Part shown: one piece after another, positions 1 through 64,000 of the stretch
Layout: each line of letters starts with the position of its first letter
How positions within the stretch are numbered: position 1 is the stretch's first letter
Source: Nocardioidaceae bacterium
Lineage (GTDB): Bacteria; Actinomycetota; Actinomycetes; Propionibacteriales; Nocardioidaceae
NCBI GenBank assembly: GCA_018672315.1
Contig: CP076053.1
Span: forward strand, 1,103,827 to 1,167,826
Reading direction: 5' to 3'
Length of the DNA stretch: 64,000 nucleotides
Notes under the pieces: model-generated
What the model saw: the letters and a program-made list of their open reading frames with translations, nothing else
The model's database searches: none
Told to the model about the DNA's origin: nothing
Position numbers and translations under genes: made by a program

Positions 1-408
1 CTCGACGAGCTCGTCAGCGGGGTCATGGAGGAGCGTGCCCTCGTGGTGCGCGACTACCGGCCCGACGACGCGCCTGTCGAGCCCACGGAGACCCTGGAGT
101 CCCTGGAGTCCCTCGCGGCCAGCGACCTCGTCGACGTCGGCGCCGTGGCCCGGGCGCTCGGCATCGGTGACGCCTCCCGCCTCGACCACCCGCTCTCGGC
201 GCGCGGCTACCGTCTGCTCGCCCGGGTGCCTCGCCTGCCCGCCGCCGTGGTCAGCCGGCTGGTCGAGCAGTTCGGCACGCTGCAGGACCTGCTCACCGCG
301 AGCACCGAGCAGCTGCTGGGCGTCGACGGCGTCGGCGAGCAGCGCGCCCGGTCGGTGCGTGAGGGCCTCTCGCGCCTGGCCGAGAGCAGCATCCTCGACC
401 GCTACTGA
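1..408 (+). CDS. disA: DNA integrity scanning protein / diadenylate cyclase DisA, C-terminal part
   Basis: The reading frame is open from base 1, so the gene enters from outside and only about 135 C-terminal residues are seen. They include the linker and the helix-hairpin-helix DNA-binding end (GVDGVGEQRARSVREGL) that in DisA scans for branched DNA. The N-terminal DAC domain, which makes cyclic di-AMP from ATP, lies upstream of the window. The next genes (anchored protein on the opposite strand, mutY, clpC, lsr2) match the order around mycobacterial disA, which supports the call. The gene is convergent with the next one, with only 9 bases between the stops. Confidence 0.9.
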   Translation, partial: LDELVSGVMEERALVVRDYRPDDAPVEPTETLESLESLAASDLVDVGAVARALGIGDASRLDHPLSARGYRLLARVPRLPAAVVSRLVEQFGTLQDLLTASTEQLLGVDGVGEQRARSVREGLSRLAESSILDRY

Positions 409-417
409 GTCGGGCCC

Positions 418-1290
418 TCAGTCGCCGGCGCGACCGGAGGACTCCGTACGCCCCTCCGGGTCGCCCTGGGTCTGCGCCTCGGCCTGTGAGGACTCCTCGG
501 CGTCCCGCCGCGGCTTCGGCTGCAGCGTCTTGGTCTCGACCGTCGCCGGGGCGAGGGTGAGCTCGAACTGCTGGTCCCAGGGCTCCCCGCCCTCTGCTGC
601 CACGAGCACGTGGTACCAGCCGGGGTAGGCGAAGTCGGCCGCGCGGGAGCAGTCGACGTCGCTGCGGCGGCTGTTCCACGTGAAGGTCACCTGGGAGGTG
701 CGGCCGGGCACGAGCACGAGCTCCTCCTCGGGCAGCTGGCCGGGGCACTGGACGGAGGTCCACACGCGGTCGTCGCCGGAGGTGATGTCCAGGGCGACCG
801 TCGAGGCGGAGAAGGTCCACGAGCACGGCTCCGCGCCAAGGGTCACCACGTCGAGCGGGACCTCGATGTCGGTGGCCGCGAACGCGTCCTGAACCCGCGA
901 GCTGATGCGAACGGCACGCGGCTCGCACGCACCCTGCGGCGTCGGGGGCAGGGCAGCGGCCGCCTCGGCCTGGGCGGCCTCGCGCCGGGCGGCTCGGCGT
1001 GCCTCGCGGCGTTCCTTCCTGGTCTGCGGCGCCGTCGTTGCGCTGGACGTCGCACCTGGTGAGGGGGCAGGTGTCGCCGTGGGGGCGGCTCCGGGGCCCT
1101 GGGGTCCACCAGTGGGCTCTCCTGCCACCTGCCGCGCCGCGACCGGGCCACCGCTGTCGGTGCCGAGCAGGGCGGTCAGTCCCAGCACCACGAGCGCCGA
1201 GACGAGTGCCACCACGACGAACGCGACACCGCGGCGTACCCAGTAGACGCGGGAGGGAAGGCGTCCTCGGGGGCTGGTCAGCGAACTCAC
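418..1290 (-). CDS. Membrane-anchored extracytoplasmic protein of unknown function
   Basis: The 290-residue product has a basic N-terminus and one membrane segment (about residues 20-42). A Pro/Ala/Thr/Gly linker and a charged Ala/Arg/Glu stretch follow. A beta-rich globular domain comes next with four cysteines (in ACEP, PCSW, QCPG and DCSR), enough for two disulfides, then a polar disordered tail. I infer an Ig-like domain outside the membrane. A gene of this kind sits beside disA in other actinobacteria, but its function is unknown to me. The GTG start lies 6 nt after a TAGCGT hexamer (1297-1302), so the mRNA may be leaderless. Confidence 0.75.
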   Translation of the reverse strand: MSSLTSPRGRLPSRVYWVRRGVAFVVVALVSALVVLGLTALLGTDSGGPVAARQVAGEPTGGPQGPGAAPTATPAPSPGATSSATTAPQTRKERREARRAARREAAQAEAAAALPPTPQGACEPRAVRISSRVQDAFAATDIEVPLDVVTLGAEPCSWTFSASTVALDITSGDDRVWTSVQCPGQLPEEELVLVPGRTSQVTFTWNSRRSDVDCSRAADFAYPGWYHVLVAAEGGEPWDQQFELTLAPATVETKTLQPKPRRDAEESSQAEAQTQGDPEGRTESSGRAGD

Positions 1291-1384
1291 GCACCAACGC
1301 TAGGTGCCACGAGCCGCACAGCGGGTCAGGCGCACCGGCAGGACCGCAGCCGGTGCCGCCGCGCGCGGCTGGGATGCTCGGCAG

Positions 1385-2290
1385 GTGACCTCCGTCGTGC
1401 CTCCCGAGCCCCCACAGCCCGAGGACCTGCACGAACCGATCCTGGCCTGGTACGCCCAGCACGCCCGGGAGCTGCCCTGGCGGGGGCAGGACGCCTCTGC
1501 GTGGTCGGTCCTCGTCTCGGAGCTGATGCTGCAGCAGACACCGGTGTCCCGGGTGCTGCCGGTGCACACCGCGTGGCTCGCCCGGTGGCCGGCACCGGCG
1601 GACCTGGCCGCCGAGCCGGCGGGCGAGGCGGTCCGCGCCTGGGGCCGGCTGGGCTACCCGCGACGGGCGTTGCGGCTGCATGCGGCGGCGGCCGCGCTCG
1701 TCGAGCGGCACGGGGGCGAGGTGCCGGCCTCGTACGAGGAGCTGATCGCCCTGCCGGGCGTCGGGGACTACACCGCCGCGGCCGTCGCCTCCTTCGCCTT
1801 CGGGCGCCGTCACGTCGTGCTCGACACGAACGTACGACGGGTGCTGGCCCGTGCCGTCGGCGGCGAGGCCCTCCCGCGCCCCTCGGTGAACCGCGCCGAA
1901 CGCGACCGCGCGACCGCCTACCTGCCCGCCGCCGCGCTCGGCGACCAGGTCTCGGCGACCTGGGCCGTGGCGACGATGGAGCTCGGCGCCCTCGTCTGCA
2001 CCGCACGGGAGCCACGCTGCGCGGTGTGCCCCGTGCGGGAGCTCTGCGTCTGGCGGGCGGCCGGCAAGCCCGCGTACACCGGACCCGCCAGGCGTACGCA
2101 GGACTACGACGGCACCGACCGGCAGTGCCGGGGCCGGTTGCTCGCGGTGCTCCGTGAGGCCTCAGGGCCGGTGCCCGCCTCGCGGCTCGAGACCGTCTGG
2201 CCCAGCACGGGCCAGCGCGAACGCTGCCTGGACACCCTGGTCGCCGACGGTCTCGTCGTCCGCGTCGGCGAGGCGTACGCACTCCCCTGA
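1385..2290 (+). CDS. mutY: A/G-specific adenine DNA glycosylase MutY
   Basis: This base-excision repair enzyme removes adenine mispaired with 8-oxoguanine. The HhH-GPD fold is clear: catalytic Glu46 in SELMLQQTPVSRV, the hairpin LPGVGDYTAAAV and catalytic Asp147 in VLDTNVRRV. A [4Fe-4S] site follows with Cys205, 212, 215 and 221 in C-x6-C-x2-C-x5-C spacing. At 301 residues it is shorter than E. coli MutY; the 8-oxoG-recognising C-terminal domain is reduced to a short winged-helix-like end. The GTG at 1385 is preferred over an upstream in-frame start at 1304, whose extra residues are low-complexity and not family-like. It is divergent from the anchored protein and convergent with clpC. Confidence 0.93.
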   Translation: MTSVVPPEPPQPEDLHEPILAWYAQHARELPWRGQDASAWSVLVSELMLQQTPVSRVLPVHTAWLARWPAPADLAAEPAGEAVRAWGRLGYPRRALRLHAAAAALVERHGGEVPASYEELIALPGVGDYTAAAVASFAFGRRHVVLDTNVRRVLARAVGGEALPRPSVNRAERDRATAYLPAAALGDQVSATWAVATMELGALVCTAREPRCAVCPVRELCVWRAAGKPAYTGPARRTQDYDGTDRQCRGRLLAVLREASGPVPASRLETVWPSTGQRERCLDTLVADGLVVRVGEAYALP

Positions 2291-2298
2291 ACGACGAC

Positions 2299-2329
2299 GG
2301 GGCGCCCACCGCGATGCGGTGAGCGCCCC
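2299..2329. terminator. Bidirectional terminator between mutY and clpC
   Basis: Hairpin with arms GGGGCGC-C-CACCGC and GCGGTG-A-GCGCCCC (one internal C/A mismatch) around a GAT loop. It lies between the two convergent stop codons. No T-tract follows, as is usual for actinobacterial terminators. Confidence 0.75.
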
Positions 2330-2352
2330 GTCGGTGACCCGGGTGCGGGTGG

Positions 2353-4884
<2,532 letters not shown>

Positions 4885-4961
4885 CAGTGCATCTCTCCTC
4901 GTCGCGTCTCGCTCGTGCCGCCCGTGGTCTGGTGCGTCGTGAGCGTCTCCTACGCTTTTCC

Positions 4962-4989
4962 CAACCTGCTCGCCAGCGTACGTGTTCCC
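4962..4989 (-). promoter_or_regulatory. SigR/SigH-type promoter of clpC
   Basis: On the minus strand GGGAAC (4984-4989) is followed by exactly 18 nt and then GTTG (4962-4965). This matches the oxidative/heat-stress ECF sigma consensus GGGAAT-N18-GTTG of Streptomyces SigR and mycobacterial SigH, apart from the last base of the -35 box. It lies about 80 nt upstream of the clpC ATG. clpC belongs to stress regulons in those groups. The transcription start is not proven here. Confidence 0.6.
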
Positions 4990-5002
4990 GGCGACGGAGC
5001 TG

Positions 5003-5018
5003 TCTGCTCTCGGCGAAC
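5003..5018 (-). promoter_or_regulatory. ClgR-like activator box upstream of clpC
   Basis: The minus strand reads GTTCGCCGAGAGCAGA. This fits the published ClgR pattern (CGCY-NANR-GCG core) with one mismatch, GCA for GCG. It ends 13 nt upstream of the SigR-like -35 box, a suitable place for an activator. ClgR activates clp genes in Streptomyces, Corynebacterium and Mycobacterium. Confidence 0.4.
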
Positions 5019-5044
5019 GGACGCCCGGCCCAGGTCCTGACGCA

Positions 5045-5080
5045 GCGAGAGCGCACCCCGTCGCCGGGATGCGCTCTCGC
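5045..5080 (-). terminator. Terminator downstream of lsr2
   Basis: Perfect 11-bp outer stem GCGAGAGCGCA / TGCGCTCTCGC, with an inner CCCG/CGGG pairing. It begins 20 nt after the lsr2 stop and lies upstream of the clpC promoter, so it separates the two transcripts. Confidence 0.75.
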
Positions 5081-5099
5081 GAGGACGACTGTCCGTGGC

Positions 5100-5432
5100 T
5101 CAGTGAGCCGCGTCGTACGCCTCGCGCACGTCGGCGGCGACCCGGCCGCGCTCCGGGACCTCCCAGCCGTTCTCCCGCGCCCACTCACGGATCTCCTTGG
5201 CACTGGGGCCGGAGCTCGCCGCGGTGGAGGACGAGCGCGCGGAACGGCGCCGTCCGCCCTCGGCCTTGCGGGCGTGCGCCACGTACGGCGCGAGCTTCTC
5301 GCGGAGCTCCTCGGCGTGCTCGGTGGTCAGGTCCATCTCGTAGTCGGTGCCGTCGAGACCGAACTTCACGGTCTCATCGGCCTCGGACTGGTCGAGGTCG
5401 TCGACCAGGACGATGTTCACCTTCTGTGCCAT
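5100..5432 (-). CDS. lsr2: Nucleoid-associated xenogeneic silencer Lsr2
   Basis: The 110-residue product begins [20 protein letters not shown], the conserved Lsr2 dimerisation region. A basic Ser/Arg linker (about residues 58-72) and the C-terminal DNA-binding helices follow, ending with an RGR AT-hook-like motif ([10 protein letters not shown]). Lsr2 coats AT-rich, often foreign DNA and represses it. The ATG at 5432 is chosen because the 16 upstream in-frame residues are not family-like and AAAGAAAGG lies before it. Its neighbours clpC and lysS are the same as in mycobacteria. Confidence 0.95.
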
Positions 5433-5627
5433 GACTGCGGCGCCTTTCTTTCGCGATTTCTCGTCGCGCATCTGTTGCATCGGGTGCTCGGGCCCGAGAT
5501 CAGGCCGGACGGGTGGGTGATAATCACCCGTTGGCGATGCCCGTGAATATCATGCACGATTTCGCACCACGGTGAAACTCGAATCACCGCAAACGCGTGA
5601 CGGAGACCGCAGGAATTCAGTCGCCGG
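5433..5627 (-). promoter_or_regulatory. lsr2 upstream region with perfect palindrome
   Basis: This stretch between lysS and lsr2 is visibly richer in A/T than its surroundings. It holds a perfect 15-nt palindrome GGGTGATAATCACCC at 5515-5529 and an AT-rich patch (GAATATCATG) nearby. It must contain the lsr2 promoter. I cannot place -10 and -35 boxes with confidence. The palindrome could be an operator, and the AT-rich patch a self-binding site for Lsr2. Confidence 0.45.
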
Positions 5628-7181
5628 TCATTCCGGGCGCAACAGCGGGAAAAGGATCGTCTCCCTGATGCCGGCTCCGGTGAGCAGCATGACGAGCCGG
5701 TCCACCCCCAGACCCATGCCACCCGCGGGCGGCATGCCGTGCTCCATCGCGCGCAGGAACACCTCGTCGACCTCCATCGCCTCGGGGTCGCCCGCCGCGG
5801 CCAGCAGCGCCTGCGCCTCCAGGCGTTCCCGCTGCACCACCGGGTCGTTGAGCTCGGTGTAGGCCGGGGCCAGCTCCACGCCGTTGATGATCAGGTCCCA
5901 CGCCTCGTTGATGCCGACCTTCTCGCGGTGCGACTTCGCCAGCGGCTTGACCTCGGCGGGGTAGTCCATGACGAACGTCGGCTGGATCAGGTCGTCCTCG
6001 CACAGCTGCTCGTACAGCTCCACCAGCACCTCGGCGGCACCCCAGGAGGGCTGCAGCTCGACGTCGCGGGCATCGGCGTGGCGACGCAGCACCTCGACCG
6101 GTGTCTGCGCCGTGACCTCCTCGTTCAGTGCCTCGGAGACGAGATCGTGGATCGCGGCCCGTCGCCACGGCTGCTCCAGGTCGATCTCGGAGCCGTCGCG
6201 GCCCGGCACGACCGTGCGGCCCACTGCACGGGCAGCGTCGAGCACCAGCTGCCGGGTCAGCTCCATCATCGTGAACTGGTCGCCGTAGGCCTGGTAGGCC
6301 TCGAGCATCGAGAACTCCGCCGCGTGCGTGGAGTCCAGGCCCTCGTTGCGGAAGGTGCGACCGATCTCGTACACCTTCTCGACGCCGCCGATCATGGCGC
6401 GCTTGAGGTCCAGCTCGAGCGCGATGCGCAGCAGCATCGGCTGGTCGAGTGCGTTGAGGTGCGTACGGAAGGGCCGCGCCGCCGCGCCGCCGTTGGTGAG
6501 CTGGAGGATCGGCGTCTCGACCTCGACGTAGTCCTCCCCGTGCAGGGTCTCGCGCAGGCTGCGCAGCACGGTCGCCTTCGTCCGCACCATCTCCCTCGGC
6601 TCGGGACGCAGCATCATGTCGACGTAGCGCAGCCGGATGCGGGCCTCGTCCGAGAGCGGTCGGTGCTCGTTCGGCAGCGGCCTCAGGGTCTTCGCCGCCA
6701 GGGTCCACTCGGTGGCGGCGACCGACAGCTCACCGCGGCGCGAGGTGATGACCTCACCGGTCACCGCGAGCAGGTCACCGAGGTCGACGTCGCTCTTGAA
6801 GGCCGCGAGCCGCTCCTCGCCGACCTCGGCCAGCGACAGCATCGCCTGCAGCTCCGCCCCCGCGCCCTCGCGCAGACGCACGAAGCAGAGCTTGCCCGTG
6901 TTGCGCAGGTGCACGACCCGGCCGACGACGCTCACGGTCTGCCCCGTGCGGGTGTCGGGGTCCAGCGCGGGACCGTCCGGGCCGTCGTAGGTGGCACGCA
7001 GGTCCGCCAGCGTGTGGGTGCGGGCGATCTCGGCCGGGTACGGGTCGACCCCGGACTCGAGCAGGCGCTCGCGCTTGTCGCGGCGCACCTGCTGCTGCTC
7101 GGAGATCTCACGCGCGGCGGCGACGGCCTCCTCGGAGGGCCCGTCGGCGGCGGCGTCTGTCGGCTCGGGTGCGTCGGTCAC
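5628..7181 (-). CDS. lysS: Lysyl-tRNA synthetase, class II
   Basis: This cytoplasmic enzyme charges tRNA-Lys. The 517-residue protein has an N-terminal helix rich in Arg/Lys/Gln and an OB-fold anticodon domain (about 65-170, VSVVGRVVHLRNTGKLCFV). The class II core contains motif 2 (RTFRNEGLDSTHAAEF) and motif 3 (GMGLGVDRLVMLLTG) and ends at the typical RETILFPLLRPE. The start is GTG. A TACGCT hexamer ends 8 nt before it, a possible near-leaderless promoter. The gene is 51 nt downstream of nadC on the same strand. Confidence 0.96.
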   Translation of the reverse strand: MTDAPEPTDAAADGPSEEAVAAAREISEQQQVRRDKRERLLESGVDPYPAEIARTHTLADLRATYDGPDGPALDPDTRTGQTVSVVGRVVHLRNTGKLCFVRLREGAGAELQAMLSLAEVGEERLAAFKSDVDLGDLLAVTGEVITSRRGELSVAATEWTLAAKTLRPLPNEHRPLSDEARIRLRYVDMMLRPEPREMVRTKATVLRSLRETLHGEDYVEVETPILQLTNGGAAARPFRTHLNALDQPMLLRIALELDLKRAMIGGVEKVYEIGRTFRNEGLDSTHAAEFSMLEAYQAYGDQFTMMELTRQLVLDAARAVGRTVVPGRDGSEIDLEQPWRRAAIHDLVSEALNEEVTAQTPVEVLRRHADARDVELQPSWGAAEVLVELYEQLCEDDLIQPTFVMDYPAEVKPLAKSHREKVGINEAWDLIINGVELAPAYTELNDPVVQRERLEAQALLAAAGDPEAMEVDEVFLRAMEHGMPPAGGMGLGVDRLVMLLTGAGIRETILFPLLRPE

Positions 7182-7232
7182 GACGGGTCAGCGTATCGGC
7201 GGTTTCGGGACGCCCGGCTGGCGCCCGGCTCC

Positions 7233-8153
7233 TCAGCTCCCCGGGCGCAGGTCCATCGCGACGTCCAACACCGGTGCCGAGTGCGTGAGCGCGCCCACGG
7301 CGATGGTGTCCACACCGGTCCGCGCGACGGCGACGGCCCGCTCGAGCGTCAGCCCGCCCGAGGCCTCGAGTCGAGCTCGACCGTCCGTACGCGTGACGGC
7401 CTCGGTCATCTGCTCCAGCGACATGTTGTCGAGCAGGATGTCGGGGGCCCCGACCTCGAGCAGCTCCTCGAGCTGTTCCAGCGTGGTCACCTCCACCTGC
7501 ACCGGCAGCCCGGGGTGGGCGGTCACCACGGCCTCGTACGCCGGCACGACGCCGCCGCAGGCGAGCACGTGGTTGTCCTTGACCAGTCCCTGGTCCGAGA
7601 GCGACGTGCGGTGGTTGAGACCGCCACCGGCGCGGACGGCGTACTTCTCCAGGTGCCGCAGCCCCGGCGTGGTCTTGCGGGTGTCACGCACCCGGCACCC
7701 GGTGCCGGCCATGGCCTCCTCCCACGCCGCGGTCGCGGTCGCGACCCCGGAGAGGTGGCACAGCAGGTTCAGCGCGGTGCGCTCGGCGGTCAGCAGCAGG
7801 CCGACGTCGCCGGTGGCGGTCAGCAACACCTGCCCGCGGCGTACGCGGTCGCCGTCGCGGGCGCCACGCTCGACCGTCACGGCGGGGCCGAGCGCGTACC
7901 GGAAGGCGAGCTCGGCCACGGCCAGACCCGCGACGACACCGTCGGCCCGGGCCACGAGGTCGCCGGCGGCGTCGCCCAGCGGCAGCGTCGGCCAGGAGGT
8001 GACGTCCTCGGTCGGACAGTCCTCGGCGTACGCCCTGCCGACCACCGCGTGCACCTCGGCGGCGTCGAGTCCCATTCCCTCGAGCTCGGCGACCAGCCCG
8101 GGGGGCACGTCGCCGAGCGGCGACCTCGCGAGCTCCCGCGGCGCGCTGCTCAT
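7233..8153 (-). CDS. nadC: Nicotinate-nucleotide pyrophosphorylase (carboxylating), quinolinate phosphoribosyltransferase
   Basis: It converts quinolinate and PRPP to nicotinate mononucleotide in de novo NAD synthesis. The 306-residue product shows the family segments TAERTALNLLCHLSGVAT, RDTRKTTPGLRHLEKYAVRAGG and LVKDNHV, then the barrel ends ILLDNMSLEQM and EASGGLTLERA. The ATG overlaps the nadB stop as ATGA, so the two are translationally coupled. The in-frame extension above this ATG is not family-like and is rejected. nadA, the quinolinate synthase that normally accompanies nadB and nadC, is absent from the window. Confidence 0.96.
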   Translation of the reverse strand: MSSAPRELARSPLGDVPPGLVAELEGMGLDAAEVHAVVGRAYAEDCPTEDVTSWPTLPLGDAAGDLVARADGVVAGLAVAELAFRYALGPAVTVERGARDGDRVRRGQVLLTATGDVGLLLTAERTALNLLCHLSGVATATAAWEEAMAGTGCRVRDTRKTTPGLRHLEKYAVRAGGGLNHRTSLSDQGLVKDNHVLACGGVVPAYEAVVTAHPGLPVQVEVTTLEQLEELLEVGAPDILLDNMSLEQMTEAVTRTDGRARLEASGGLTLERAVAVARTGVDTIAVGALTHSAPVLDVAMDLRPGS

Positions 8154-9838
8154 CGGACCTCCTCGTCGGTGGGCCCCAGCGGGCTCAGACTCTGCTGCGG
8201 ACCGTCCGCGCCCGCCCGGGCGTCGACGTGGCAGCACCAGGACGCGTCGTCGGCCTCCGGGAAGTCCTCGCGCCAGTGCGAGCCCCGGGTCTCCTCGCGC
8301 CGGAGCGCCGCGTCCACCAGCAGCTGGCCGACGGTCACCAGGTTCGAGGTCTCCCAGTGACGCGTGCCGGGGGCGGCGTCACCGGAGTCCCACATCGCCG
8401 CGAGGTCCGCCCGAGCCCGGTGCAGGCCGGCGGCCGAGCGCAGCACTCCGGCGTACGCGGTCATGGTCTGCTGCACCTCGCCGAGGCGGTCGCGGTGCGC
8501 CAGACCCGCCACCCTCGGGTCAGGCCCGGGCGTACGCCGCGGCGGCAGGTCCGCGGCCAGGCGCGAGGCGATGCGGTGGCCGAAGACCAGCCCCTCGAGC
8601 AGCGAGTTCGACGCCAGCCGGTTCGCGCCGTGCACGCCGGAGCAGGCGACCTCGCCGCACGCGAAGAGACCCGGCACGTCGGTCTGACCGTCGAGGTCGG
8701 TGGCGACCCCGCCCGAGGCGTAGTGGCAGGCCGGCACCACCGGGATCAGGTCGGTCACCGGGTCGACACCGTGGGACCGCGCCGAGGTCAGGATGGTCGG
8801 GAACCGCTCCTCCCAACGCCGTGCCCCGAACGCGGTCGCGTCGAGCCAGACGTGGGGCTGCCCCGTCTCCCGCATGCGCCGGTTGATCGCCTTCGCCACG
8901 ACGTCGCGGGGTGCCAGGTCGCCCATCGGGTGGACACCCTCGGTGACCCGGCGACCCTCGTGGTCCAGCAGCACCGCGCCCTCGCCACGCACGGCCTCCG
9001 AGATCAGGGGCTGCTGACCGCGGGAGTCCTCGCCGAGCCACATGACGGTGGGGTGGAACTGCACGAACTCCAGGTCTCGGATCGTCGCGCCCGCCCGGTA
9101 GGCCAACGCGGTGCCGTCGCCGGTGGCGACCGGCGGGTTCGTCGTCGCGGCGAACAGCTGGCCGAGACCCCCCGAGGCGAGCACGACGGCACGACAGTGC
9201 AGGGCGCCGACACCGTCGCGCTGCCCCTCACCCATCACGTGCAGGGTCACGCCGGCCACCGCCGGCACGCCGCCCGAGCCGTCGGCGAGCAGCAGGTCGA
9301 CGGCGAGCGCGTGCTCGACGACCTCGATGGTCGGGGCCGCCCGCACCGCCGCGACGAGTGCTCGCTGGATCTCGCGGCCCGTCGCGTCGCCGCCGGCGTG
9401 GGCGATGCGGTCGCGGTGGTGCCCACCCTCCCGGGTCAGCAGCAGCTCGCCGACCGGCGACTGGTCGAAGCGGGTGCCCAGCGCCACGAGCTCACGGACC
9501 CGGTCCGGACCCTCGGTGACCAGGGCGCGGACGGCCGCCACGTCGCACAGCCCCGCGCCGGCCTCGAGCGTGTCGTCCAGGTGCTCCTGAGGACTGTCCC
9601 CGGGGCCCAGCGCCGCGGCGATGCCGCCCTGCGCCCACGTCGTCGACCCCGCCGAGAGGTCGTCCTTGGTCACGACCGTGACCGAGGGGCGTACGCCGTC
9701 CGGGCCGGCCGTCCGGGCCAGCAGGGCGTCGATGCGCAGCGCGGCCGTGAGCCCGGCGACGCCGGACCCGACGACGACGACGTCGGTGAAGGAGGTCCAG
9801 CCGGGCTCGGGCGCGAGCAGCCGACGGGGAGGGGACAC
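8150..9838 (-). CDS. nadB: L-aspartate oxidase
   Basis: This FAD enzyme oxidises L-aspartate to iminoaspartate, the first step of NAD synthesis. The 562-residue protein has the Rossmann motif VVVVGSGVAGLTAALR near residue 20. It also shows the family signatures STTWAQGGIAAAL, EFVQFHPTVMW, EAVRGEGAVLLDHEGRR, ACGEVACSGVHGANRLASNS and a helical C-terminus. The start is GTG. A TAGTCT box ends 6 nt before it, which suggests leaderless transcription inside the pan-nad block. nadC follows with a 4-bp overlap. Confidence 0.95.
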   Translation of the reverse strand: MSPPRRLLAPEPGWTSFTDVVVVGSGVAGLTAALRIDALLARTAGPDGVRPSVTVVTKDDLSAGSTTWAQGGIAAALGPGDSPQEHLDDTLEAGAGLCDVAAVRALVTEGPDRVRELVALGTRFDQSPVGELLLTREGGHHRDRIAHAGGDATGREIQRALVAAVRAAPTIEVVEHALAVDLLLADGSGGVPAVAGVTLHVMGEGQRDGVGALHCRAVVLASGGLGQLFAATTNPPVATGDGTALAYRAGATIRDLEFVQFHPTVMWLGEDSRGQQPLISEAVRGEGAVLLDHEGRRVTEGVHPMGDLAPRDVVAKAINRRMRETGQPHVWLDATAFGARRWEERFPTILTSARSHGVDPVTDLIPVVPACHYASGGVATDLDGQTDVPGLFACGEVACSGVHGANRLASNSLLEGLVFGHRIASRLAADLPPRRTPGPDPRVAGLAHRDRLGEVQQTMTAYAGVLRSAAGLHRARADLAAMWDSGDAAPGTRHWETSNLVTVGQLLVDAALRREETRGSHWREDFPEADDASWCCHVDARAGADGPQQSLSPLGPTDEEVR

Positions 9839-9844
9839 GCCCGG

Positions 9845-9850
9845 AGACTA
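9845..9850 (-). promoter_or_regulatory. -10 box of nadB formed partly by the panD stop codon
   Basis: The minus strand reads TAGTCT, then 6 nt, then the nadB GTG, the usual geometry of actinobacterial leaderless transcripts. The TAG is also the stop codon of panD (9848-9850). No convincing -35 hexamer is seen. Confidence 0.45.
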
Positions 9851-10324
9851 GCGGCTGCCCGCGGCGAGCACGGTGGCGCGCTGCTCGGCGTCCAGGTCGG
9901 CCGCCGCGCCCGTGACGAGCGAGTCCCCGCGGGCCAGACCGGAGCCCTCGACGGCGTGCGCCGCGTCCTCGCCGACGTCGACGATGCGGTTGTCGGCATC
10001 GACGAAGACGACGTGCGGGGTGTGCGTACGCGCCTCGGCGTCCTCGAGCTGGGCGTAGGCGATGAGGATGACGAGGTCACCCGGGTGCACCAGGTGGGCC
10101 GCGGCCCCGTTGATGCCGAGCACGCCGGAGCCGCGGTCGCCCGCGATCGTGTACGTCTCCAGCCTGGCGCCGTTGGTGATGTCGACGATGTGCACCAGCT
10201 CGCCCGGCAGGATGTCGGCTGCGTCGAGCAGGTCCTCGTCGACCGTCACCGAGCCGACGTAGTGCAGGTCTGCCTGGGTGACGGTGGCTCGGTGGATCTT
10301 GCCGTTCATCAGGGTGCGAAGCAC
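9848..10324 (-). CDS. panD: Aspartate 1-decarboxylase proenzyme
   Basis: It decarboxylates aspartate to beta-alanine for pantothenate. The proenzyme cleaves itself before a serine that becomes the pyruvoyl cofactor: Gly24-Ser25 are present in [23 protein letters not shown] and [17 protein letters not shown] also match. At 158 residues it is longer than most; the extra length is a C-terminal acidic/Ala-rich tail. GTG at 10324 is chosen because it gives the conserved MLRT N-terminus and has AGGAG five nt upstream. It overlaps the end of panC by 16 bp. An ATG at 10309 is the alternative. Confidence 0.94.
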
Positions 10325-11265
10325 GGGTTCTCCTGGTCCTGTGGCTGGTCTCGGGTGGGGCGCGCGCCGGACGTCGGCGCCGGCGCCGCGGGCAGCTGCA
10401 CGACACGGTTGTCGATGAGACGGGTGGCGCCCACCCGCGCAGCGACGAGCAGCCGCGCCTCGCCCCCGGCGGCGTCGTGGCCGGCGTCGGCGCGCAGGTC
10501 GGGCGTACGCAGCGCCACGTAGTCGACGGACACTCCCGCCACGTCGAGGGCCTCGTGCGCCTCCGCGACGACCGCGGCACCGCCACGCTCCGCCGCAGCG
10601 GCGCCGGCGGCGAGGGCCCGCGGCAACGCGGCGGCGAGGTCGCGCTGGGCCCCGTCGAGGTAGCGGTTGCGCGAGGACCTCGCGAGGCCGTCGTGCTCGC
10701 GGTCGGTGGCCACCCCGACCACCTCGACGTCCAGGGCCAGGTTCCGCACCATGCTGCGGACGAGCACGAGCTGCTGGTAGTCCTTCTCGCCCATGACGAG
10801 CACGTCCGGACCGACGACGCCCAGCAGGGTGGCGACCACGGTGAGCACACCGCGGAAGTGGGTGGGCCGGACGGCGCCCTCGAGCTCGGCGCCGAGCGGG
10901 CCGGGCTCCACCGCGATGCCGGCTGCAGGGTCGGGGTAGACGTCCTGCTCGGAAGGCGTCCAGACCAGGTCCACGCCATGCTCCGCACACGCGTCGACAT
11001 CCGCCTCGAGGGTGCGCGGGTAGGCGTCGAGGTCCTCTCCGGGACCGAACTGCAGCGGGTTGACGAACACGGACACGACGACGAAGCCGTGCTCGCCCAC
11101 GCGGTCGCGGGCGGCGTCGACCAACGCCAGATGTCCCTCGTGGAGGGCTCCCATCGTCGGGACCAGCGCCACCGTGGCGCCCCCGGCCCGGGCGGTGGCG
11201 ACGGTCTGCGCCAGCTCCTCCCGTGTCGTGGCGACGCCGGGACGGCGGAGCACGTCGGCGCTCAT
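10309..11265 (-). CDS. panC: Pantothenate synthetase (pantoate-beta-alanine ligase)
   Basis: It joins pantoate and beta-alanine using ATP. The 318-residue protein has the nucleotidyltransferase fold: [13 protein letters not shown] (HxGH motif), [36 protein letters not shown] and the KMSKS-equivalent SSRNRYL. A Pro/Arg/Gln-rich tail follows the core. Its start overlaps the stop of the DUF2520 gene by 4 bp, and its end overlaps panD. The product of panD is a substrate of PanC. Confidence 0.96.
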
Positions 11266-12221
11266 GAGCCCTGCTCCGCGGACTTGAGGGCGGCGCCGAG
11301 GCGCAGCAGGTCCGTACGGCCGTCCTCGGCGAGGGCCAGCACGCGCTCGACGGCGGCGGCGCGCACCGGGACCAGCCGCCCGTCGAGGGTGGCACGCGAC
11401 GCCGTGTCGCGGGCGAGCGCGACGTAGGACGGCACCGCGAGCGGCTGGTGCGCGAGCAGGTCGAGCACGTGGGCGCGGACGGTCTCGACGTCACCGCGCA
11501 CGATCGGGCCGGTCAGCGCGGAGTCCCCGACCTCCAGCGCGTTGCCGAGGGCGGCCTCGAGCAGGGGCCGCAGTGTCGCGGACGGGTCGTCGGCCCCCGC
11601 GGCCGCCAGCATCTCCCTCGCCTGGGCCACCAGGGTGACCAGGTGGTTCGCGCCGTGGGCGAGCGCCGCGTGGTAGAGCGCGCGGTGCTCCTCGACGACC
11701 TCGACGACCGAGCCGTCGACCGCCGAGACCAGACGTGTCCCCAGGGCTGCGGTCTCCGGGCCGTCCGAGGTCATGGCGTACGCGCATCGCGGCAGTCGCG
11801 ACAGGTCGCGCACGGTGCCCGTGAACGTCATGGCGGGGTGCAGCGCGAGACGTGCCGCGCCGACCTCCGCCGCCGGGTCGAGCACCCCCAGGCCGTGTCG
11901 ACCCGACAGGTGCACCACCGTCGGCTGCGCCTCCCCCGGCTCCCGCGTCAGCGCCCCGGCACCGGCGAGCTGGCGCGCGACGTTGCCGAGCATGTCGTCG
12001 GGCACCGCCAGCACCAGCACGTCGCAGGCCCGCGCGACCGCGCTCGGCTTCACCACCGGCACTCCGGGCAGCAGCGTCGCGGCCCTGTGCCGTGAGGCGT
12101 CGGACTCGCCGGAGACCGCCACCACCTCGGCGCCCGCCTGCCGCCAAGCCGCCGCCAGCACCGCGCCGACGCGTCCGGCGCCCACGACGCCGAGGCGCAG
12201 CTGCCCTCCGGCGTGCCTCAT
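11262..12221 (-). CDS. Rossmann-like / DUF2520 domain oxidoreductase
   Basis: The 319-residue protein opens with a dinucleotide-binding motif ([17 protein letters not shown], about residues 9-25) and the NAD(P)-side segment [14 protein letters not shown] middle segment has LHPAMTFTG, and a helical C-terminal DUF2520 domain follows ([17 protein letters not shown]). The architecture resembles ketopantoate reductase and F420-dependent NADP reductase relatives. It sits first in an overlapping operon with panC and panD, so a role in pantoate supply is plausible but unproven. No panE or panB is seen in the window. Confidence 0.85.
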
Positions 12222-12384
12222 CGTGCGCTCGCTTCCGCTGGTCGGTGCCCCGGCCGTGCGGGGCTGGTCGTGGTGGTCTCCTCACCGGAACTCGACCGTC
12301 ACCCGCCGTGTTCCCGCAGGCTGGTCCATGTCAACGGTAGGCCCTGCCCGGGCCCCGGCGAAGCCGTCGGGAGGGTGGGTCTGG
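12222..12384 (-). promoter_or_regulatory. Upstream region of the DUF2520-panC-panD operon
   Basis: The region lies between two minus-strand genes. A perfect -35 hexamer TTGACA is present on the minus strand (forward TGTCAA at 12329-12334). No good -10 sequence follows at 16-18 nt, so the promoter is only suggested. Nothing else coding is visible. Confidence 0.3.
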
Positions 12385-13743
12385 TCACCCGCGCGGCAGT
12401 GCGTCGAGCCTGGCCGTGCGCGAGGCCGCCACCTCCGCGTCCAACAGGGTCCTCGCCTGGGCGACGGGACGGTGGCGCGCGGTGACGCGGACGGGCCCCT
12501 CCGGGGAGTCCACGCGCACGGTGGCGAGGGCGAGCCGGCGCTGCAGTGGGCCCTGCGTCATGCGGACGGACTGGACGCGGCCGTGCGGCACGACCTGGGT
12601 GCGCCTGACCCACCACCCGGCACGGGACGCGACCAGGGCCTCGTCCACGGAGAAGCCGAACGTCCGCGCGACCAGCGGGCTCAGCAGGTGGGCGCGGACG
12701 GGAGGCGCAGACATCGAGATCGCCTCGACGTCGCGCGCGAGCAGGCGGGAGGCGAGCGCGTACACCTCGTCGCGGCCGCCCACCGACAGCACGGTGGAGG
12801 CGTCCGGCCCGGCGGCGCCGACGCCGAGCGCCCCGGCCGTGGCGACGTCGAGCCGCGCCCATCCCGCGGCACGCCACAGCAGCGGCTCGGTAATCTTCAA
12901 CCCCTGCAGACGGTGGGTGGCGATGGTCTGGTGGGAGACGTTGACGAGGCCGCGGCGCACGTGCAGCCCCAGGTGGTCCTCGGTCAGCACGAAGCCCCAG
13001 TTCTCGGAGAGGTCGCGCATCACGACCAGCGCGAGGGCACCGATGAGGGGCACGGTCACCGCGGCGAGCAGTCGACGACCGTCGGGCCCGCCCGCGGCCC
13101 AGGCCCACACCGGCGTGAGCACGAGCAGTCCGATCGCGGCGTGGGAGGCGGCCTGCACGGCGATCTGGCGGGTGAGCGGGACCCGGGCCAGCTCGACCTC
13201 AGCCGGGCGCGGTCCGTCCGACCCGTGCGGGTGCGGCACGACGGCCCCGGGCGTGACCTCGACGCCCTGATGGGTCGGGGTGCCTGTCGGCGCCAGCTCC
13301 CGGCGGGCGAGCAGAGCCTCCTTGAGCTCCGCGGCGTCGGCGCCGCCGAGGAACGCGAGCGAGTCGCTGTCCTGGGAGCCCGCCACGTCCAGCCTGACCT
13401 CGGACAGGCCGAGCAGGCGCGCCCCCAGGGGCTTGACCAGGTCGATCTCCTGGATGCGGTCGATCCGGATGCGGCGGGAGGTGCGACGCAGGACACCCGC
13501 ATCGATGCGCAGCTCGTACGGCGTCAGCCACCACTTCGTCAGCCACCAGCCCACGGCCCCGTAAGCCAGCCCCGCGGCGATCAGTCCCAGCACCAGACCT
13601 GCGACCAGGCCGACCTCGCCGCGCAGCAGCTCGTCCTGCGCCAGGCCCAGGCCGAAGAGCACGAAGATCAACCCGCGCGCCAGCGGGGTGCCGGGCGAGA
13701 GGCGACGGTGGGGGGTCTCCCACGGGATCCGGTCCGAGCGCAT
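12385..13743 (-). CDS. Bacterial PH-domain membrane protein (bPH2, YdbT-like)
   Basis: The 452-residue protein has N-terminal membrane helices (LIFVLFGLGL and VGLVAGLVLGLIAAGLAYGAVG), then the bPH2 signature (YELRIDAGVLRRTSRRI, IQEIDLVKPLGARLLGL). A second helix pair follows (about residues 215-265) and a second bPH2 unit (LGLHVRRGLVNVSHQTI). A third partial unit sits near the end (RTQVVPHGRVQSVRMTQGPL). Pairs of small and large YdbS/YdbT-like proteins are common in Gram-positive bacteria. The role is unclear; a link to membrane stress or secreted peptides has been suggested for relatives. It follows the smaller partner by 12 nt. Confidence 0.82.
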   Translation of the reverse strand: MRSDRIPWETPHRRLSPGTPLARGLIFVLFGLGLAQDELLRGEVGLVAGLVLGLIAAGLAYGAVGWWLTKWWLTPYELRIDAGVLRRTSRRIRIDRIQEIDLVKPLGARLLGLSEVRLDVAGSQDSDSLAFLGGADAAELKEALLARRELAPTGTPTHQGVEVTPGAVVPHPHGSDGPRPAEVELARVPLTRQIAVQAASHAAIGLLVLTPVWAWAAGGPDGRRLLAAVTVPLIGALALVVMRDLSENWGFVLTEDHLGLHVRRGLVNVSHQTIATHRLQGLKITEPLLWRAAGWARLDVATAGALGVGAAGPDASTVLSVGGRDEVYALASRLLARDVEAISMSAPPVRAHLLSPLVARTFGFSVDEALVASRAGWWVRRTQVVPHGRVQSVRMTQGPLQRRLALATVRVDSPEGPVRVTARHRPVAQARTLLDAEVAASRTARLDALPRG

Positions 13744-13755
13744 CGGGGCCGCCGG

Positions 13756-14247
13756 TCACAGACCCGAGCTGCGGGTCTGGCCGAGCTCGGTGAGCCGGTC
13801 GCGCAGACGGGCCGCCTCACGCGGCGTGACACCCACGATCCGACCGCGCGACCGCGGCGAGGCGGTGTTCAGCCGCACCGTGGCGAGGCGGAAGGCCTGC
13901 TGCAGGGGACCGGCGGTCACCTCGACGAACTGCATCCGTCCGTACGGCACCGCGATCACGTGACGCACCAGGGTGCCCCGCTTGATGTAGAGGTCGTCCT
14001 CCTCCTCGGCGTACGCCCAGGCACGGGCACCGCGACCGACGAGCCACCAGGCCAGGACGCCGAGCACGAGCACCGTCGCGGCGACCTCGACCCGCCACGG
14101 CTCGAGGGCGGGGAGCAGGCTCACCGCGACGGCCCACGCGACCAGGGCGAGGTCGACGGCCCAGAGCACGCCGAGACGCCGCATCACCCGCAGCTGCCAC
14201 GACACCGGCGTCCAGTGGACCCCGGGCGCACCGAAGACGTCCGTCAC
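13756..14247 (-). CDS. Small bacterial PH-domain protein (bPH2, YdbS-like)
   Basis: The 163-residue partner of the gene that follows has two membrane helices (residues about 24-45 and 54-70), then one bPH2 domain: EEDDLYIKRGTLVRHVIAVP, then GRMQFVEVTAGPLQQAFRLA. The start is GTG, with TACCCT ending 6 nt upstream, so the mRNA may be leaderless. It is divergent from the RDD-family gene. Confidence 0.82.
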   Translation of the reverse strand: MTDVFGAPGVHWTPVSWQLRVMRRLGVLWAVDLALVAWAVAVSLLPALEPWRVEVAATVLVLGVLAWWLVGRGARAWAYAEEEDDLYIKRGTLVRHVIAVPYGRMQFVEVTAGPLQQAFRLATVRLNTASPRSRGRIVGVTPREAARLRDRLTELGQTRSSGL

Positions 14248-14345
14248 GGCTCAAGGGTAGGAACGAGTCGGGACGGGCGGGGCGTTTCCGGTCAACCTTG
14301 ACCGTGCCCGGCACCGGTGACGGAACCCCCGCCTACCCTGGCCGG
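14248..14345. promoter_or_regulatory. Divergent promoter region with palindrome
   Basis: Between two divergent membrane-protein genes there is a 7+7 palindrome CGGTCAA-CC-TTGACCG at 14289-14304. On each strand a TACCCT hexamer sits 6 nt before the GTG start (minus 14254-14259, plus 14334-14339... 14340). This gives two mirror-image, apparently leaderless promoters with a shared central operator-like site. Confidence 0.4.
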
Positions 14346-15143
14346 GTGTCGGACATCTACGCAGGCGCAGCGGCCGAGACGACGGTGACCGGGGACGCCG
14401 TCACCCTGGACCTCGCGGCCGCCTCGGTCGCGACCCGGCTGCTGTCCGGTCTCATCGACGTGCTCCTGGCCGTGGTCCTGCTCGCGGGAGGCCTGACGAT
14501 GACGGCCTTCACCGCCCCGACGGATGCGCTGGCCGGGGTCGGCGGCGTGCTGAGCCTGGTGCTGGCGTTCCTCGTCCTCCCGGTCACCGTCGAGACCGCG
14601 ACCCGCGGTCGTTCCGCCGGCAAGGCCGCGCTGGGACTGCGCACGGTGCGCGACGACGGGGGGCCCGTCTCCTTCCACCACGTCTTCACCCGGCACCTCG
14701 TGGGCGTCGCCGAGATCTGGGTCCTCTCCGGTGTGCCCGCCCTGCTCACCGCACTCCTCCACCCCCGCGGCAAGCGGGTCGGCGACGTCGCGGCCGGTAC
14801 CTACGTCGTCCGCGACCGGTTCCGGTTGCGACTGTCGCCGCCGCCGGCGATGCCGCCGCACCTCGCCGCGTGGGCCTCTGCCGCCGACCTCGCGCCGCTG
14901 CCCGACGGCACGGCCCTCGCGATCCGGGGTCTGCTGCAGCGCGACGGCAGCCTCGCCCCCGGTCAGCGCGACCTGCTGGCCGCCGAGCTCGCCGAGCAGG
15001 TCAGGCCACTGGTCAGTCCCGCGCCGCCGGCGGGAACGACCGCCCCGGACTTCCTGGCCGCCGTGTCCGCCGAGCGTCGCCGACGCGACGGCGAGCGGCT
15101 CGCCCGGCAGCAGGCACAGCGGCAGCGCCTGGCGTCCTCGTGA
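14346..15143 (+). CDS. RDD-family membrane protein
   Basis: The 265-residue protein has an RDD domain in its first 150 residues. The first helix begins SVATRLLSGLIDVLLAVVLL (the R...D arrangement naming the family), the second is VLSLVLAFLVLPVTVETATR, then GRSAGKAALGLRTVR and KRVGDVAAGTYVV. A cytoplasmic Pro/Arg/Ala-rich C-terminal region of about 100 residues follows. RDD proteins are poorly understood; some act in ion transport. The GTG at 14346 is preferred over an in-frame ATG at 14298, which would swallow the divergent promoter. It overlaps the next gene by 4 bp. Confidence 0.82.
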   Translation: MSDIYAGAAAETTVTGDAVTLDLAAASVATRLLSGLIDVLLAVVLLAGGLTMTAFTAPTDALAGVGGVLSLVLAFLVLPVTVETATRGRSAGKAALGLRTVRDDGGPVSFHHVFTRHLVGVAEIWVLSGVPALLTALLHPRGKRVGDVAAGTYVVRDRFRLRLSPPPAMPPHLAAWASAADLAPLPDGTALAIRGLLQRDGSLAPGQRDLLAAELAEQVRPLVSPAPPAGTTAPDFLAAVSAERRRRDGERLARQQAQRQRLASS

Positions 15144-15712
15144 CCCGCACCGAGTGGAGGTCTCCGCGCGTCGCGGCGTACGCGGTGGGACTCTGTGCCC
15201 TAATCGTGCTCGTGACGCTGGTGGTCGGTGGGGTCGGCGCCGTCCGTGAGAGCCGGGCCGTCGCCGCGGTCGAGGTGGATCGCACGGAGGCGACGGCGTT
15301 CGGCGGTCCCGCCGCCGTGGTCTCCTGCCTCGGCCGGTGGTGCAACGTCGCCTGGCGGGTGTCGGCGCCCCGCGGGTCCGTACGCCTGGATCGCCTCGTG
15401 CTGCCGGCCCTCGGCCCCGACGGCGGGGGCACGGGGCGTCGTCTGCTCGGGGGCGCCGTCGACGGGGACACCCTGTCGCTGCCACCGGTCGAGGCGGTGG
15501 AGGACGCCGCGGACGAGGACACCCAGGACACGCTGCTGGCCGTCGGGCGGGAGGTGCCGGCCGGCCGCGGACTCGTCGTGGCGGTCGTCGTCGAGATCGC
15601 CACCGATTGCCGCGCCGGCGACGTCGAGCCCGTCTCGGCGGTGATGACGGTCAGCCGTGGAGACGTCGTCGACCAGCGTCGGAGCCCACCGGTCGCCCTC
15701 CCCTGCCGCTGA
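15140..15712 (+). CDS. Single-pass membrane protein of unknown function
   Basis: The 190-residue product starts at a GTG that overlaps the RDD-gene stop (GTGA), so it is translationally coupled to it. One N-terminal membrane helix (VAAYAVGLCALIVLVTLVVG) is followed by an extracytoplasmic beta-rich domain with cysteines in SCLGRWCNV, DCRAG and the terminal PCR. I do not recognise the family. Coupling to the RDD protein suggests the two act together. Confidence 0.7.
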   Translation: MTRTEWRSPRVAAYAVGLCALIVLVTLVVGGVGAVRESRAVAAVEVDRTEATAFGGPAAVVSCLGRWCNVAWRVSAPRGSVRLDRLVLPALGPDGGGTGRRLLGGAVDGDTLSLPPVEAVEDAADEDTQDTLLAVGREVPAGRGLVVAVVVEIATDCRAGDVEPVSAVMTVSRGDVVDQRRSPPVALPCR

Positions 15713-15753
15713 CGGCGACGGCGCCCTGGTCGGGACCCGAGTCAGGACCCTGC

Positions 15754-16071
15754 TCAGAGGCCGGCGACACCGAAGACCGCGATCGCTCCCGCGAGGAAGA
15801 GCGCGAGCAGCACCAGGAGGAACAGCACCGCCGCGCCCAGCAACACGCTGCCGACGATGCCGAGCACCCGGCCGACCTGCACCTGGTCGCGCCCGCCCCA
15901 CCGGCCGGGCTGGGCGTCGATCTCGCGGAGCGTACGGTTGCCCGTCACCCACGCGAACGGCGCCAGCACGCCGCACAGCACGACCCCGAGCAGCCCCAGC
16001 ACCAGCACGGTGCCGGCCCGGGGGTGGGTCGGTGGGTCGCCGTAGCCGACCCAGCGAGGCTCCTCGGTCAT
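15754..16071 (-). CDS. DUF4190-like two-helix membrane protein
   Basis: The 105-residue protein has a short Pro-rich start, a helix (GTVLVLGLLGVVLCGVLAPFAW), a cytoplasmic turn with NRTLREIDAQPGRWGGR, and a second helix (VGRVLGIVGSVLLGAAVLFL). This matches the DUF4190 pattern. The ATG overlaps the trmB stop by 4 bp (ATGA). A paralogue with the same helix-turn-helix pattern lies at 56434-56967. Function is unknown. Confidence 0.8.
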   Translation of the reverse strand: MTEEPRWVGYGDPPTHPRAGTVLVLGLLGVVLCGVLAPFAWVTGNRTLREIDAQPGRWGGRDQVQVGRVLGIVGSVLLGAAVLFLLVLLALFLAGAIAVFGVAGL

Positions 16072-16814
16072 GCGCGGGAGTCTTCCACGACGTAGGCCAG
16101 GTCGACGACGGGTCGCTCCGCCGCCCGACCGCGACGCTCGAACTTCGTGGCGGGCCGCTCGGTCCAGCGCTCCACGACCCCACCGCGGAGCCGGGGCTCC
16201 TCGCCGATGACCTCGGTCATCCACTCGGCATAGGGCGGCCAGTCCGTCGCCAGCCGCCACGTGCCGCCCGGTCGCAGCACCGTGGCCACCCTCCCGGTGA
16301 AGGCGGGGGTGACGATCCGGCGCTTGTGGTGCCGCGCCTTGGGCCACGGGTCGGGGAAGAAGGTCCACAGCTCGTGCACGGACCCGGGCTCGAAGAGATG
16401 GTCCAGCGCCCACACCGCGTCCAGGCCGAGCACCCGGACGTTGTGGGCCCCGGCCTCGTCCGCTCGGTGCAGCAGCTCGGCCATGCCGGGCTGCCAGACC
16501 TCGAGGGCGAGCACGTCGTGCTCGGGGTGTGCCGCCGCGTACGCCGCTGCGGTCTCCCCGACACCGGACCCGACCTCGACGACCAGCGGCGCCTTTCGGC
16601 CGAAGACGTCGGACCAGCTCACGCGTCCGTCCTCGACGGACTCCGTCGGCACCACCCACTCATCGGCCCGACGGCTCCAGGCTCGGTGCTGCTTCTCGGT
16701 GAGCCGGGCCCCACGACGGGAGTAGGAGAGCACCTCCCGCACCCGACGACCGTCCTCGGTCAGACGGGTGTGCGGTCTGGCCGAGGTCGTACGCCCGGCG
16801 TGCGGCTTGGTCAC
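16068..16814 (-). CDS. trmB: tRNA (guanine-N7-)-methyltransferase
   Basis: It uses SAM to make m7G46 in tRNA. The 248-residue protein has the SAM-binding motif VVEVGSGVGETAAAYA, LALEVWQPGMAELL, the catalytic region ELWTFFPDPWPKARHHKRRI, and the C-terminal TKFERRG that is diagnostic of TrmB. The basic N-terminal extension is typical of actinobacteria. The start is GTG with AGGAGA about 6 nt upstream. Confidence 0.95.
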   Translation of the reverse strand: MTKPHAGRTTSARPHTRLTEDGRRVREVLSYSRRGARLTEKQHRAWSRRADEWVVPTESVEDGRVSWSDVFGRKAPLVVEVGSGVGETAAAYAAAHPEHDVLALEVWQPGMAELLHRADEAGAHNVRVLGLDAVWALDHLFEPGSVHELWTFFPDPWPKARHHKRRIVTPAFTGRVATVLRPGGTWRLATDWPPYAEWMTEVIGEEPRLRGGVVERWTERPATKFERRGRAAERPVVDLAYVVEDSRA

Positions 16815-16841
16815 GGACTCTCCTGATCGGTTCCGACGACA

Positions 16842-16881
16842 CGACAGGCCCCGTCCCCCTGGCGAGGGACGGGGCCTGTCG
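16842..16881 (-). terminator. Terminator after tuf
   Basis: A perfect 16-bp stem CGACAGGCCCCGTCCC / GGGACGGGGCCTGTCG with an 8-nt loop. It lies 46 nt beyond the tuf stop codon and ends the str operon. There is no T-tract. Confidence 0.85.
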
Positions 16882-16927
16882 GCTCTGCTGGGGACCGCCG
16901 AGGCGGTCGGAGGCTCAGGGCCTCAGA

Positions 16928-18121
<1,194 letters not shown>

Positions 18122-18231
18122 TGCTGGCTCCTCCTGGTTGTTGTCTCTGACTCTGGGTGATCTGGGGTGTGCTCATGCTCGCAGGCGAGCGCGGGGGGCG
18201 GACCGTCAGGGTGCTGGGGCCCGCCGGCGGG

Positions 18232-20343
<2,112 letters not shown>

Positions 20344-20411
20344 TGTCGGGTGTCCCCTCGAAGTCTGGTGTGGGTCGGTGGTGTGGAAGAAGTGGGCGGC
20401 GGCGCCCGGCA

Positions 20412-20438
20412 GTGCGCCCGCTCAGGGAGCGGACGCAC
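20412..20438 (-). terminator. Intercistronic hairpin between rpsG and fusA
   Basis: Stem GTGCG-C-CCGCTC / GAGCGG-A-CGCAC with one mismatch and an AGG loop, starting 10 nt after the rpsG stop. It could be a partial terminator or an mRNA-stabilising element that lets ribosomal protein and factor levels differ. Confidence 0.4.
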
Positions 20439-20447
20439 CGCACGGCG

Positions 20448-20918
20448 TCACCAGCGGTAGTGGGCGAAGGCGCGGTTGGACTCGGCCATCTTGTGCGTGT
20501 CCTCGCGCTTCTTCACCGCGGCACCGAGGCCGTTGGAGGCGTCGAGGATCTCGTTCATCAGCCGCTCGGACATCGTCTTCTCGCGACGGTCCTGGGCGTA
20601 GCCGACGAGCCAGCGCAGCGCCAGCGTGGTGGAGCGACCGGCCTTGACCTCGATCGGCACCTGGTAGGTCGCGCCGCCGACGCGGCGGGACTTGACCTCG
20701 ATGGCCGGCTTGACGTTGTCGAGCGCGCGCTTGAGCGTGACGACCGGGTCGGTGCCGGTCTTCTCGCGGCAGCCCTCGAGGGCGGTGTAGACGATGCGCT
20801 GGGCGACCTGCTTCTTGCCGTCCATGAGCACCTTGCTCACCAGCTGCGAGACGACCTGCGAGCCGTAGACCGGGTCGACGTCGACCGGGCGCTTGGGGGC
20901 GGGACCCTTGCGAGGCAT
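20448..20918 (-). CDS. rpsG: 30S ribosomal protein S7
   Basis: The 156-residue primary 16S rRNA binding protein begins [20 protein letters not shown] and contains the family segments [27 protein letters not shown] and the C-terminal NRAFAHYRW. The ATG at 20918 gives the conserved N-terminus; 20 upstream in-frame residues are discarded because they overlap rpsL. There is only a 1-nt gap after rpsL. Confidence 0.98.
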
Positions 20919-20919
20919 G

Positions 20920-21294
<375 letters not shown>

Positions 21295-21462
21295 CGCGTG
21301 GTTCCCCTTCGTCTCTCGGGTCAGCGCGCCGGACGACGCGCGGAGGAGCGTGCTCGGAGCGCCGGGTGGCGCGGGATGACGCGGGCGGCTCCGTGGCGGT
21401 GTCGCACCGCGTGGCCCTTCTGGGCACGCAGAGAGCCTGGGTCACCCCAGGCACGAAGTCCG

Positions 21463-21491
21463 AGACTACCGGGGGCGTACGACAGGGTCAA
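21463..21491 (-). promoter_or_regulatory. Housekeeping-type promoter of the rpsL operon
   Basis: On the minus strand TTGACC (21486-21491), a 17-nt spacer and TAGTCT (21463-21468) make a good match to an actinobacterial sigma-70-type promoter. It predicts a leader of about 160 nt before rpsL, so rpsL-rpsG-fusA-tuf can be transcribed apart from rpoBC. Confidence 0.6.
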
Positions 21492-21506
21492 AACGGCGTC
21501 GCCGCC

Positions 21507-24341
21507 TCACCGTGCGGCCGCCAGGAGCTCGGCGAGGTGCAGGGCCCGGACGTCGGCGAGGTCGTCGAGCTGGGTGCGGCAGGAGAAGCCGTCGGCGAGC
21601 ACCACCGCACCGGGCGGAGCCTGGCGTACGGCGGGCAGCAGCTGCTGCTCGGCCACCGCGACCGACACCTCGTAGTGGCCCTCCTCGACCCCGAAGTTGC
21701 CCGCCAGGCCGCAGCACCCGCCGACCCTGACGACCTCGGCCCCGGTGCTCCGGAGCAGGGCCTCGTCCGCCTTCCACCCCAGCACGCTGTGGTGGTGGCA
21801 GTGCGGCTGCACCACCACGGTGGTGCCCGTGAGGTCGGGCGGGGTCCAGGCGGGCACGTCGGCGAGCAGCTCCGCGAGGGTCTTGACCCCGGCGGCCACC
21901 TCGGCGACGCGCGGGTCGTCGACCAGCTGCTCGGCCTCGGTCCGCAGCGTCGCCAGGCACGAGGGCTCGAGTCCGAGCACGGGCACGCCGGAGGCGACGT
22001 ACGGGTGCAGCGTGGCGACCGCGTCGCCGACGATGCGGGCGGCCGCGTCGAGCTGGCCCGTGGAGATCCACGTCAACCCGCAGCAGGCGCGCTCGGGGAT
22101 GACCCCGACCGTCAGACCGACCGACTCCAGCAACCGCACCGCGGCGACGCCCCCGTCGGGTGAGAAGTGGTCGGTGAAGGAGTCGGCCCACACCCACACG
22201 TCGGGGCGGGCGTCCGTGGGCAGACGCGGAGCCATCCGTCGCAGCGTCCAGGTCGCGAAGCGCGGCAGCGAGCGCCGCTGGTCCACGCCGGCGACCGTCC
22301 GCGCGGCCCGGGCCAGGGCCGGCACCTTCAGCGAGGCGTTGGCAAGCGGTGCGACCGGGGCCGTCAGCCGCGCCCACAGCGGGAGCCGCCCGAGCACGTA
22401 GTGGCTGCGGGGCCGGCGTCGTCCCTTGAAGCGCTGGTGCAACGCCTCGGCCTTGTACGCCGCCATGTCCACACCGGTCGGGCAGTCGCTGGCGCAGCCC
22501 TTGCACGACAGGCACAGGTCGAGCGCCTCGTGGACCTCCGGGGAGTCCCACCCGCCGTCGACGAGACGACCGTCGAGCATCTCCTGCAGCACCCGGGCTC
22601 GGCCACGCGTGGAGTCCCGCTCGTTGCGCGTGGCGTCGTAGGAGGGACACATGACCCCGGTGCCCTGGGTGACCGCGACGCACTTGCCGACGCCGGTGCA
22701 GCGGTGCGCGGCCCGGTCGATGGATCCACCGTCCTCGACCAGCCGCAGGCGGGTCCGCGGCAGTGCGGCCCGGTGGCCGCCCACCCTGATCGCGGCGTCG
22801 AGCGGATCGGGGTCGACGAGCACGCCGGGGTTGAGCAGGGCGTCGGGGTCCATCAGGTGCTTGACGCCACGGAACATGGCCATGGCGGTCTCGTCGTACA
22901 TGCGGGGCAGCAGCTCCGAACGGGCGCGACCGTCGCCGTGCTCGCCGGAGAGGCTCCCGCCGTGGGAGGCGACGAGGTCGGCGGCCTCCTCCACGAAGCG
23001 TCGGTAGTCGCCACGCCCGCCGTCCTCGGCCAGCGGGAAGTCGATGCGTACGTGCACGCAGCCCTCGCCGAAGTGGCCGTAGGGCACCCCGCCCAGGCCG
23101 TGGGCGTCGAGCAGCGTGTCGAACTCGCGCAGGTAGGTGCCCAGCCGCGCCGGCGGCACCGCCGCGTCCTCCCAGCCGGCGTGGCACGGGCGGTCGAGCG
23201 ACCGTGCGGCCAGCCCGGCCCCGTCCTCGCGGATCCGCCACAGCGCCGCCTGCTCGGCGACGTCGGAGACGACGCGGTGGGGCACGCCGGCGGTGGCGGC
23301 CACGGCCTGGGCCGCGGCGTGCGCGGCCTCGCGGGAGTCGCCGACCACCTCGGCGATCAGCCATCCTCCGCCGGGCGGCAGCTCGGGCACCGACGCCCCG
23401 GGCCGAGACCGGACCACGTCGACGATGCCCTGTCCGAGGCCTTCGCAGGCCACCAGGTCGTGCTGGAGGAGCGCGGGCACGGCGTCGGCGGCGTCGGCCA
23501 TGTCGGCGTACCCGAGGACCGCGACCGCCCGCGCCACCGGCTCGCGCACGAGTGACATCGTCGCGTCGAGCACGACCGCCAACGTGCCCTCGGACCCGGC
23601 GATGAAGCGGTCGAGGCGGCGACCGTTCTCCGGCAGCAGCTGCTCGAGCGCGTACCCCGAGACCTGACGACCGAACTGGCCGAAGCGGGGCCGGATCTCG
23701 CCGAGCCGGTCACCGACGAAGGCGCCGAGGCGCTCGGCGAGGGCCTCGGCCTGCGCCCCCTGCGAGGCGAGGTCGCGGGAGGTGTCGACCACCGTCCCGT
23801 CAGCCAGCAGCAGCCGGGCGGAGACGATGTTGTCGCTCGTACGCCCGTAGCCGAGCGCCCGCGACCCGCAGGCGTTGTTGCCGATCATGCCGCCGATGGT
23901 GCAGCGGGTGTGCGTCGAGGGGTCGGGGCCGAAGCGCCACCCGTGCGGGCCCGCCGCACGCTGCAGGTCGGCGTGGACCAGGCCGGGCTGCACGCGTGCG
24001 TGGCCCGCCTCGGGGTCGAGCTCGAGCACCTGGGTCAGGTGGCTGCGCGTGTCGAGCACGATCCCCGGGCCCATGGCGTTGCCCGCGATGGACGTGCCGG
24101 CGCCACGCATCGTCAGCGGGGTGCCGGTCTCGCGTGCTGCCGCGAGCGTGGCCGCGACCTCCTCGGCGTCGCGGGGGCTCACCACCACCTGGGGCACGAC
24201 GCGGTAGAGGCTCGCGTCGGTCGACATGAGGCCGCGCCGCAGCGTGGAGTCGTCGACCTCGCGGACGCCGTGACGTCGCAGGGCGGCGACGACGTCGGCC
24301 CGAGCCGCCCCGGGGGGTGTCTGCTCGACGGTGCTCGTCAC
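21507..24341 (-). CDS. FAD/4Fe-4S fusion D-2-hydroxyacid dehydrogenase (YdiJ / GlcD-GlpC type)
   Basis: The 944-residue protein fuses an FAD-binding PCMH domain (MRGAGTSIAGNAMGPGIVLD; TIGGMIGNNACGSRALGYG) and an FAD-oxidase C-terminal domain (GGVPYGHFGEGCVHVRI, SGEHGDGRARSELL). A two-cluster ferredoxin module follows (CTGVGKC, then CLSCKGCASDCPTG), then GlpC-type CCG motifs (ACCGLTWISTG, GGCCGLAGNFG). E. coli YdiJ has this layout and oxidises D-2-hydroxyglutarate; D-lactate dehydrogenases are related. The GTG start overlaps the upstream transhydrogenase-like gene by 4 bp, which favours D-2-hydroxyglutarate. Electrons probably go to the quinone pool through a partner not seen here. Confidence 0.85.
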   Translation of the reverse strand: MTSTVEQTPPGAARADVVAALRRHGVREVDDSTLRRGLMSTDASLYRVVPQVVVSPRDAEEVAATLAAARETGTPLTMRGAGTSIAGNAMGPGIVLDTRSHLTQVLELDPEAGHARVQPGLVHADLQRAAGPHGWRFGPDPSTHTRCTIGGMIGNNACGSRALGYGRTSDNIVSARLLLADGTVVDTSRDLASQGAQAEALAERLGAFVGDRLGEIRPRFGQFGRQVSGYALEQLLPENGRRLDRFIAGSEGTLAVVLDATMSLVREPVARAVAVLGYADMADAADAVPALLQHDLVACEGLGQGIVDVVRSRPGASVPELPPGGGWLIAEVVGDSREAAHAAAQAVAATAGVPHRVVSDVAEQAALWRIREDGAGLAARSLDRPCHAGWEDAAVPPARLGTYLREFDTLLDAHGLGGVPYGHFGEGCVHVRIDFPLAEDGGRGDYRRFVEEAADLVASHGGSLSGEHGDGRARSELLPRMYDETAMAMFRGVKHLMDPDALLNPGVLVDPDPLDAAIRVGGHRAALPRTRLRLVEDGGSIDRAAHRCTGVGKCVAVTQGTGVMCPSYDATRNERDSTRGRARVLQEMLDGRLVDGGWDSPEVHEALDLCLSCKGCASDCPTGVDMAAYKAEALHQRFKGRRRPRSHYVLGRLPLWARLTAPVAPLANASLKVPALARAARTVAGVDQRRSLPRFATWTLRRMAPRLPTDARPDVWVWADSFTDHFSPDGGVAAVRLLESVGLTVGVIPERACCGLTWISTGQLDAAARIVGDAVATLHPYVASGVPVLGLEPSCLATLRTEAEQLVDDPRVAEVAAGVKTLAELLADVPAWTPPDLTGTTVVVQPHCHHHSVLGWKADEALLRSTGAEVVRVGGCCGLAGNFGVEEGHYEVSVAVAEQQLLPAVRQAPPGAVVLADGFSCRTQLDDLADVRALHLAELLAAAR

Positions 24342-25603
24342 CAGATCTCCAGCGAGGCCGTCAGAATGGCCGCCGCGTCCTCGGCGGTGACCTCGCGCGG
24401 CGCCGTCGCGAGCAGGCGCTGCTGCTTGAGGGTCCCCTCGACGAGCGCGTCGACGTCACCCTCGGCGTACCCCACCTCGCCGAGACCGTTGGGGATGCCG
24501 ATGTCGCGCATCAGGTCGGCGAGCACCCTCGGGAGGGTGTCGGCGTCGCGGCCGTGGTCGTGGCCGGGCGCCAGCAGCTCGGCGGCCTGCAGGTGCCGTT
24601 GCGGGTCGGAGTCGAAGGTGAACCGGAATGCCTCGGGTGCGGTCAGGGAGACCGCCATGCCGTGGGGCACCATCGCGTGGTCGGCGTCGTAGCCCGCCGG
24701 TCGGAAGTCACGCACCTGGCCCGCGACGGGGTAGGCGTTGGCGTGGGGGATGTGGACGCCGGCGTTGCCGAACCCGAGCCCCGCGAACGTGGCGGCCAGC
24801 GCCATCTGCTCGCGGGCCTGCGCGTCCTCGCCGTGGGCGACGGCGGTGCGGAAGGAGCCGGCCAGCAGCGTCATCGCACGCTCGGACCACAGGTCCGCCA
24901 CGGGGTTGGAGCCGCAGTAGGGCACACGCTGCTCGGGCCGCTTGCGCTCGTAGCTCGTGTAGGGCCGGGCGGTCCACGACTCCAGCGCGTGGCAGAGGAT
25001 GTCCATGCCTGCAGCTGCGGTCACGCCCGCCGGCTGCGTCATGGTCAGGTCAGGGTCCACGACCGCGAGCACCGGCCGCAGCCGGGCGTGGCTGATGCCG
25101 GACTTCACGTGCTGCTCGAGCACGTCGAGCACGCAGATGGTGGTCGACTCTGAGCCGGTCCCGGTCGTCGTCGGCACCGCGACGAGGGGGTGCAGCACGT
25201 TGACGGGGTTCCGGCCGCCGCCCACGGGGGCGTTGACGTAGTCGATCAGCTCACCCGGGTTGGTCAGCAGCAGGTTGACGGCCTTGGCCGTGTCGATGCA
25301 CGACCCACCACCCACGGCGACGAAGCCGTCGAAGGGACCGTGCTCGCGGGCCCAGGAGATCGCCGCCTCGAGGCTCACGTCGGTCGGCTCGACCTGGACG
25401 CGGTCGAAGACGGCGACCTCGACGCCGGCCGCACGGATCTGGTCCGCGATGCGCTCGGGGTGCCCGGTCGCCGCGACCCCGGCGTCGGTGACCAGCAGCG
25501 CGCGCGAGACGCCGAGCTCGCCGAGGTCGTGTCCGACCTCGTCCGAGGCACCGGGCCCGAACTTGAGGGAGGGAGCGCCATAGGTGAAGACCGACTCAGC
25601 CAT
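24338..25603 (-). CDS. Iron-type alcohol dehydrogenase, hydroxyacid-oxoacid transhydrogenase-like
   Basis: The 421-residue group III alcohol dehydrogenase has GGGSCIDTAKAVNLL, the NAD-site VAVPTTTGTGSE and metal-ligand regions AGMDILCHALES, NAGVHIPHANAYP and DHAMVPHGMA. Beyond the general family it has segments I recall from human ADHFE1: DYVNAPVGGG, YCGSNPVADLW, FAGLGFGNAGVH, QRHLQAAELL. ADHFE1 moves hydride from 4-hydroxybutyrate to 2-oxoglutarate, making succinic semialdehyde and D-2-hydroxyglutarate. The downstream overlapping gene could re-oxidise that product. TAGGCT ends 6 nt before the ATG (leaderless). A general iron alcohol dehydrogenase is the fallback call. Confidence 0.85.
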   Translation of the reverse strand: MAESVFTYGAPSLKFGPGASDEVGHDLGELGVSRALLVTDAGVAATGHPERIADQIRAAGVEVAVFDRVQVEPTDVSLEAAISWAREHGPFDGFVAVGGGSCIDTAKAVNLLLTNPGELIDYVNAPVGGGRNPVNVLHPLVAVPTTTGTGSESTTICVLDVLEQHVKSGISHARLRPVLAVVDPDLTMTQPAGVTAAAGMDILCHALESWTARPYTSYERKRPEQRVPYCGSNPVADLWSERAMTLLAGSFRTAVAHGEDAQAREQMALAATFAGLGFGNAGVHIPHANAYPVAGQVRDFRPAGYDADHAMVPHGMAVSLTAPEAFRFTFDSDPQRHLQAAELLAPGHDHGRDADTLPRVLADLMRDIGIPNGLGEVGYAEGDVDALVEGTLKQQRLLATAPREVTAEDAAAILTASLEIW

Positions 25604-25609
25604 GTGGGC

Positions 25610-25615
25610 AGCCTA
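25610..25615 (-). promoter_or_regulatory. -10 box of the transhydrogenase/dehydrogenase operon
   Basis: TAGGCT on the minus strand, 6 nt before the ATG at 25603: leaderless geometry. The expected -35 position falls inside the 10-bp tandem repeats that begin at 25624. Confidence 0.45.
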
Positions 25616-25623
25616 GTTCGGCC

Positions 25624-25663
25624 GCGGTCGGCAGCGGTCGGCAGCGGTCGGCAGCGGTCGGCA
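25624..25663. repeat. Four perfect 10-bp tandem repeats at a promoter
   Basis: The unit GCGGTCGGCA occurs four times head to tail without change. It sits 8 to 48 nt upstream of the TAGGCT box and just beyond the stop of the double-Nudix gene. The period is about one helical turn, so any bound protein would see the units on one face of the DNA. Confidence 0.95.
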
Positions 25664-25673
25664 GCCCCGTCGC

Positions 25674-26654
25674 TCAGTCCTTGACGACGGCGGTGACGAG
25701 CTCGGTGGTGGGCAGCTCGCCACGACGGAGCCGTGCGACGTCCACCCACGCCGCCTCCACGACCTCGTCCTCGCTGCCGGGACGCAGGTCCGCGCCGGGC
25801 GACACGCGGGCGGCGAAGACGAGCTGGACGCCGTGAAAGTCCTCGAACCTGCCGTCGGGGGCCGTGCCGGTCACGTGGTGGTCGCGCACCTCACGGAGCT
25901 CCCCGACCTCGACGCCGACACCGCACTCCTCGGCGACCTCGCGGCGTACGGCGTCCACGGGATTCTCCCCGTGCTCGATGCCGCCCCCGGGCAGCGTCCA
26001 CAGACCGCCGCCATGGCGGATCGACTCACCGATGCGGGCCAGCAGCACCTGCGTCGCCCCCGCGTGCTCACGGGTCGCCAGCGCGTACGCCGAGAGCCGC
26101 TGCTTGCGCACGGGCCGGTGCTCCGCGACCGCCTCACGCACCCACGCCACCAACGTCACCGCGCCGGAGTCGATGTCGTCCCACGGGACCCAGCGGGCCT
26201 CGACCGTGGACCCGTCGACCTCGACCGTGCGGGGCGTCGGGGCGTCGAGCGGCACCCAGGCGTCGTACACGAGCCGCACGCTGTGCTGGTCGACCAACCC
26301 GTCGAGCACCGTGCCCGACCCCGTGTACACGCGCGCCGTCTCACCCACGACCGCCGACAGGCCGGTCTCCTCGACCATCTCGCGGGCCACGGTCTCGCGG
26401 GGGTGCTCGCCGAACTCCACACCGCCACCGGGCAGCGTCCAGCGCGGCTGGGGGCTGACGCGCTTCGCGAGCCGCACCAGCAGGATGGCCCCGGGACGGC
26501 AGATCACGGCGTACGCCGCCAGGCGCTGCCGCCGACGACGACCGCCCTCGGAGGACTCGTGCGCGGCGGCCGCGGGCGGTGCCTGACCGGTGCCGCGGTC
26601 GGGTCGTGGGCCGGGCTCGGGCGGACGCGGCGGCGGGTGCGGTACGGCGTCCAT
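25674..26654 (-). CDS. Tandem Nudix hydrolase (two intact Nudix domains)
   Basis: The 326-residue protein has a disordered Pro-rich N-terminus (1-40) and two complete Nudix boxes. One is GGVEFGEHPRETVAREMVEE at about 78-97, followed by TGL. The other is GGIEHGENPVDAVRREVAEE at about 224-243, followed by CGV. Both fit Gx5Ex7REUxEExGU with all catalytic residues. Each domain also has a strand pattern ending WTLPGGG. Nudix enzymes cleave nucleoside diphosphate derivatives; the substrate is unknown. The ATG at 26654 is favoured because TAGAGT ends 7 nt upstream; a GTG three codons earlier is the alternative. Confidence 0.85.
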   Translation of the reverse strand: MDAVPHPPPRPPEPGPRPDRGTGQAPPAAAAHESSEGGRRRRQRLAAYAVICRPGAILLVRLAKRVSPQPRWTLPGGGVEFGEHPRETVAREMVEETGLSAVVGETARVYTGSGTVLDGLVDQHSVRLVYDAWVPLDAPTPRTVEVDGSTVEARWVPWDDIDSGAVTLVAWVREAVAEHRPVRKQRLSAYALATREHAGATQVLLARIGESIRHGGGLWTLPGGGIEHGENPVDAVRREVAEECGVGVEVGELREVRDHHVTGTAPDGRFEDFHGVQLVFAARVSPGADLRPGSEDEVVEAAWVDVARLRRGELPTTELVTAVVKD

Positions 26655-26661
26655 GCGTCCC

Positions 26662-26667
26662 ACTCTA
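26662..26667 (-). promoter_or_regulatory. -10 box of the Nudix gene overlapping the acyltransferase stop
   Basis: TAGAGT on the minus strand, 7 nt before the ATG at 26654. Its TAG (26665-26667) is also the stop codon of the upstream acyltransferase gene, the same arrangement as panD/nadB. Confidence 0.4.
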
Positions 26668-27438
26668 GGAGCCGCGCGGTCGCCAGACGGGTTCGCGAGC
26701 GCTCGCCGGGGCTGGATTGCGTCGCCTCCCCGCCCGCGTGTCGTACGCGTGTCCGCCCAGGTGGCGGGGATGCCACCACGCGTACGTCCCGTCGCCCGGC
26801 GCGTGCTCGGGGCGCCGCTGCACGTCGTCGAGCATCCCCTGCAGACGCGTGCCGAGACGGCCCGTGAGGGCGTCCACGGTCTCGTGCTCGGAGGGTGTCA
26901 GCGGGGCTCCGACGAGCACGTCGACCAGCCGGCCGCGACGCGCCGCGACGTGGTCGACGGTGGCGAGGCGCTGGGTGCCCCACACGACCACCGGGAGCAG
27001 CGGGGCTCCCGTGGTCACCGCCAGCGCCGCCGGGCCCGGCATCAGGTCACGCACCGTGAGGCTCGGGCTCAGCCCGGCCTCGGGGAAGGCCCCCACGACC
27101 TCCCCCGCCTCCAGGGCGTCGCGGGCACGGAGCAGCGCGTACGCCCCGACCTCGCGGTGCACCGGCACGTGTCCCATGGCGTCCATGGCACGTGCGAGCG
27201 CCGGGTGGACGTCCCAGATGTCGCCGCGGCACAGGAACCGCACGAAGCGACCTCGGGTCCGGGCGGCGTACTCCACCAGCAGGAAGTCGAGGTAGGAGAC
27301 GTGGTTGCCGGCCAGCACGGCGGGTCCGGTCGTGGGCACGTGCTCGGTGCCGTGCAACCGGACGCGGACGCCGAAAGCGGCGAGGCCGGCCAGACCGAGG
27401 CGGTTGGCGGCGCGGTAGGTCAGCTCGGAGGCGGGCAC
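26665..27438 (-). CDS. PlsC-type 1-acylglycerol-3-phosphate acyltransferase family protein
   Basis: The 257-residue protein has the acyltransferase motif I NHVSYLD (H-x4-D), a motif II-like segment RFLCRGDIWD, motif III GAFPEAGLS (FPEG variant with Ala) and motif IV LLPVVVWG. It probably acylates a lysophospholipid or similar acceptor at the inner membrane face. A C-terminal basic tail (GRRRNPAPAS) is disordered. It starts 13 nt after the MenJ-like reductase gene, so the two are likely co-transcribed. Substrate is not determinable from sequence. Confidence 0.85.
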   Translation of the reverse strand: MPASELTYRAANRLGLAGLAAFGVRVRLHGTEHVPTTGPAVLAGNHVSYLDFLLVEYAARTRGRFVRFLCRGDIWDVHPALARAMDAMGHVPVHREVGAYALLRARDALEAGEVVGAFPEAGLSPSLTVRDLMPGPAALAVTTGAPLLPVVVWGTQRLATVDHVAARRGRLVDVLVGAPLTPSEHETVDALTGRLGTRLQGMLDDVQRRPEHAPGDGTYAWWHPRHLGGHAYDTRAGRRRNPAPASAREPVWRPRGS

Positions 27439-27451
27439 GGTCCGTGCCGGC

Positions 27452-28723
27452 TCAGCTGAAGGGCGGGCGGGTGTCCAGGGCGACGGAACGCCGGCCCGCC
27501 CAACGCCACACGCGAGCGGCCCGGTCCTTGTCGTGCTCGGTGACGAGGTTGCCCATCCACCGCAGCGCGAGCGTCATCAGCCAGGTCGAGCGCATGCCGG
27601 CAGGGCCGAGGGTCGGGAGCAACCCGGGCACCGTCGTGAGCCCGGCGAGGCGGCGGGCGACGGAGAACGCCTCGCCGTACTCGCGGCGCAGGGTCTCGGG
27701 CCAGACACGCTGCAGCTCGATGCCTTCGACGAGCAGGTCCGCGACGAGGCGGCCGGTCTCCAGCCCGTAGTCGATGCCCTCGCCGTTCAGCGGGTTGACG
27801 CAGCCGGCGGCGTCGCCGACGAGCGCCCAGTTCGGGCCGGCGACACCGGAGACCGCGCCTCCCATCGGCAGCAGGGCCGAGGTGGGGGCGCGCATGTCCC
27901 CGACCAGGCCGAAGCCCGCCCGGCGCTCGTCGAGGTAGTGCTGCATGAGGGGGCGCAGCGCGATGTCGGCGGGGCGTCTGGCCGTCGCGAGCGTCCCGAC
28001 GCCGAGGTTCACCTGTCCCTTGCCGAGCGGGAAGATCCAGCCGTAGCCGGACAGGATCTCGCCGTCGACGTCGCGCAGCTCGAGGTGGGAGGAGATCCAC
28101 GGGTCGTCGGCGTGCGTGTCGGTGTCGACGTAGCAGCGCCCGGCCACGCCGTAGACGGTGTCGCGGTGCCATTCCCGGCCCAGGGCCTTGCCCAGCGGCG
28201 ACCGGACCCCGTCGGCGACGACGAGCCGGTCGCAGGCGATCTCGAACGTCTCGGTGGTGCGGTCGCGGCCCCGGCCGGTGCGGCGCTCGAAGACGACGGC
28301 GCGTACGCGTCCGCCCTCGGTCCGGGCGTCGACGGCGCGGGCCTGCTCGACCATCGTGGCGCCGTCGGCCACGGCGACCTCCCGGATGCGGTCGTCGAGC
28401 TCGGTGCGGGGCACGGCGGAGCCGGTCTCGGGGAGTGTGCCCCCGGGCCAGGGGAGGTGGAGCACCTGCCCGAACCCGTGGGCGCGGAGCCCCTGGTTGA
28501 CGGGGTGCTCGGCGAGCCAGTCCCCCAGGCCGAGGCGGCGCAGCTCGTGCACCGCCCGCGGGGTCAGGCCGTCACCGCAGGTCTTGTCGCGCGGGAAGGT
28601 CGCGGCGTCGGCGAGCACCACGTCGAGGCCCGCTCGCGCGGCCCACGCAGCTGCAGCCGACCCGGCAGGACCGGCCCCGACGACGAGGACGTCGGTCTTC
28701 GCAGGGACCTCAGCAGCGCTCAC
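27452..28723 (-). CDS. Geranylgeranyl reductase family FAD oxidoreductase (MenJ-like)
   Basis: The 423-residue flavoprotein has the FAD motif VLVVGAGPAGSAAAAWAARA (residues 12-31), the family signature RDKTCGDGLTPRAVHEL and the second FAD motif WALVGDAAGCVNPLNGEGID. These match actinobacterial menaquinone reductase MenJ, which saturates one isoprene unit of menaquinone. Archaeal-type isoprenoid lipid reductases are the alternative. The start is GTG, with CAGAAT ending 6 nt before it. The nearby acyltransferase supports a membrane-lipid setting. Confidence 0.85.
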   Translation of the reverse strand: MSAAEVPAKTDVLVVGAGPAGSAAAAWAARAGLDVVLADAATFPRDKTCGDGLTPRAVHELRRLGLGDWLAEHPVNQGLRAHGFGQVLHLPWPGGTLPETGSAVPRTELDDRIREVAVADGATMVEQARAVDARTEGGRVRAVVFERRTGRGRDRTTETFEIACDRLVVADGVRSPLGKALGREWHRDTVYGVAGRCYVDTDTHADDPWISSHLELRDVDGEILSGYGWIFPLGKGQVNLGVGTLATARRPADIALRPLMQHYLDERRAGFGLVGDMRAPTSALLPMGGAVSGVAGPNWALVGDAAGCVNPLNGEGIDYGLETGRLVADLLVEGIELQRVWPETLRREYGEAFSVARRLAGLTTVPGLLPTLGPAGMRSTWLMTLALRWMGNLVTEHDKDRAARVWRWAGRRSVALDTRPPFS

Positions 28724-28990
28724 GCCCCCATTCTGGCCGATGGACGGTCACGCGCGGTCACTGCCCGCGAGGCCCGCACGGAGGGGGCCGCGCCCCCGGA
28801 CACCCGTCCTCCCCGGAGCCCCTCCGTCGCTGCGGCGGCGCGTCGCGGCCACAGCGACAGCAGGGGTCACGACCGACGGGCCGCGCCGCGGCCAAGCCGC
28901 TTGACGCTCCTCGAGGGGCCCCGGTCCAGCCGCGCGCCCGGCGCCGCGACCACGGGGTCCGGGGGCGCCCTCGCCTGGACGTAGGAGCAC
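28724..28990. other. Intergenic stretch between menJ-like gene and rpoC terminator
   Basis: No supported gene. The only structure I see is a small hairpin GGGGGC-CGC-GCCCCC at 28783-28797. The very high GC content gives chance open frames on both strands, none with a credible start or composition. Confidence 0.6.
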
Positions 28991-29034
28991 GTGAGCCCGC
29001 CGGGGCGACCTGGAGGTCGCCCCGGCGGGCTCAC
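28991..29034 (-). terminator. Strong terminator after rpoC
   Basis: A perfect 20-bp stem (left arm GTGAGCCCGCCGGGGCGACC) with a 4-nt TGGA loop, 72 nt past the rpoC stop. This is the longest uninterrupted hairpin in the window. It lacks a T-tract, so it would act as an I-shaped terminator, and it separates rpoBC from the genes that follow. Confidence 0.88.
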
Positions 29035-29106
29035 GCGCGCACGGAGGAAGGCGAGGGATCAGAGCCCCCGGACAGTCGGGACGGAGTCCCGACCATCAGC
29101 ACAGCC

Positions 29107-32976
<3,870 letters not shown>

Positions 32977-33085
32977 GGTGGCTGCAACCCTTCGTTAGGT
33001 CCTGCTGTGTGAAAAGTGAGGGTGGGGGTGGTCCCCCGCGGGGTGGTGCCGGGCCGGCGACGCCCTGGGCCGCCGGCCGCGGACC

Positions 33086-36541
<3,456 letters not shown>

Positions 36542-36637
36542 GAGAAACCTTCCAGAGGAATGCTCGAGAGGCGCCGACCCACCACAGTCCCGTCACCTGA
36601 CAGACAGGAGAGCATTTGAGGGAGGGCGCAAAGACAC

Positions 36638-36667
36638 AACCTAACGCACGAGCGCAGCATAAATCAA
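36638..36667 (-). promoter_or_regulatory. Housekeeping-type promoter of rpoBC
   Basis: TTGATT (36662-36667), an 18-nt spacer and TAGGTT (36638-36643) on the minus strand, in a locally A/T-richer patch. It predicts a leader of about 90 nt before the TTG start. It shows rpoB has its own promoter below the Mce operon. Confidence 0.55.
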
Positions 36668-36712
36668 CGCCGCAGAAGCTCGTCCTCGCTCAAGGATGCG
36701 TGCGGGGCGGGT

Positions 36713-36734
36713 CCGCGTCAAGCACCCTGCCCCG
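36713..36734 (-). terminator. Candidate terminator after the Mce operon
   Basis: Imperfect GC-rich hairpin CGGGGCGGGT / ACCCTGCCCCG with one bulge, about 50 nt past the stop of the last Mce-operon gene and upstream of the rpoB promoter. The loop is short and the pairing imperfect, so this is tentative. Confidence 0.35.
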
Positions 36735-36786
36735 GCCCGCCGTGTCCACACCCCTCACGACGCGGCGTTCGACGGCGCCGCGGGGC

Positions 36787-37614
36787 CTACAGGTTGTCCA
36801 GCGTCACGATGTCGTCGATCAGCCAGCGTCCGTCGCGCTGCACCATGTCGAAGCGCACACGGTTGGCGACGGGCAGCTCCTCCTCGCCGGCGACGGTGCG
36901 GGTCTGGTCGACGAACAGCAGCACGGACGCCTCCTGCGGGGCGCCGTCCTCGAGCGGTGTGATGGCGACGATGCCCGCCGCGTACGCCTGGGCCGCCACC
37001 CGCACCTCCTGCTCGACGGCCGACTCCTCCAGCTGCTGGAACTGCGCGTCGTACTCGCGGCGGTAGGCGGGCGTCAGCCACTGGCGGGCCGCCTGTGCAT
37101 CGGCGTCGAGCTGCTCGTAGTCGTAGCCGAGCACCGCCTCGGCCGCCTGCGTCGCGGTGGCGGGCACGACCTCCCAGGCTTCCTCGAGCGCCTGCGCGTC
37201 CTCCGCCTGCTGCCCGAGCAGCACCGCGAGGACCAGCGCCACCGTCGCAGCGACACTGAGCGCCACCAGCAGCACCAGCCCGGCGCCCGTGCCGAGGAGA
37301 CGGCGCCTGGGACGGCGCGCGGCCTGCTTCCCCGACGGCTCCGTGGCCGGGTCCTGCGCCGCGGCTGCCGCGGCCGTCTCTGCCGCCTCGCGCGCCTCGA
37401 GCTCGCGGTCGAGCGTCGCGCGGCGCGTCGGGTCGAGCAGCGTCTCGGCCGCAGCGTTCAGCTCGACCAGGGTGGCGCTGTCCTTCGAGGGGTCCAGGGC
37501 CGTGACGCGGGAGGACCAGGCCGCCCGGACCTCCTCGGGCGTCGCGGAGCGCGGCACGTCCAGCACGTCGTACGCGTCCCGGGTCGGCTCCGCGGCGTTG
37601 GCGCGCCTCCTCAC
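36787..37614 (-). CDS. Mce-associated membrane protein with degenerate J-domain
   Basis: The 275-residue protein starts with a J-domain-like helix bundle (residues about 13-72: DAYDVLDVPRSATPEEVRAAW, then ELNAAAETLLDPTRRATLDR). The HPD tripeptide is replaced by DPS, so stimulation of DnaK ATPase is not expected. A Pro/Ala/Arg linker, one membrane helix (about 108-134) and an extracytoplasmic SnoaL-like Mce-associated domain follow (YRREYDAQFQQLEESAV, VRFDMVQRDGRWLIDDIVTL). The GTG at 37614 overlaps the previous stop. It is the last gene of the Mce operon. Confidence 0.8.
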   Translation of the reverse strand: MRRRANAAEPTRDAYDVLDVPRSATPEEVRAAWSSRVTALDPSKDSATLVELNAAAETLLDPTRRATLDRELEAREAAETAAAAAAQDPATEPSGKQAARRPRRRLLGTGAGLVLLVALSVAATVALVLAVLLGQQAEDAQALEEAWEVVPATATQAAEAVLGYDYEQLDADAQAARQWLTPAYRREYDAQFQQLEESAVEQEVRVAAQAYAAGIVAITPLEDGAPQEASVLLFVDQTRTVAGEEELPVANRVRFDMVQRDGRWLIDDIVTLDNL

Positions 37615-38177
37615 GAGACCACCCCGCCGGGGCCGACGCGACGGTAGTCGTTGACGCGCCACTCGCCGTCGACCTCGAACAGGTCCACCTCCCAGCGCAG
37701 GGCGCCGAGCAGCGGTGAGCCGACGACCTCCACCGAGGTGTCGGCGACGACGAGCACCGTTGCGGAGTCCGCGTCACCGGTCACCACCGCGGTGCCGGTG
37801 ACCTGTGCCTCGGAGGTCACCACGGCGTCCTCCTGCTGGTACGCCTCGAGCTCGGCCACCCGGCCGCGCCACTCCTGGGCGTAGGAGGTGGTCAGCAGCG
37901 GGACCACCGAGGCCTCGTACGCCTGGGACCGGTCGCTGGAGAAGTTGTTGGCCCGGCGGACGAACTGGGTGGCGACCTGCGAGGACGCCTCCCGACCCGC
38001 GGCGATCTCCTCGACCTGCGAGACGGTGCGGAACGACAGCACCGCGACGGTCGCTCCGACGACCAGGGCGACGGCGACCACCCCGAACGCCAGGATCCAG
38101 GGCCAGCGCGCAACACGGGGACCTCGGTCGGTCTCCGGCGTCGTCGGGCTGGTCCCCTTCCTCGGGCGGCGCCTCAC
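37611..38177 (-). CDS. Mce-associated membrane protein
   Basis: The 188-residue protein has a basic cytoplasmic start, one membrane helix (about 26-48: PWILAFGVVAVALVVGATVA) and a SnoaL/NTF2-like outer domain (RSQAYEASVVPLLTTSYAQE; WEVDLFEVDGEWRVNDYRRV). The pattern matches Mce-associated (Mas) proteins that stabilise Mce transporters in mycobacteria. The GTG overlaps the preceding mce stop (GTGA) and the end overlaps the next gene, so the tail of the operon is tightly coupled. Confidence 0.82.
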   Translation of the reverse strand: MRRRPRKGTSPTTPETDRGPRVARWPWILAFGVVAVALVVGATVAVLSFRTVSQVEEIAAGREASSQVATQFVRRANNFSSDRSQAYEASVVPLLTTSYAQEWRGRVAELEAYQQEDAVVTSEAQVTGTAVVTGDADSATVLVVADTSVEVVGSPLLGALRWEVDLFEVDGEWRVNDYRRVGPGGVVS

Positions 38178-39439
38178 TGACCCACGGGCCAGGACAGCAG
38201 GCTCTGCAGGTCCGAGCGCTGGTCGACGGGGACGCTCTTCGGGGTCCGGTCCGACATCTCGTCGCCCATGGTGAGCTCTCCGGTCTCGCTGTTGAACGAC
38301 CCGATGACCGGCGACCGCTCGCCGGCGAACGCCGCACGCGGCGCGTTCTGGGTGCCGCGAGGGTTGACGGACGGGGGCGCCGAGCACCGCGCGTTGAAGT
38401 CCATGGGGGCGTCGCCGACCTCCTGGGGCGCCCGGACGCGGGCGTTGTAGCCCTGCTCGCAGACGGGCGACTGCTGTGTCAGGACGAGCCCGAAGTGAGC
38501 GTCGCTCAGACCGGAGTTGGGGTCCTCCTCGACGACGGTGAAGCCGCCCGCCACGACGTAGGGGAAGATTACGAGGAGCTGCTCGACCCCGTCGATGTTC
38601 TGCACGACGGTGCGTCCGGTCGTCACCAGGTTGTTCAGCAGCTGGCCGAGCTGCTGCTGGTTGTTCTCGATGAACGTGCGCAACTGCCTCGAGGTGGCCG
38701 AGCCGTTGTTGATGACCTGACGCAGGTCGTCGTCGGAGTCCGCCAGGGTGGTGGAGAAGGCGGCGAGGTCGTTCGCGAAGGACCGGATCGCCGACCGCTT
38801 GTCGATCTGCGTGGACAGCACCGTGTCGGAGGTGTTGATCAGCGCGCGGGTGACCTCGAAGTTGGCGTTCGCGGTGTCGATGAAGGACGAGGACGTCTCG
38901 ATGATCCGGCCGAGGTCCGGTCCGGTCCCCTCGAAGGCGTCACCTGCCTCCATGACCGTCTGGCGGAGGTCCTGTTTGTCGACGCTGTCGACCGTGGTGA
39001 CGACGTCCTCGAGGAGCTTCGTGGTCGAGATGGGCAGCGCGGTCATGGCGCGGGGGATCTCCGACCCGGCCTCCAGGAACGGTCCGCCGTCGGACTGCGG
39101 CTGCAGCTCGACGTACTGCTCGCCGACTGCGGAGCGGCTGCCGATCAGGGCACGTGAGTTCGCCGGGATGTCGTCGTAACCGTCTTCGATGTCGAGCACG
39201 ATGTCGATGCCGCCGGGCACCAGGTTCATGGCCTTGACATCGCCGATGGTCACACCGCGGTAGGTCACCTCGGCGCCCTCGAAGGCGCCCCCGGAGTCCG
39301 CGAAGTGTGCGGTCACCGGGTAGGTGGTCGTCATGAACAGCCGGTCGAGCTGCGCGTAGCGGGCGCCGACGAAGGTCACGCCCAGCAGCGAGATGATCAC
39401 GAAGATCAAGAGCTGGACCTTGGTGCGCTGGGTGATCAC
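38174..39439 (-). CDS. MCE family protein, sixth of operon (MceF-like)
   Basis: The 421-residue substrate-tunnel subunit of an Mce lipid importer has one N-terminal membrane helix (VQLLIFVIISLLGVTFVGARYA), an MCE domain (about 40-115: TAHFADSGGAFEGAEVTYRG; SAVGEQYVELQP), a long helical region (about 150-300) and a Ser/Pro-rich C-terminal tail. The GTG start overlaps the lipoprotein stop; a longer in-frame start lies inside that gene and is rejected. Confidence 0.88.
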   Translation of the reverse strand: MITQRTKVQLLIFVIISLLGVTFVGARYAQLDRLFMTTTYPVTAHFADSGGAFEGAEVTYRGVTIGDVKAMNLVPGGIDIVLDIEDGYDDIPANSRALIGSRSAVGEQYVELQPQSDGGPFLEAGSEIPRAMTALPISTTKLLEDVVTTVDSVDKQDLRQTVMEAGDAFEGTGPDLGRIIETSSSFIDTANANFEVTRALINTSDTVLSTQIDKRSAIRSFANDLAAFSTTLADSDDDLRQVINNGSATSRQLRTFIENNQQQLGQLLNNLVTTGRTVVQNIDGVEQLLVIFPYVVAGGFTVVEEDPNSGLSDAHFGLVLTQQSPVCEQGYNARVRAPQEVGDAPMDFNARCSAPPSVNPRGTQNAPRAAFAGERSPVIGSFNSETGELTMGDEMSDRTPKSVPVDQRSDLQSLLSWPVGQ

Positions 39440-41097
39440 GGGTTGTCCACTCCCCACATCAGAAGGAACGCCAGGTCGGACTGTGGCGTGGGGTCGGTGT
39501 CGACGCTGCCGGTCGCCGCGCGCGGCAGCAGTCCACCGACCACGCCGCCGAGTCCGCCACCGCCGTTGCCGCCGCCACCGTTGCCGCCGCCGTTGCCGCC
39601 GCCACCGAGCAGGCCGGACAGGATCCCGGGGATGCCGCCGTCGTTGTCCTGCTGGAACAGCTGGAGCAGGCCGGCGCACAGCGGGTTGCGGGAACCGTTG
39701 CCGTTGGGGCCGGACACACGGTTGCAGATCTTGCGGATCTGCTTGGGTGCCAGGTCCTCACACGCGCGGGAGGTCGGGTCGCCGTTGCGGATGCAGCGAC
39801 GGATCGGGCTGAGGGTCTCGTTCACGGCACCGCCCGGGTCCTCCAGGACATCGCCGAGCCCGTCGCCGATGCCGCGAAGAGTCGCGCACAGGGGGTTGTC
39901 GCGCCCACCGACCCGCTCACAGACCCTGTCGATCTGGTTCGGGCCGAGATCGGCGCAAGCTTCGGAGAGGCCACCCCCGCTGAGGAGGCCGCTCTGCAGA
40001 CAGGCCACGACCTCGGAGACGGGCTCGTCGATCTCGGGCACGCCCGTCGGCGGGAGGTCCGGGACCACGAGGTTGGAGTAGTCCAGGTCGAGCTGGATGT
40101 CGAGGTTGACGTAGTCGCCGAATGCGATCGACCGCGCTTGGGCGGGGTTGCGTCCCACGAGCCCGTCGACGAAGGGATACGTCAGCGCTGTCGAGATGGC
40201 CTGCGGGAAGTCGTCGCCGGACTTGCGGAGCTGGGTCAGCACCGGACGCAGATTCCTCAAGGTCGCGATCGTGCCGGCCTTCGACTGGTTGATCACGCGG
40301 ACGCCCACGTCGCTGAGGCGGTCGAGCGCCTCGAGCACGCGGACGATGTCGTCGCGCTGTCCGTCGAGCGAGTTCAGCGAGGCCGGCAGCTCCTCGAGCG
40401 CGTTGATGATGGCGGGCTTCTGCTGGTTCAGCGAGATGGCGAGCTGGTTCACCGACTCCAGCGCGGTGACGATGTCGTCGCGGTTATCGTTGAGCTGACC
40501 CACGAACTGGTCGAAGGTGCTCAGCAGCTGCTTGATCTGGGGCTGGCGACCGTCCATCGCGATGTTCAGCTCGCTGAAGATCGTCTTGAGCTGTCCGACT
40601 CCACCGCCGTTGAGGATCAGCGACAGCGCGCCGAGCACCTCCTCGACCTCGGGATTGCGACCGGTCTGCGACAGCGGGATCGTGTCGCCGGTCTCGAGTT
40701 CGCCCTGCGCACCCTCCGGCGGCGGAGCCAACGAGACGAATTTCTCGCCGAGCAGGCTGGTCTGTCGGATCTCACCGAGGGCGTTGTCGGGGAGGTCGGT
40801 GTCCCTGCGGATCTCCACGGTCACGGTGGCGGTCCAGTCGTTCAGCTCGACGGCCTTGACCTTGCCGACGGTGATGTCGGCGACCTTGACAGAGGACTGC
40901 GGCACCAGGTCGAGGGCGTCGCGGAACTCGACGTCGACGGTGATGGGGTCCTCGCCGGTGTCCGCACCACCGGGCAGGGGCACCTCGTAGATCGAGAAGC
41001 CGCAGCTCGAGAGCCCGACCGCCAGGGCGGCACCGACGGCGAGCGAGCGGAGACCTCGCCGCACACCGCGACGGTTCCGTGTGGGACGTGCGCTCAC
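39436..41097 (-). CDS. MCE family lipoprotein (MceE-like)
   Basis: The 553-residue protein has a signal peptide with lipobox GLSSC (Cys32), an MCE domain (about 50-125: DALDLVPQSSVKVADITVG; TSLLGEKFVSLAP) and a helical region to about 330. Its C-terminal region is unusual. Two similar cysteine modules, ACADLGPNQIDRVCERVGG with NPLCATL and ACEDLAPKQIRKICNRVSG with NPLCAGLL, are followed by a Gly/Asn tract. Lipoprotein MceE anchors the periplasmic end of the tunnel. GTG start with 4-bp overlap. Confidence 0.88.
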   Translation of the reverse strand: MSARPTRNRRGVRRGLRSLAVGAALAVGLSSCGFSIYEVPLPGGADTGEDPITVDVEFRDALDLVPQSSVKVADITVGKVKAVELNDWTATVTVEIRRDTDLPDNALGEIRQTSLLGEKFVSLAPPPEGAQGELETGDTIPLSQTGRNPEVEEVLGALSLILNGGGVGQLKTIFSELNIAMDGRQPQIKQLLSTFDQFVGQLNDNRDDIVTALESVNQLAISLNQQKPAIINALEELPASLNSLDGQRDDIVRVLEALDRLSDVGVRVINQSKAGTIATLRNLRPVLTQLRKSGDDFPQAISTALTYPFVDGLVGRNPAQARSIAFGDYVNLDIQLDLDYSNLVVPDLPPTGVPEIDEPVSEVVACLQSGLLSGGGLSEACADLGPNQIDRVCERVGGRDNPLCATLRGIGDGLGDVLEDPGGAVNETLSPIRRCIRNGDPTSRACEDLAPKQIRKICNRVSGPNGNGSRNPLCAGLLQLFQQDNDGGIPGILSGLLGGGGNGGGNGGGGNGGGGLGGVVGGLLPRAATGSVDTDPTPQSDLAFLLMWGVDNP

Positions 41098-42293
41098 TGT
41101 CCACCTCCGATGATCCCGGCGAGCGTGGCGTCGCCGTACTGGTCGGGCCGATCCGGCGCGGCCACGCCGGCCCGGGGCAGCAGCTGCGACACGTCGTCGA
41201 GGGGCAGCGCGTCCGTCACCTGGCTCAACGGCCCCTTGATCGAGTTGCAGAGCTGGTCCCCGCCGGGCTGCTCGCGCAAGATCCCGCAGAGGCCTTGGAT
41301 CGGGTTGTTCAGCAGCATCTTGAACGGCTGGGTCAGGTTGGCGCGCGTGTCGAGCGTCCCTGCCGCGGGGTTGTAGACGAGGTACAGGTTGTTCAGCGCC
41401 AGGGGGGCGTCGGTGAGGATCGAGTCCAGGGACTCCCGCTCGTTGACCAGGATCCGCGTCAGTCGCTGGAGGCTGTCGATGTTGCTCGACAGCGACCCGC
41501 GGTTGTCCTGCACGAATCGGCGCACCTCGACCAGCGCGGTGCCCAGGTTGTCGAGGGTGGCGGCGAGGTCGTCGCGCTCTCCCTCGAGCAGGTCCGCCGC
41601 GCCCTGGAGCGAGTCGTTGAACTGACGCACCGTCTCGTCGTTGTCGGCCAGGATCTTCACGAACCGCTGCACCTGCGTGACGGTGTCGAAGAGCGCGTCC
41701 TTGTTGTTGTCCAGCGTGGTGGTCAGACCGGTGATGTCGGTGATGGTCTGGTTGATCTTGCGGCCGTTGCCGGCGAGGTTGTCGGCCGTGTTGGCGAGCA
41801 GCTTCGACAGGGGGCCCTCGCCGTCCGGTCCGGGAGCGTTCGCCCCCTGCGGGCCGATGGCGACGAGCAGGTCGTCGATGCCCTGGTAGACGTCGTCGAG
41901 CTCGAGCGGCTCGGCGGTGCGGTCGACACCCAGCTGGGCGCCGTCGGCCAGCACCGGACCGGAGCCGTCGTACGCGGGGATCATCTGGATGAAGCGGTCG
42001 CCGACGACGGCCGGGGTCACGATCACCGCGGTCGCGTCCTCGGGGAGCTTGACCGACTCGGGGTAGGACACCTCGACCTTGACCGTCGTGCCGTTGGGTT
42101 CGACGGAGTCGACGGACCCGACCGGGACACCGAGCACGCGGATGTCGGAACCCTTGTAGACCGAGATGGCGCGGTCGAAGGACAGCGTCGCCGTCTTGGT
42201 GCCCTCGCCGCCCAGGAGGAAGACCGCGAGACCCGCCACGACCGCCAGCGCGATCGCACCGGTGAGCAGCGTCGAGAGGTTGGGGAGCTTCAT
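41094..42293 (-). CDS. MCE family protein, fourth of operon (MceD-like)
   Basis: The 399-residue protein has an N-terminal membrane helix (LLTGAIALAVVAGLAVFLLG), an MCE domain (LSFDRAISVYKGSDIRVLGV; AVVGDRFIQMIP) and a long amphipathic helical region, then Cys-containing segments GLCGILREQPGGDQLCNSI. It should be one of six subunits forming the lipid tunnel outside the membrane. The ATG overlaps the upstream stop as ATGA. Confidence 0.88.
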   Translation of the reverse strand: MKLPNLSTLLTGAIALAVVAGLAVFLLGGEGTKTATLSFDRAISVYKGSDIRVLGVPVGSVDSVEPNGTTVKVEVSYPESVKLPEDATAVIVTPAVVGDRFIQMIPAYDGSGPVLADGAQLGVDRTAEPLELDDVYQGIDDLLVAIGPQGANAPGPDGEGPLSKLLANTADNLAGNGRKINQTITDITGLTTTLDNNKDALFDTVTQVQRFVKILADNDETVRQFNDSLQGAADLLEGERDDLAATLDNLGTALVEVRRFVQDNRGSLSSNIDSLQRLTRILVNERESLDSILTDAPLALNNLYLVYNPAAGTLDTRANLTQPFKMLLNNPIQGLCGILREQPGGDQLCNSIKGPLSQVTDALPLDDVSQLLPRAGVAAPDRPDQYGDATLAGIIGGGQ

Positions 42294-43294
42294 CGGTTCT
42301 GCCTCCCGAGGATCTCGCCGATCGTGCCCTCGATCGAAGGCACCGCCAGCGGGAAGTTCTGGATGATCGTGTCGAACCACGGTCCGCTGCCCAGCGTGTT
42401 GCCGAACACCCGGTAGAACGGCTCCATCAGCCGCAGGGTGCGCTCGAGGTTGCCCTGGTTCTCGAGGAGGTTGCGGACCACGGCGTCGAGGTTGTCCAGC
42501 GCCGGCTTCAGGTCGGCGCGCGACTGACGCACCAGGATCGTCAGCTCCTGGGAGAACTGGGTGGTGGAGACGAGCAGCCGGTTGATGGCCTCGCGCCGGC
42601 GGACGAGCGCGCGGAAGAGCTCATCGCCCTCCTCCATCAGCGTGATGAGGTTGTCGCCCTGGTTGGCCAGGACGGTGGATACCTCGTCGAGGTTGTTGAG
42701 CAGCGCGTTGAGCTCCTCGTCTCGCTTCGCCACGTTGATCGACAGCGCGGAGAGCCCGTCCAGCGCGCTGCGGAACTCCTCGGGCGTGTCCTCGGTGACC
42801 TGCGCGAGCGTGGTCAGCGACTCCGCGAGGTTGTCGCGGTCGATCGCCTCCGAGGTCTCGGCCAGACCCTCGAACGCCTCGATGATGTTGTAGGGCGACG
42901 AGGTGCGCGTGACGGGGATGACGGCGTCGGTCGCGAGCTCGCCCGAGCCCTCGGGGGTCAGCATCATGAAGGTCGCGCCGAGCAAGGTCTTCACGCGTAT
43001 CTCGGCGCCGGTCTGCTGACCGAAGCCCGAGGAGCTGTCGACGCGGAACTCGGCCCGGACACGGTCACCCATGAGCTCGATGCCGGTGACCTTGCCGACC
43101 CGGACGCCCGCGACGCGGACCTCGTCGCCGGAGCTGAGGCCGCCCGCCTCGGTGAAGTCGGCGTAGTAGACGTCGCCACCGCCCACCAGGGGCAGCTTGT
43201 TGGCGTTGAAGGCGGTGATCATCAGCGCGAGGAGCACCGCGATGGAGATCGCCCCGATGGTGACGGGATTGCGCTGCCGGAAGGGCTTGGCCAT
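42290..43294 (-). CDS. MCE family protein, third of operon (MceC-like)
   Basis: The 334-residue protein has a membrane helix (VTIGAISIAVLLALMITAF), an MCE domain (YYADFTEAGGLSSGDEVRVA; TLLGATFMMLTPEG) and a helical tail with no extension. It is the shortest of the six MCE subunits. The start overlaps the previous stop by one base (TGATG). Confidence 0.88.
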   Translation of the reverse strand: MAKPFRQRNPVTIGAISIAVLLALMITAFNANKLPLVGGGDVYYADFTEAGGLSSGDEVRVAGVRVGKVTGIELMGDRVRAEFRVDSSSGFGQQTGAEIRVKTLLGATFMMLTPEGSGELATDAVIPVTRTSSPYNIIEAFEGLAETSEAIDRDNLAESLTTLAQVTEDTPEEFRSALDGLSALSINVAKRDEELNALLNNLDEVSTVLANQGDNLITLMEEGDELFRALVRRREAINRLLVSTTQFSQELTILVRQSRADLKPALDNLDAVVRNLLENQGNLERTLRLMEPFYRVFGNTLGSGPWFDTIIQNFPLAVPSIEGTIGEILGRQNR

Positions 43295-44322
43295 CAGAGG
43301 TCACACCTCTCCGCGTTGATGTTGTAGTCGATCGGCACGGCGTTGTTGCCGGGCAGCTTCACGTTGCCGGTGAAGCGGCAGAGGTAGAAGTTGAAGAAGG
43401 AGCCGTAGATCGCCGTACGCCCGATCTTCTGCAGCTTGATCGGCATCACCTGCAGGGTGCGGTCGATCTCGCCGGAGTTGCGTCGGAGAGTGGCCGCGAG
43501 ACCGCGCAGCTGCTTGACGTCGGCGATCAGCGGCTGCCGGATGCCCGTGACCAGGTCGGCGGTCTCGTCGGTGAGGTCGGAGATCGAGTTCAGCGAGCCG
43601 AGGATGGCTTGCTTGTCGGAGTTCAGTCCCGTCACGAGCTCGCGCAGCCGCGTGAGCAGGTTGTCGAGCTGCTGGTCTCGGTCACCGACGGTGCGCAGGG
43701 TCTCGTTGAGGTTCGCGATGAGGTCACCGATGAGCTGGTCGCGTGAGGCCAGCTCGTTGGTGATGCCGGCGGTGTTGCTCAACAGGCTCTCGACCGTGCC
43801 GCCCTCACCCTGGAGCACCTGGATGACGTTCATCGACAGCTCGTTCACGTCGTCGGGGTTCAGCGCCGCGAACAGCGGCTTGAAGCCGTTGAAGAGCACC
43901 GTCAGGTCGAGAGCGGGCGAGGTGCGGGACATCGGCACCGTCGACCCGGCCTCGAGCGGCTGCCCTGCGTCCGACCCCTTGGTCAGCGCGATGTAGCGCT
44001 GGCCGACGAGCGTGCGGTACCGGATCTGGACGTTGGTGGTGTCGGTCATCGGCGCGGTCTTGGCGACGCTGAAGGTGACCAGGGCCTTGTCGCGGTCGAT
44101 GATCTCGGTGCCCGAGACCGTGCCGACACGGACGCCCGCGATGCGGACGTCGTCACCGCTCACGACGCCGGTGACGTCCTCGAAGACGGCCTTGAACTCC
44201 CGGGTGTCACGGAAGCTGATGTTGCCGATCGTGACAGCCAGCAGACCGGTCGCCAGGATCGTCACGATCATGAAGATCAGGAGCTTGACCAGGTCGGCGA
44301 GTGTCGCCTTGTCGAGCTTCAC
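43294..44322 (-). CDS. MCE family protein, second of operon (MceB-like)
   Basis: The 342-residue protein has a membrane helix (LLIFMIVTILATGLLAVTIG), an MCE domain (AVFEDVTGVVSGDDVRIAGV; TLVGQRYIALTKG) and a helical region. It ends CRFTGNVKLPGNNAVPIDYN and a Cys-containing tail typical of MceB. The GTG at 44322 has GGAGGTGA 5-6 nt upstream. It directly follows the TGA of an in-frame micro-ORF, so readthrough would add 25 residues. Confidence 0.88.
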   Translation of the reverse strand: MKLDKATLADLVKLLIFMIVTILATGLLAVTIGNISFRDTREFKAVFEDVTGVVSGDDVRIAGVRVGTVSGTEIIDRDKALVTFSVAKTAPMTDTTNVQIRYRTLVGQRYIALTKGSDAGQPLEAGSTVPMSRTSPALDLTVLFNGFKPLFAALNPDDVNELSMNVIQVLQGEGGTVESLLSNTAGITNELASRDQLIGDLIANLNETLRTVGDRDQQLDNLLTRLRELVTGLNSDKQAILGSLNSISDLTDETADLVTGIRQPLIADVKQLRGLAATLRRNSGEIDRTLQVMPIKLQKIGRTAIYGSFFNFYLCRFTGNVKLPGNNAVPIDYNINAERCDL

Positions 44323-44397
44323 TCAGCTCACCTCCGTGACGGCCGGGACGAGGACGGGCGGGACGACCTGCACGTCTCCGCGGTTGGTGGACGTCAT
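44323..44397 (-). CDS. Possible 24-codon micro-ORF between mceA and mceB
   Basis: ATG at 44397 overlaps the mceA stop (TGATG). It encodes 24 residues (MTSTNRGDVQVVPPVLVPAV then TEVS) and ends with TGA directly before, and in frame with, the mceB GTG. It may be a coupling peptide, the remnant of a longer MceB N-terminus broken by a stop, or chance. The product is hydrophobic and Pro/Val-rich with no recognisable domain. Confidence 0.35.
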   Translation of the reverse strand: MTSTNRGDVQVVPPVLVPAVTEVS

Positions 44398-45623
44398 CAC
44401 GAACCGCCTCGAGACAGGGGGACGTCCCATAGCTCCGCGAGGTCCGAGGAGGAGTTGAAGCGCTCCTGGAACGACACCGCGGCGCGCTTGCCGAGCGACG
44501 CGTCGTTCACGCCGTCGTCGAAGTCGGGGATCTGGCTGCGCGGGATCAGGTTGGACTGGGAGAACGCGCCGTCGACAGCCCGGTTGCACAGCTGGATCAC
44601 GTCGGGCGTCGGCTTCTGGCGAGCTCCGAAGGTCGCGCGGTCGCCCGTGGTGTAGCCCCGCGGCTGGTTCGGCAGCAGCTCGAGGTTGATGTGCAGGGTG
44701 TTGTTGCGGAACGCCTCGCCGAGCATCGGCGTCTGCTTGGTGAGCCCTCGCAGCAGGCACTGGAACTCGGGCGAGTAGAACGCGAGCAGGTCGGTCTGGC
44801 GACGGCCCAGACGAGCCGTCGTGATGAGGTTCTCGCCGTTCTCGTCGAGGAAGGTGCGCGTCGTGCCGGAGAGCTCGGCCACCTGGTCCAAGGTCGCCTG
44901 CAGCTGCTGCTCGCGCTCCTCGAGGGTGCCCGTCGTGAGGACCGTGTTGCGCAGGATGGTGCCCAGCTGGGGCGCGATGCCGGCGTACACGTCGGCCGTG
45001 CCGTCGAGGAGCCGGAGGTCCTCGATGGCCTGGGGCAACTCGGGGTTCAGGCGGGTCAGGTAGGTGTTCGCGGTGACCAGACCCTCGCCGATCATCTCGC
45101 CACGACCCTCCAGGGCCGTGGCCAGCGCGTTGAGGGTGAAGTTGATCTGCGCGGGCTCGACGGTGCGCAGCAGCGGGAACACCGACTCGAGGACGTCCTC
45201 GATCTCGGTGGGCAGCTTCGCCTGCTGGATGGTGTCGCCCGCCTGCAGCGACGGGCCACCGAGACCGTCGGTGACCTGCAGGTCGACGAACTTCTCGCCG
45301 AACAGCGTCTTCGGGAGGAGCGCCCCCTGCACGTCGGCCGGGACCTTGTCGATCTCGTCCGGGTACATGCCGAGGGTGATGGTGGCGCCCTCGTTCGTGC
45401 CCTTGACCTCGAGGACTTCACCGACGAACTTGCCACGCAGCTTGACGTCCGCCCGGCTCGGGAGCTGCAGACCGGCGCTCTCCGCCTTCAGCGTCACCTC
45501 GTCGTAGGCGGTGAACTGCTTGGTGAAGATCGCGTACGTCAGGTAGACGCCCGCCACGAGCGCCAGGATGTACGCCGCGCCGAGGACGCGGTTGCCGAAG
45601 ATCTTGCCGAAGAATGACTTCAT
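44397..45623 (-). CDS. MCE family protein, first of operon (MceA-like)
   Basis: The 408-residue protein has a membrane helix (VLGAAYILALVAGVYLTYAI), an MCE domain (KAESAGLQLPSRADVKLRGK; TLFGEKFVDLQVTDG) and a long helical region. A globular C-terminal segment follows (FYSPEFQCLLRGLTKQTPML; NLELLPNQPRGYTTGDRA), the "cholesterol uptake porter"-type end seen in many MceA proteins. The ATG overlaps the YrbE-B stop by 4 bp; the open frame above it is antisense noise inside yrbE. Confidence 0.9.
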   Translation of the reverse strand: MKSFFGKIFGNRVLGAAYILALVAGVYLTYAIFTKQFTAYDEVTLKAESAGLQLPSRADVKLRGKFVGEVLEVKGTNEGATITLGMYPDEIDKVPADVQGALLPKTLFGEKFVDLQVTDGLGGPSLQAGDTIQQAKLPTEIEDVLESVFPLLRTVEPAQINFTLNALATALEGRGEMIGEGLVTANTYLTRLNPELPQAIEDLRLLDGTADVYAGIAPQLGTILRNTVLTTGTLEEREQQLQATLDQVAELSGTTRTFLDENGENLITTARLGRRQTDLLAFYSPEFQCLLRGLTKQTPMLGEAFRNNTLHINLELLPNQPRGYTTGDRATFGARQKPTPDVIQLCNRAVDGAFSQSNLIPRSQIPDFDDGVNDASLGKRAAVSFQERFNSSSDLAELWDVPLSRGGS

Positions 45624-46447
45624 CCCGCCAACCTCACGGTGGTGCTCGCTCCCCAGATCGCCATGGAGAGGAACAGGTCGATGACGTTGATCGCGACGAT
45701 CGACAGTCGGACTGCGCTGCCCACGGCGATGCCCACACCTGCGGGACCGCCCGAGGCGGTGTAGCCGTAGTAGCAGTGCACGAGGATCACGACGACGGCG
45801 AAGACCAGCACCTTGCCGAAGGACCACAGCACGTCGCCGGGTGGCAGGAACTGGTTGAAGTAGTGGTCGTAGGTGCCCGCGCTCTGCCCGAAGAACTGCG
45901 TCACGGTGAGTCGCGTCGCGAAGTACGAGGACATCAGGCCCACGACGTACAGGGGGACGACGGCGACCAGACCCGCCAGGATGCGGGAGGTCACGAGGAA
46001 GGGGATCGAGGGGATCGCCATGACCTCCAGGGCGTCGATCTCCTCGGAGATGCGCATCGCGCCGAGCTGGGCGGTGAAACCGCAGCCGACGGTCGCCGCC
46101 AGGGCGATGCCGGCGACCAGCGGGGCGATCTCCCGGGTGTTGAAGTACGCCGAGACGAACCCGGTGAAGGCCGAGGTGCCGATCTGGTTCAGCGCGGCAT
46201 ACCCCTGCAGGCCGACCTCGGTGCCGGTGAAGAACGCGAGACCGGTGATCACACCGACGGTGCCGCCGATGACCGACAGCGCCCCCGAGCCGAGGGTCAC
46301 CTCGGCCAGGAGCCGCATGATCTCCTTCTTGTACCGGCGGATCGTGCGCGGGCTCCACGCGAGCGCGCGGATGAAGAAGCTGAGCTCCGCACCGAGGTTG
46401 TCGAGCACCCCGAGCGGCTTCTGGTAGACGGCCTTCACGCTTGCCAC
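45620..46447 (-). CDS. MlaE/YrbE-family ABC permease B
   Basis: The 275-residue integral membrane protein has the MlaE signature (GVITGLAFFTGTEVGLQGYA; AQLGAMRISEEIDALEVMAI). In Mce systems two YrbE proteins form the transmembrane pore. The start is GTG, 4 nt after the first permease gene. Confidence 0.92.
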   Translation of the reverse strand: MASVKAVYQKPLGVLDNLGAELSFFIRALAWSPRTIRRYKKEIMRLLAEVTLGSGALSVIGGTVGVITGLAFFTGTEVGLQGYAALNQIGTSAFTGFVSAYFNTREIAPLVAGIALAATVGCGFTAQLGAMRISEEIDALEVMAIPSIPFLVTSRILAGLVAVVPLYVVGLMSSYFATRLTVTQFFGQSAGTYDHYFNQFLPPGDVLWSFGKVLVFAVVVILVHCYYGYTASGGPAGVGIAVGSAVRLSIVAINVIDLFLSMAIWGASTTVRLAG

Positions 46448-46451
46448 GACG

Positions 46452-47234
46452 TCACCCTGTCTTCGGTGGGACGAGCTGGAAGTACACGGCGGACAGGATG
46501 AAGTTCACGACGAACAGCAGCATGAAGGTGATGACCACCGACTCGTTCACCGCGTCACCGACACCCTTCGGCCCGCCGGCCGCGTTCATGCCCTTGTACG
46601 CGGCGACGATCGCAGCGATGAAGCCGAAGAAGATCGCCTTGATGAAGCCCTGGTACAGGTCGGGCAGCTGCGCCAGCGCGGTGAAGCTCGCGAGGTAGGC
46701 GCCCGGCGTGCCGTCCTGGAGCACCACGTTGAAGACGTATCCGCCGGCGATGCCGACGACGCTGACGAGGCCGTTCAGGAAGACCGCGACCATGACCGCG
46801 GCGAGCACCCGGGGGACGACGAGCCGCTGGATGGGGTCGATGCCGAGCACCATCATCGCGTCGAGCTCCTCGCGGATCTTGCGAGCGCCGAGGTCGGCGG
46901 CGATGGCCGACCCTCCCGCGCCCGCCACGAGGAGGGCTGTCGCGATGGGCCCGGCTTCTCGCACCACCGCGAGCACCGCCGCCGAACCCGTGAACGACTG
47001 GGCTCCGAACTGCTTGATCAGGCCACCCACCTGCAACGCGATGACCGCGCCGAAGGGGATGGCGACCAGCGCCGTCGGGATGATCGTCACCGAGGCGATG
47101 AACCACGCCTGCTGCAGGAACTCACGCAGCTGGAAGGGCCGCTTGAAGATGTTGCGGGTCACGTCCAGCCCGAAGGCGAAGAGCTTGCCCGCGGTCCCGA
47201 CGGGCGCCAGGACGCGGGTGGCGGTCGAGGCCAA
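46452..47234 (-). CDS. MlaE/YrbE-family ABC permease A
   Basis: The 260-residue permease has the EQ-loop region ADLGARKIREELDAMMVLGI and a conserved C-terminus (GFIAAIVAAYKGMNAAGGPK). It pairs with permease B. The start is TTG with GGTGA upstream, one nt after the ATPase stop. Confidence 0.9.
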   Translation of the reverse strand: MASTATRVLAPVGTAGKLFAFGLDVTRNIFKRPFQLREFLQQAWFIASVTIIPTALVAIPFGAVIALQVGGLIKQFGAQSFTGSAAVLAVVREAGPIATALLVAGAGGSAIAADLGARKIREELDAMMVLGIDPIQRLVVPRVLAAVMVAVFLNGLVSVVGIAGGYVFNVVLQDGTPGAYLASFTALAQLPDLYQGFIKAIFFGFIAAIVAAYKGMNAAGGPKGVGDAVNESVVITFMLLFVVNFILSAVYFQLVPPKTG

Positions 47235-47235
47235 C

Positions 47236-48183
47236 TCAGTTCACCATCGTCATGTTCGGCTCGAAGGAGCCGGGAGGCGGCGTGACGCCATTCGCCGCGC
47301 ACCAGGCGCCGGGGTCGCGCTGCGACCGACGACGGATGCCGTTGGAGGGCTCGAGCTGCACGGGGATCGGGGGCAGGGGCGGGAGCTCCTGGCCGGACTC
47401 GGCCTCGAGCTCGTCGTCGTCCTTCTCCTCGGACATGCCGATCGGACCGATGCGCTGAGCGTTCAGGAACTGCCTGACGACAGGCTCCTCGGAGCTCAGG
47501 AGCATCTCGCGGGGCCCGAACATCGCGAGGTGCTTGTGGTAGAGCAGGCCGATGTTGTCGGGCACGGTGCGCGCGGTGTTGATGTCGTGGGTCACGATCA
47601 GGAACGTCGCGTCGATCTGGGCGTTGAGGTCGACGATCAGCTGGTTGAGGAAGGCCGAGCGCACCGGGTCGAGGCCGGAGTCCGGCTCGTCGAAGAGGAC
47701 GATCTCGGGGTCAAGCACCAGTGCGCGCGCCAGGCCGGCCCGCTTGCGCATGCCGCCGGAGATCTCGCCCGGCAGCTTGTCCTCGGTGCCGATGAGGCCG
47801 ACGAGGTCGAGCTTCTCCATGACGATGTCGCGGACCTCGGACTCGGACTTCTTCGTGTGCTCGCGCAGGGGGAAGGCGATGTTGTCGTAGAGGTTCATCG
47901 AGCCGAACATCGCGCCGTCCTGGAACAGCACGCCGAAGAGCTTGCGGATCTCGTACAGCTCGTCCTCGGGACAGGACGCGATGTCGGTGCCCTGGATGAT
48001 GATCTCGCCGCGGTCGGGCTTCAGCAGGCCGATCAGCGTCTTGAGGAACACGGACTTGCCCGTGCCGGAGGGGCCGAGCATCACGCAGATCTCCCCGGCG
48101 GGGATCGTCAGGGTCACGTCGCCCCAGATCAGCTGCTTGCCGAAGGACTTGGTCAGGTGGTTGACCTGGATCTCGGTGCCCAT
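47236..48183 (-). CDS. Mce-type ABC transporter ATP-binding protein (Mkl/MlaF-like)
   Basis: The 315-residue ATPase has Walker A GPSGTGKSVFL, Q-loop VLFQDGAMFGSM, ABC signature EISGGMRKRAGLARAL, Walker B EIVLFDEPDSGLDPV and the H-loop VTHD. A Mkl-type C-terminal extension of about 70 residues, acidic then Pro-rich, follows. It energises the YrbE permeases. In M. tuberculosis the homologue mkl also lies between rplL and rpoB, but without the rest of the operon. First gene of the operon; GGAAGGGG precedes the ATG. Confidence 0.94.
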   Translation of the reverse strand: MGTEIQVNHLTKSFGKQLIWGDVTLTIPAGEICVMLGPSGTGKSVFLKTLIGLLKPDRGEIIIQGTDIASCPEDELYEIRKLFGVLFQDGAMFGSMNLYDNIAFPLREHTKKSESEVRDIVMEKLDLVGLIGTEDKLPGEISGGMRKRAGLARALVLDPEIVLFDEPDSGLDPVRSAFLNQLIVDLNAQIDATFLIVTHDINTARTVPDNIGLLYHKHLAMFGPREMLLSSEEPVVRQFLNAQRIGPIGMSEEKDDDELEAESGQELPPLPPIPVQLEPSNGIRRRSQRDPGAWCAANGVTPPPGSFEPNMTMVN

Positions 48184-48431
48184 GCGGGACCCCTTCCGAT
48201 TCGGACGTGCTCGAGCACGGCTGAGCCGCGCACCCCGCGCGGACCCGCCCTACCCGCGGGTAAGTGCTTCGAGAAAGTTACGACAAAGCGGCGACGTCGT
48301 CATCCCTTCGCGAGGAACTGACCCGTTCGACACCTCGGCGTGATCTCGAAGCCCAGGTGAGGAATGGTACAGGCCACCTGTGACGTACGCCGCACGATCT
48401 GCTAGCCGGGGGCAAATCGAGACAAAACGAG
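48184..48431 (-). promoter_or_regulatory. Upstream region of the Mce operon
   Basis: No gene is seen. It contains a perfect 12-nt palindrome TACCCGCGGGTA at 48251-48262, about 70 nt before the ATPase start, and a spaced inverted repeat CAGGTG...CACCTG (about 48354-48380). A -35-like TTGTCG lies upstream of the palindrome on the minus strand, with a poor -10. The palindrome could be an operator; no mceR-type regulator gene is nearby. Confidence 0.4.
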
Positions 48432-48465
48432 CGACGGCCGACCCCCGGTCGGGGGTCGGCCGTCG
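48432..48465 (-). terminator. Terminator after rplL
   Basis: Perfect 15-bp stem CGACGGCCGACCCCC / GGGGGTCGGCCGTCG with a GGTC loop, 36 nt past the rplL stop. It separates the ribosomal genes from the Mce operon. Confidence 0.88.
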
Positions 48466-48500
48466 CGCCGTCGTGCGAGGTGGTGCAGGTCAGGCAGAGG

Positions 48501-48893
48501 TCACTTGACGGTGACGGTCGCGCCGGCACCCTCGAGCTGCTCCTTGGCCTTGTCGGCCGCGTCCTTGGCGACCTTCTCCAGGATCGCCTTGGGGGCGGAC
48601 TCCACCAGCTCCTTGGCCTCCTTCAGGCCGAGCGAGGTGAGGGCGCGCACCTCCTTGATGACGTTGATCTTCTTGTCACCGGCGGCCTCGAGGACGACGT
48701 CGAACTCGTCCTGCTCCTCGGCGGCCGCGCCACCGGCGTCGCCGCCACCGGCGGCCGGGGCGGCAGCGGCGGCCACGGGGGCGGCCGCGGTGACGCCGAA
48801 GGTCTCCTCGAACTGCTTCACGAACTCGCTGAGCTCGAGAAGGGTCATCTCCTTGAACGCGTCGAGGAGCTCGTCGTTGCTGAGCTTCGCCAT
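48501..48893 (-). CDS. rplL: 50S ribosomal protein L7/L12
   Basis: The 130-residue stalk protein has an N-terminal dimerisation domain ([20 protein letters not shown]), an Ala/Gly-rich hinge and the C-terminal factor-binding domain ([33 protein letters not shown]). The ATG at 48893 is the family start; ten upstream in-frame residues are not family-like. It follows rplJ after 115 nt. Confidence 0.98.
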
Positions 48894-49008
48894 GGTGGCG
48901 GCTCCTTCCATGTCGTGGAACATGCCGTCGGTCCGGTCGGCCCGACGGGTCGGTCAGTGGTGGTGCAGGTGGTCACGAGGACCGGCGGGTCCGGGGGGAC
49001 CCGGCTGG

Positions 49009-49572
49009 TCACTCCGCGTCGGTCGCCTCGCCAGCGCCTCCGGCGAGGACGGACGGGTCCGCCTCGGCCTTGGCCTGCAGCGCCGCCGCGAGACGCGCGG
49101 TCTGCGCGAGCGGGGCGTTGATGAGGTAGACCGCCTGGCTCAGCGACGCCAGCATGGCGCCGGCCATCTTGCCCAGGAGGACCTCGCGGCTCTCCAGGTC
49201 GGCGATCTTGGCGAGCTCGGCCGCGTCCACCGGGGCGCCGTCGATGACGCCGCCCTTGATGACGAGAGCCGGGTTCTCCTTCGCGAAGTCACGCAGACCC
49301 TTCGCCGCCTCGACCAGGTCGCCGTTGATGAAGGCGATGGCGGTCGGGCCGGTGAGCAGGTCGTCGACACCGTCGACCCCGGCCTCACGGGCGGCGATCT
49401 TGGTGAGCGTGTTCTTGACCACGGCGTACGAGGCGTGCTCGCCCAGGCTCCGTCGCAGCTGCTGCAGCTGCGACACGGTGAGCCCGCGGTACTCGGTCAG
49501 CACGGCGCCCGAGGAGTCCGCGAACGAGTCCGCGATCTCCTTCACGGCGGCTTGCTTGTCTGGCCGCGCCAT
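49009..49572 (-). CDS. rplJ: 50S ribosomal protein L10
   Basis: The 187-residue stalk base protein begins [20 protein letters not shown] and has [19 protein letters not shown] and [11 protein letters not shown]. The C-terminal helix that binds L7/L12 dimers is followed by an acidic tail. It is preceded by a long leader with a hairpin, where autoregulation by the L10-L12 complex usually acts. Confidence 0.97.
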
Positions 49573-49842
49573 GGGTCTCCTTCTCGGTCGGTTCGGAACC
49601 AGGCGCCGCCCGGTGGGAGGCGCCTCGACCTCGGTGCACCGGGGCCCGAGACGAAGAAACGCCCCTGCGCAGGCGCAGAGGCGTGAGGATGACGTCCACG
49701 TGTGTGGACGGTCCGACCGACTGTCACCTGCGCTGGCTGCTGCTGCCCGTCGCCGGGCGGCAGACCTTCGTCCGGAGCTCCGGAGACCAGCGGTCTGTGG
49801 TTACAGCTGGTCAGCGTACGCGGGGTGGGCGCTCCGCACCAA
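49573..49842 (-). promoter_or_regulatory. rplJ leader: promoter and attenuator-like hairpin
   Basis: The minus strand has TTGGTG (49837-49842), an 18-nt spacer and TACGCT (49813-49818), a plausible promoter at the end of the MFS gene. The resulting leader of about 230 nt contains a hairpin at 49661-49682 (GCCTCTGCG / CGCAGGGGC, two G-U pairs). A pyrimidine-rich TTTCTTCGTCTC follows it, resembling an attenuator. L10-type leaders control rplJL in other bacteria; the fold here was not modelled. Confidence 0.4.
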
Positions 49843-49843
49843 A

Positions 49844-51148
49844 TCAGGCCGAGCGGGCCTCGGGGGCGAGCACCTCGACCTCGTCGAGCCCGCGGCTCAG
49901 GACTGCTGCGAGGACGCACATGCCGGCGAAGATGCCGATGGTCGCGGCCGCGCCGATGGCGGCGAAGGCCGCTCCCAGCGCACCGACGACCAGCAGGATC
50001 ACGCCGATCACGGTGTTCGCGACCGCCGTGTACGCCGGGCGCTGGTCCTCCGGCGCCATGTCGACCAGGTAGGTGGACCGACCCACGCGTACGCCGTGGT
50101 AGCTGATCATGAGTCCGAAGAGCGCCACCGGCATCGCCCACACCGTGGTCGCCAGCCCGGCTGCCTGGAGCGCGAGCGCCGCCACGAGGGCCACCGCGGC
50201 CGCGAGACCGGACCGCTCGAGCACGGCACGGCTGGAGTGGTCCGAGAGGCGACCCCACACGTAGGAGCTGAGCAGGGACGCCGCGGCGGAGGCGAGGACG
50301 AGACCTCCGAGGTTGGCCAGGTCCTCGGCGTCGGAGGAGCCGAGCAGCACCAGGTACGGCGGGGCGAGTGCCGTGGCCGTCAGCAGGCCGCGGACGACGA
50401 TCATCCGGACCAGCTGGGGATCCTGCCTCAGCAGCCGCAGCTGTCCCCACGGTGTGCCGCCGTGCTCGCGCGGCGTCGGCTCCTCGGTGATCGTGGCGAA
50501 GAAGGCGGCTGCGAACAGCCACCCGGCCGCGGCCAGCACGAGCGCGACGACGACGACCGCGAAGCGGTCGAGCGTGCCGACCAGCAGCACGATCGCGAAG
50601 ACCACCACACCGGCCGAGGCGACCGAGGAGGCGAACCCCGTCACCGACCCGCGGCGCGAGGACCCCACGGTCTTGCCGAGCACGTCCTTGTGGCTGACCG
50701 AGCAGACCGACCGAGCAATCGCCAGGACGCCGAGCAGCACGCAGATCGCGACGCCGGCGGCGTCGCCCTCGAGGGTCAACGCCGCCACGGCGATGCCCAC
50801 GGCGGCCAGGCCCTGCACGAAGGAGCCGCCGGCCCACGCCCACTTGCGGCGGGCCATCGCGTGGATCCGCGGAGCGGTGACCAGCTGCGGGAGCAGGGCG
50901 CCGGCCTCGCGGATCGGCACCAGGAGGCCGACCAGCACCCCGGAGGCACCGAGGTTGGTCACGAGCCAGCTGAGGACGAGCTTGGGGTCGAGCAGGCCGT
51001 CAGCGAGCTTCGTCGAGGCCAGCGACCCCCCGTGTCGCAGGAAGTTGGCCGGCTCCGCGGCGCGTGCCGTCTCGTCCAGGCCCCCGTCGCGATCCGGGTC
51101 CTCGACGAGCCGGTCGAAGAGTGCGCGCTCCAGCCGACCTGAGGACAT
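49844..51148 (-). CDS. MFS-type permease
   Basis: The 434-residue protein has about 12 hydrophobic helices after a 50-residue polar N-terminus. MFS features include VPIREAGALLPQL, the loop RIHAMARRKW after helix 2-like segments and the second-half signature YVWGRLSDHSSRAVLER. It sits on the same strand between rplA and rplJ, with its own flanking terminator and a promoter-like site at its end. The substrate is unknown, and nothing links it to ribosome function. Confidence 0.85.
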   Translation of the reverse strand: MSSGRLERALFDRLVEDPDRDGGLDETARAAEPANFLRHGGSLASTKLADGLLDPKLVLSWLVTNLGASGVLVGLLVPIREAGALLPQLVTAPRIHAMARRKWAWAGGSFVQGLAAVGIAVAALTLEGDAAGVAICVLLGVLAIARSVCSVSHKDVLGKTVGSSRRGSVTGFASSVASAGVVVFAIVLLVGTLDRFAVVVVALVLAAAGWLFAAAFFATITEEPTPREHGGTPWGQLRLLRQDPQLVRMIVVRGLLTATALAPPYLVLLGSSDAEDLANLGGLVLASAAASLLSSYVWGRLSDHSSRAVLERSGLAAAVALVAALALQAAGLATTVWAMPVALFGLMISYHGVRVGRSTYLVDMAPEDQRPAYTAVANTVIGVILLVVGALGAAFAAIGAAATIGIFAGMCVLAAVLSRGLDEVEVLAPEARSA

Positions 51149-51199
51149 GCCTGTTGGCTACCCCCGGGCCTCCGGGCACATGCTGCGCCGTGGACCACA

Positions 51200-51234
51200 C
51201 GAGCCCGCCCCGCTGCACCAGCGGGACGGGCTCG
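51200..51234 (-). terminator. Terminator after rplA
   Basis: Hairpin CGAGCCCG-C-CCCGCTG / CAGCGGG-A-CGGGCTCG with one mismatch and a CAC loop, 25 nt past the rplA stop. It separates rplKA from the MFS gene. Confidence 0.75.
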
Positions 51235-51259
51235 GTGCGGTCGCGACGGTGCGTACGCC

Positions 51260-51982
51260 TCAGGCCGAGGCGACGTCCTCGTCGGAGGCGACGTTGCGCG
51301 TGCGGTTCGGGTCGACCTGGATGCCGGGGCCCATGGTCGTCGAGAAGGTCACCTTGCGCAGGTAGCGGCCCTTGGAGCTGGCCGGCTTCAGACGCAGGAC
51401 CTCCTCGAGAGCCACCGCGTAGTTCTCGGCGAGCTGGGCCTCGGAGAAGGAGGACTTGCCGATGATGAAGTGCAGGTTGGCGTGGCGGTCGACGCGGAAC
51501 TCGATCTTGCCGCCCTTGATGTCGGTCACGGCCTTGGCCGGGTCCGGGGTCACCGTGCCCGTCTTCGGGTTCGGCATCAGGCCGCGCGGGCCGAGGACGC
51601 GACCGAGGCGACCGACCTTGCCCATCATGTCCGGGGTCGCGACGACGGCGTCGAAGTCGAGCCAGCCGCCCGACACCCGCTCGATCATCTCGTCGCCACC
51701 GACGAAGTCGGCGCCCGCCTCCCGTGCGGCGTCTGCCTTGTCGGCGACGGCGAAGACCAGGACCCTGGCGGTCTTGCCGGTGCCGTGCGGCAGGTTGACG
51801 GTGCCGCGGACCATCTGGTCCGCCTTGCGGGGGTCGACGCCGAGCCGCATGGCGACGTCCACGGTCTCGTCGAACTTCTTCGACGCGCCCGTCTTGGCGA
51901 CGGTGATCGCCTTCAGGGGGGTGTGGAGCTCGTCGGCGTCGAACTGCTCCGCTGCCTTGCGGTAGCCCTTGCTGCGCTGCAT
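51260..51982 (-). CDS. rplA: 50S ribosomal protein L1
   Basis: The 240-residue rRNA-binding protein carries the family signatures [37 protein letters not shown] and [15 protein letters not shown]. In many bacteria L1 represses the rplK-rplA mRNA. It follows rplK after 80 nt. Confidence 0.98.
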
Positions 51983-52062
51983 GTCTGGTCTCTTCTCTGT
52001 CTGCTCGTGTCAGGTGTGCCAGTCGTGGTGTGGGCCAGCGCGGCCCTCCCACTGGGGGTTTC

Positions 52063-52494
52063 TCAGTCGGTCGTGATGCCCATCGAGCGGGCGGTGCCCG
52101 CGACGATCTTCATCGCCTGGTCGATGTCGTTGGCGTTCAGGTCCGGCATCTTGGTGGTGGCGATCTCACGGATCTGGTCCGAGGTCAGCTTGCCGACCTT
52201 GTCCTTGTTGGGCACCGAGGAGCCCTTGGACAGGCCTGCGGCCTTCTTGATCAGCTCGGCCGCCGGCGGCGTCTTGGTGACGAAGCTGAAGGAGCGGTCC
52301 TCGTAGATCGTGATCTCGACCGGGATCACGTTGCCGCGCATCTGCTCGGTGGCGGCGTTGTAGGCCTTGCAGAACTCCATGATGTTCACGCCGTGGGGGC
52401 CGAGGGCCGTACCGACGGGCGGGGCCGGCGTGGCCGCGCCGGCCTGCAGCTGCACCTTCACCAGGGCAGCGATCTTCTTCTTCTTGGGGGGCAT
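52063..52494 (-). CDS. rplK: 50S ribosomal protein L11
   Basis: The 143-residue protein of the GTPase centre begins [19 protein letters not shown]. It has the N-terminal proline-rich helix region ([20 protein letters not shown]) that binds thiostrepton-type antibiotics with 23S rRNA, and the C-terminal RNA-binding domain ([20 protein letters not shown]). Confidence 0.98.
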
Positions 52495-52529
52495 GCGGGG
52501 TCCTTACGTGTGTTGCTCGAATGGATGAG

Positions 52530-52560
52530 CGGGTCGTCGCCGGCTGGTGACGCCGACCCG
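52530..52560 (-). promoter_or_regulatory. Hairpin between nusG and rplK
   Basis: GC-rich stem CGGGTCG...CGACCCG with a further short inner pairing in the 77-nt gap. It may be a partial terminator after nusG or part of the rplK leader. No clear T-tract. Confidence 0.35.
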
Positions 52561-52571
52561 GGCCCAGCCGC

Positions 52572-53387
52572 TCAGACCTTCTGGATCTGGTTGAAGCTGA
52601 GCTCGACCGGGGTCTCCCGGCCGAAGATCTCGACCAGGGCCTTCACCCGCTGGGTGTCGGCGTTGATCTCGGTGATCGTGGCGTGGAGCGTCGCGAACGG
52701 TCCGTCGACGACCATGACGGAGTCCTGCACCGCGAAGTCGACGACCTCGACCGGCTTGCGGGCCGGCGTGGCTGCGGCGGAGCCGGCCGGAGCCGCGGCG
52801 GCACGCGCCGACTCGGCGGCGGCCACGACGGTGGGGGCCAGCATGTTCTCGACCTCGCGCAGCGACAGCGGCACCGGCTGGTGGCTGTGGCCGACGAAGC
52901 CGGTGACCGACGGGGTGTGGCGTACGGCCGCCCAGGACTCGTCGGTCAGGTCCATGCGCACCAGCACGTAGCCGGGGAGAACGGTGCGCTTGACCATCTT
53001 GCGCTGGCCGTTCTTGATCTCGGCGACCTCCTCGGTGGGGACCACGACCTCGTGGATGTAGTCCTCCATGTTCAGCGAGGTGGTGCGGTTCTCCAGGTTG
53101 GCCTTCACCCGGTTCTCCATGCCGGAGTAGGTGTGCACGACGAACCAGTCGCCGGGCTTGGCCATGAGCTCCTCGCGGAAGGCCTCGAGCGGGTCGACCT
53201 CGGCGTCCTCCTCGGCCTCCTCCACGGCGTCGACGACGGCCTCGGCCGGCTCGTCGACGTCGGAGGCCCCGCGGGCCTCGTCGAGGTCCATGACCTCGGT
53301 GGCCTCGAGCGCGGACTGACCAGCGACCTCGTCTTCGATCGACGCCGTCTCGGTGGACGGGCTGGTCTCCTCGGGCTGCTCGGACAC
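52572..53387 (-). CDS. nusG: Transcription termination/antitermination factor NusG
   Basis: The 271-residue protein has an acidic N-terminal extension of about 75 residues ([20 protein letters not shown]). The NGN domain follows ([42 protein letters not shown]), then an Ala/Pro-rich insert (about 190-210), then the KOW domain ([36 protein letters not shown]). The acidic extension is common in actinobacteria. It lies 94 nt after secE. Confidence 0.97.
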
Positions 53388-53445
53388 TGGATGTTCCCCT
53401 CGGTTGCTGGGCGGTACGACCCGCGACGGCGGGTGCTGGTGACGA

Positions 53446-53475
53446 CGTCGGACGGGGCCGGGCCCCGGTCCGACG
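53446..53475 (-). promoter_or_regulatory. Hairpin between secE and nusG
   Basis: CGTCGGAC + GGGGC paired with GCCCC + GTCCGACG with a single-base bulge, directly after the secE stop. It could be a partial terminator or an mRNA stability element between the two coding regions. Confidence 0.4.
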
Positions 53476-53481
53476 GGTGGA

Positions 53482-53742
53482 TCAGGCGAAGATCGCGAAC
53501 GCGGCCCGTCCGAATCCCAGGTCCAGCAGCGCCACCAGCGTCATCACCACGACCACGAAGACCATGACGACGATGAAGTAGGTGACCAGCTGCGCCTGGG
53601 TCGGGTAGACGACCTTGCGGAGCTCGGCGACCACCTGTCGCAAGAAGGTGGCGGGGGTGGTGCGGGGCTCCTCGGCGCGGGCGTCCGGCGTACGGGTGTC
53701 CGACACGACTCCTGCCTCCTCACCGGCCGGGGGCCGGGTCAT
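53482..53742 (-). CDS. secE: Preprotein translocase subunit SecE
   Basis: The 86-residue protein has a polar N-terminus, the conserved amphipathic helix ([20 protein letters not shown]) and one membrane helix ([20 protein letters not shown]), the actinobacterial single-span form. The ATG at 53742 has AGGAG directly against it with no spacing. GTG at 53706 has GGAGG about 8 nt upstream and may be the real start (74 residues). Confidence 0.95.
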
Positions 53743-53781
53743 CTCCTGCTCGGGTCTGGATCACGCGCCGGTGCGGCGCGT

Positions 53782-53802
53782 GCGGGCTCCGGCGGAGCCC
53801 GC
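53782..53802 (-). terminator. Hairpin after tRNA-Trp
   Basis: Perfect 9-bp stem GCGGGCTCC / GGAGCCCGC with a GGC loop, 14 nt past the tRNA 3' end. It could terminate part of the transcription or guide 3' processing before secE. Confidence 0.45.
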
Positions 53803-53815
53803 TTGCTGGTCCTTG

Positions 53816-53888
53816 CAGGGCACGAGGGACTTGAACCCCCAACCTTCGGTTTTGGAGACCGATGCTCTGCCAGTTGAGCTAGTGCCCT
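53816..53888 (-). tRNA. trpT: tRNA-Trp (CCA)
   Basis: 73-nt cloverleaf on the minus strand: acceptor AGGGCAC/GTGCCCT, D-arm GCTC...GAGC, anticodon loop CTCCAAA with CCA, and T-arm GGGGG-TTCAAGT-CCCTC. Discriminator is G; CCA is not encoded. Located before secE as in many actinobacteria. Confidence 0.97.
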
Positions 53889-54036
53889 AGGTCGGGTCGC
53901 GCCGCACGTGCTGGCGGTGCGCTCCGGGCATGGCGACCAACGGTGGTCGCCACCGTGGCGGAGTCTACGCGTCGCGACGTGCGCAGGCCAATCCGCGCCG
54001 ACCCGGCACCGGCCTCCCGCCCGGCAGTGACCACCC

Positions 54037-54042
54037 TACGAT
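54037..54042 (+). promoter_or_regulatory. -10 box of aspC, leaderless geometry
   Basis: TACGAT followed by 6 nt and the ATG at 54049. No clear -35 is seen in the 150-nt gap to the divergent tRNA-Trp gene, which holds nothing else recognisable. Confidence 0.45.
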
Positions 54043-54048
54043 GGGTCC

Positions 54049-55272
54049 ATGACCTCCAGCTCCGCCTCGTCCAGCACCTCACGCGCCCGGGTCTCCGCCC
54101 TCGTCGGCGGCATCTCGGAGTCGGCGACCCTCAAGGTCGACGCCAAGGCCAAGGCGCTCAAGGCCGAGGGACGGCCCGTCATCGGCTTCGGTGCGGGCGA
54201 ACCGGACTTCCCGACCCCGTCGTACGTCGTGGACGCCGCCGCCGACGCCTGCCGCGACCCGCGCAACCACCGCTACACCCCCGCCGGCGGGCTCCCCGAG
54301 CTGCGCCAGGCGATCGCCGCGAAGACCGAGCGCGACTCCGGGCTGAAGGTCACCGCCGCCGAGGTGCTCGTGACCAACGGCGGCAAGCAGGCCATCCAGG
54401 AGGCGTTCGCGACCGTTCTCGACCCCGGCGACGAGGTCATCGTGCCCGCGCCGTACTGGACGACCTACCCCGAGTCGATCCGTCTCGCCGGCGGCGTGGC
54501 GGTCGAGGTGCTGGCCGAGGCCGACCAGGACTACAAGGTCACCGTCGACCAGCTCGAGGCCGCGCGCACCGAGAAGACCAAGGTGCTGCTGGTCAACTCC
54601 CCCTCCAACCCCACCGGCGCCGTATACACCACCGAGGAGCTGCGCGCCATCGGGCAGTGGGCCGACTCCCACGGGCTGTGGGTGCTGACCGACGAGATCT
54701 ACGAGCACCTGCTCTACGACGGCGTCGAGACCGCGTCGCTGCCGGTGATCTGTCCCGAGCTGCGCGAGCGCTGCATCATCGTCAACGGGGTGGCCAAGAC
54801 GTACGCCATGACCGGCTGGCGCGTGGGTTGGATCATCGCCCCCACCGATGTGGTGAAGGCCGCCGCGAACCTGCAGAGCCACGCGACCTCCAACGTCGCC
54901 AACGTCTCCCAGGTCGCCGCGCTGACCGCGGTCGAGGGCGACCTCGACGCGGTCGAGGAGATGAAGACCGCGTTCGACCGCCGTCGGCGGACGATCGTGC
55001 GGATGCTCAACGAGATCGACGGCGTCGAGTGCCCGACACCGCTGGGCGCGTTCTACGCCTACCCCGACGTCAAGGGACTCCTGGGCCGCGACATCGACGG
55101 ATCGACCGCCTCGACCACCGCGGAGCTGGCCGAGATCATCCTGGAGAAGGCGGAGGTCGCCGTCGTGCCGGGCGAGGCCTTCGGCTCGCCGGGCTACCTG
55201 CGCCTGTCGTACGCCCTGGGTGACGCCGACCTCGAGGAGGGCGTGGGCCGCCTGCAGAAGCTGCTGGGCTGA
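54049..55272 (+). CDS. aspC: Pyridoxal-phosphate aspartate aminotransferase, class I
   Basis: The 407-residue fold-type I enzyme exchanges amino groups between aspartate and 2-oxoglutarate. It has [24 protein letters not shown], the PLP-stacking region [20 protein letters not shown] (residues 183-190), [11 protein letters not shown] and the Schiff-base lysine K250 in [16 protein letters not shown]. The family also includes prephenate aminotransferases, so the exact acceptor is open. An aspC-type gene next to secE/nusG is usual in actinobacteria. Adenosine deaminase follows 5 nt later. Confidence 0.94.
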
Positions 55273-55277
55273 GGTCC

Positions 55278-56363
55278 GTGGGCGCCGCACCGGACCGTCC
55301 CGCGCCCGACCTGCTGGCGCCACCCCCACCGGCTCCCCCCGGGCGCAGGCCGCTGGAGACGCTGCCCAAGGCGCACCTGCACCTGCACTTCACGGGGTCG
55401 ATGCGGCACGCCACGCTGCTCGAGCTGGCTGAGCGGGAGGGCATCCGGCTGCCGCCGGCCCTGACCGAGGAGTGGCCGCCGCAGCTCATCGCCACCGACG
55501 AGCGCGGGTGGTTCCGGTTCCAGCGTCTCTACGACGTCGCCAGGTCGGTGCTGCAGCGTCGCGAGGACGTGTACCGGCTGCTGGTGGAGGCCGCCGAGGA
55601 CGACGCGGCCGACGGCGGTGAGTGGCTGGAGATCCAGGTCGACCCGTCCGGTTACGCCGCGCTGTTCGGGGGAATCACCGCCTTCACCGAGCTGGTGCTC
55701 GACGCGGCGCGTGCGGCGTACGCCGCGACGGGGTGCGAGGTCGCGGTCGTCATCGCCGCGAACCGCACCCGGCACCCGCTGGACGCGCGGACGCTGGCCC
55801 GCCTCGCCGGTCAGTACGTCGGGCACGGGGTGGTCGGCTTCGGCCTGTCCAACGACGAGCGGCGAGGCGTCACCGTCGACTTCGCGCCGGCCTTCGCCAT
55901 CGCCGAGCGGGCGGGACTCGCAGCGATGCCGCACGCGGGCGAGCTCGTCGGGCCGGCCAGCGTCCGCGTGGCCCTCGAGGAGCTGGGCGCCGACCGACTG
56001 GGGCACGGCGTACGCACCGTCGAGGACCCGGCCCTGCTCGCCCGGGCCGTCGAGCGTGGCGTCGCGTTCGAGGTGTGCCCCACCAGCAATGTCGCGCTCG
56101 GCGTCTACTCCGACCTCACCTCCGTGCCGCTGCCGATGCTGCTCGAGGCAGGCGCCACGGTCGCGCTCGGCGCGGACGACCCGCTTCTCTTCGGGTCGCG
56201 GTTGGCCGCGCAGTACGCCACCATGCGTGCCGCCCACGACCTCGACGACGCCACGCTCGCCGAGCTGGCCCGGATGTCCTGGCGTGCCTCGCGGGCGTCG
56301 CAGGAGCGCAGGCGGACGGCGTACGCGGACATCGACGCCTGGCTCGCCGCCCCACCGTCCTGA
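55278..56363 (+). CDS. Adenosine deaminase family protein
   Basis: The 361-residue TIM-barrel amidohydrolase shows the zinc motif KAHLHLHFTGSMRHATLLEL, GFGLSNDERRGV, AMPHAGELVGP (zinc His and catalytic Glu region), DRLGHGVRTVEDP, EVCPTSNVALGVY and GADDPLLFGS (catalytic Asp pair). It should hydrolyse adenosine or a related aminopurine. Small departures from the classic motifs (HFTGS for HLDGS/HLEGT) leave room for a different substrate. The GTG start is 5 nt after aspC, so the pair is co-transcribed. Confidence 0.88.
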   Translation: MGAAPDRPAPDLLAPPPPAPPGRRPLETLPKAHLHLHFTGSMRHATLLELAEREGIRLPPALTEEWPPQLIATDERGWFRFQRLYDVARSVLQRREDVYRLLVEAAEDDAADGGEWLEIQVDPSGYAALFGGITAFTELVLDAARAAYAATGCEVAVVIAANRTRHPLDARTLARLAGQYVGHGVVGFGLSNDERRGVTVDFAPAFAIAERAGLAAMPHAGELVGPASVRVALEELGADRLGHGVRTVEDPALLARAVERGVAFEVCPTSNVALGVYSDLTSVPLPMLLEAGATVALGADDPLLFGSRLAAQYATMRAAHDLDDATLAELARMSWRASRASQERRRTAYADIDAWLAAPPS

Positions 56364-56433
56364 TCTCACCCACTCCTGTCGTGATCCGCCCGCGCGGGAC
56401 TCGCGCGTGGCACAGTTCTGCCGTGAGGACACG

Positions 56434-56967
56434 ATGAGCAGCACCGGCGACGACGACCCCTTCCGCCCGCCCCAGTCGGGCCGGGACGACGACGAGGGCC
56501 GTGGCCGGCCGGCCGGCGGCGACGCGCAGGGCTCCCAGCCGAGCGGCTGGGGCTGGGGCCAGCAGCCGCAGGACCCGGCGCGCGCGTCCTGGGAGAGCTC
56601 GCACGCGCAACAGCCGGGTCAGCAGTACGGTCAGCAGCCGCAGCAGCAGGGCCCCTACGGCCAACCAGGACAGTACGGCGGGTACGCGCCGCCGGACCAC
56701 GGCCGGGCGACCGTGGCCCTGGTGCTCGGTCTCGTGAGCCTGATCGGCGGGCTCGTGTGCGGCGTCCCGCTCCTGGCCTCCCCGTTCGCGTTGGTCATCG
56801 GACGCAAGGCCGTCCGGGAGATCGACGCCAGCGGCGGCCGGCTGGGCGGGCGCGGGCAGGCCATGGCCGGCTACGTCATGGGCATCATCGGCGTGGTGCT
56901 CTTGGCGCTCGGCATCATCGCGATCGTGCTCTTCTTCGGCCTCATCGCCTCGTTCGGCTTCTCCTGA
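56434..56967 (+). CDS. DUF4190 membrane protein with Gln/Gly-rich N-terminus
   Basis: The 177-residue protein has a disordered N-terminal half (Asp/Gly, then Gln/Pro/Tyr/Gly: QQYGQQPQQQGPYGQPGQYG) and a two-helix DUF4190 unit. The first helix is VALVLGLVSLIGGLVCGVPL, the turn IGRKAVREIDASGGRLGGRG, and the second helix MAGYVMGIIGVVLLALGIIA. The ATG at 56434 has GAGG 6 nt before it; the longer in-frame extension is inside the deaminase gene and rejected. A paralogue sits at 15754-16071. Function unknown. Confidence 0.82.
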   Translation: MSSTGDDDPFRPPQSGRDDDEGRGRPAGGDAQGSQPSGWGWGQQPQDPARASWESSHAQQPGQQYGQQPQQQGPYGQPGQYGGYAPPDHGRATVALVLGLVSLIGGLVCGVPLLASPFALVIGRKAVREIDASGGRLGGRGQAMAGYVMGIIGVVLLALGIIAIVLFFGLIASFGFS

Positions 56968-56982
56968 GCACGACTGTGCGCC

Positions 56983-58050
56983 TCAGCCAGGGAGTTCGCA
57001 GCCGACGAGCACCGGCTCGTTGACCAGCGTGATGCCGTACGCCTCGCGCACGCCGTCGCGGACGGCGCCCGCGACGGTCAGCAGGTCCGCGGCCGTCGCC
57101 TCGTCGCGGTTGGTGAGCGCCAGCGTGTGCTTCGTCGACAGCGAGGCACGTCCCTCGGTGAGGTGACCACCCCAGCCCTTGGCGAAGCCGGCGTGCTCGA
57201 TCAGCCAGGCAGCCGAGGTCTTCACGGTGCCATCGGGCTGCTCGAACCGCGGGGCGTCCTCGGGCAGCCGGGCCGCCTCGTCGGCCTCGAGCACCGGGTT
57301 GGTGAAGAACGAGCCCGCCGACCAGGTGTCGGGGTCGTCGTCGTCCAGCACCATGCCCTTGCCCGCGCGCAGCGCCAGCACCGCCTCGCGGACGTCGGCC
57401 AGCGGCGGGCGCTGCTGGGCCTCCACCCCGAGCCGGCGGGCGAGCTCCCCGTACCGCACCGGACGTCCGAGGTCACCCACCTCGAGCTGGAAGGTCACCT
57501 CGAGCACCACCCAGCGCCCGGGCTCCCTCTTGAACCTGCTGGTGCGGTAGCCGAAGCCGCAGTCCGCGGCGGCGAACGTGCGCTCGCGTCCCTCGACGCG
57601 GTCCCACGTGCGCACCCTCGCGACGGTGTCGGAGACCTCCTGGCCGTACGCGCCGACGTTCTGCACCGGCGTCGCGCCGACGGACCCGGGGATGCCGCTC
57701 AGGGCCTCGACCCCGACCCAGCCCAGCGTCACCGCGACCTCGACGAAGGCGTCCCAGGACTCACCTGCGGCGACCGTCACCATGACGCCGCCGCACAGGT
57801 CCGAGAGGCTCTCGGGGTCGGGGCGTACGCCGCTGGTCGCGACCTGCACGACGACACCGGGCACGCCCTCGTCCGCGACGAGCAGGTTGCTGCCCCCGCC
57901 GAGGACCAGCACGGGCTCACCGGCATCGTCGGCCTCGCGGACCGCCGCGACGAGCTCGTCGACCGTCTCGGCGCGTATGTGTCGTCGCGCCGGCCCACCC
58001 ACCCGCAGGGTCGTCAGGTGCGCCAGCCGCGGCGCCTCGTGCTCGGACAC
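56983..58050 (-). CDS. murB: UDP-N-acetylenolpyruvoylglucosamine reductase
   Basis: It reduces UDP-GlcNAc-enolpyruvate to UDP-MurNAc for peptidoglycan. The 355-residue flavoenzyme has TTLRVGGPARRHIRA, LVLGGGSNLLVADEG, EALSGIPGSVGATPVQNVGAYGQE (split here as PGSVGATPVQNVGAYGQE), YRTSRFK, and the active-site region SAGSFFTNPVL with the proton-donating serine, ending GGHLTEGRASLSTKHTLAL. The GTG at 58050 is chosen because TAACGT ends 7 nt upstream and the longer frame would cross the rpmG terminator. Confidence 0.95.
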   Translation of the reverse strand: MSEHEAPRLAHLTTLRVGGPARRHIRAETVDELVAAVREADDAGEPVLVLGGGSNLLVADEGVPGVVVQVATSGVRPDPESLSDLCGGVMVTVAAGESWDAFVEVAVTLGWVGVEALSGIPGSVGATPVQNVGAYGQEVSDTVARVRTWDRVEGRERTFAAADCGFGYRTSRFKREPGRWVVLEVTFQLEVGDLGRPVRYGELARRLGVEAQQRPPLADVREAVLALRAGKGMVLDDDDPDTWSAGSFFTNPVLEADEAARLPEDAPRFEQPDGTVKTSAAWLIEHAGFAKGWGGHLTEGRASLSTKHTLALTNRDEATAADLLTVAGAVRDGVREAYGITLVNEPVLVGCELPG

Positions 58051-58057
58051 GGTGGCG

Positions 58058-58063
58058 ACGTTA
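58058..58063 (-). promoter_or_regulatory. -10 box of murB, leaderless geometry
   Basis: TAACGT on the minus strand, 7 nt before the murB GTG, between the rpmG terminator and the gene. Confidence 0.45.
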
Positions 58064-58095
58064 CCGGCGGGACCAGGCGCATCTGCGGGAGACGA

Positions 58096-58134
58096 CGACA
58101 GGCGGTCCCCCCGGGTCGGGGAGACCGCCTGTCG
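58096..58134 (-). terminator. Terminator after rpmG
   Basis: Long hairpin CGACAGGCGGTC-CCCC / GGGG-A-GACCGCCTGTCG with a one-base bulge, 18 nt past the rpmG stop. Confidence 0.85.
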
Positions 58135-58151
58135 GTGGTCGGCGTGCGCGC

Positions 58152-58322
58152 TCAGCGCGTCTCGCGGTGCGGCTGGTGCGTGCGGCAGCGCGGGCAGAAC
58201 TTGCTCATCTCCAGGCGGTCCGGGTCGTTGCGCCGGTTCTTCTTGGTGATGTAGTTGCGCTCCTTGCACTCGGTGCAGGCGAGCGTGATCTTCGGGCGGA
58301 CGTCGGAGCTCTTGCTGGCCAC
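58152..58322 (-). CDS. rpmG: 50S ribosomal protein L33 (zinc-binding form)
   Basis: The 56-residue protein begins with GTG and reads [20 protein letters not shown], with C-x2-C pairs CTEC and CPRC that bind zinc (the C+ paralogue). It contains [20 protein letters not shown] gene this small is easily missed. It lies just downstream of tRNA-Thr and tRNA-Met on the same strand, the arrangement seen in other actinobacteria. Confidence 0.96.
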
Positions 58323-58387
58323 GGGTGCCTCGGCTTTCGCAGGTCGGTGTGGCGCTGGTGGCGCCGGTGGATCAAACGGATGAGGAG

Positions 58388-58461
58388 TAGCGGGGGCGGG
58401 ACTCGAACCCGCGACACCACGATTATGAGCCGTGTGCTCTAACCACCTGAGCTACCCCGCC
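58388..58461 (-). tRNA. metT: tRNA-Met (CAT), elongator type
   Basis: 74-nt cloverleaf: acceptor GGCGGGG/CCCCGCT with a G-U first pair, anticodon loop CTCATAA, T-arm GCGGG-TTCGAGT-CCCGC, and discriminator A. The paired first position, and the position next to tRNA-Thr and rpmG, favour an elongator rather than an initiator tRNA. Confidence 0.95.
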
Positions 58462-58506
58462 ACAGGGAGACGTCTCGCGGCCCGTGGGCCCCGTGGACAT
58501 CACCAG

Positions 58507-58579
58507 AGCCCCTTTACGGAATCGAACCGTAGACCTTCTCCTTACCATGGAGACGCTCTGCCGACTGAGCTAAAGGGGC
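58507..58579 (-). tRNA. thrT: tRNA-Thr (GGT)
   Basis: 73-nt cloverleaf: acceptor GCCCCTT/AAGGGGC, anticodon stem TCTCC/GGAGA with loop ATGGTAA, T-arm TACGG-TTCGATT-CCGTA, and discriminator T. CCA is not encoded. Likely co-transcribed with tRNA-Met and rpmG. Confidence 0.96.
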
Positions 58580-58632
58580 GTGCGGAGAAGAACCATACAC
58601 AGGCCCCCCGCCTCGCGCGAAACCGGTGCGGG

Positions 58633-59349
58633 TCACCGCAGCAGCAGCCCGGCGAGAGGCGGCAGCACGGCTGCCGTCGCCAGCGCGGTGAGGCCCATCG
58701 AGAGTCCGCTGAAGGCGCCTTCGGTGCGTCCTTCCGCGAGCGAGCGGGAGGTGCCGATGCCGTGCGAGACCGCGCCCATCGCGAGGCCTCGCGCACGGGC
58801 GTCGCGGATGCGCAGGAGCGTCAGGAGCGCCGGTGCGGCGACCGCGCCCATGATGCCGGCGGTGATGGCGAGCACCGCCGCCAGCGCGGGGATGCCGCCG
58901 ACCTCCGCCGACAGGGCGATCGCGACGGGGGTGGTGGTGGCCTTGGCAGACGCGGCCGCGGCCACCTCCTGGGGGGCACCGAGCAACTGGGTCACCAGGA
59001 TGGCGGTGACGACGCTGGTCACGGCGCCGGCGGCCACGGCACAGAGCACGGCGGGGGCGGCGCGGCGTACGCGGGCCATCTCACGGTGCAGCGGCAGGGC
59101 GAGGGCCACGGTCGCCGGTCCCAGCAGGAAGGCGATCAACGAGGCGCCGGAGAGGTAGTCGTCGTAGGAGGTGCCGGTGAGCAGCAGCACGGCGCCGACG
59201 AGAACGATGGCCACGAGCACCGGCTGCGCCAGGGCGTGGCCGCCGGTGCGTCGCTGCAGCCATCGTCCGACCTCGTACGCGCCGAGGGTCATCACCACCC
59301 CGGCGAGCGGACCGGCCAGTGTCTCCCGCAGGGACTCCAGCACGCTCAC
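58633..59349 (-). CDS. lrgB: LrgB/CidB family membrane protein
   Basis: The 238-residue protein is hydrophobic with 6-7 helices and the family signatures FLLGPATVALALPLHREM, SAKATTTPVAIALSAEVGG and GAVSHGIGTSRSLAEG. The start overlaps lrgA by 4 bp. LrgAB/CidAB are linked to murein hydrolase control and cell lysis in Firmicutes; plant and bacterial relatives carry glycolate/glycerate or pyruvate. Which applies here is not visible. Confidence 0.9.
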   Translation of the reverse strand: MSVLESLRETLAGPLAGVVMTLGAYEVGRWLQRRTGGHALAQPVLVAIVLVGAVLLLTGTSYDDYLSGASLIAFLLGPATVALALPLHREMARVRRAAPAVLCAVAAGAVTSVVTAILVTQLLGAPQEVAAAASAKATTTPVAIALSAEVGGIPALAAVLAITAGIMGAVAAPALLTLLRIRDARARGLAMGAVSHGIGTSRSLAEGRTEGAFSGLSMGLTALATAAVLPPLAGLLLR

Positions 59350-59708
59350 GGCGACCCCTCACGCGCGGTGGTGAGGCGCAGGAGCAGCACGGCGACGCCC
59401 CCGGTGACCGCCAACCCGGCGAACCACGACACCACCAACCCCGCGGCGATCGCCGCCACCGATCCGCCGATGACCGCCGCCTGCGCGACGACCCCGACCC
59501 CCGCGGGCACGAAGAGCAGCTGGAGGTGACGCAGGAGGCCGTCACCCGTACGCACCACAGGGTGGTCCGCACCCGGTCGGCGCCAGGTCAGCCACGCCAG
59601 GAGCACCACGAGGCCGACGACGGGCCCGGGGACGGGAAGACCCGTCACGGCGACCAGGACCTCCCCCACGAGCTGACACGCGAGCAGCCCCAGCAGCCCG
59701 AGGATCAC
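59346..59708 (-). CDS. lrgA: LrgA/CidA family holin-like protein
   Basis: The 120-residue protein has four hydrophobic helices and the family segment LVGEVLVAVTGLPVPGPVVG, then LLFVPAGVGVVAQ. GTG at 59708 is proposed because it overlaps the tag stop as GTGA, the pattern of this genome. An upstream GTG at 59762 would overlap tag by 58 bp and add 18 residues; it remains possible. Partner of LrgB. Confidence 0.85.
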   Translation of the reverse strand: MILGLLGLLACQLVGEVLVAVTGLPVPGPVVGLVVLLAWLTWRRPGADHPVVRTGDGLLRHLQLLFVPAGVGVVAQAAVIGGSVAAIAAGLVVSWFAGLAVTGGVAVLLLRLTTAREGSP

Positions 59709-60319
59709 GAGGCCGATCCGCGCCGGAAGCAGCCCAGCAGGTGGGTGTCGACGAGCCCGCACGCCTCCATCAGGGCGTGGGCCGTGGTGGGTCCGACGAA
59801 GGTGAGGCCGTGACGCTTCAGGTCGCGGGCGAGCTCACGGGAGGCCGTGGAGGTGGTGGGGACGTCCTCGACCACGCGCGGCGCCGGCGAGACCTCGGGG
59901 CGATGGCTCCAGACCAGCTCGTCCAGGCCCCCGCGCTCCCGCAGGACGAGTACGGCGCGGGCGTTGCCGATCGTGGCGTGCACCTTGGCGCGGTTGCGGA
60001 TGATGCGGGTGTCGGCGAGGAGGGCGGCGGCGCGGTCCTCGTCGTACGCGGCCACGGCCTCGGGGTCGAAGCCGTCGAACGCGGCCCGGAACCCCTCACG
60101 GCGGCGCAGGATCGTCAGCCAGGACAGGCCGGACTGGAACGCCTCCAGGCTGATGCGTTCGAAGAGCGCGGTCTCGCCGTGGACCGGATCGCCCCACTCC
60201 TGGTCGTGGTAGTCGCGCAGGTCGGGCTGCGAGAGCGCCCACGGGCAACGGGGACGACCGTCGGGGCCGGGCTGCGCGGGCGTCCCGGCTCGGCTCTCCG
60301 GAGGGCTGGGGTCGGGCAC
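59705..60319 (-). CDS. tag: DNA-3-methyladenine glycosylase I
   Basis: This base-excision repair enzyme removes 3-methyladenine. The 204-residue protein has the Tag signature RCPWALSQPDLRDYHDQEWG and EAFQSGLSWLTILRRREGFR. The zinc ligands are in CPW, YHDQ and the C-terminal HLLGC (H-x3-C). The GTG at 60319 is the start; CAGGAT ends 7 nt before it. It heads a tag-lrgA-lrgB overlap operon, an odd mix of repair and membrane functions. Confidence 0.93.
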   Translation of the reverse strand: MPDPSPPESRAGTPAQPGPDGRPRCPWALSQPDLRDYHDQEWGDPVHGETALFERISLEAFQSGLSWLTILRRREGFRAAFDGFDPEAVAAYDEDRAAALLADTRIIRNRAKVHATIGNARAVLVLRERGGLDELVWSHRPEVSPAPRVVEDVPTTSTASRELARDLKRHGLTFVGPTTAHALMEACGLVDTHLLGCFRRGSAS

Positions 60320-60401
60320 GGCGTCGATCCTGCCAGCCGCCGACCTGCGACCGCCCCGGCGGAACCGAGACAGCGCCGGTTGCAGAGGGTTAGATGGGCA
60401 C

Positions 60402-61040
60402 ATGAGCCCCTCCATCCGCGTCTTCCTGCTCGACGACCACGAGATCGTGCGCCGGGGCCTGCGGGAGCTGCTCGAGGCCGAGGGCGACATCGAGGTGGTC
60501 GGCGAGGCCGGCACCGTCGCGGAGGGCACGACGGAGATCCTCCGCCTGGCGCCCGACGTCGCCGTGCTCGACGGCCGGCTCCCCGACGGGTCCGGCATCG
60601 AGGTGTGCCGTGACGTGCGATCGGCCAACAGCGACATCAAGGCGCTCATCCTCACCTCCTACGACGACGACGAGGCGCTGTTCGCAGCGATCCTCGCCGG
60701 CGCCGCCGGCTACCTGCTCAAGCAGATCGCCGCCAACGACCTCACCGACGCGGTCCGTCGGGTCTCCGCGGGCCAGTCGCTGCTCGACCCGTCGCTGACG
60801 GCGCGGGTGCTGGAGCGCGTACGCAGCGGCCCCGCCCGCAAGCCCGAGCTGGAGCAGCTCACCGAGCAGGAGCGGCGCATCCTCAGCCTGGTCGCCGAGG
60901 GCATGACGAACCGGCAGATCGGCGTCGAGCTGCACCTCGCGGAGAAGACGGTGAAGAACTACGTCTCCTCGATCCTGTCGAAGCTGGGCCTCGAGCGGCG
61001 TACGCAGGCCGCGGTGCTCGCCAGCAAGCTGCTTCGCTGA
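60402..61040 (+). CDS. LuxR-family response regulator, DevR/DosR-like
   Basis: The 212-residue regulator has a receiver domain with Asp11-Asp12 (LLDDHE), phospho-acceptor Asp57 (VAVLDGRLPDGSGIE), Thr85 (LILTSY) and Lys107 (GYLLKQI), then a LuxR helix-turn-helix (LTEQERRILSLVAEGMTNRQ; LAEKTVKNYVSSILSKLGLE). From memory it resembles mycobacterial DosR/DevR closely, including the C-terminal helices (ERRTQAAVLASKL). DosR controls hypoxia and nitric-oxide dormancy. No sensor kinase is adjacent. The GSP17M-type gene 72 nt downstream may be a target or partner. Confidence 0.9.
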   Translation: MSPSIRVFLLDDHEIVRRGLRELLEAEGDIEVVGEAGTVAEGTTEILRLAPDVAVLDGRLPDGSGIEVCRDVRSANSDIKALILTSYDDDEALFAAILAGAAGYLLKQIAANDLTDAVRRVSAGQSLLDPSLTARVLERVRSGPARKPELEQLTEQERRILSLVAEGMTNRQIGVELHLAEKTVKNYVSSILSKLGLERRTQAAVLASKLLR

Positions 61041-61112
61041 GAGTCCGCGAAGAGTCCGGTGCGCCGGGTCCCCGGGGCGGATGACCCGGGCGTACGCGGG
61101 AATCGTCGGGTC

Positions 61113-61628
61113 ATGAGCAACGTACGAGCAAGCGCAGCCGCCTCGATGCGGCTGGAGTTCCCGCAGTCACTGGGCGTCTACGACGACTACAGCGGCGCCC
61201 AGCGCGCCGTGGACCACCTCTCCGACGAGGGCTTCCCGGTGCAGCACTGCATGATCGTCGGCACCGACCTGAAGCAGGTCGAGCGCATCACCGGCCGGCT
61301 CACCACCGGTCGCGTCGCCGCCGGCGGCGCCATGTCGGGGCTGTGGCTCGGTCTGTTCGTGGGTCTGGTGATCTCGCTGTTCGCGGAGGCCGAGGCGCTG
61401 AGCACGATCCTGTCCACGGCGCTGTTCGGTCTGGCCTTCGGTGTCATCTGGGCCCTGGTCGGCTACGCCGCGACCCGGGGTCGGCGCGACTTCTCCTCGA
61501 TCAGCCAGGTCGTCGCCACGCGCTACGAGGTCCTGTGCGAGCACAAGCACGCCCAGCAGGCGCGCGAGCTGATCGCGCAGCTGCCGGGCGGACGGCCGGA
61601 CCCGTTCACGGCCGGTCAGCAGTCCTGA
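61113..61628 (+). CDS. General stress protein 17M-like membrane protein
   Basis: The 171-residue protein has an N-terminal alpha/beta unit (LGVYDDYSGAQRAVDHLSDE; VQHCMIVGTDLKQVERITGR). Two membrane helices follow (GGAMSGLWLGLFVGLVISLF; TALFGLAFGVIWALVGYAAT) and a cytoplasmic end (ATRYEVLCEHKHAQQARELI). This matches the YflT/GSP17M family. In Bacillus the family is stress-induced; biochemical function is unknown. The ATG at 61113 is preferred over an in-frame start at 61059. Confidence 0.82.
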   Translation: MSNVRASAAASMRLEFPQSLGVYDDYSGAQRAVDHLSDEGFPVQHCMIVGTDLKQVERITGRLTTGRVAAGGAMSGLWLGLFVGLVISLFAEAEALSTILSTALFGLAFGVIWALVGYAATRGRRDFSSISQVVATRYEVLCEHKHAQQARELIAQLPGGRPDPFTAGQQS

Positions 61629-61673
61629 CCAGGTCTCGGCCCGCCTGAGCAAGCGGGCGACCCACGCACGCAG

Positions 61674-61709
61674 CACGGCGCCCCACCTCCGCGGAGGTGG
61701 GGCGCCGTG
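61674..61709. terminator. Bidirectional terminator
   Basis: Perfect 17-bp stem CACGGCGCCCCACCTCC / GGAGGTGGGGCGCCGTG with only GC between the arms, between the convergent GSP17M-like and acyl-CoA ligase genes. Confidence 0.88.
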
Positions 61710-61725
61710 AGCGCGTCGAGGGACC

Positions 61726-63294
61726 TCAGCCGTCGACGAGCTCGCGCTTGAGGATCTTGCCCGTGGCGGTCATCGGGAGGTCCTTGACGACCTCGATGAC
61801 CCGCGGGTACTTGTAGGCCGCCATCTGCTCCTTGCACCACGCGACCATCTCGTCGGAGTCGAGGTCGGCGCCGTCCTCGGGGATCAGGAACGCCTTGATC
61901 TCCTCGCCGTGGCTCTCGTGCGGGATGCCGACGACCGCGGCGAGCGAGACGCCCTCGTGGCTCATCAGCACCTCCTCGATCTCACGCGGGTACACGTTGT
62001 AGCCGCCGCGGATGATCATGTCCTTGGCGCGGTCGACGATGTAGTAGAAGCCGTCCTCGTCGCGGCGGCCGAGGTCACCGGTGCGGAACCAGCCGTCCTT
62101 CATCACCTCGTCGGTCTGCTCGGGACGGTTGTAGTAGCCGAGCATGATGTTGTGGCCGCGGATGGCGATCTCGCCCACCTCGTCGCCGGTGGAGCCGCCG
62201 TCGGGCTGCAGCTCCTCCCAGGTCTCGGGCTTGAGCAGCTTCACCTCGATGCCCCAGATCGGCACACCGATCGAGCCCGGCCGCGGGTCGCGGTCGGGGT
62301 CGGAGAAGGTCGCGACGGGCGCGGTCTCGGACAGGCCGTAGCCCTCGAGGATCTGCACACCGAGCTGCGACTGGGCCTTCTTGATGATCTCGACCGGGAG
62401 GCTGGCGCCACCGGAGCAGGCCACGCGCAGGTTGCCGGCGATCTTCTCGGTGTCGGCGCCGTCGAGGGCCCCGAGCAGTCCCCACCACATGGTCGGGACG
62501 CCCGCGAAGAAGGTGATCTCCTCCTTCTGCATCAGGCCGACCGCCTGCTCGGCGTCGAAGCGGGGCAGCAGCACCAGCGTCGCGGCCATCGAGAAGCCGG
62601 CGTTCATCTGCACCGAGGAGCCGAAGGAGTGGAACAGCGGCAGCGTGACCAGGTGCTTGTCGGTCGCGGGCTTGGAGTCGAAGAGCCGGTTGCCGGTCAG
62701 GGCGTTGAGCACGAGGTTGTTGTGGCTCAGCAGCGCACCCTTCGGCTGACCGGTGGTGCCGGAGGTGTAGAGGATGACCGCGCCGTCGTTCTCCTGGCGG
62801 AGCACCGACTCGAACTGCGGCGACTGGTCCTTGGTCGCCTGCGCCATGGTCTCGGTGCCCTCGACCGGGGAGTCCGCGGACGGGTCGGCCGTGATCATGA
62901 AGAAGTGCTCGCAGCCGTCGACCTCGCTGAAGCCCTTGTGTCCCTGCACGCCGATGTCGAGGTCGGGGGTGCCCTGGAAGCAGAAGTAGGCCTTCGCCTC
63001 TGAATCGGTGAGGTGGTAGGCGACCTCGCGTGCCTTCAGCAGCACGTTGAGCGGCACCACCACACCGCCGGCCTTGAGGATGCCGTAGTAGACGATCGGG
63101 AAGTGCGGCGTGTTCGCGCACGAGAGGGCGACCTTGTCGCCGGGCTGGATGCCGCGGGAGACGAGCAGGTTCGCGACCTGGTTGGCGGCACCGTTCACCT
63201 GGGCGTACGTCAGTCGGGTGTCACCCAGGACGACAGCCTCACGCTCCGGGTACTTGCGGGCGGAGTCCTCGAGGAAGATGGACAGGTTGAGCAC
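61726..63294 (-). CDS. Long-chain fatty-acid-CoA ligase (FadD-type, AMP-binding)
   Basis: The 522-residue enzyme activates a carboxylic acid with ATP and CoA. Motifs: P-loop YTSGTTGQPKGALLSHNN, A5 GYGLSETAPVATFSDP, A7 GWFRTGDLGRRDEDGFYYIV, A8 RAKDMIIRGGYNVYPREIEE and the catalytic lysine region TATGKILKREL at the C-terminus. Chain-length preference cannot be read from sequence; fatty acid or aromatic acids are possible. GTG start with AGGAGG 5 nt before it. Transcribed alone. Confidence 0.92.
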   Translation of the reverse strand: MLNLSIFLEDSARKYPEREAVVLGDTRLTYAQVNGAANQVANLLVSRGIQPGDKVALSCANTPHFPIVYYGILKAGGVVVPLNVLLKAREVAYHLTDSEAKAYFCFQGTPDLDIGVQGHKGFSEVDGCEHFFMITADPSADSPVEGTETMAQATKDQSPQFESVLRQENDGAVILYTSGTTGQPKGALLSHNNLVLNALTGNRLFDSKPATDKHLVTLPLFHSFGSSVQMNAGFSMAATLVLLPRFDAEQAVGLMQKEEITFFAGVPTMWWGLLGALDGADTEKIAGNLRVACSGGASLPVEIIKKAQSQLGVQILEGYGLSETAPVATFSDPDRDPRPGSIGVPIWGIEVKLLKPETWEELQPDGGSTGDEVGEIAIRGHNIMLGYYNRPEQTDEVMKDGWFRTGDLGRRDEDGFYYIVDRAKDMIIRGGYNVYPREIEEVLMSHEGVSLAAVVGIPHESHGEEIKAFLIPEDGADLDSDEMVAWCKEQMAAYKYPRVIEVVKDLPMTATGKILKRELVDG

Positions 63295-63519
63295 AGTGCC
63301 TCCTGGCGTGGGTTACGTACACGGGCTGGTGAAGACCGCTGGATACAGCGTGTCCTACGTCACGGGGGGCCCAAACTATCGGGCCACCCCAGGGGGCGGA
63401 CAGGCCTGCGCCGCCCGTCGCGCGGCGGCATGATCTCGCTCACGACGGCGTCACCTCTGCTGGCCACGCTAGTTGTTATGAGCAACTATTGAGTCGTAGT
63501 CGAGACGAAGGGGTCCCTC
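63295..63519. promoter_or_regulatory. Divergent control region with MarR-like operator
   Basis: The region lies between the divergent acyl-CoA ligase and MFS genes. At 63470-63488 there is an inverted repeat TAGTTG-N7-CAACTA (19 bp), typical of MarR/winged-helix operators, 31 nt before the MFS start. No gene is seen. No regulator gene lies inside the window. Confidence 0.5.
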
Positions 63520-64000
63520 ATGTGGCGTCAACCGAAGACCGTCTGGAGCGTGGCGTTCGCCTGTGTCGTCGCCTTCATGGGCATCGGCCTGGTCGATCCC
63601 ATCCTCAAGCCCATCGCCGACGAGCTCGACGCCTCGGCCGCCCAGGTCTCGCTGCTCTTCACCAGCTACCTCGCGGTCATGGGCGTCGCGATGCTGGGGA
63701 CGGGCTGGGTCAGCTCCCGCATCGGCGCGAAACGCACCCTGCTGCTCGGACTGGTCATCATCATCGCCGGCGCCGGACTGGCGGGCACCCAGGACTCGGT
63801 CACCGGCATCGTCGGCTTCCGCGCCGTGTGGGGTCTCGGCAACGCGCTCTTCATCGCCACCGCCCTGTCGGCGATCGTCGGCGCCGCGCGCGGGTCGGTG
63901 GGCCAGGCGATCATCCTGTACGAGGCCGCGCTGGGGCTGGGCATCGCCGCCGGCCCGCTGCTCGGCGGCGCGCTCGGGTCGATCTCCTACCACTGGCCCT
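63520..64000 (+). CDS. MFS transporter, N-terminal part (runs off the window)
   Basis: The frame is open from ATG 63520 to the window end (160 residues seen). It begins MWRQPKTVWSVAFACVVAFM. Helices 1-5 show the MFS motif A region (GTGWVSSRIGAKRTLLLGLV) and LGIAAGPLLGGALGSIS, which resembles motif C of drug/proton antiporters. AAGGGG lies 6-7 nt before the ATG. The operator-like repeat just upstream suggests ligand-controlled expression. Likely a DHA1/DHA2-type exporter; substrate unknown. Confidence 0.88.
   Translation, partial: MWRQPKTVWSVAFACVVAFMGIGLVDPILKPIADELDASAAQVSLLFTSYLAVMGVAMLGTGWVSSRIGAKRTLLLGLVIIIAGAGLAGTQDSVTGIVGFRAVWGLGNALFIATALSAIVGAARGSVGQAIILYEAALGLGIAAGPLLGGALGSISYHWP

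Follow-up and report, generated by a model that had tools for sequence, protein, structure and literature searches.

A J-like domain without the HPD triad on a Mam-type protein of the rpoB-linked Mce operon in Nocardioides and its close kin

Mam proteins have been difficult to recover in purified complexes of Mce importers. Mce transporters are stabilised by Mam and Omam proteins (PMC9947336, PMC10865790), and the Mam1 proteins of mycobacteria were not co-purified with the Mce1 complex (PMC9882608, PMC10517005), so that the Mam contact may be weak, indirect or transient. The protein described here, J-Mam, resembles the Mam/Mas and OmamA-E proteins in its one membrane helix, its probable cytoplasmic N-terminus, its outer alpha-beta domain and the paired genes placed after mceF. 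It differs from them in the N-terminal region, which in Mas proteins consists of short tails, an RDD region, coiled coils or, in one case, a kinase domain, with no J domain reported (PMC1810536). A functional analogue is MlaB of the E. coli MlaFEDB complex, a cytoplasmic accessory proposed to stabilise the MlaF ATPase dimer (PMC9947336), although MlaB is a soluble STAS-domain protein of unrelated fold.

The canonical J proteins (DnaJ and membrane-anchored forms) share with J-Mam the four-helix J fold, the helix III/IV consensus and a near-invariant proline, whereas J-Mam lacks both HPD and a client-binding part and has an acidic helix II and a shortened loop between helices II and III. In the mitochondrial import motor, Pam16/Tim16 likewise brings a J-like domain without HPD to a membrane transport apparatus, but it acts through the paired Pam18 and mtHsp70, a pair with no counterpart encoded in the operon here, and it bears no Mam-type outer domain. 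ARC6 and PARC6 of plastid division combine an inner J-like domain (ARC6; PMC3196505), a transmembrane region and an outer domain structurally neighbouring the Mam domain. They are much longer, serve in division and carry an extra conserved region after the J-like domain, where J-Mam has only a variable linker; the resemblance is one of layout, and no shared origin of the fusion is claimed. CJD1 of Arabidopsis chloroplasts is a membrane protein with an HPD-less J-like domain and a link to lipid metabolism, and this domain bound ARC6 in yeast, gave no binding of Hsp70 there and could not substitute for DnaJ in E. coli (PMC3196505). CJD1 differs from J-Mam in having three predicted membrane helices and no Mam domain, and it lies outside Mce transporters.

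The window, that is the whole stretch of 64,000 nucleotides analysed here from a Nocardioidaceae bacterium, carries a complete Mce operon on the minus strand in the order mceG-yrbEA-yrbEB-mceA-F-mam-J-mam, which is followed by rpoB and rpoC (Table 1). J-mam is the last operon gene and lies directly upstream of rpoB; it starts with GTG, and this start shares 4 bases with the end of the preceding mam gene, whose stop is TGA. Neither a J-domain partner gene for J-Mam nor MlaB is encoded in this operon, and the genome has two general DnaJ proteins, both of which keep HPD. The ATPase gene mceG opens the operon here; the mycobacterial MceG gene, by contrast, lies apart from the mce operons (PMC10517005).

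Table 1. Coordinates of the J-mam gene, its parts and the neighbouring genes in the window (residue numbers are those of J-Mam)
Feature	Position	Strand	Remark
J-mam gene, 275 aa	36787..37614	-	J-like domain, linker, one membrane helix and Mam outer domain
J-like domain, residues 14-71	37402..37575	-	PF00226 match; HPD replaced by D41-P42-S43
D-P-S triad codons, residues 41-43	37486..37494	-	HPD position
Variable linker, residues 72-107	37294..37401	-	basic stretch AARRPRRRLL at end
Membrane helix, about residues 108-138	37201..37293	-	runs on into long outer-domain helix
Outer NTF2/VirB8-like (Mam/Omam) domain, residues 139-275	36790..37200	-	
Upstream partner mam gene	37611..38180	-	Rv0361_Cterm-like, under model cut-off; start about 38180 inferred from mceF overlap
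mceF, mceE, mceD, mceC, mceB	38174..44322	-	MCE family proteins
mceA	44397..45620	-	MCE part of longer ORF 44397-46358
yrbEB	45620..46447	-	permease
yrbEA	46452..47234	-	permease
mceG/mkl	47236..48183	-	ATPase with C-terminal extension; first operon gene
rpoB	33086..36541	-	next gene downstream of J-mam; fixed neighbour in 79/80 loci

The preliminary description of this DNA, which named no strand for the gene, had aligned the N-terminus by eye with DnaJ helices I-IV and had read the gene as a J domain joined through a linker and a single membrane helix to an outer domain of the Mam type, all within an Mce operon. The layout was borne out by Pfam, AlphaFold2 and the operon genes. The PF00226 (DnaJ) profile scored 29.9 bits (E 2.2e-6) on J-Mam of the window in the whole-genome scan and 27.9 bits in the protein scan, above the curated cut-off of 27.8 bits, and the cut-off was passed by nine of ten relatives scanned (best 41.7 bits; the tenth gave 27.1). 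The AlphaFold2 model, built on an alignment of 74 orthologues, had a mean pLDDT of 89.4 and predicted N-terminal helices at residues 14-18, 26-39, 46-60 and 62-86 (block pLDDT about 89-98), with a long membrane-crossing helix and a helical-beta outer domain. The same four helices were obtained when residues 1-88 were modelled alone (pLDDT 88, pTM 0.72). The Foldseek matches listed for the J-like model were all J domains or J-domain proteins, the best being 2och with a TM of 0.82 (target length) and an rmsd of 1.7; the small size of the domain kept the E-values modest (best 1.8e-3). The comparison with 2och by VIA-align (Z 10.4, rmsd 1.7 over 63 residues) is in accordance with Foldseek. The eye alignment was thus upheld by a profile score above the cut-off and a confidently predicted four-helix J fold, and the structure prediction and fold search suggested earlier as a check of this region gave a J fold with J domains as PDB neighbours. 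A J domain is present in J-Mam beyond chance.

On the other side of the membrane helix, structure comparison placed the outer domain (about residues 140-275) with the IcmL/DotI/VirB8 proteins (Z 15.8, rmsd 2.1, 126 residues), and its Foldseek neighbours also include ARC6, PARC6 and Tim44. The J-Mam family profile matched OmamC (9r33) by sequence with an E-value of 4.7e-7. The earlier label 'SnoaL-like' for this domain was right at the superfamily level, the fold being NTF2/VirB8-like. The stretch before the membrane helix (AARRPRRRLL, 98-107) has five net positive charges, and the flank after the helix is acidic; by the positive-inside rule, this charge pattern would place the J-like domain in the cytoplasm, and a cytoplasmic N-terminus has been proposed for Mas proteins in general (PMC1810536).

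The replacement of HPD by DPS, as first read, was found again at residues 41-43 (D41-P42-S43). It is a property of the family, since the histidine was present in 0/74 orthologues, the aspartate in 1/74 and the proline in 73/74. The triads in the 74-row alignment were DPT (25), EPG (23), DPS (7), DPG (7), DPA (4), EPT (3), GPT (3), ESG (1) and EPD (1), giving a consensus of [DE]P[GTSA]; the new motif conserved around it is IADL[DE]P-x-DRRF. The copy in the window is divergent at 37465-37505, where it reads ALDPSKDSATL against DL[DE]P-x-DRRF of its relatives, so the new motif is partly lost in it. The J domains that bind Hsp70 carry a positively charged helix II, unlike that of J-Mam, whose net charge was -1 to -4 in 69/74 rows. 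The J scaffold, the helix III/IV consensus and one helix II arginine (R30) are retained, and the conserved polar residues include D39, [DE]41, R47, R48 and N53. The word 'degenerate' used for this domain in the preliminary description therefore holds for the lost HPD and fails for the rest, as the scaffold is well preserved and the HPD site is now taken by a different, conserved motif. J-Mam is classed here as a member of the Mam family with a J-like domain and not as a J-domain co-chaperone, because neither HPD nor a basic helix II was found in it.

The constraint on the different parts of the protein was compared. The mean pairwise identity in the 74-row alignment was 0.66 for the J-like domain, 0.47 for the outer domain and 0.23 for the linker (residues 72-105). 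The dN/dS values in 60 close pairs, chosen since loosely filtered pN/pS was saturated, were 0.43, 0.54 and 0.99 in the same order, and only their ranking was used as high GC inflates the absolute values. By these alignment measures the J-like domain is under purifying selection and is the most conserved part of J-Mam, as would be expected if it has kept a function other than catalysis, for example docking.

The same fusion was found throughout Nocardioides (soil bacteria) and close kin in the order sample and the GTDB contig scan. As to the search for the fusion in other Mce operons that had been proposed at the outset, J-mam lay behind mceF in 80/80 named loci fetched, with rpoB downstream in 79 of them; the eightieth contig ends before that point. 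The contig query matched 412 stretches, a figure not taken as a count of fusions since ordinary J domains may be among them. The contig scan with the window protein as sole query gave no relative, probably due to its outlier sequence; the alignment query succeeded. In the class and phylum samples, searched with single-protein queries, the assessable matches running from the J-like into the outer domain all came from the J-Mam family, and as 12-13 candidates were scored per genome, rare fusions elsewhere could be missed. For a weak near-full-length match outside the family (G210:C1), the fetched sequence gave no match to the window protein. J-Mam had no match in the plasmid collection and spread on plasmids was rejected. 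Three Nocardioides genomes without J-Mam were also without a YrbEA match. In the locus of Nocardioides sp. B-3, many operon genes and rpoB look frameshifted, which suggests a poor assembly. In Marmoricola endophyticus, the stretch that separates J-mam from rpoB (L110, 10904-13016) contains a second ABC ATPase-like match.

The rpoB-linked Mam proteins of one large-genome family (f3) and three genera (g2, g5, g6) of the order are without the J-like domain and bear at the N-terminus a short basic motif, R-x-R-I-A-G-[EQ]-R. In the J-less Mam proteins of seven loci (L121, L123, L141, L142, L143, L147, L148) this conserved motif is roughly R-x-R-[IV]-A-G-[EQ]-R; the location before rpoB was checked for the genes of L141-L143, L147 and L148. 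As J-less sister genera carry this basic tail at the same locus, the J-like domain likely replaced a short Mam tail in the Nocardioides lineage, and the tail itself was possibly a linear docking motif. J domains with HPD and a short helix II-III loop occur on membrane proteins of other actinobacterial families (L134, L137, L138). Such proteins are a possible source of the J-like domain, and the Marmoricola-type copies (REATDKFEPGSGSGQF) look intermediate.

We propose that J-Mam crosses the membrane once and is an accessory subunit of the Mce lipid importer linked to rpoB, and that its J-like domain probably serves as a docking module for a cytoplasmic partner, most likely MceG/YrbE, without activation of DnaK. 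The tie to the importer seen here is a genomic one, namely the fixed place in the operon and the joint absence of J-Mam and YrbEA from three genomes. The docking role is considered probable because the J-like domain is the best conserved part although HPD is lost in all the species checked; the partner and the effect are what we infer. On the outside, the NTF2/VirB8-like Mam domain would associate with the Mce assembly, perhaps paired with the co-encoded Mam. On the inside, the J-like domain, presumably no longer able to trigger Hsp70, would act through what used to be its helix II/HPD face, IADL[DE]P-x-DRRF in the present form, and bind MceG or the MceG-YrbE interface, which would stabilise or regulate the engagement of the ATPase. 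Binding of the acidic J-like domain to MceG or YrbE is plausible. The C-terminal extension of MceG bears a conserved basic motif in the loci, PSNGIPRRSQR-x-PG-x-WCRENGVTPPPGSF, and the mycobacterial extension contacts the neighbouring MceG and is important for function (PMC9882608). The MceG tails are similar in genera without the J-like domain (four further genomes compared), with no decisive pattern, and thus no co-variation that clearly singles out MceG. Two further points weigh against the proposal, the partial loss of the new motif in the window copy and the failure of Mam1 proteins to co-purify with Mce1 in mycobacteria. The fuller proposal, that a J domain has turned into a dedicated Hsp70-independent interface of a bacterial ABC lipid importer, replacing the basic tail and bridging the outer Mam domain to MceG across the membrane, is held more tentatively.

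Among the other explanations, a regulator of the Pam16 kind, in which the J-like domain pairs with a true DnaJ and so governs DnaK at the Mce complex while the latter is assembled or turned over, has a precedent, as the HPD-less Pam16 binds Pam18 and thereby inhibits the latter in stimulating mtHsp70 (PMC2695266), and two HPD-bearing DnaJ proteins are available in the genome. The operon encodes no J partner, however, and Pam16 and Pam18 have co-evolved as a pair in the membrane, unlike the DnaJ of this genome, which is a general chaperone; this role is unlikely. Even less probable is that the J-like domain recruits DnaK directly and independently of HPD, for folding or protecting Mce proteins. 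The kept J scaffold, the helix III/IV consensus and R30 would allow it, but the family as a whole has lost the His and Asp of HPD, helix II has a net negative charge, and an HPD-less J-like domain neither bound Hsp70 in the yeast two-hybrid assay nor complemented DnaJ (PMC3196505).

The short basic tail of the sister genera indicates that the J fold is dispensable for a Mam protein at this locus, and the domain could accordingly be a structural spacer or folding cap without specific partner, kept as a replacement of the earlier cytoplasmic tail. The strong conservation of the domain, with the polar residues D39, [DE]41, R47, R48 and N53 included, speaks against a spacer and makes it rather improbable, slightly less so than direct recruitment of DnaK. 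The preliminary description had also allowed that relatives might retain HPD, which would make the window copy a simple decay product. That copy is indeed barely above the Pfam cut-off; relatives nevertheless reach 41.7 bits, the histidine is missing in 74/74 and the domain shows purifying selection. Local decay of an HPD-bearing J domain was rejected because the orthologues are without HPD and the J-like domain is constrained, and chance similarity is rejected along with it on the orthologue scores, the family-wide loss of HPD and dN/dS; either is now hardly credible.

No report of a fusion of a J-like domain with a Mam protein was found in the literature searched, which left subscription papers largely outside and whose silence is no proof. 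The parts of J-Mam are known, and their combination is new relative to that literature and to the Mas architectures of PMC1810536. A compact conserved cytoplasmic domain on a Mam protein offers, in a non-pathogenic genus, a direct handle on the partners of Mam through the motif IADL[DE]P-x-DRRF. If the docking role is true, J-Mam would be a bacterial example, beside Pam16 and CJD1, of a J domain used independently of Hsp70 as a docking part.
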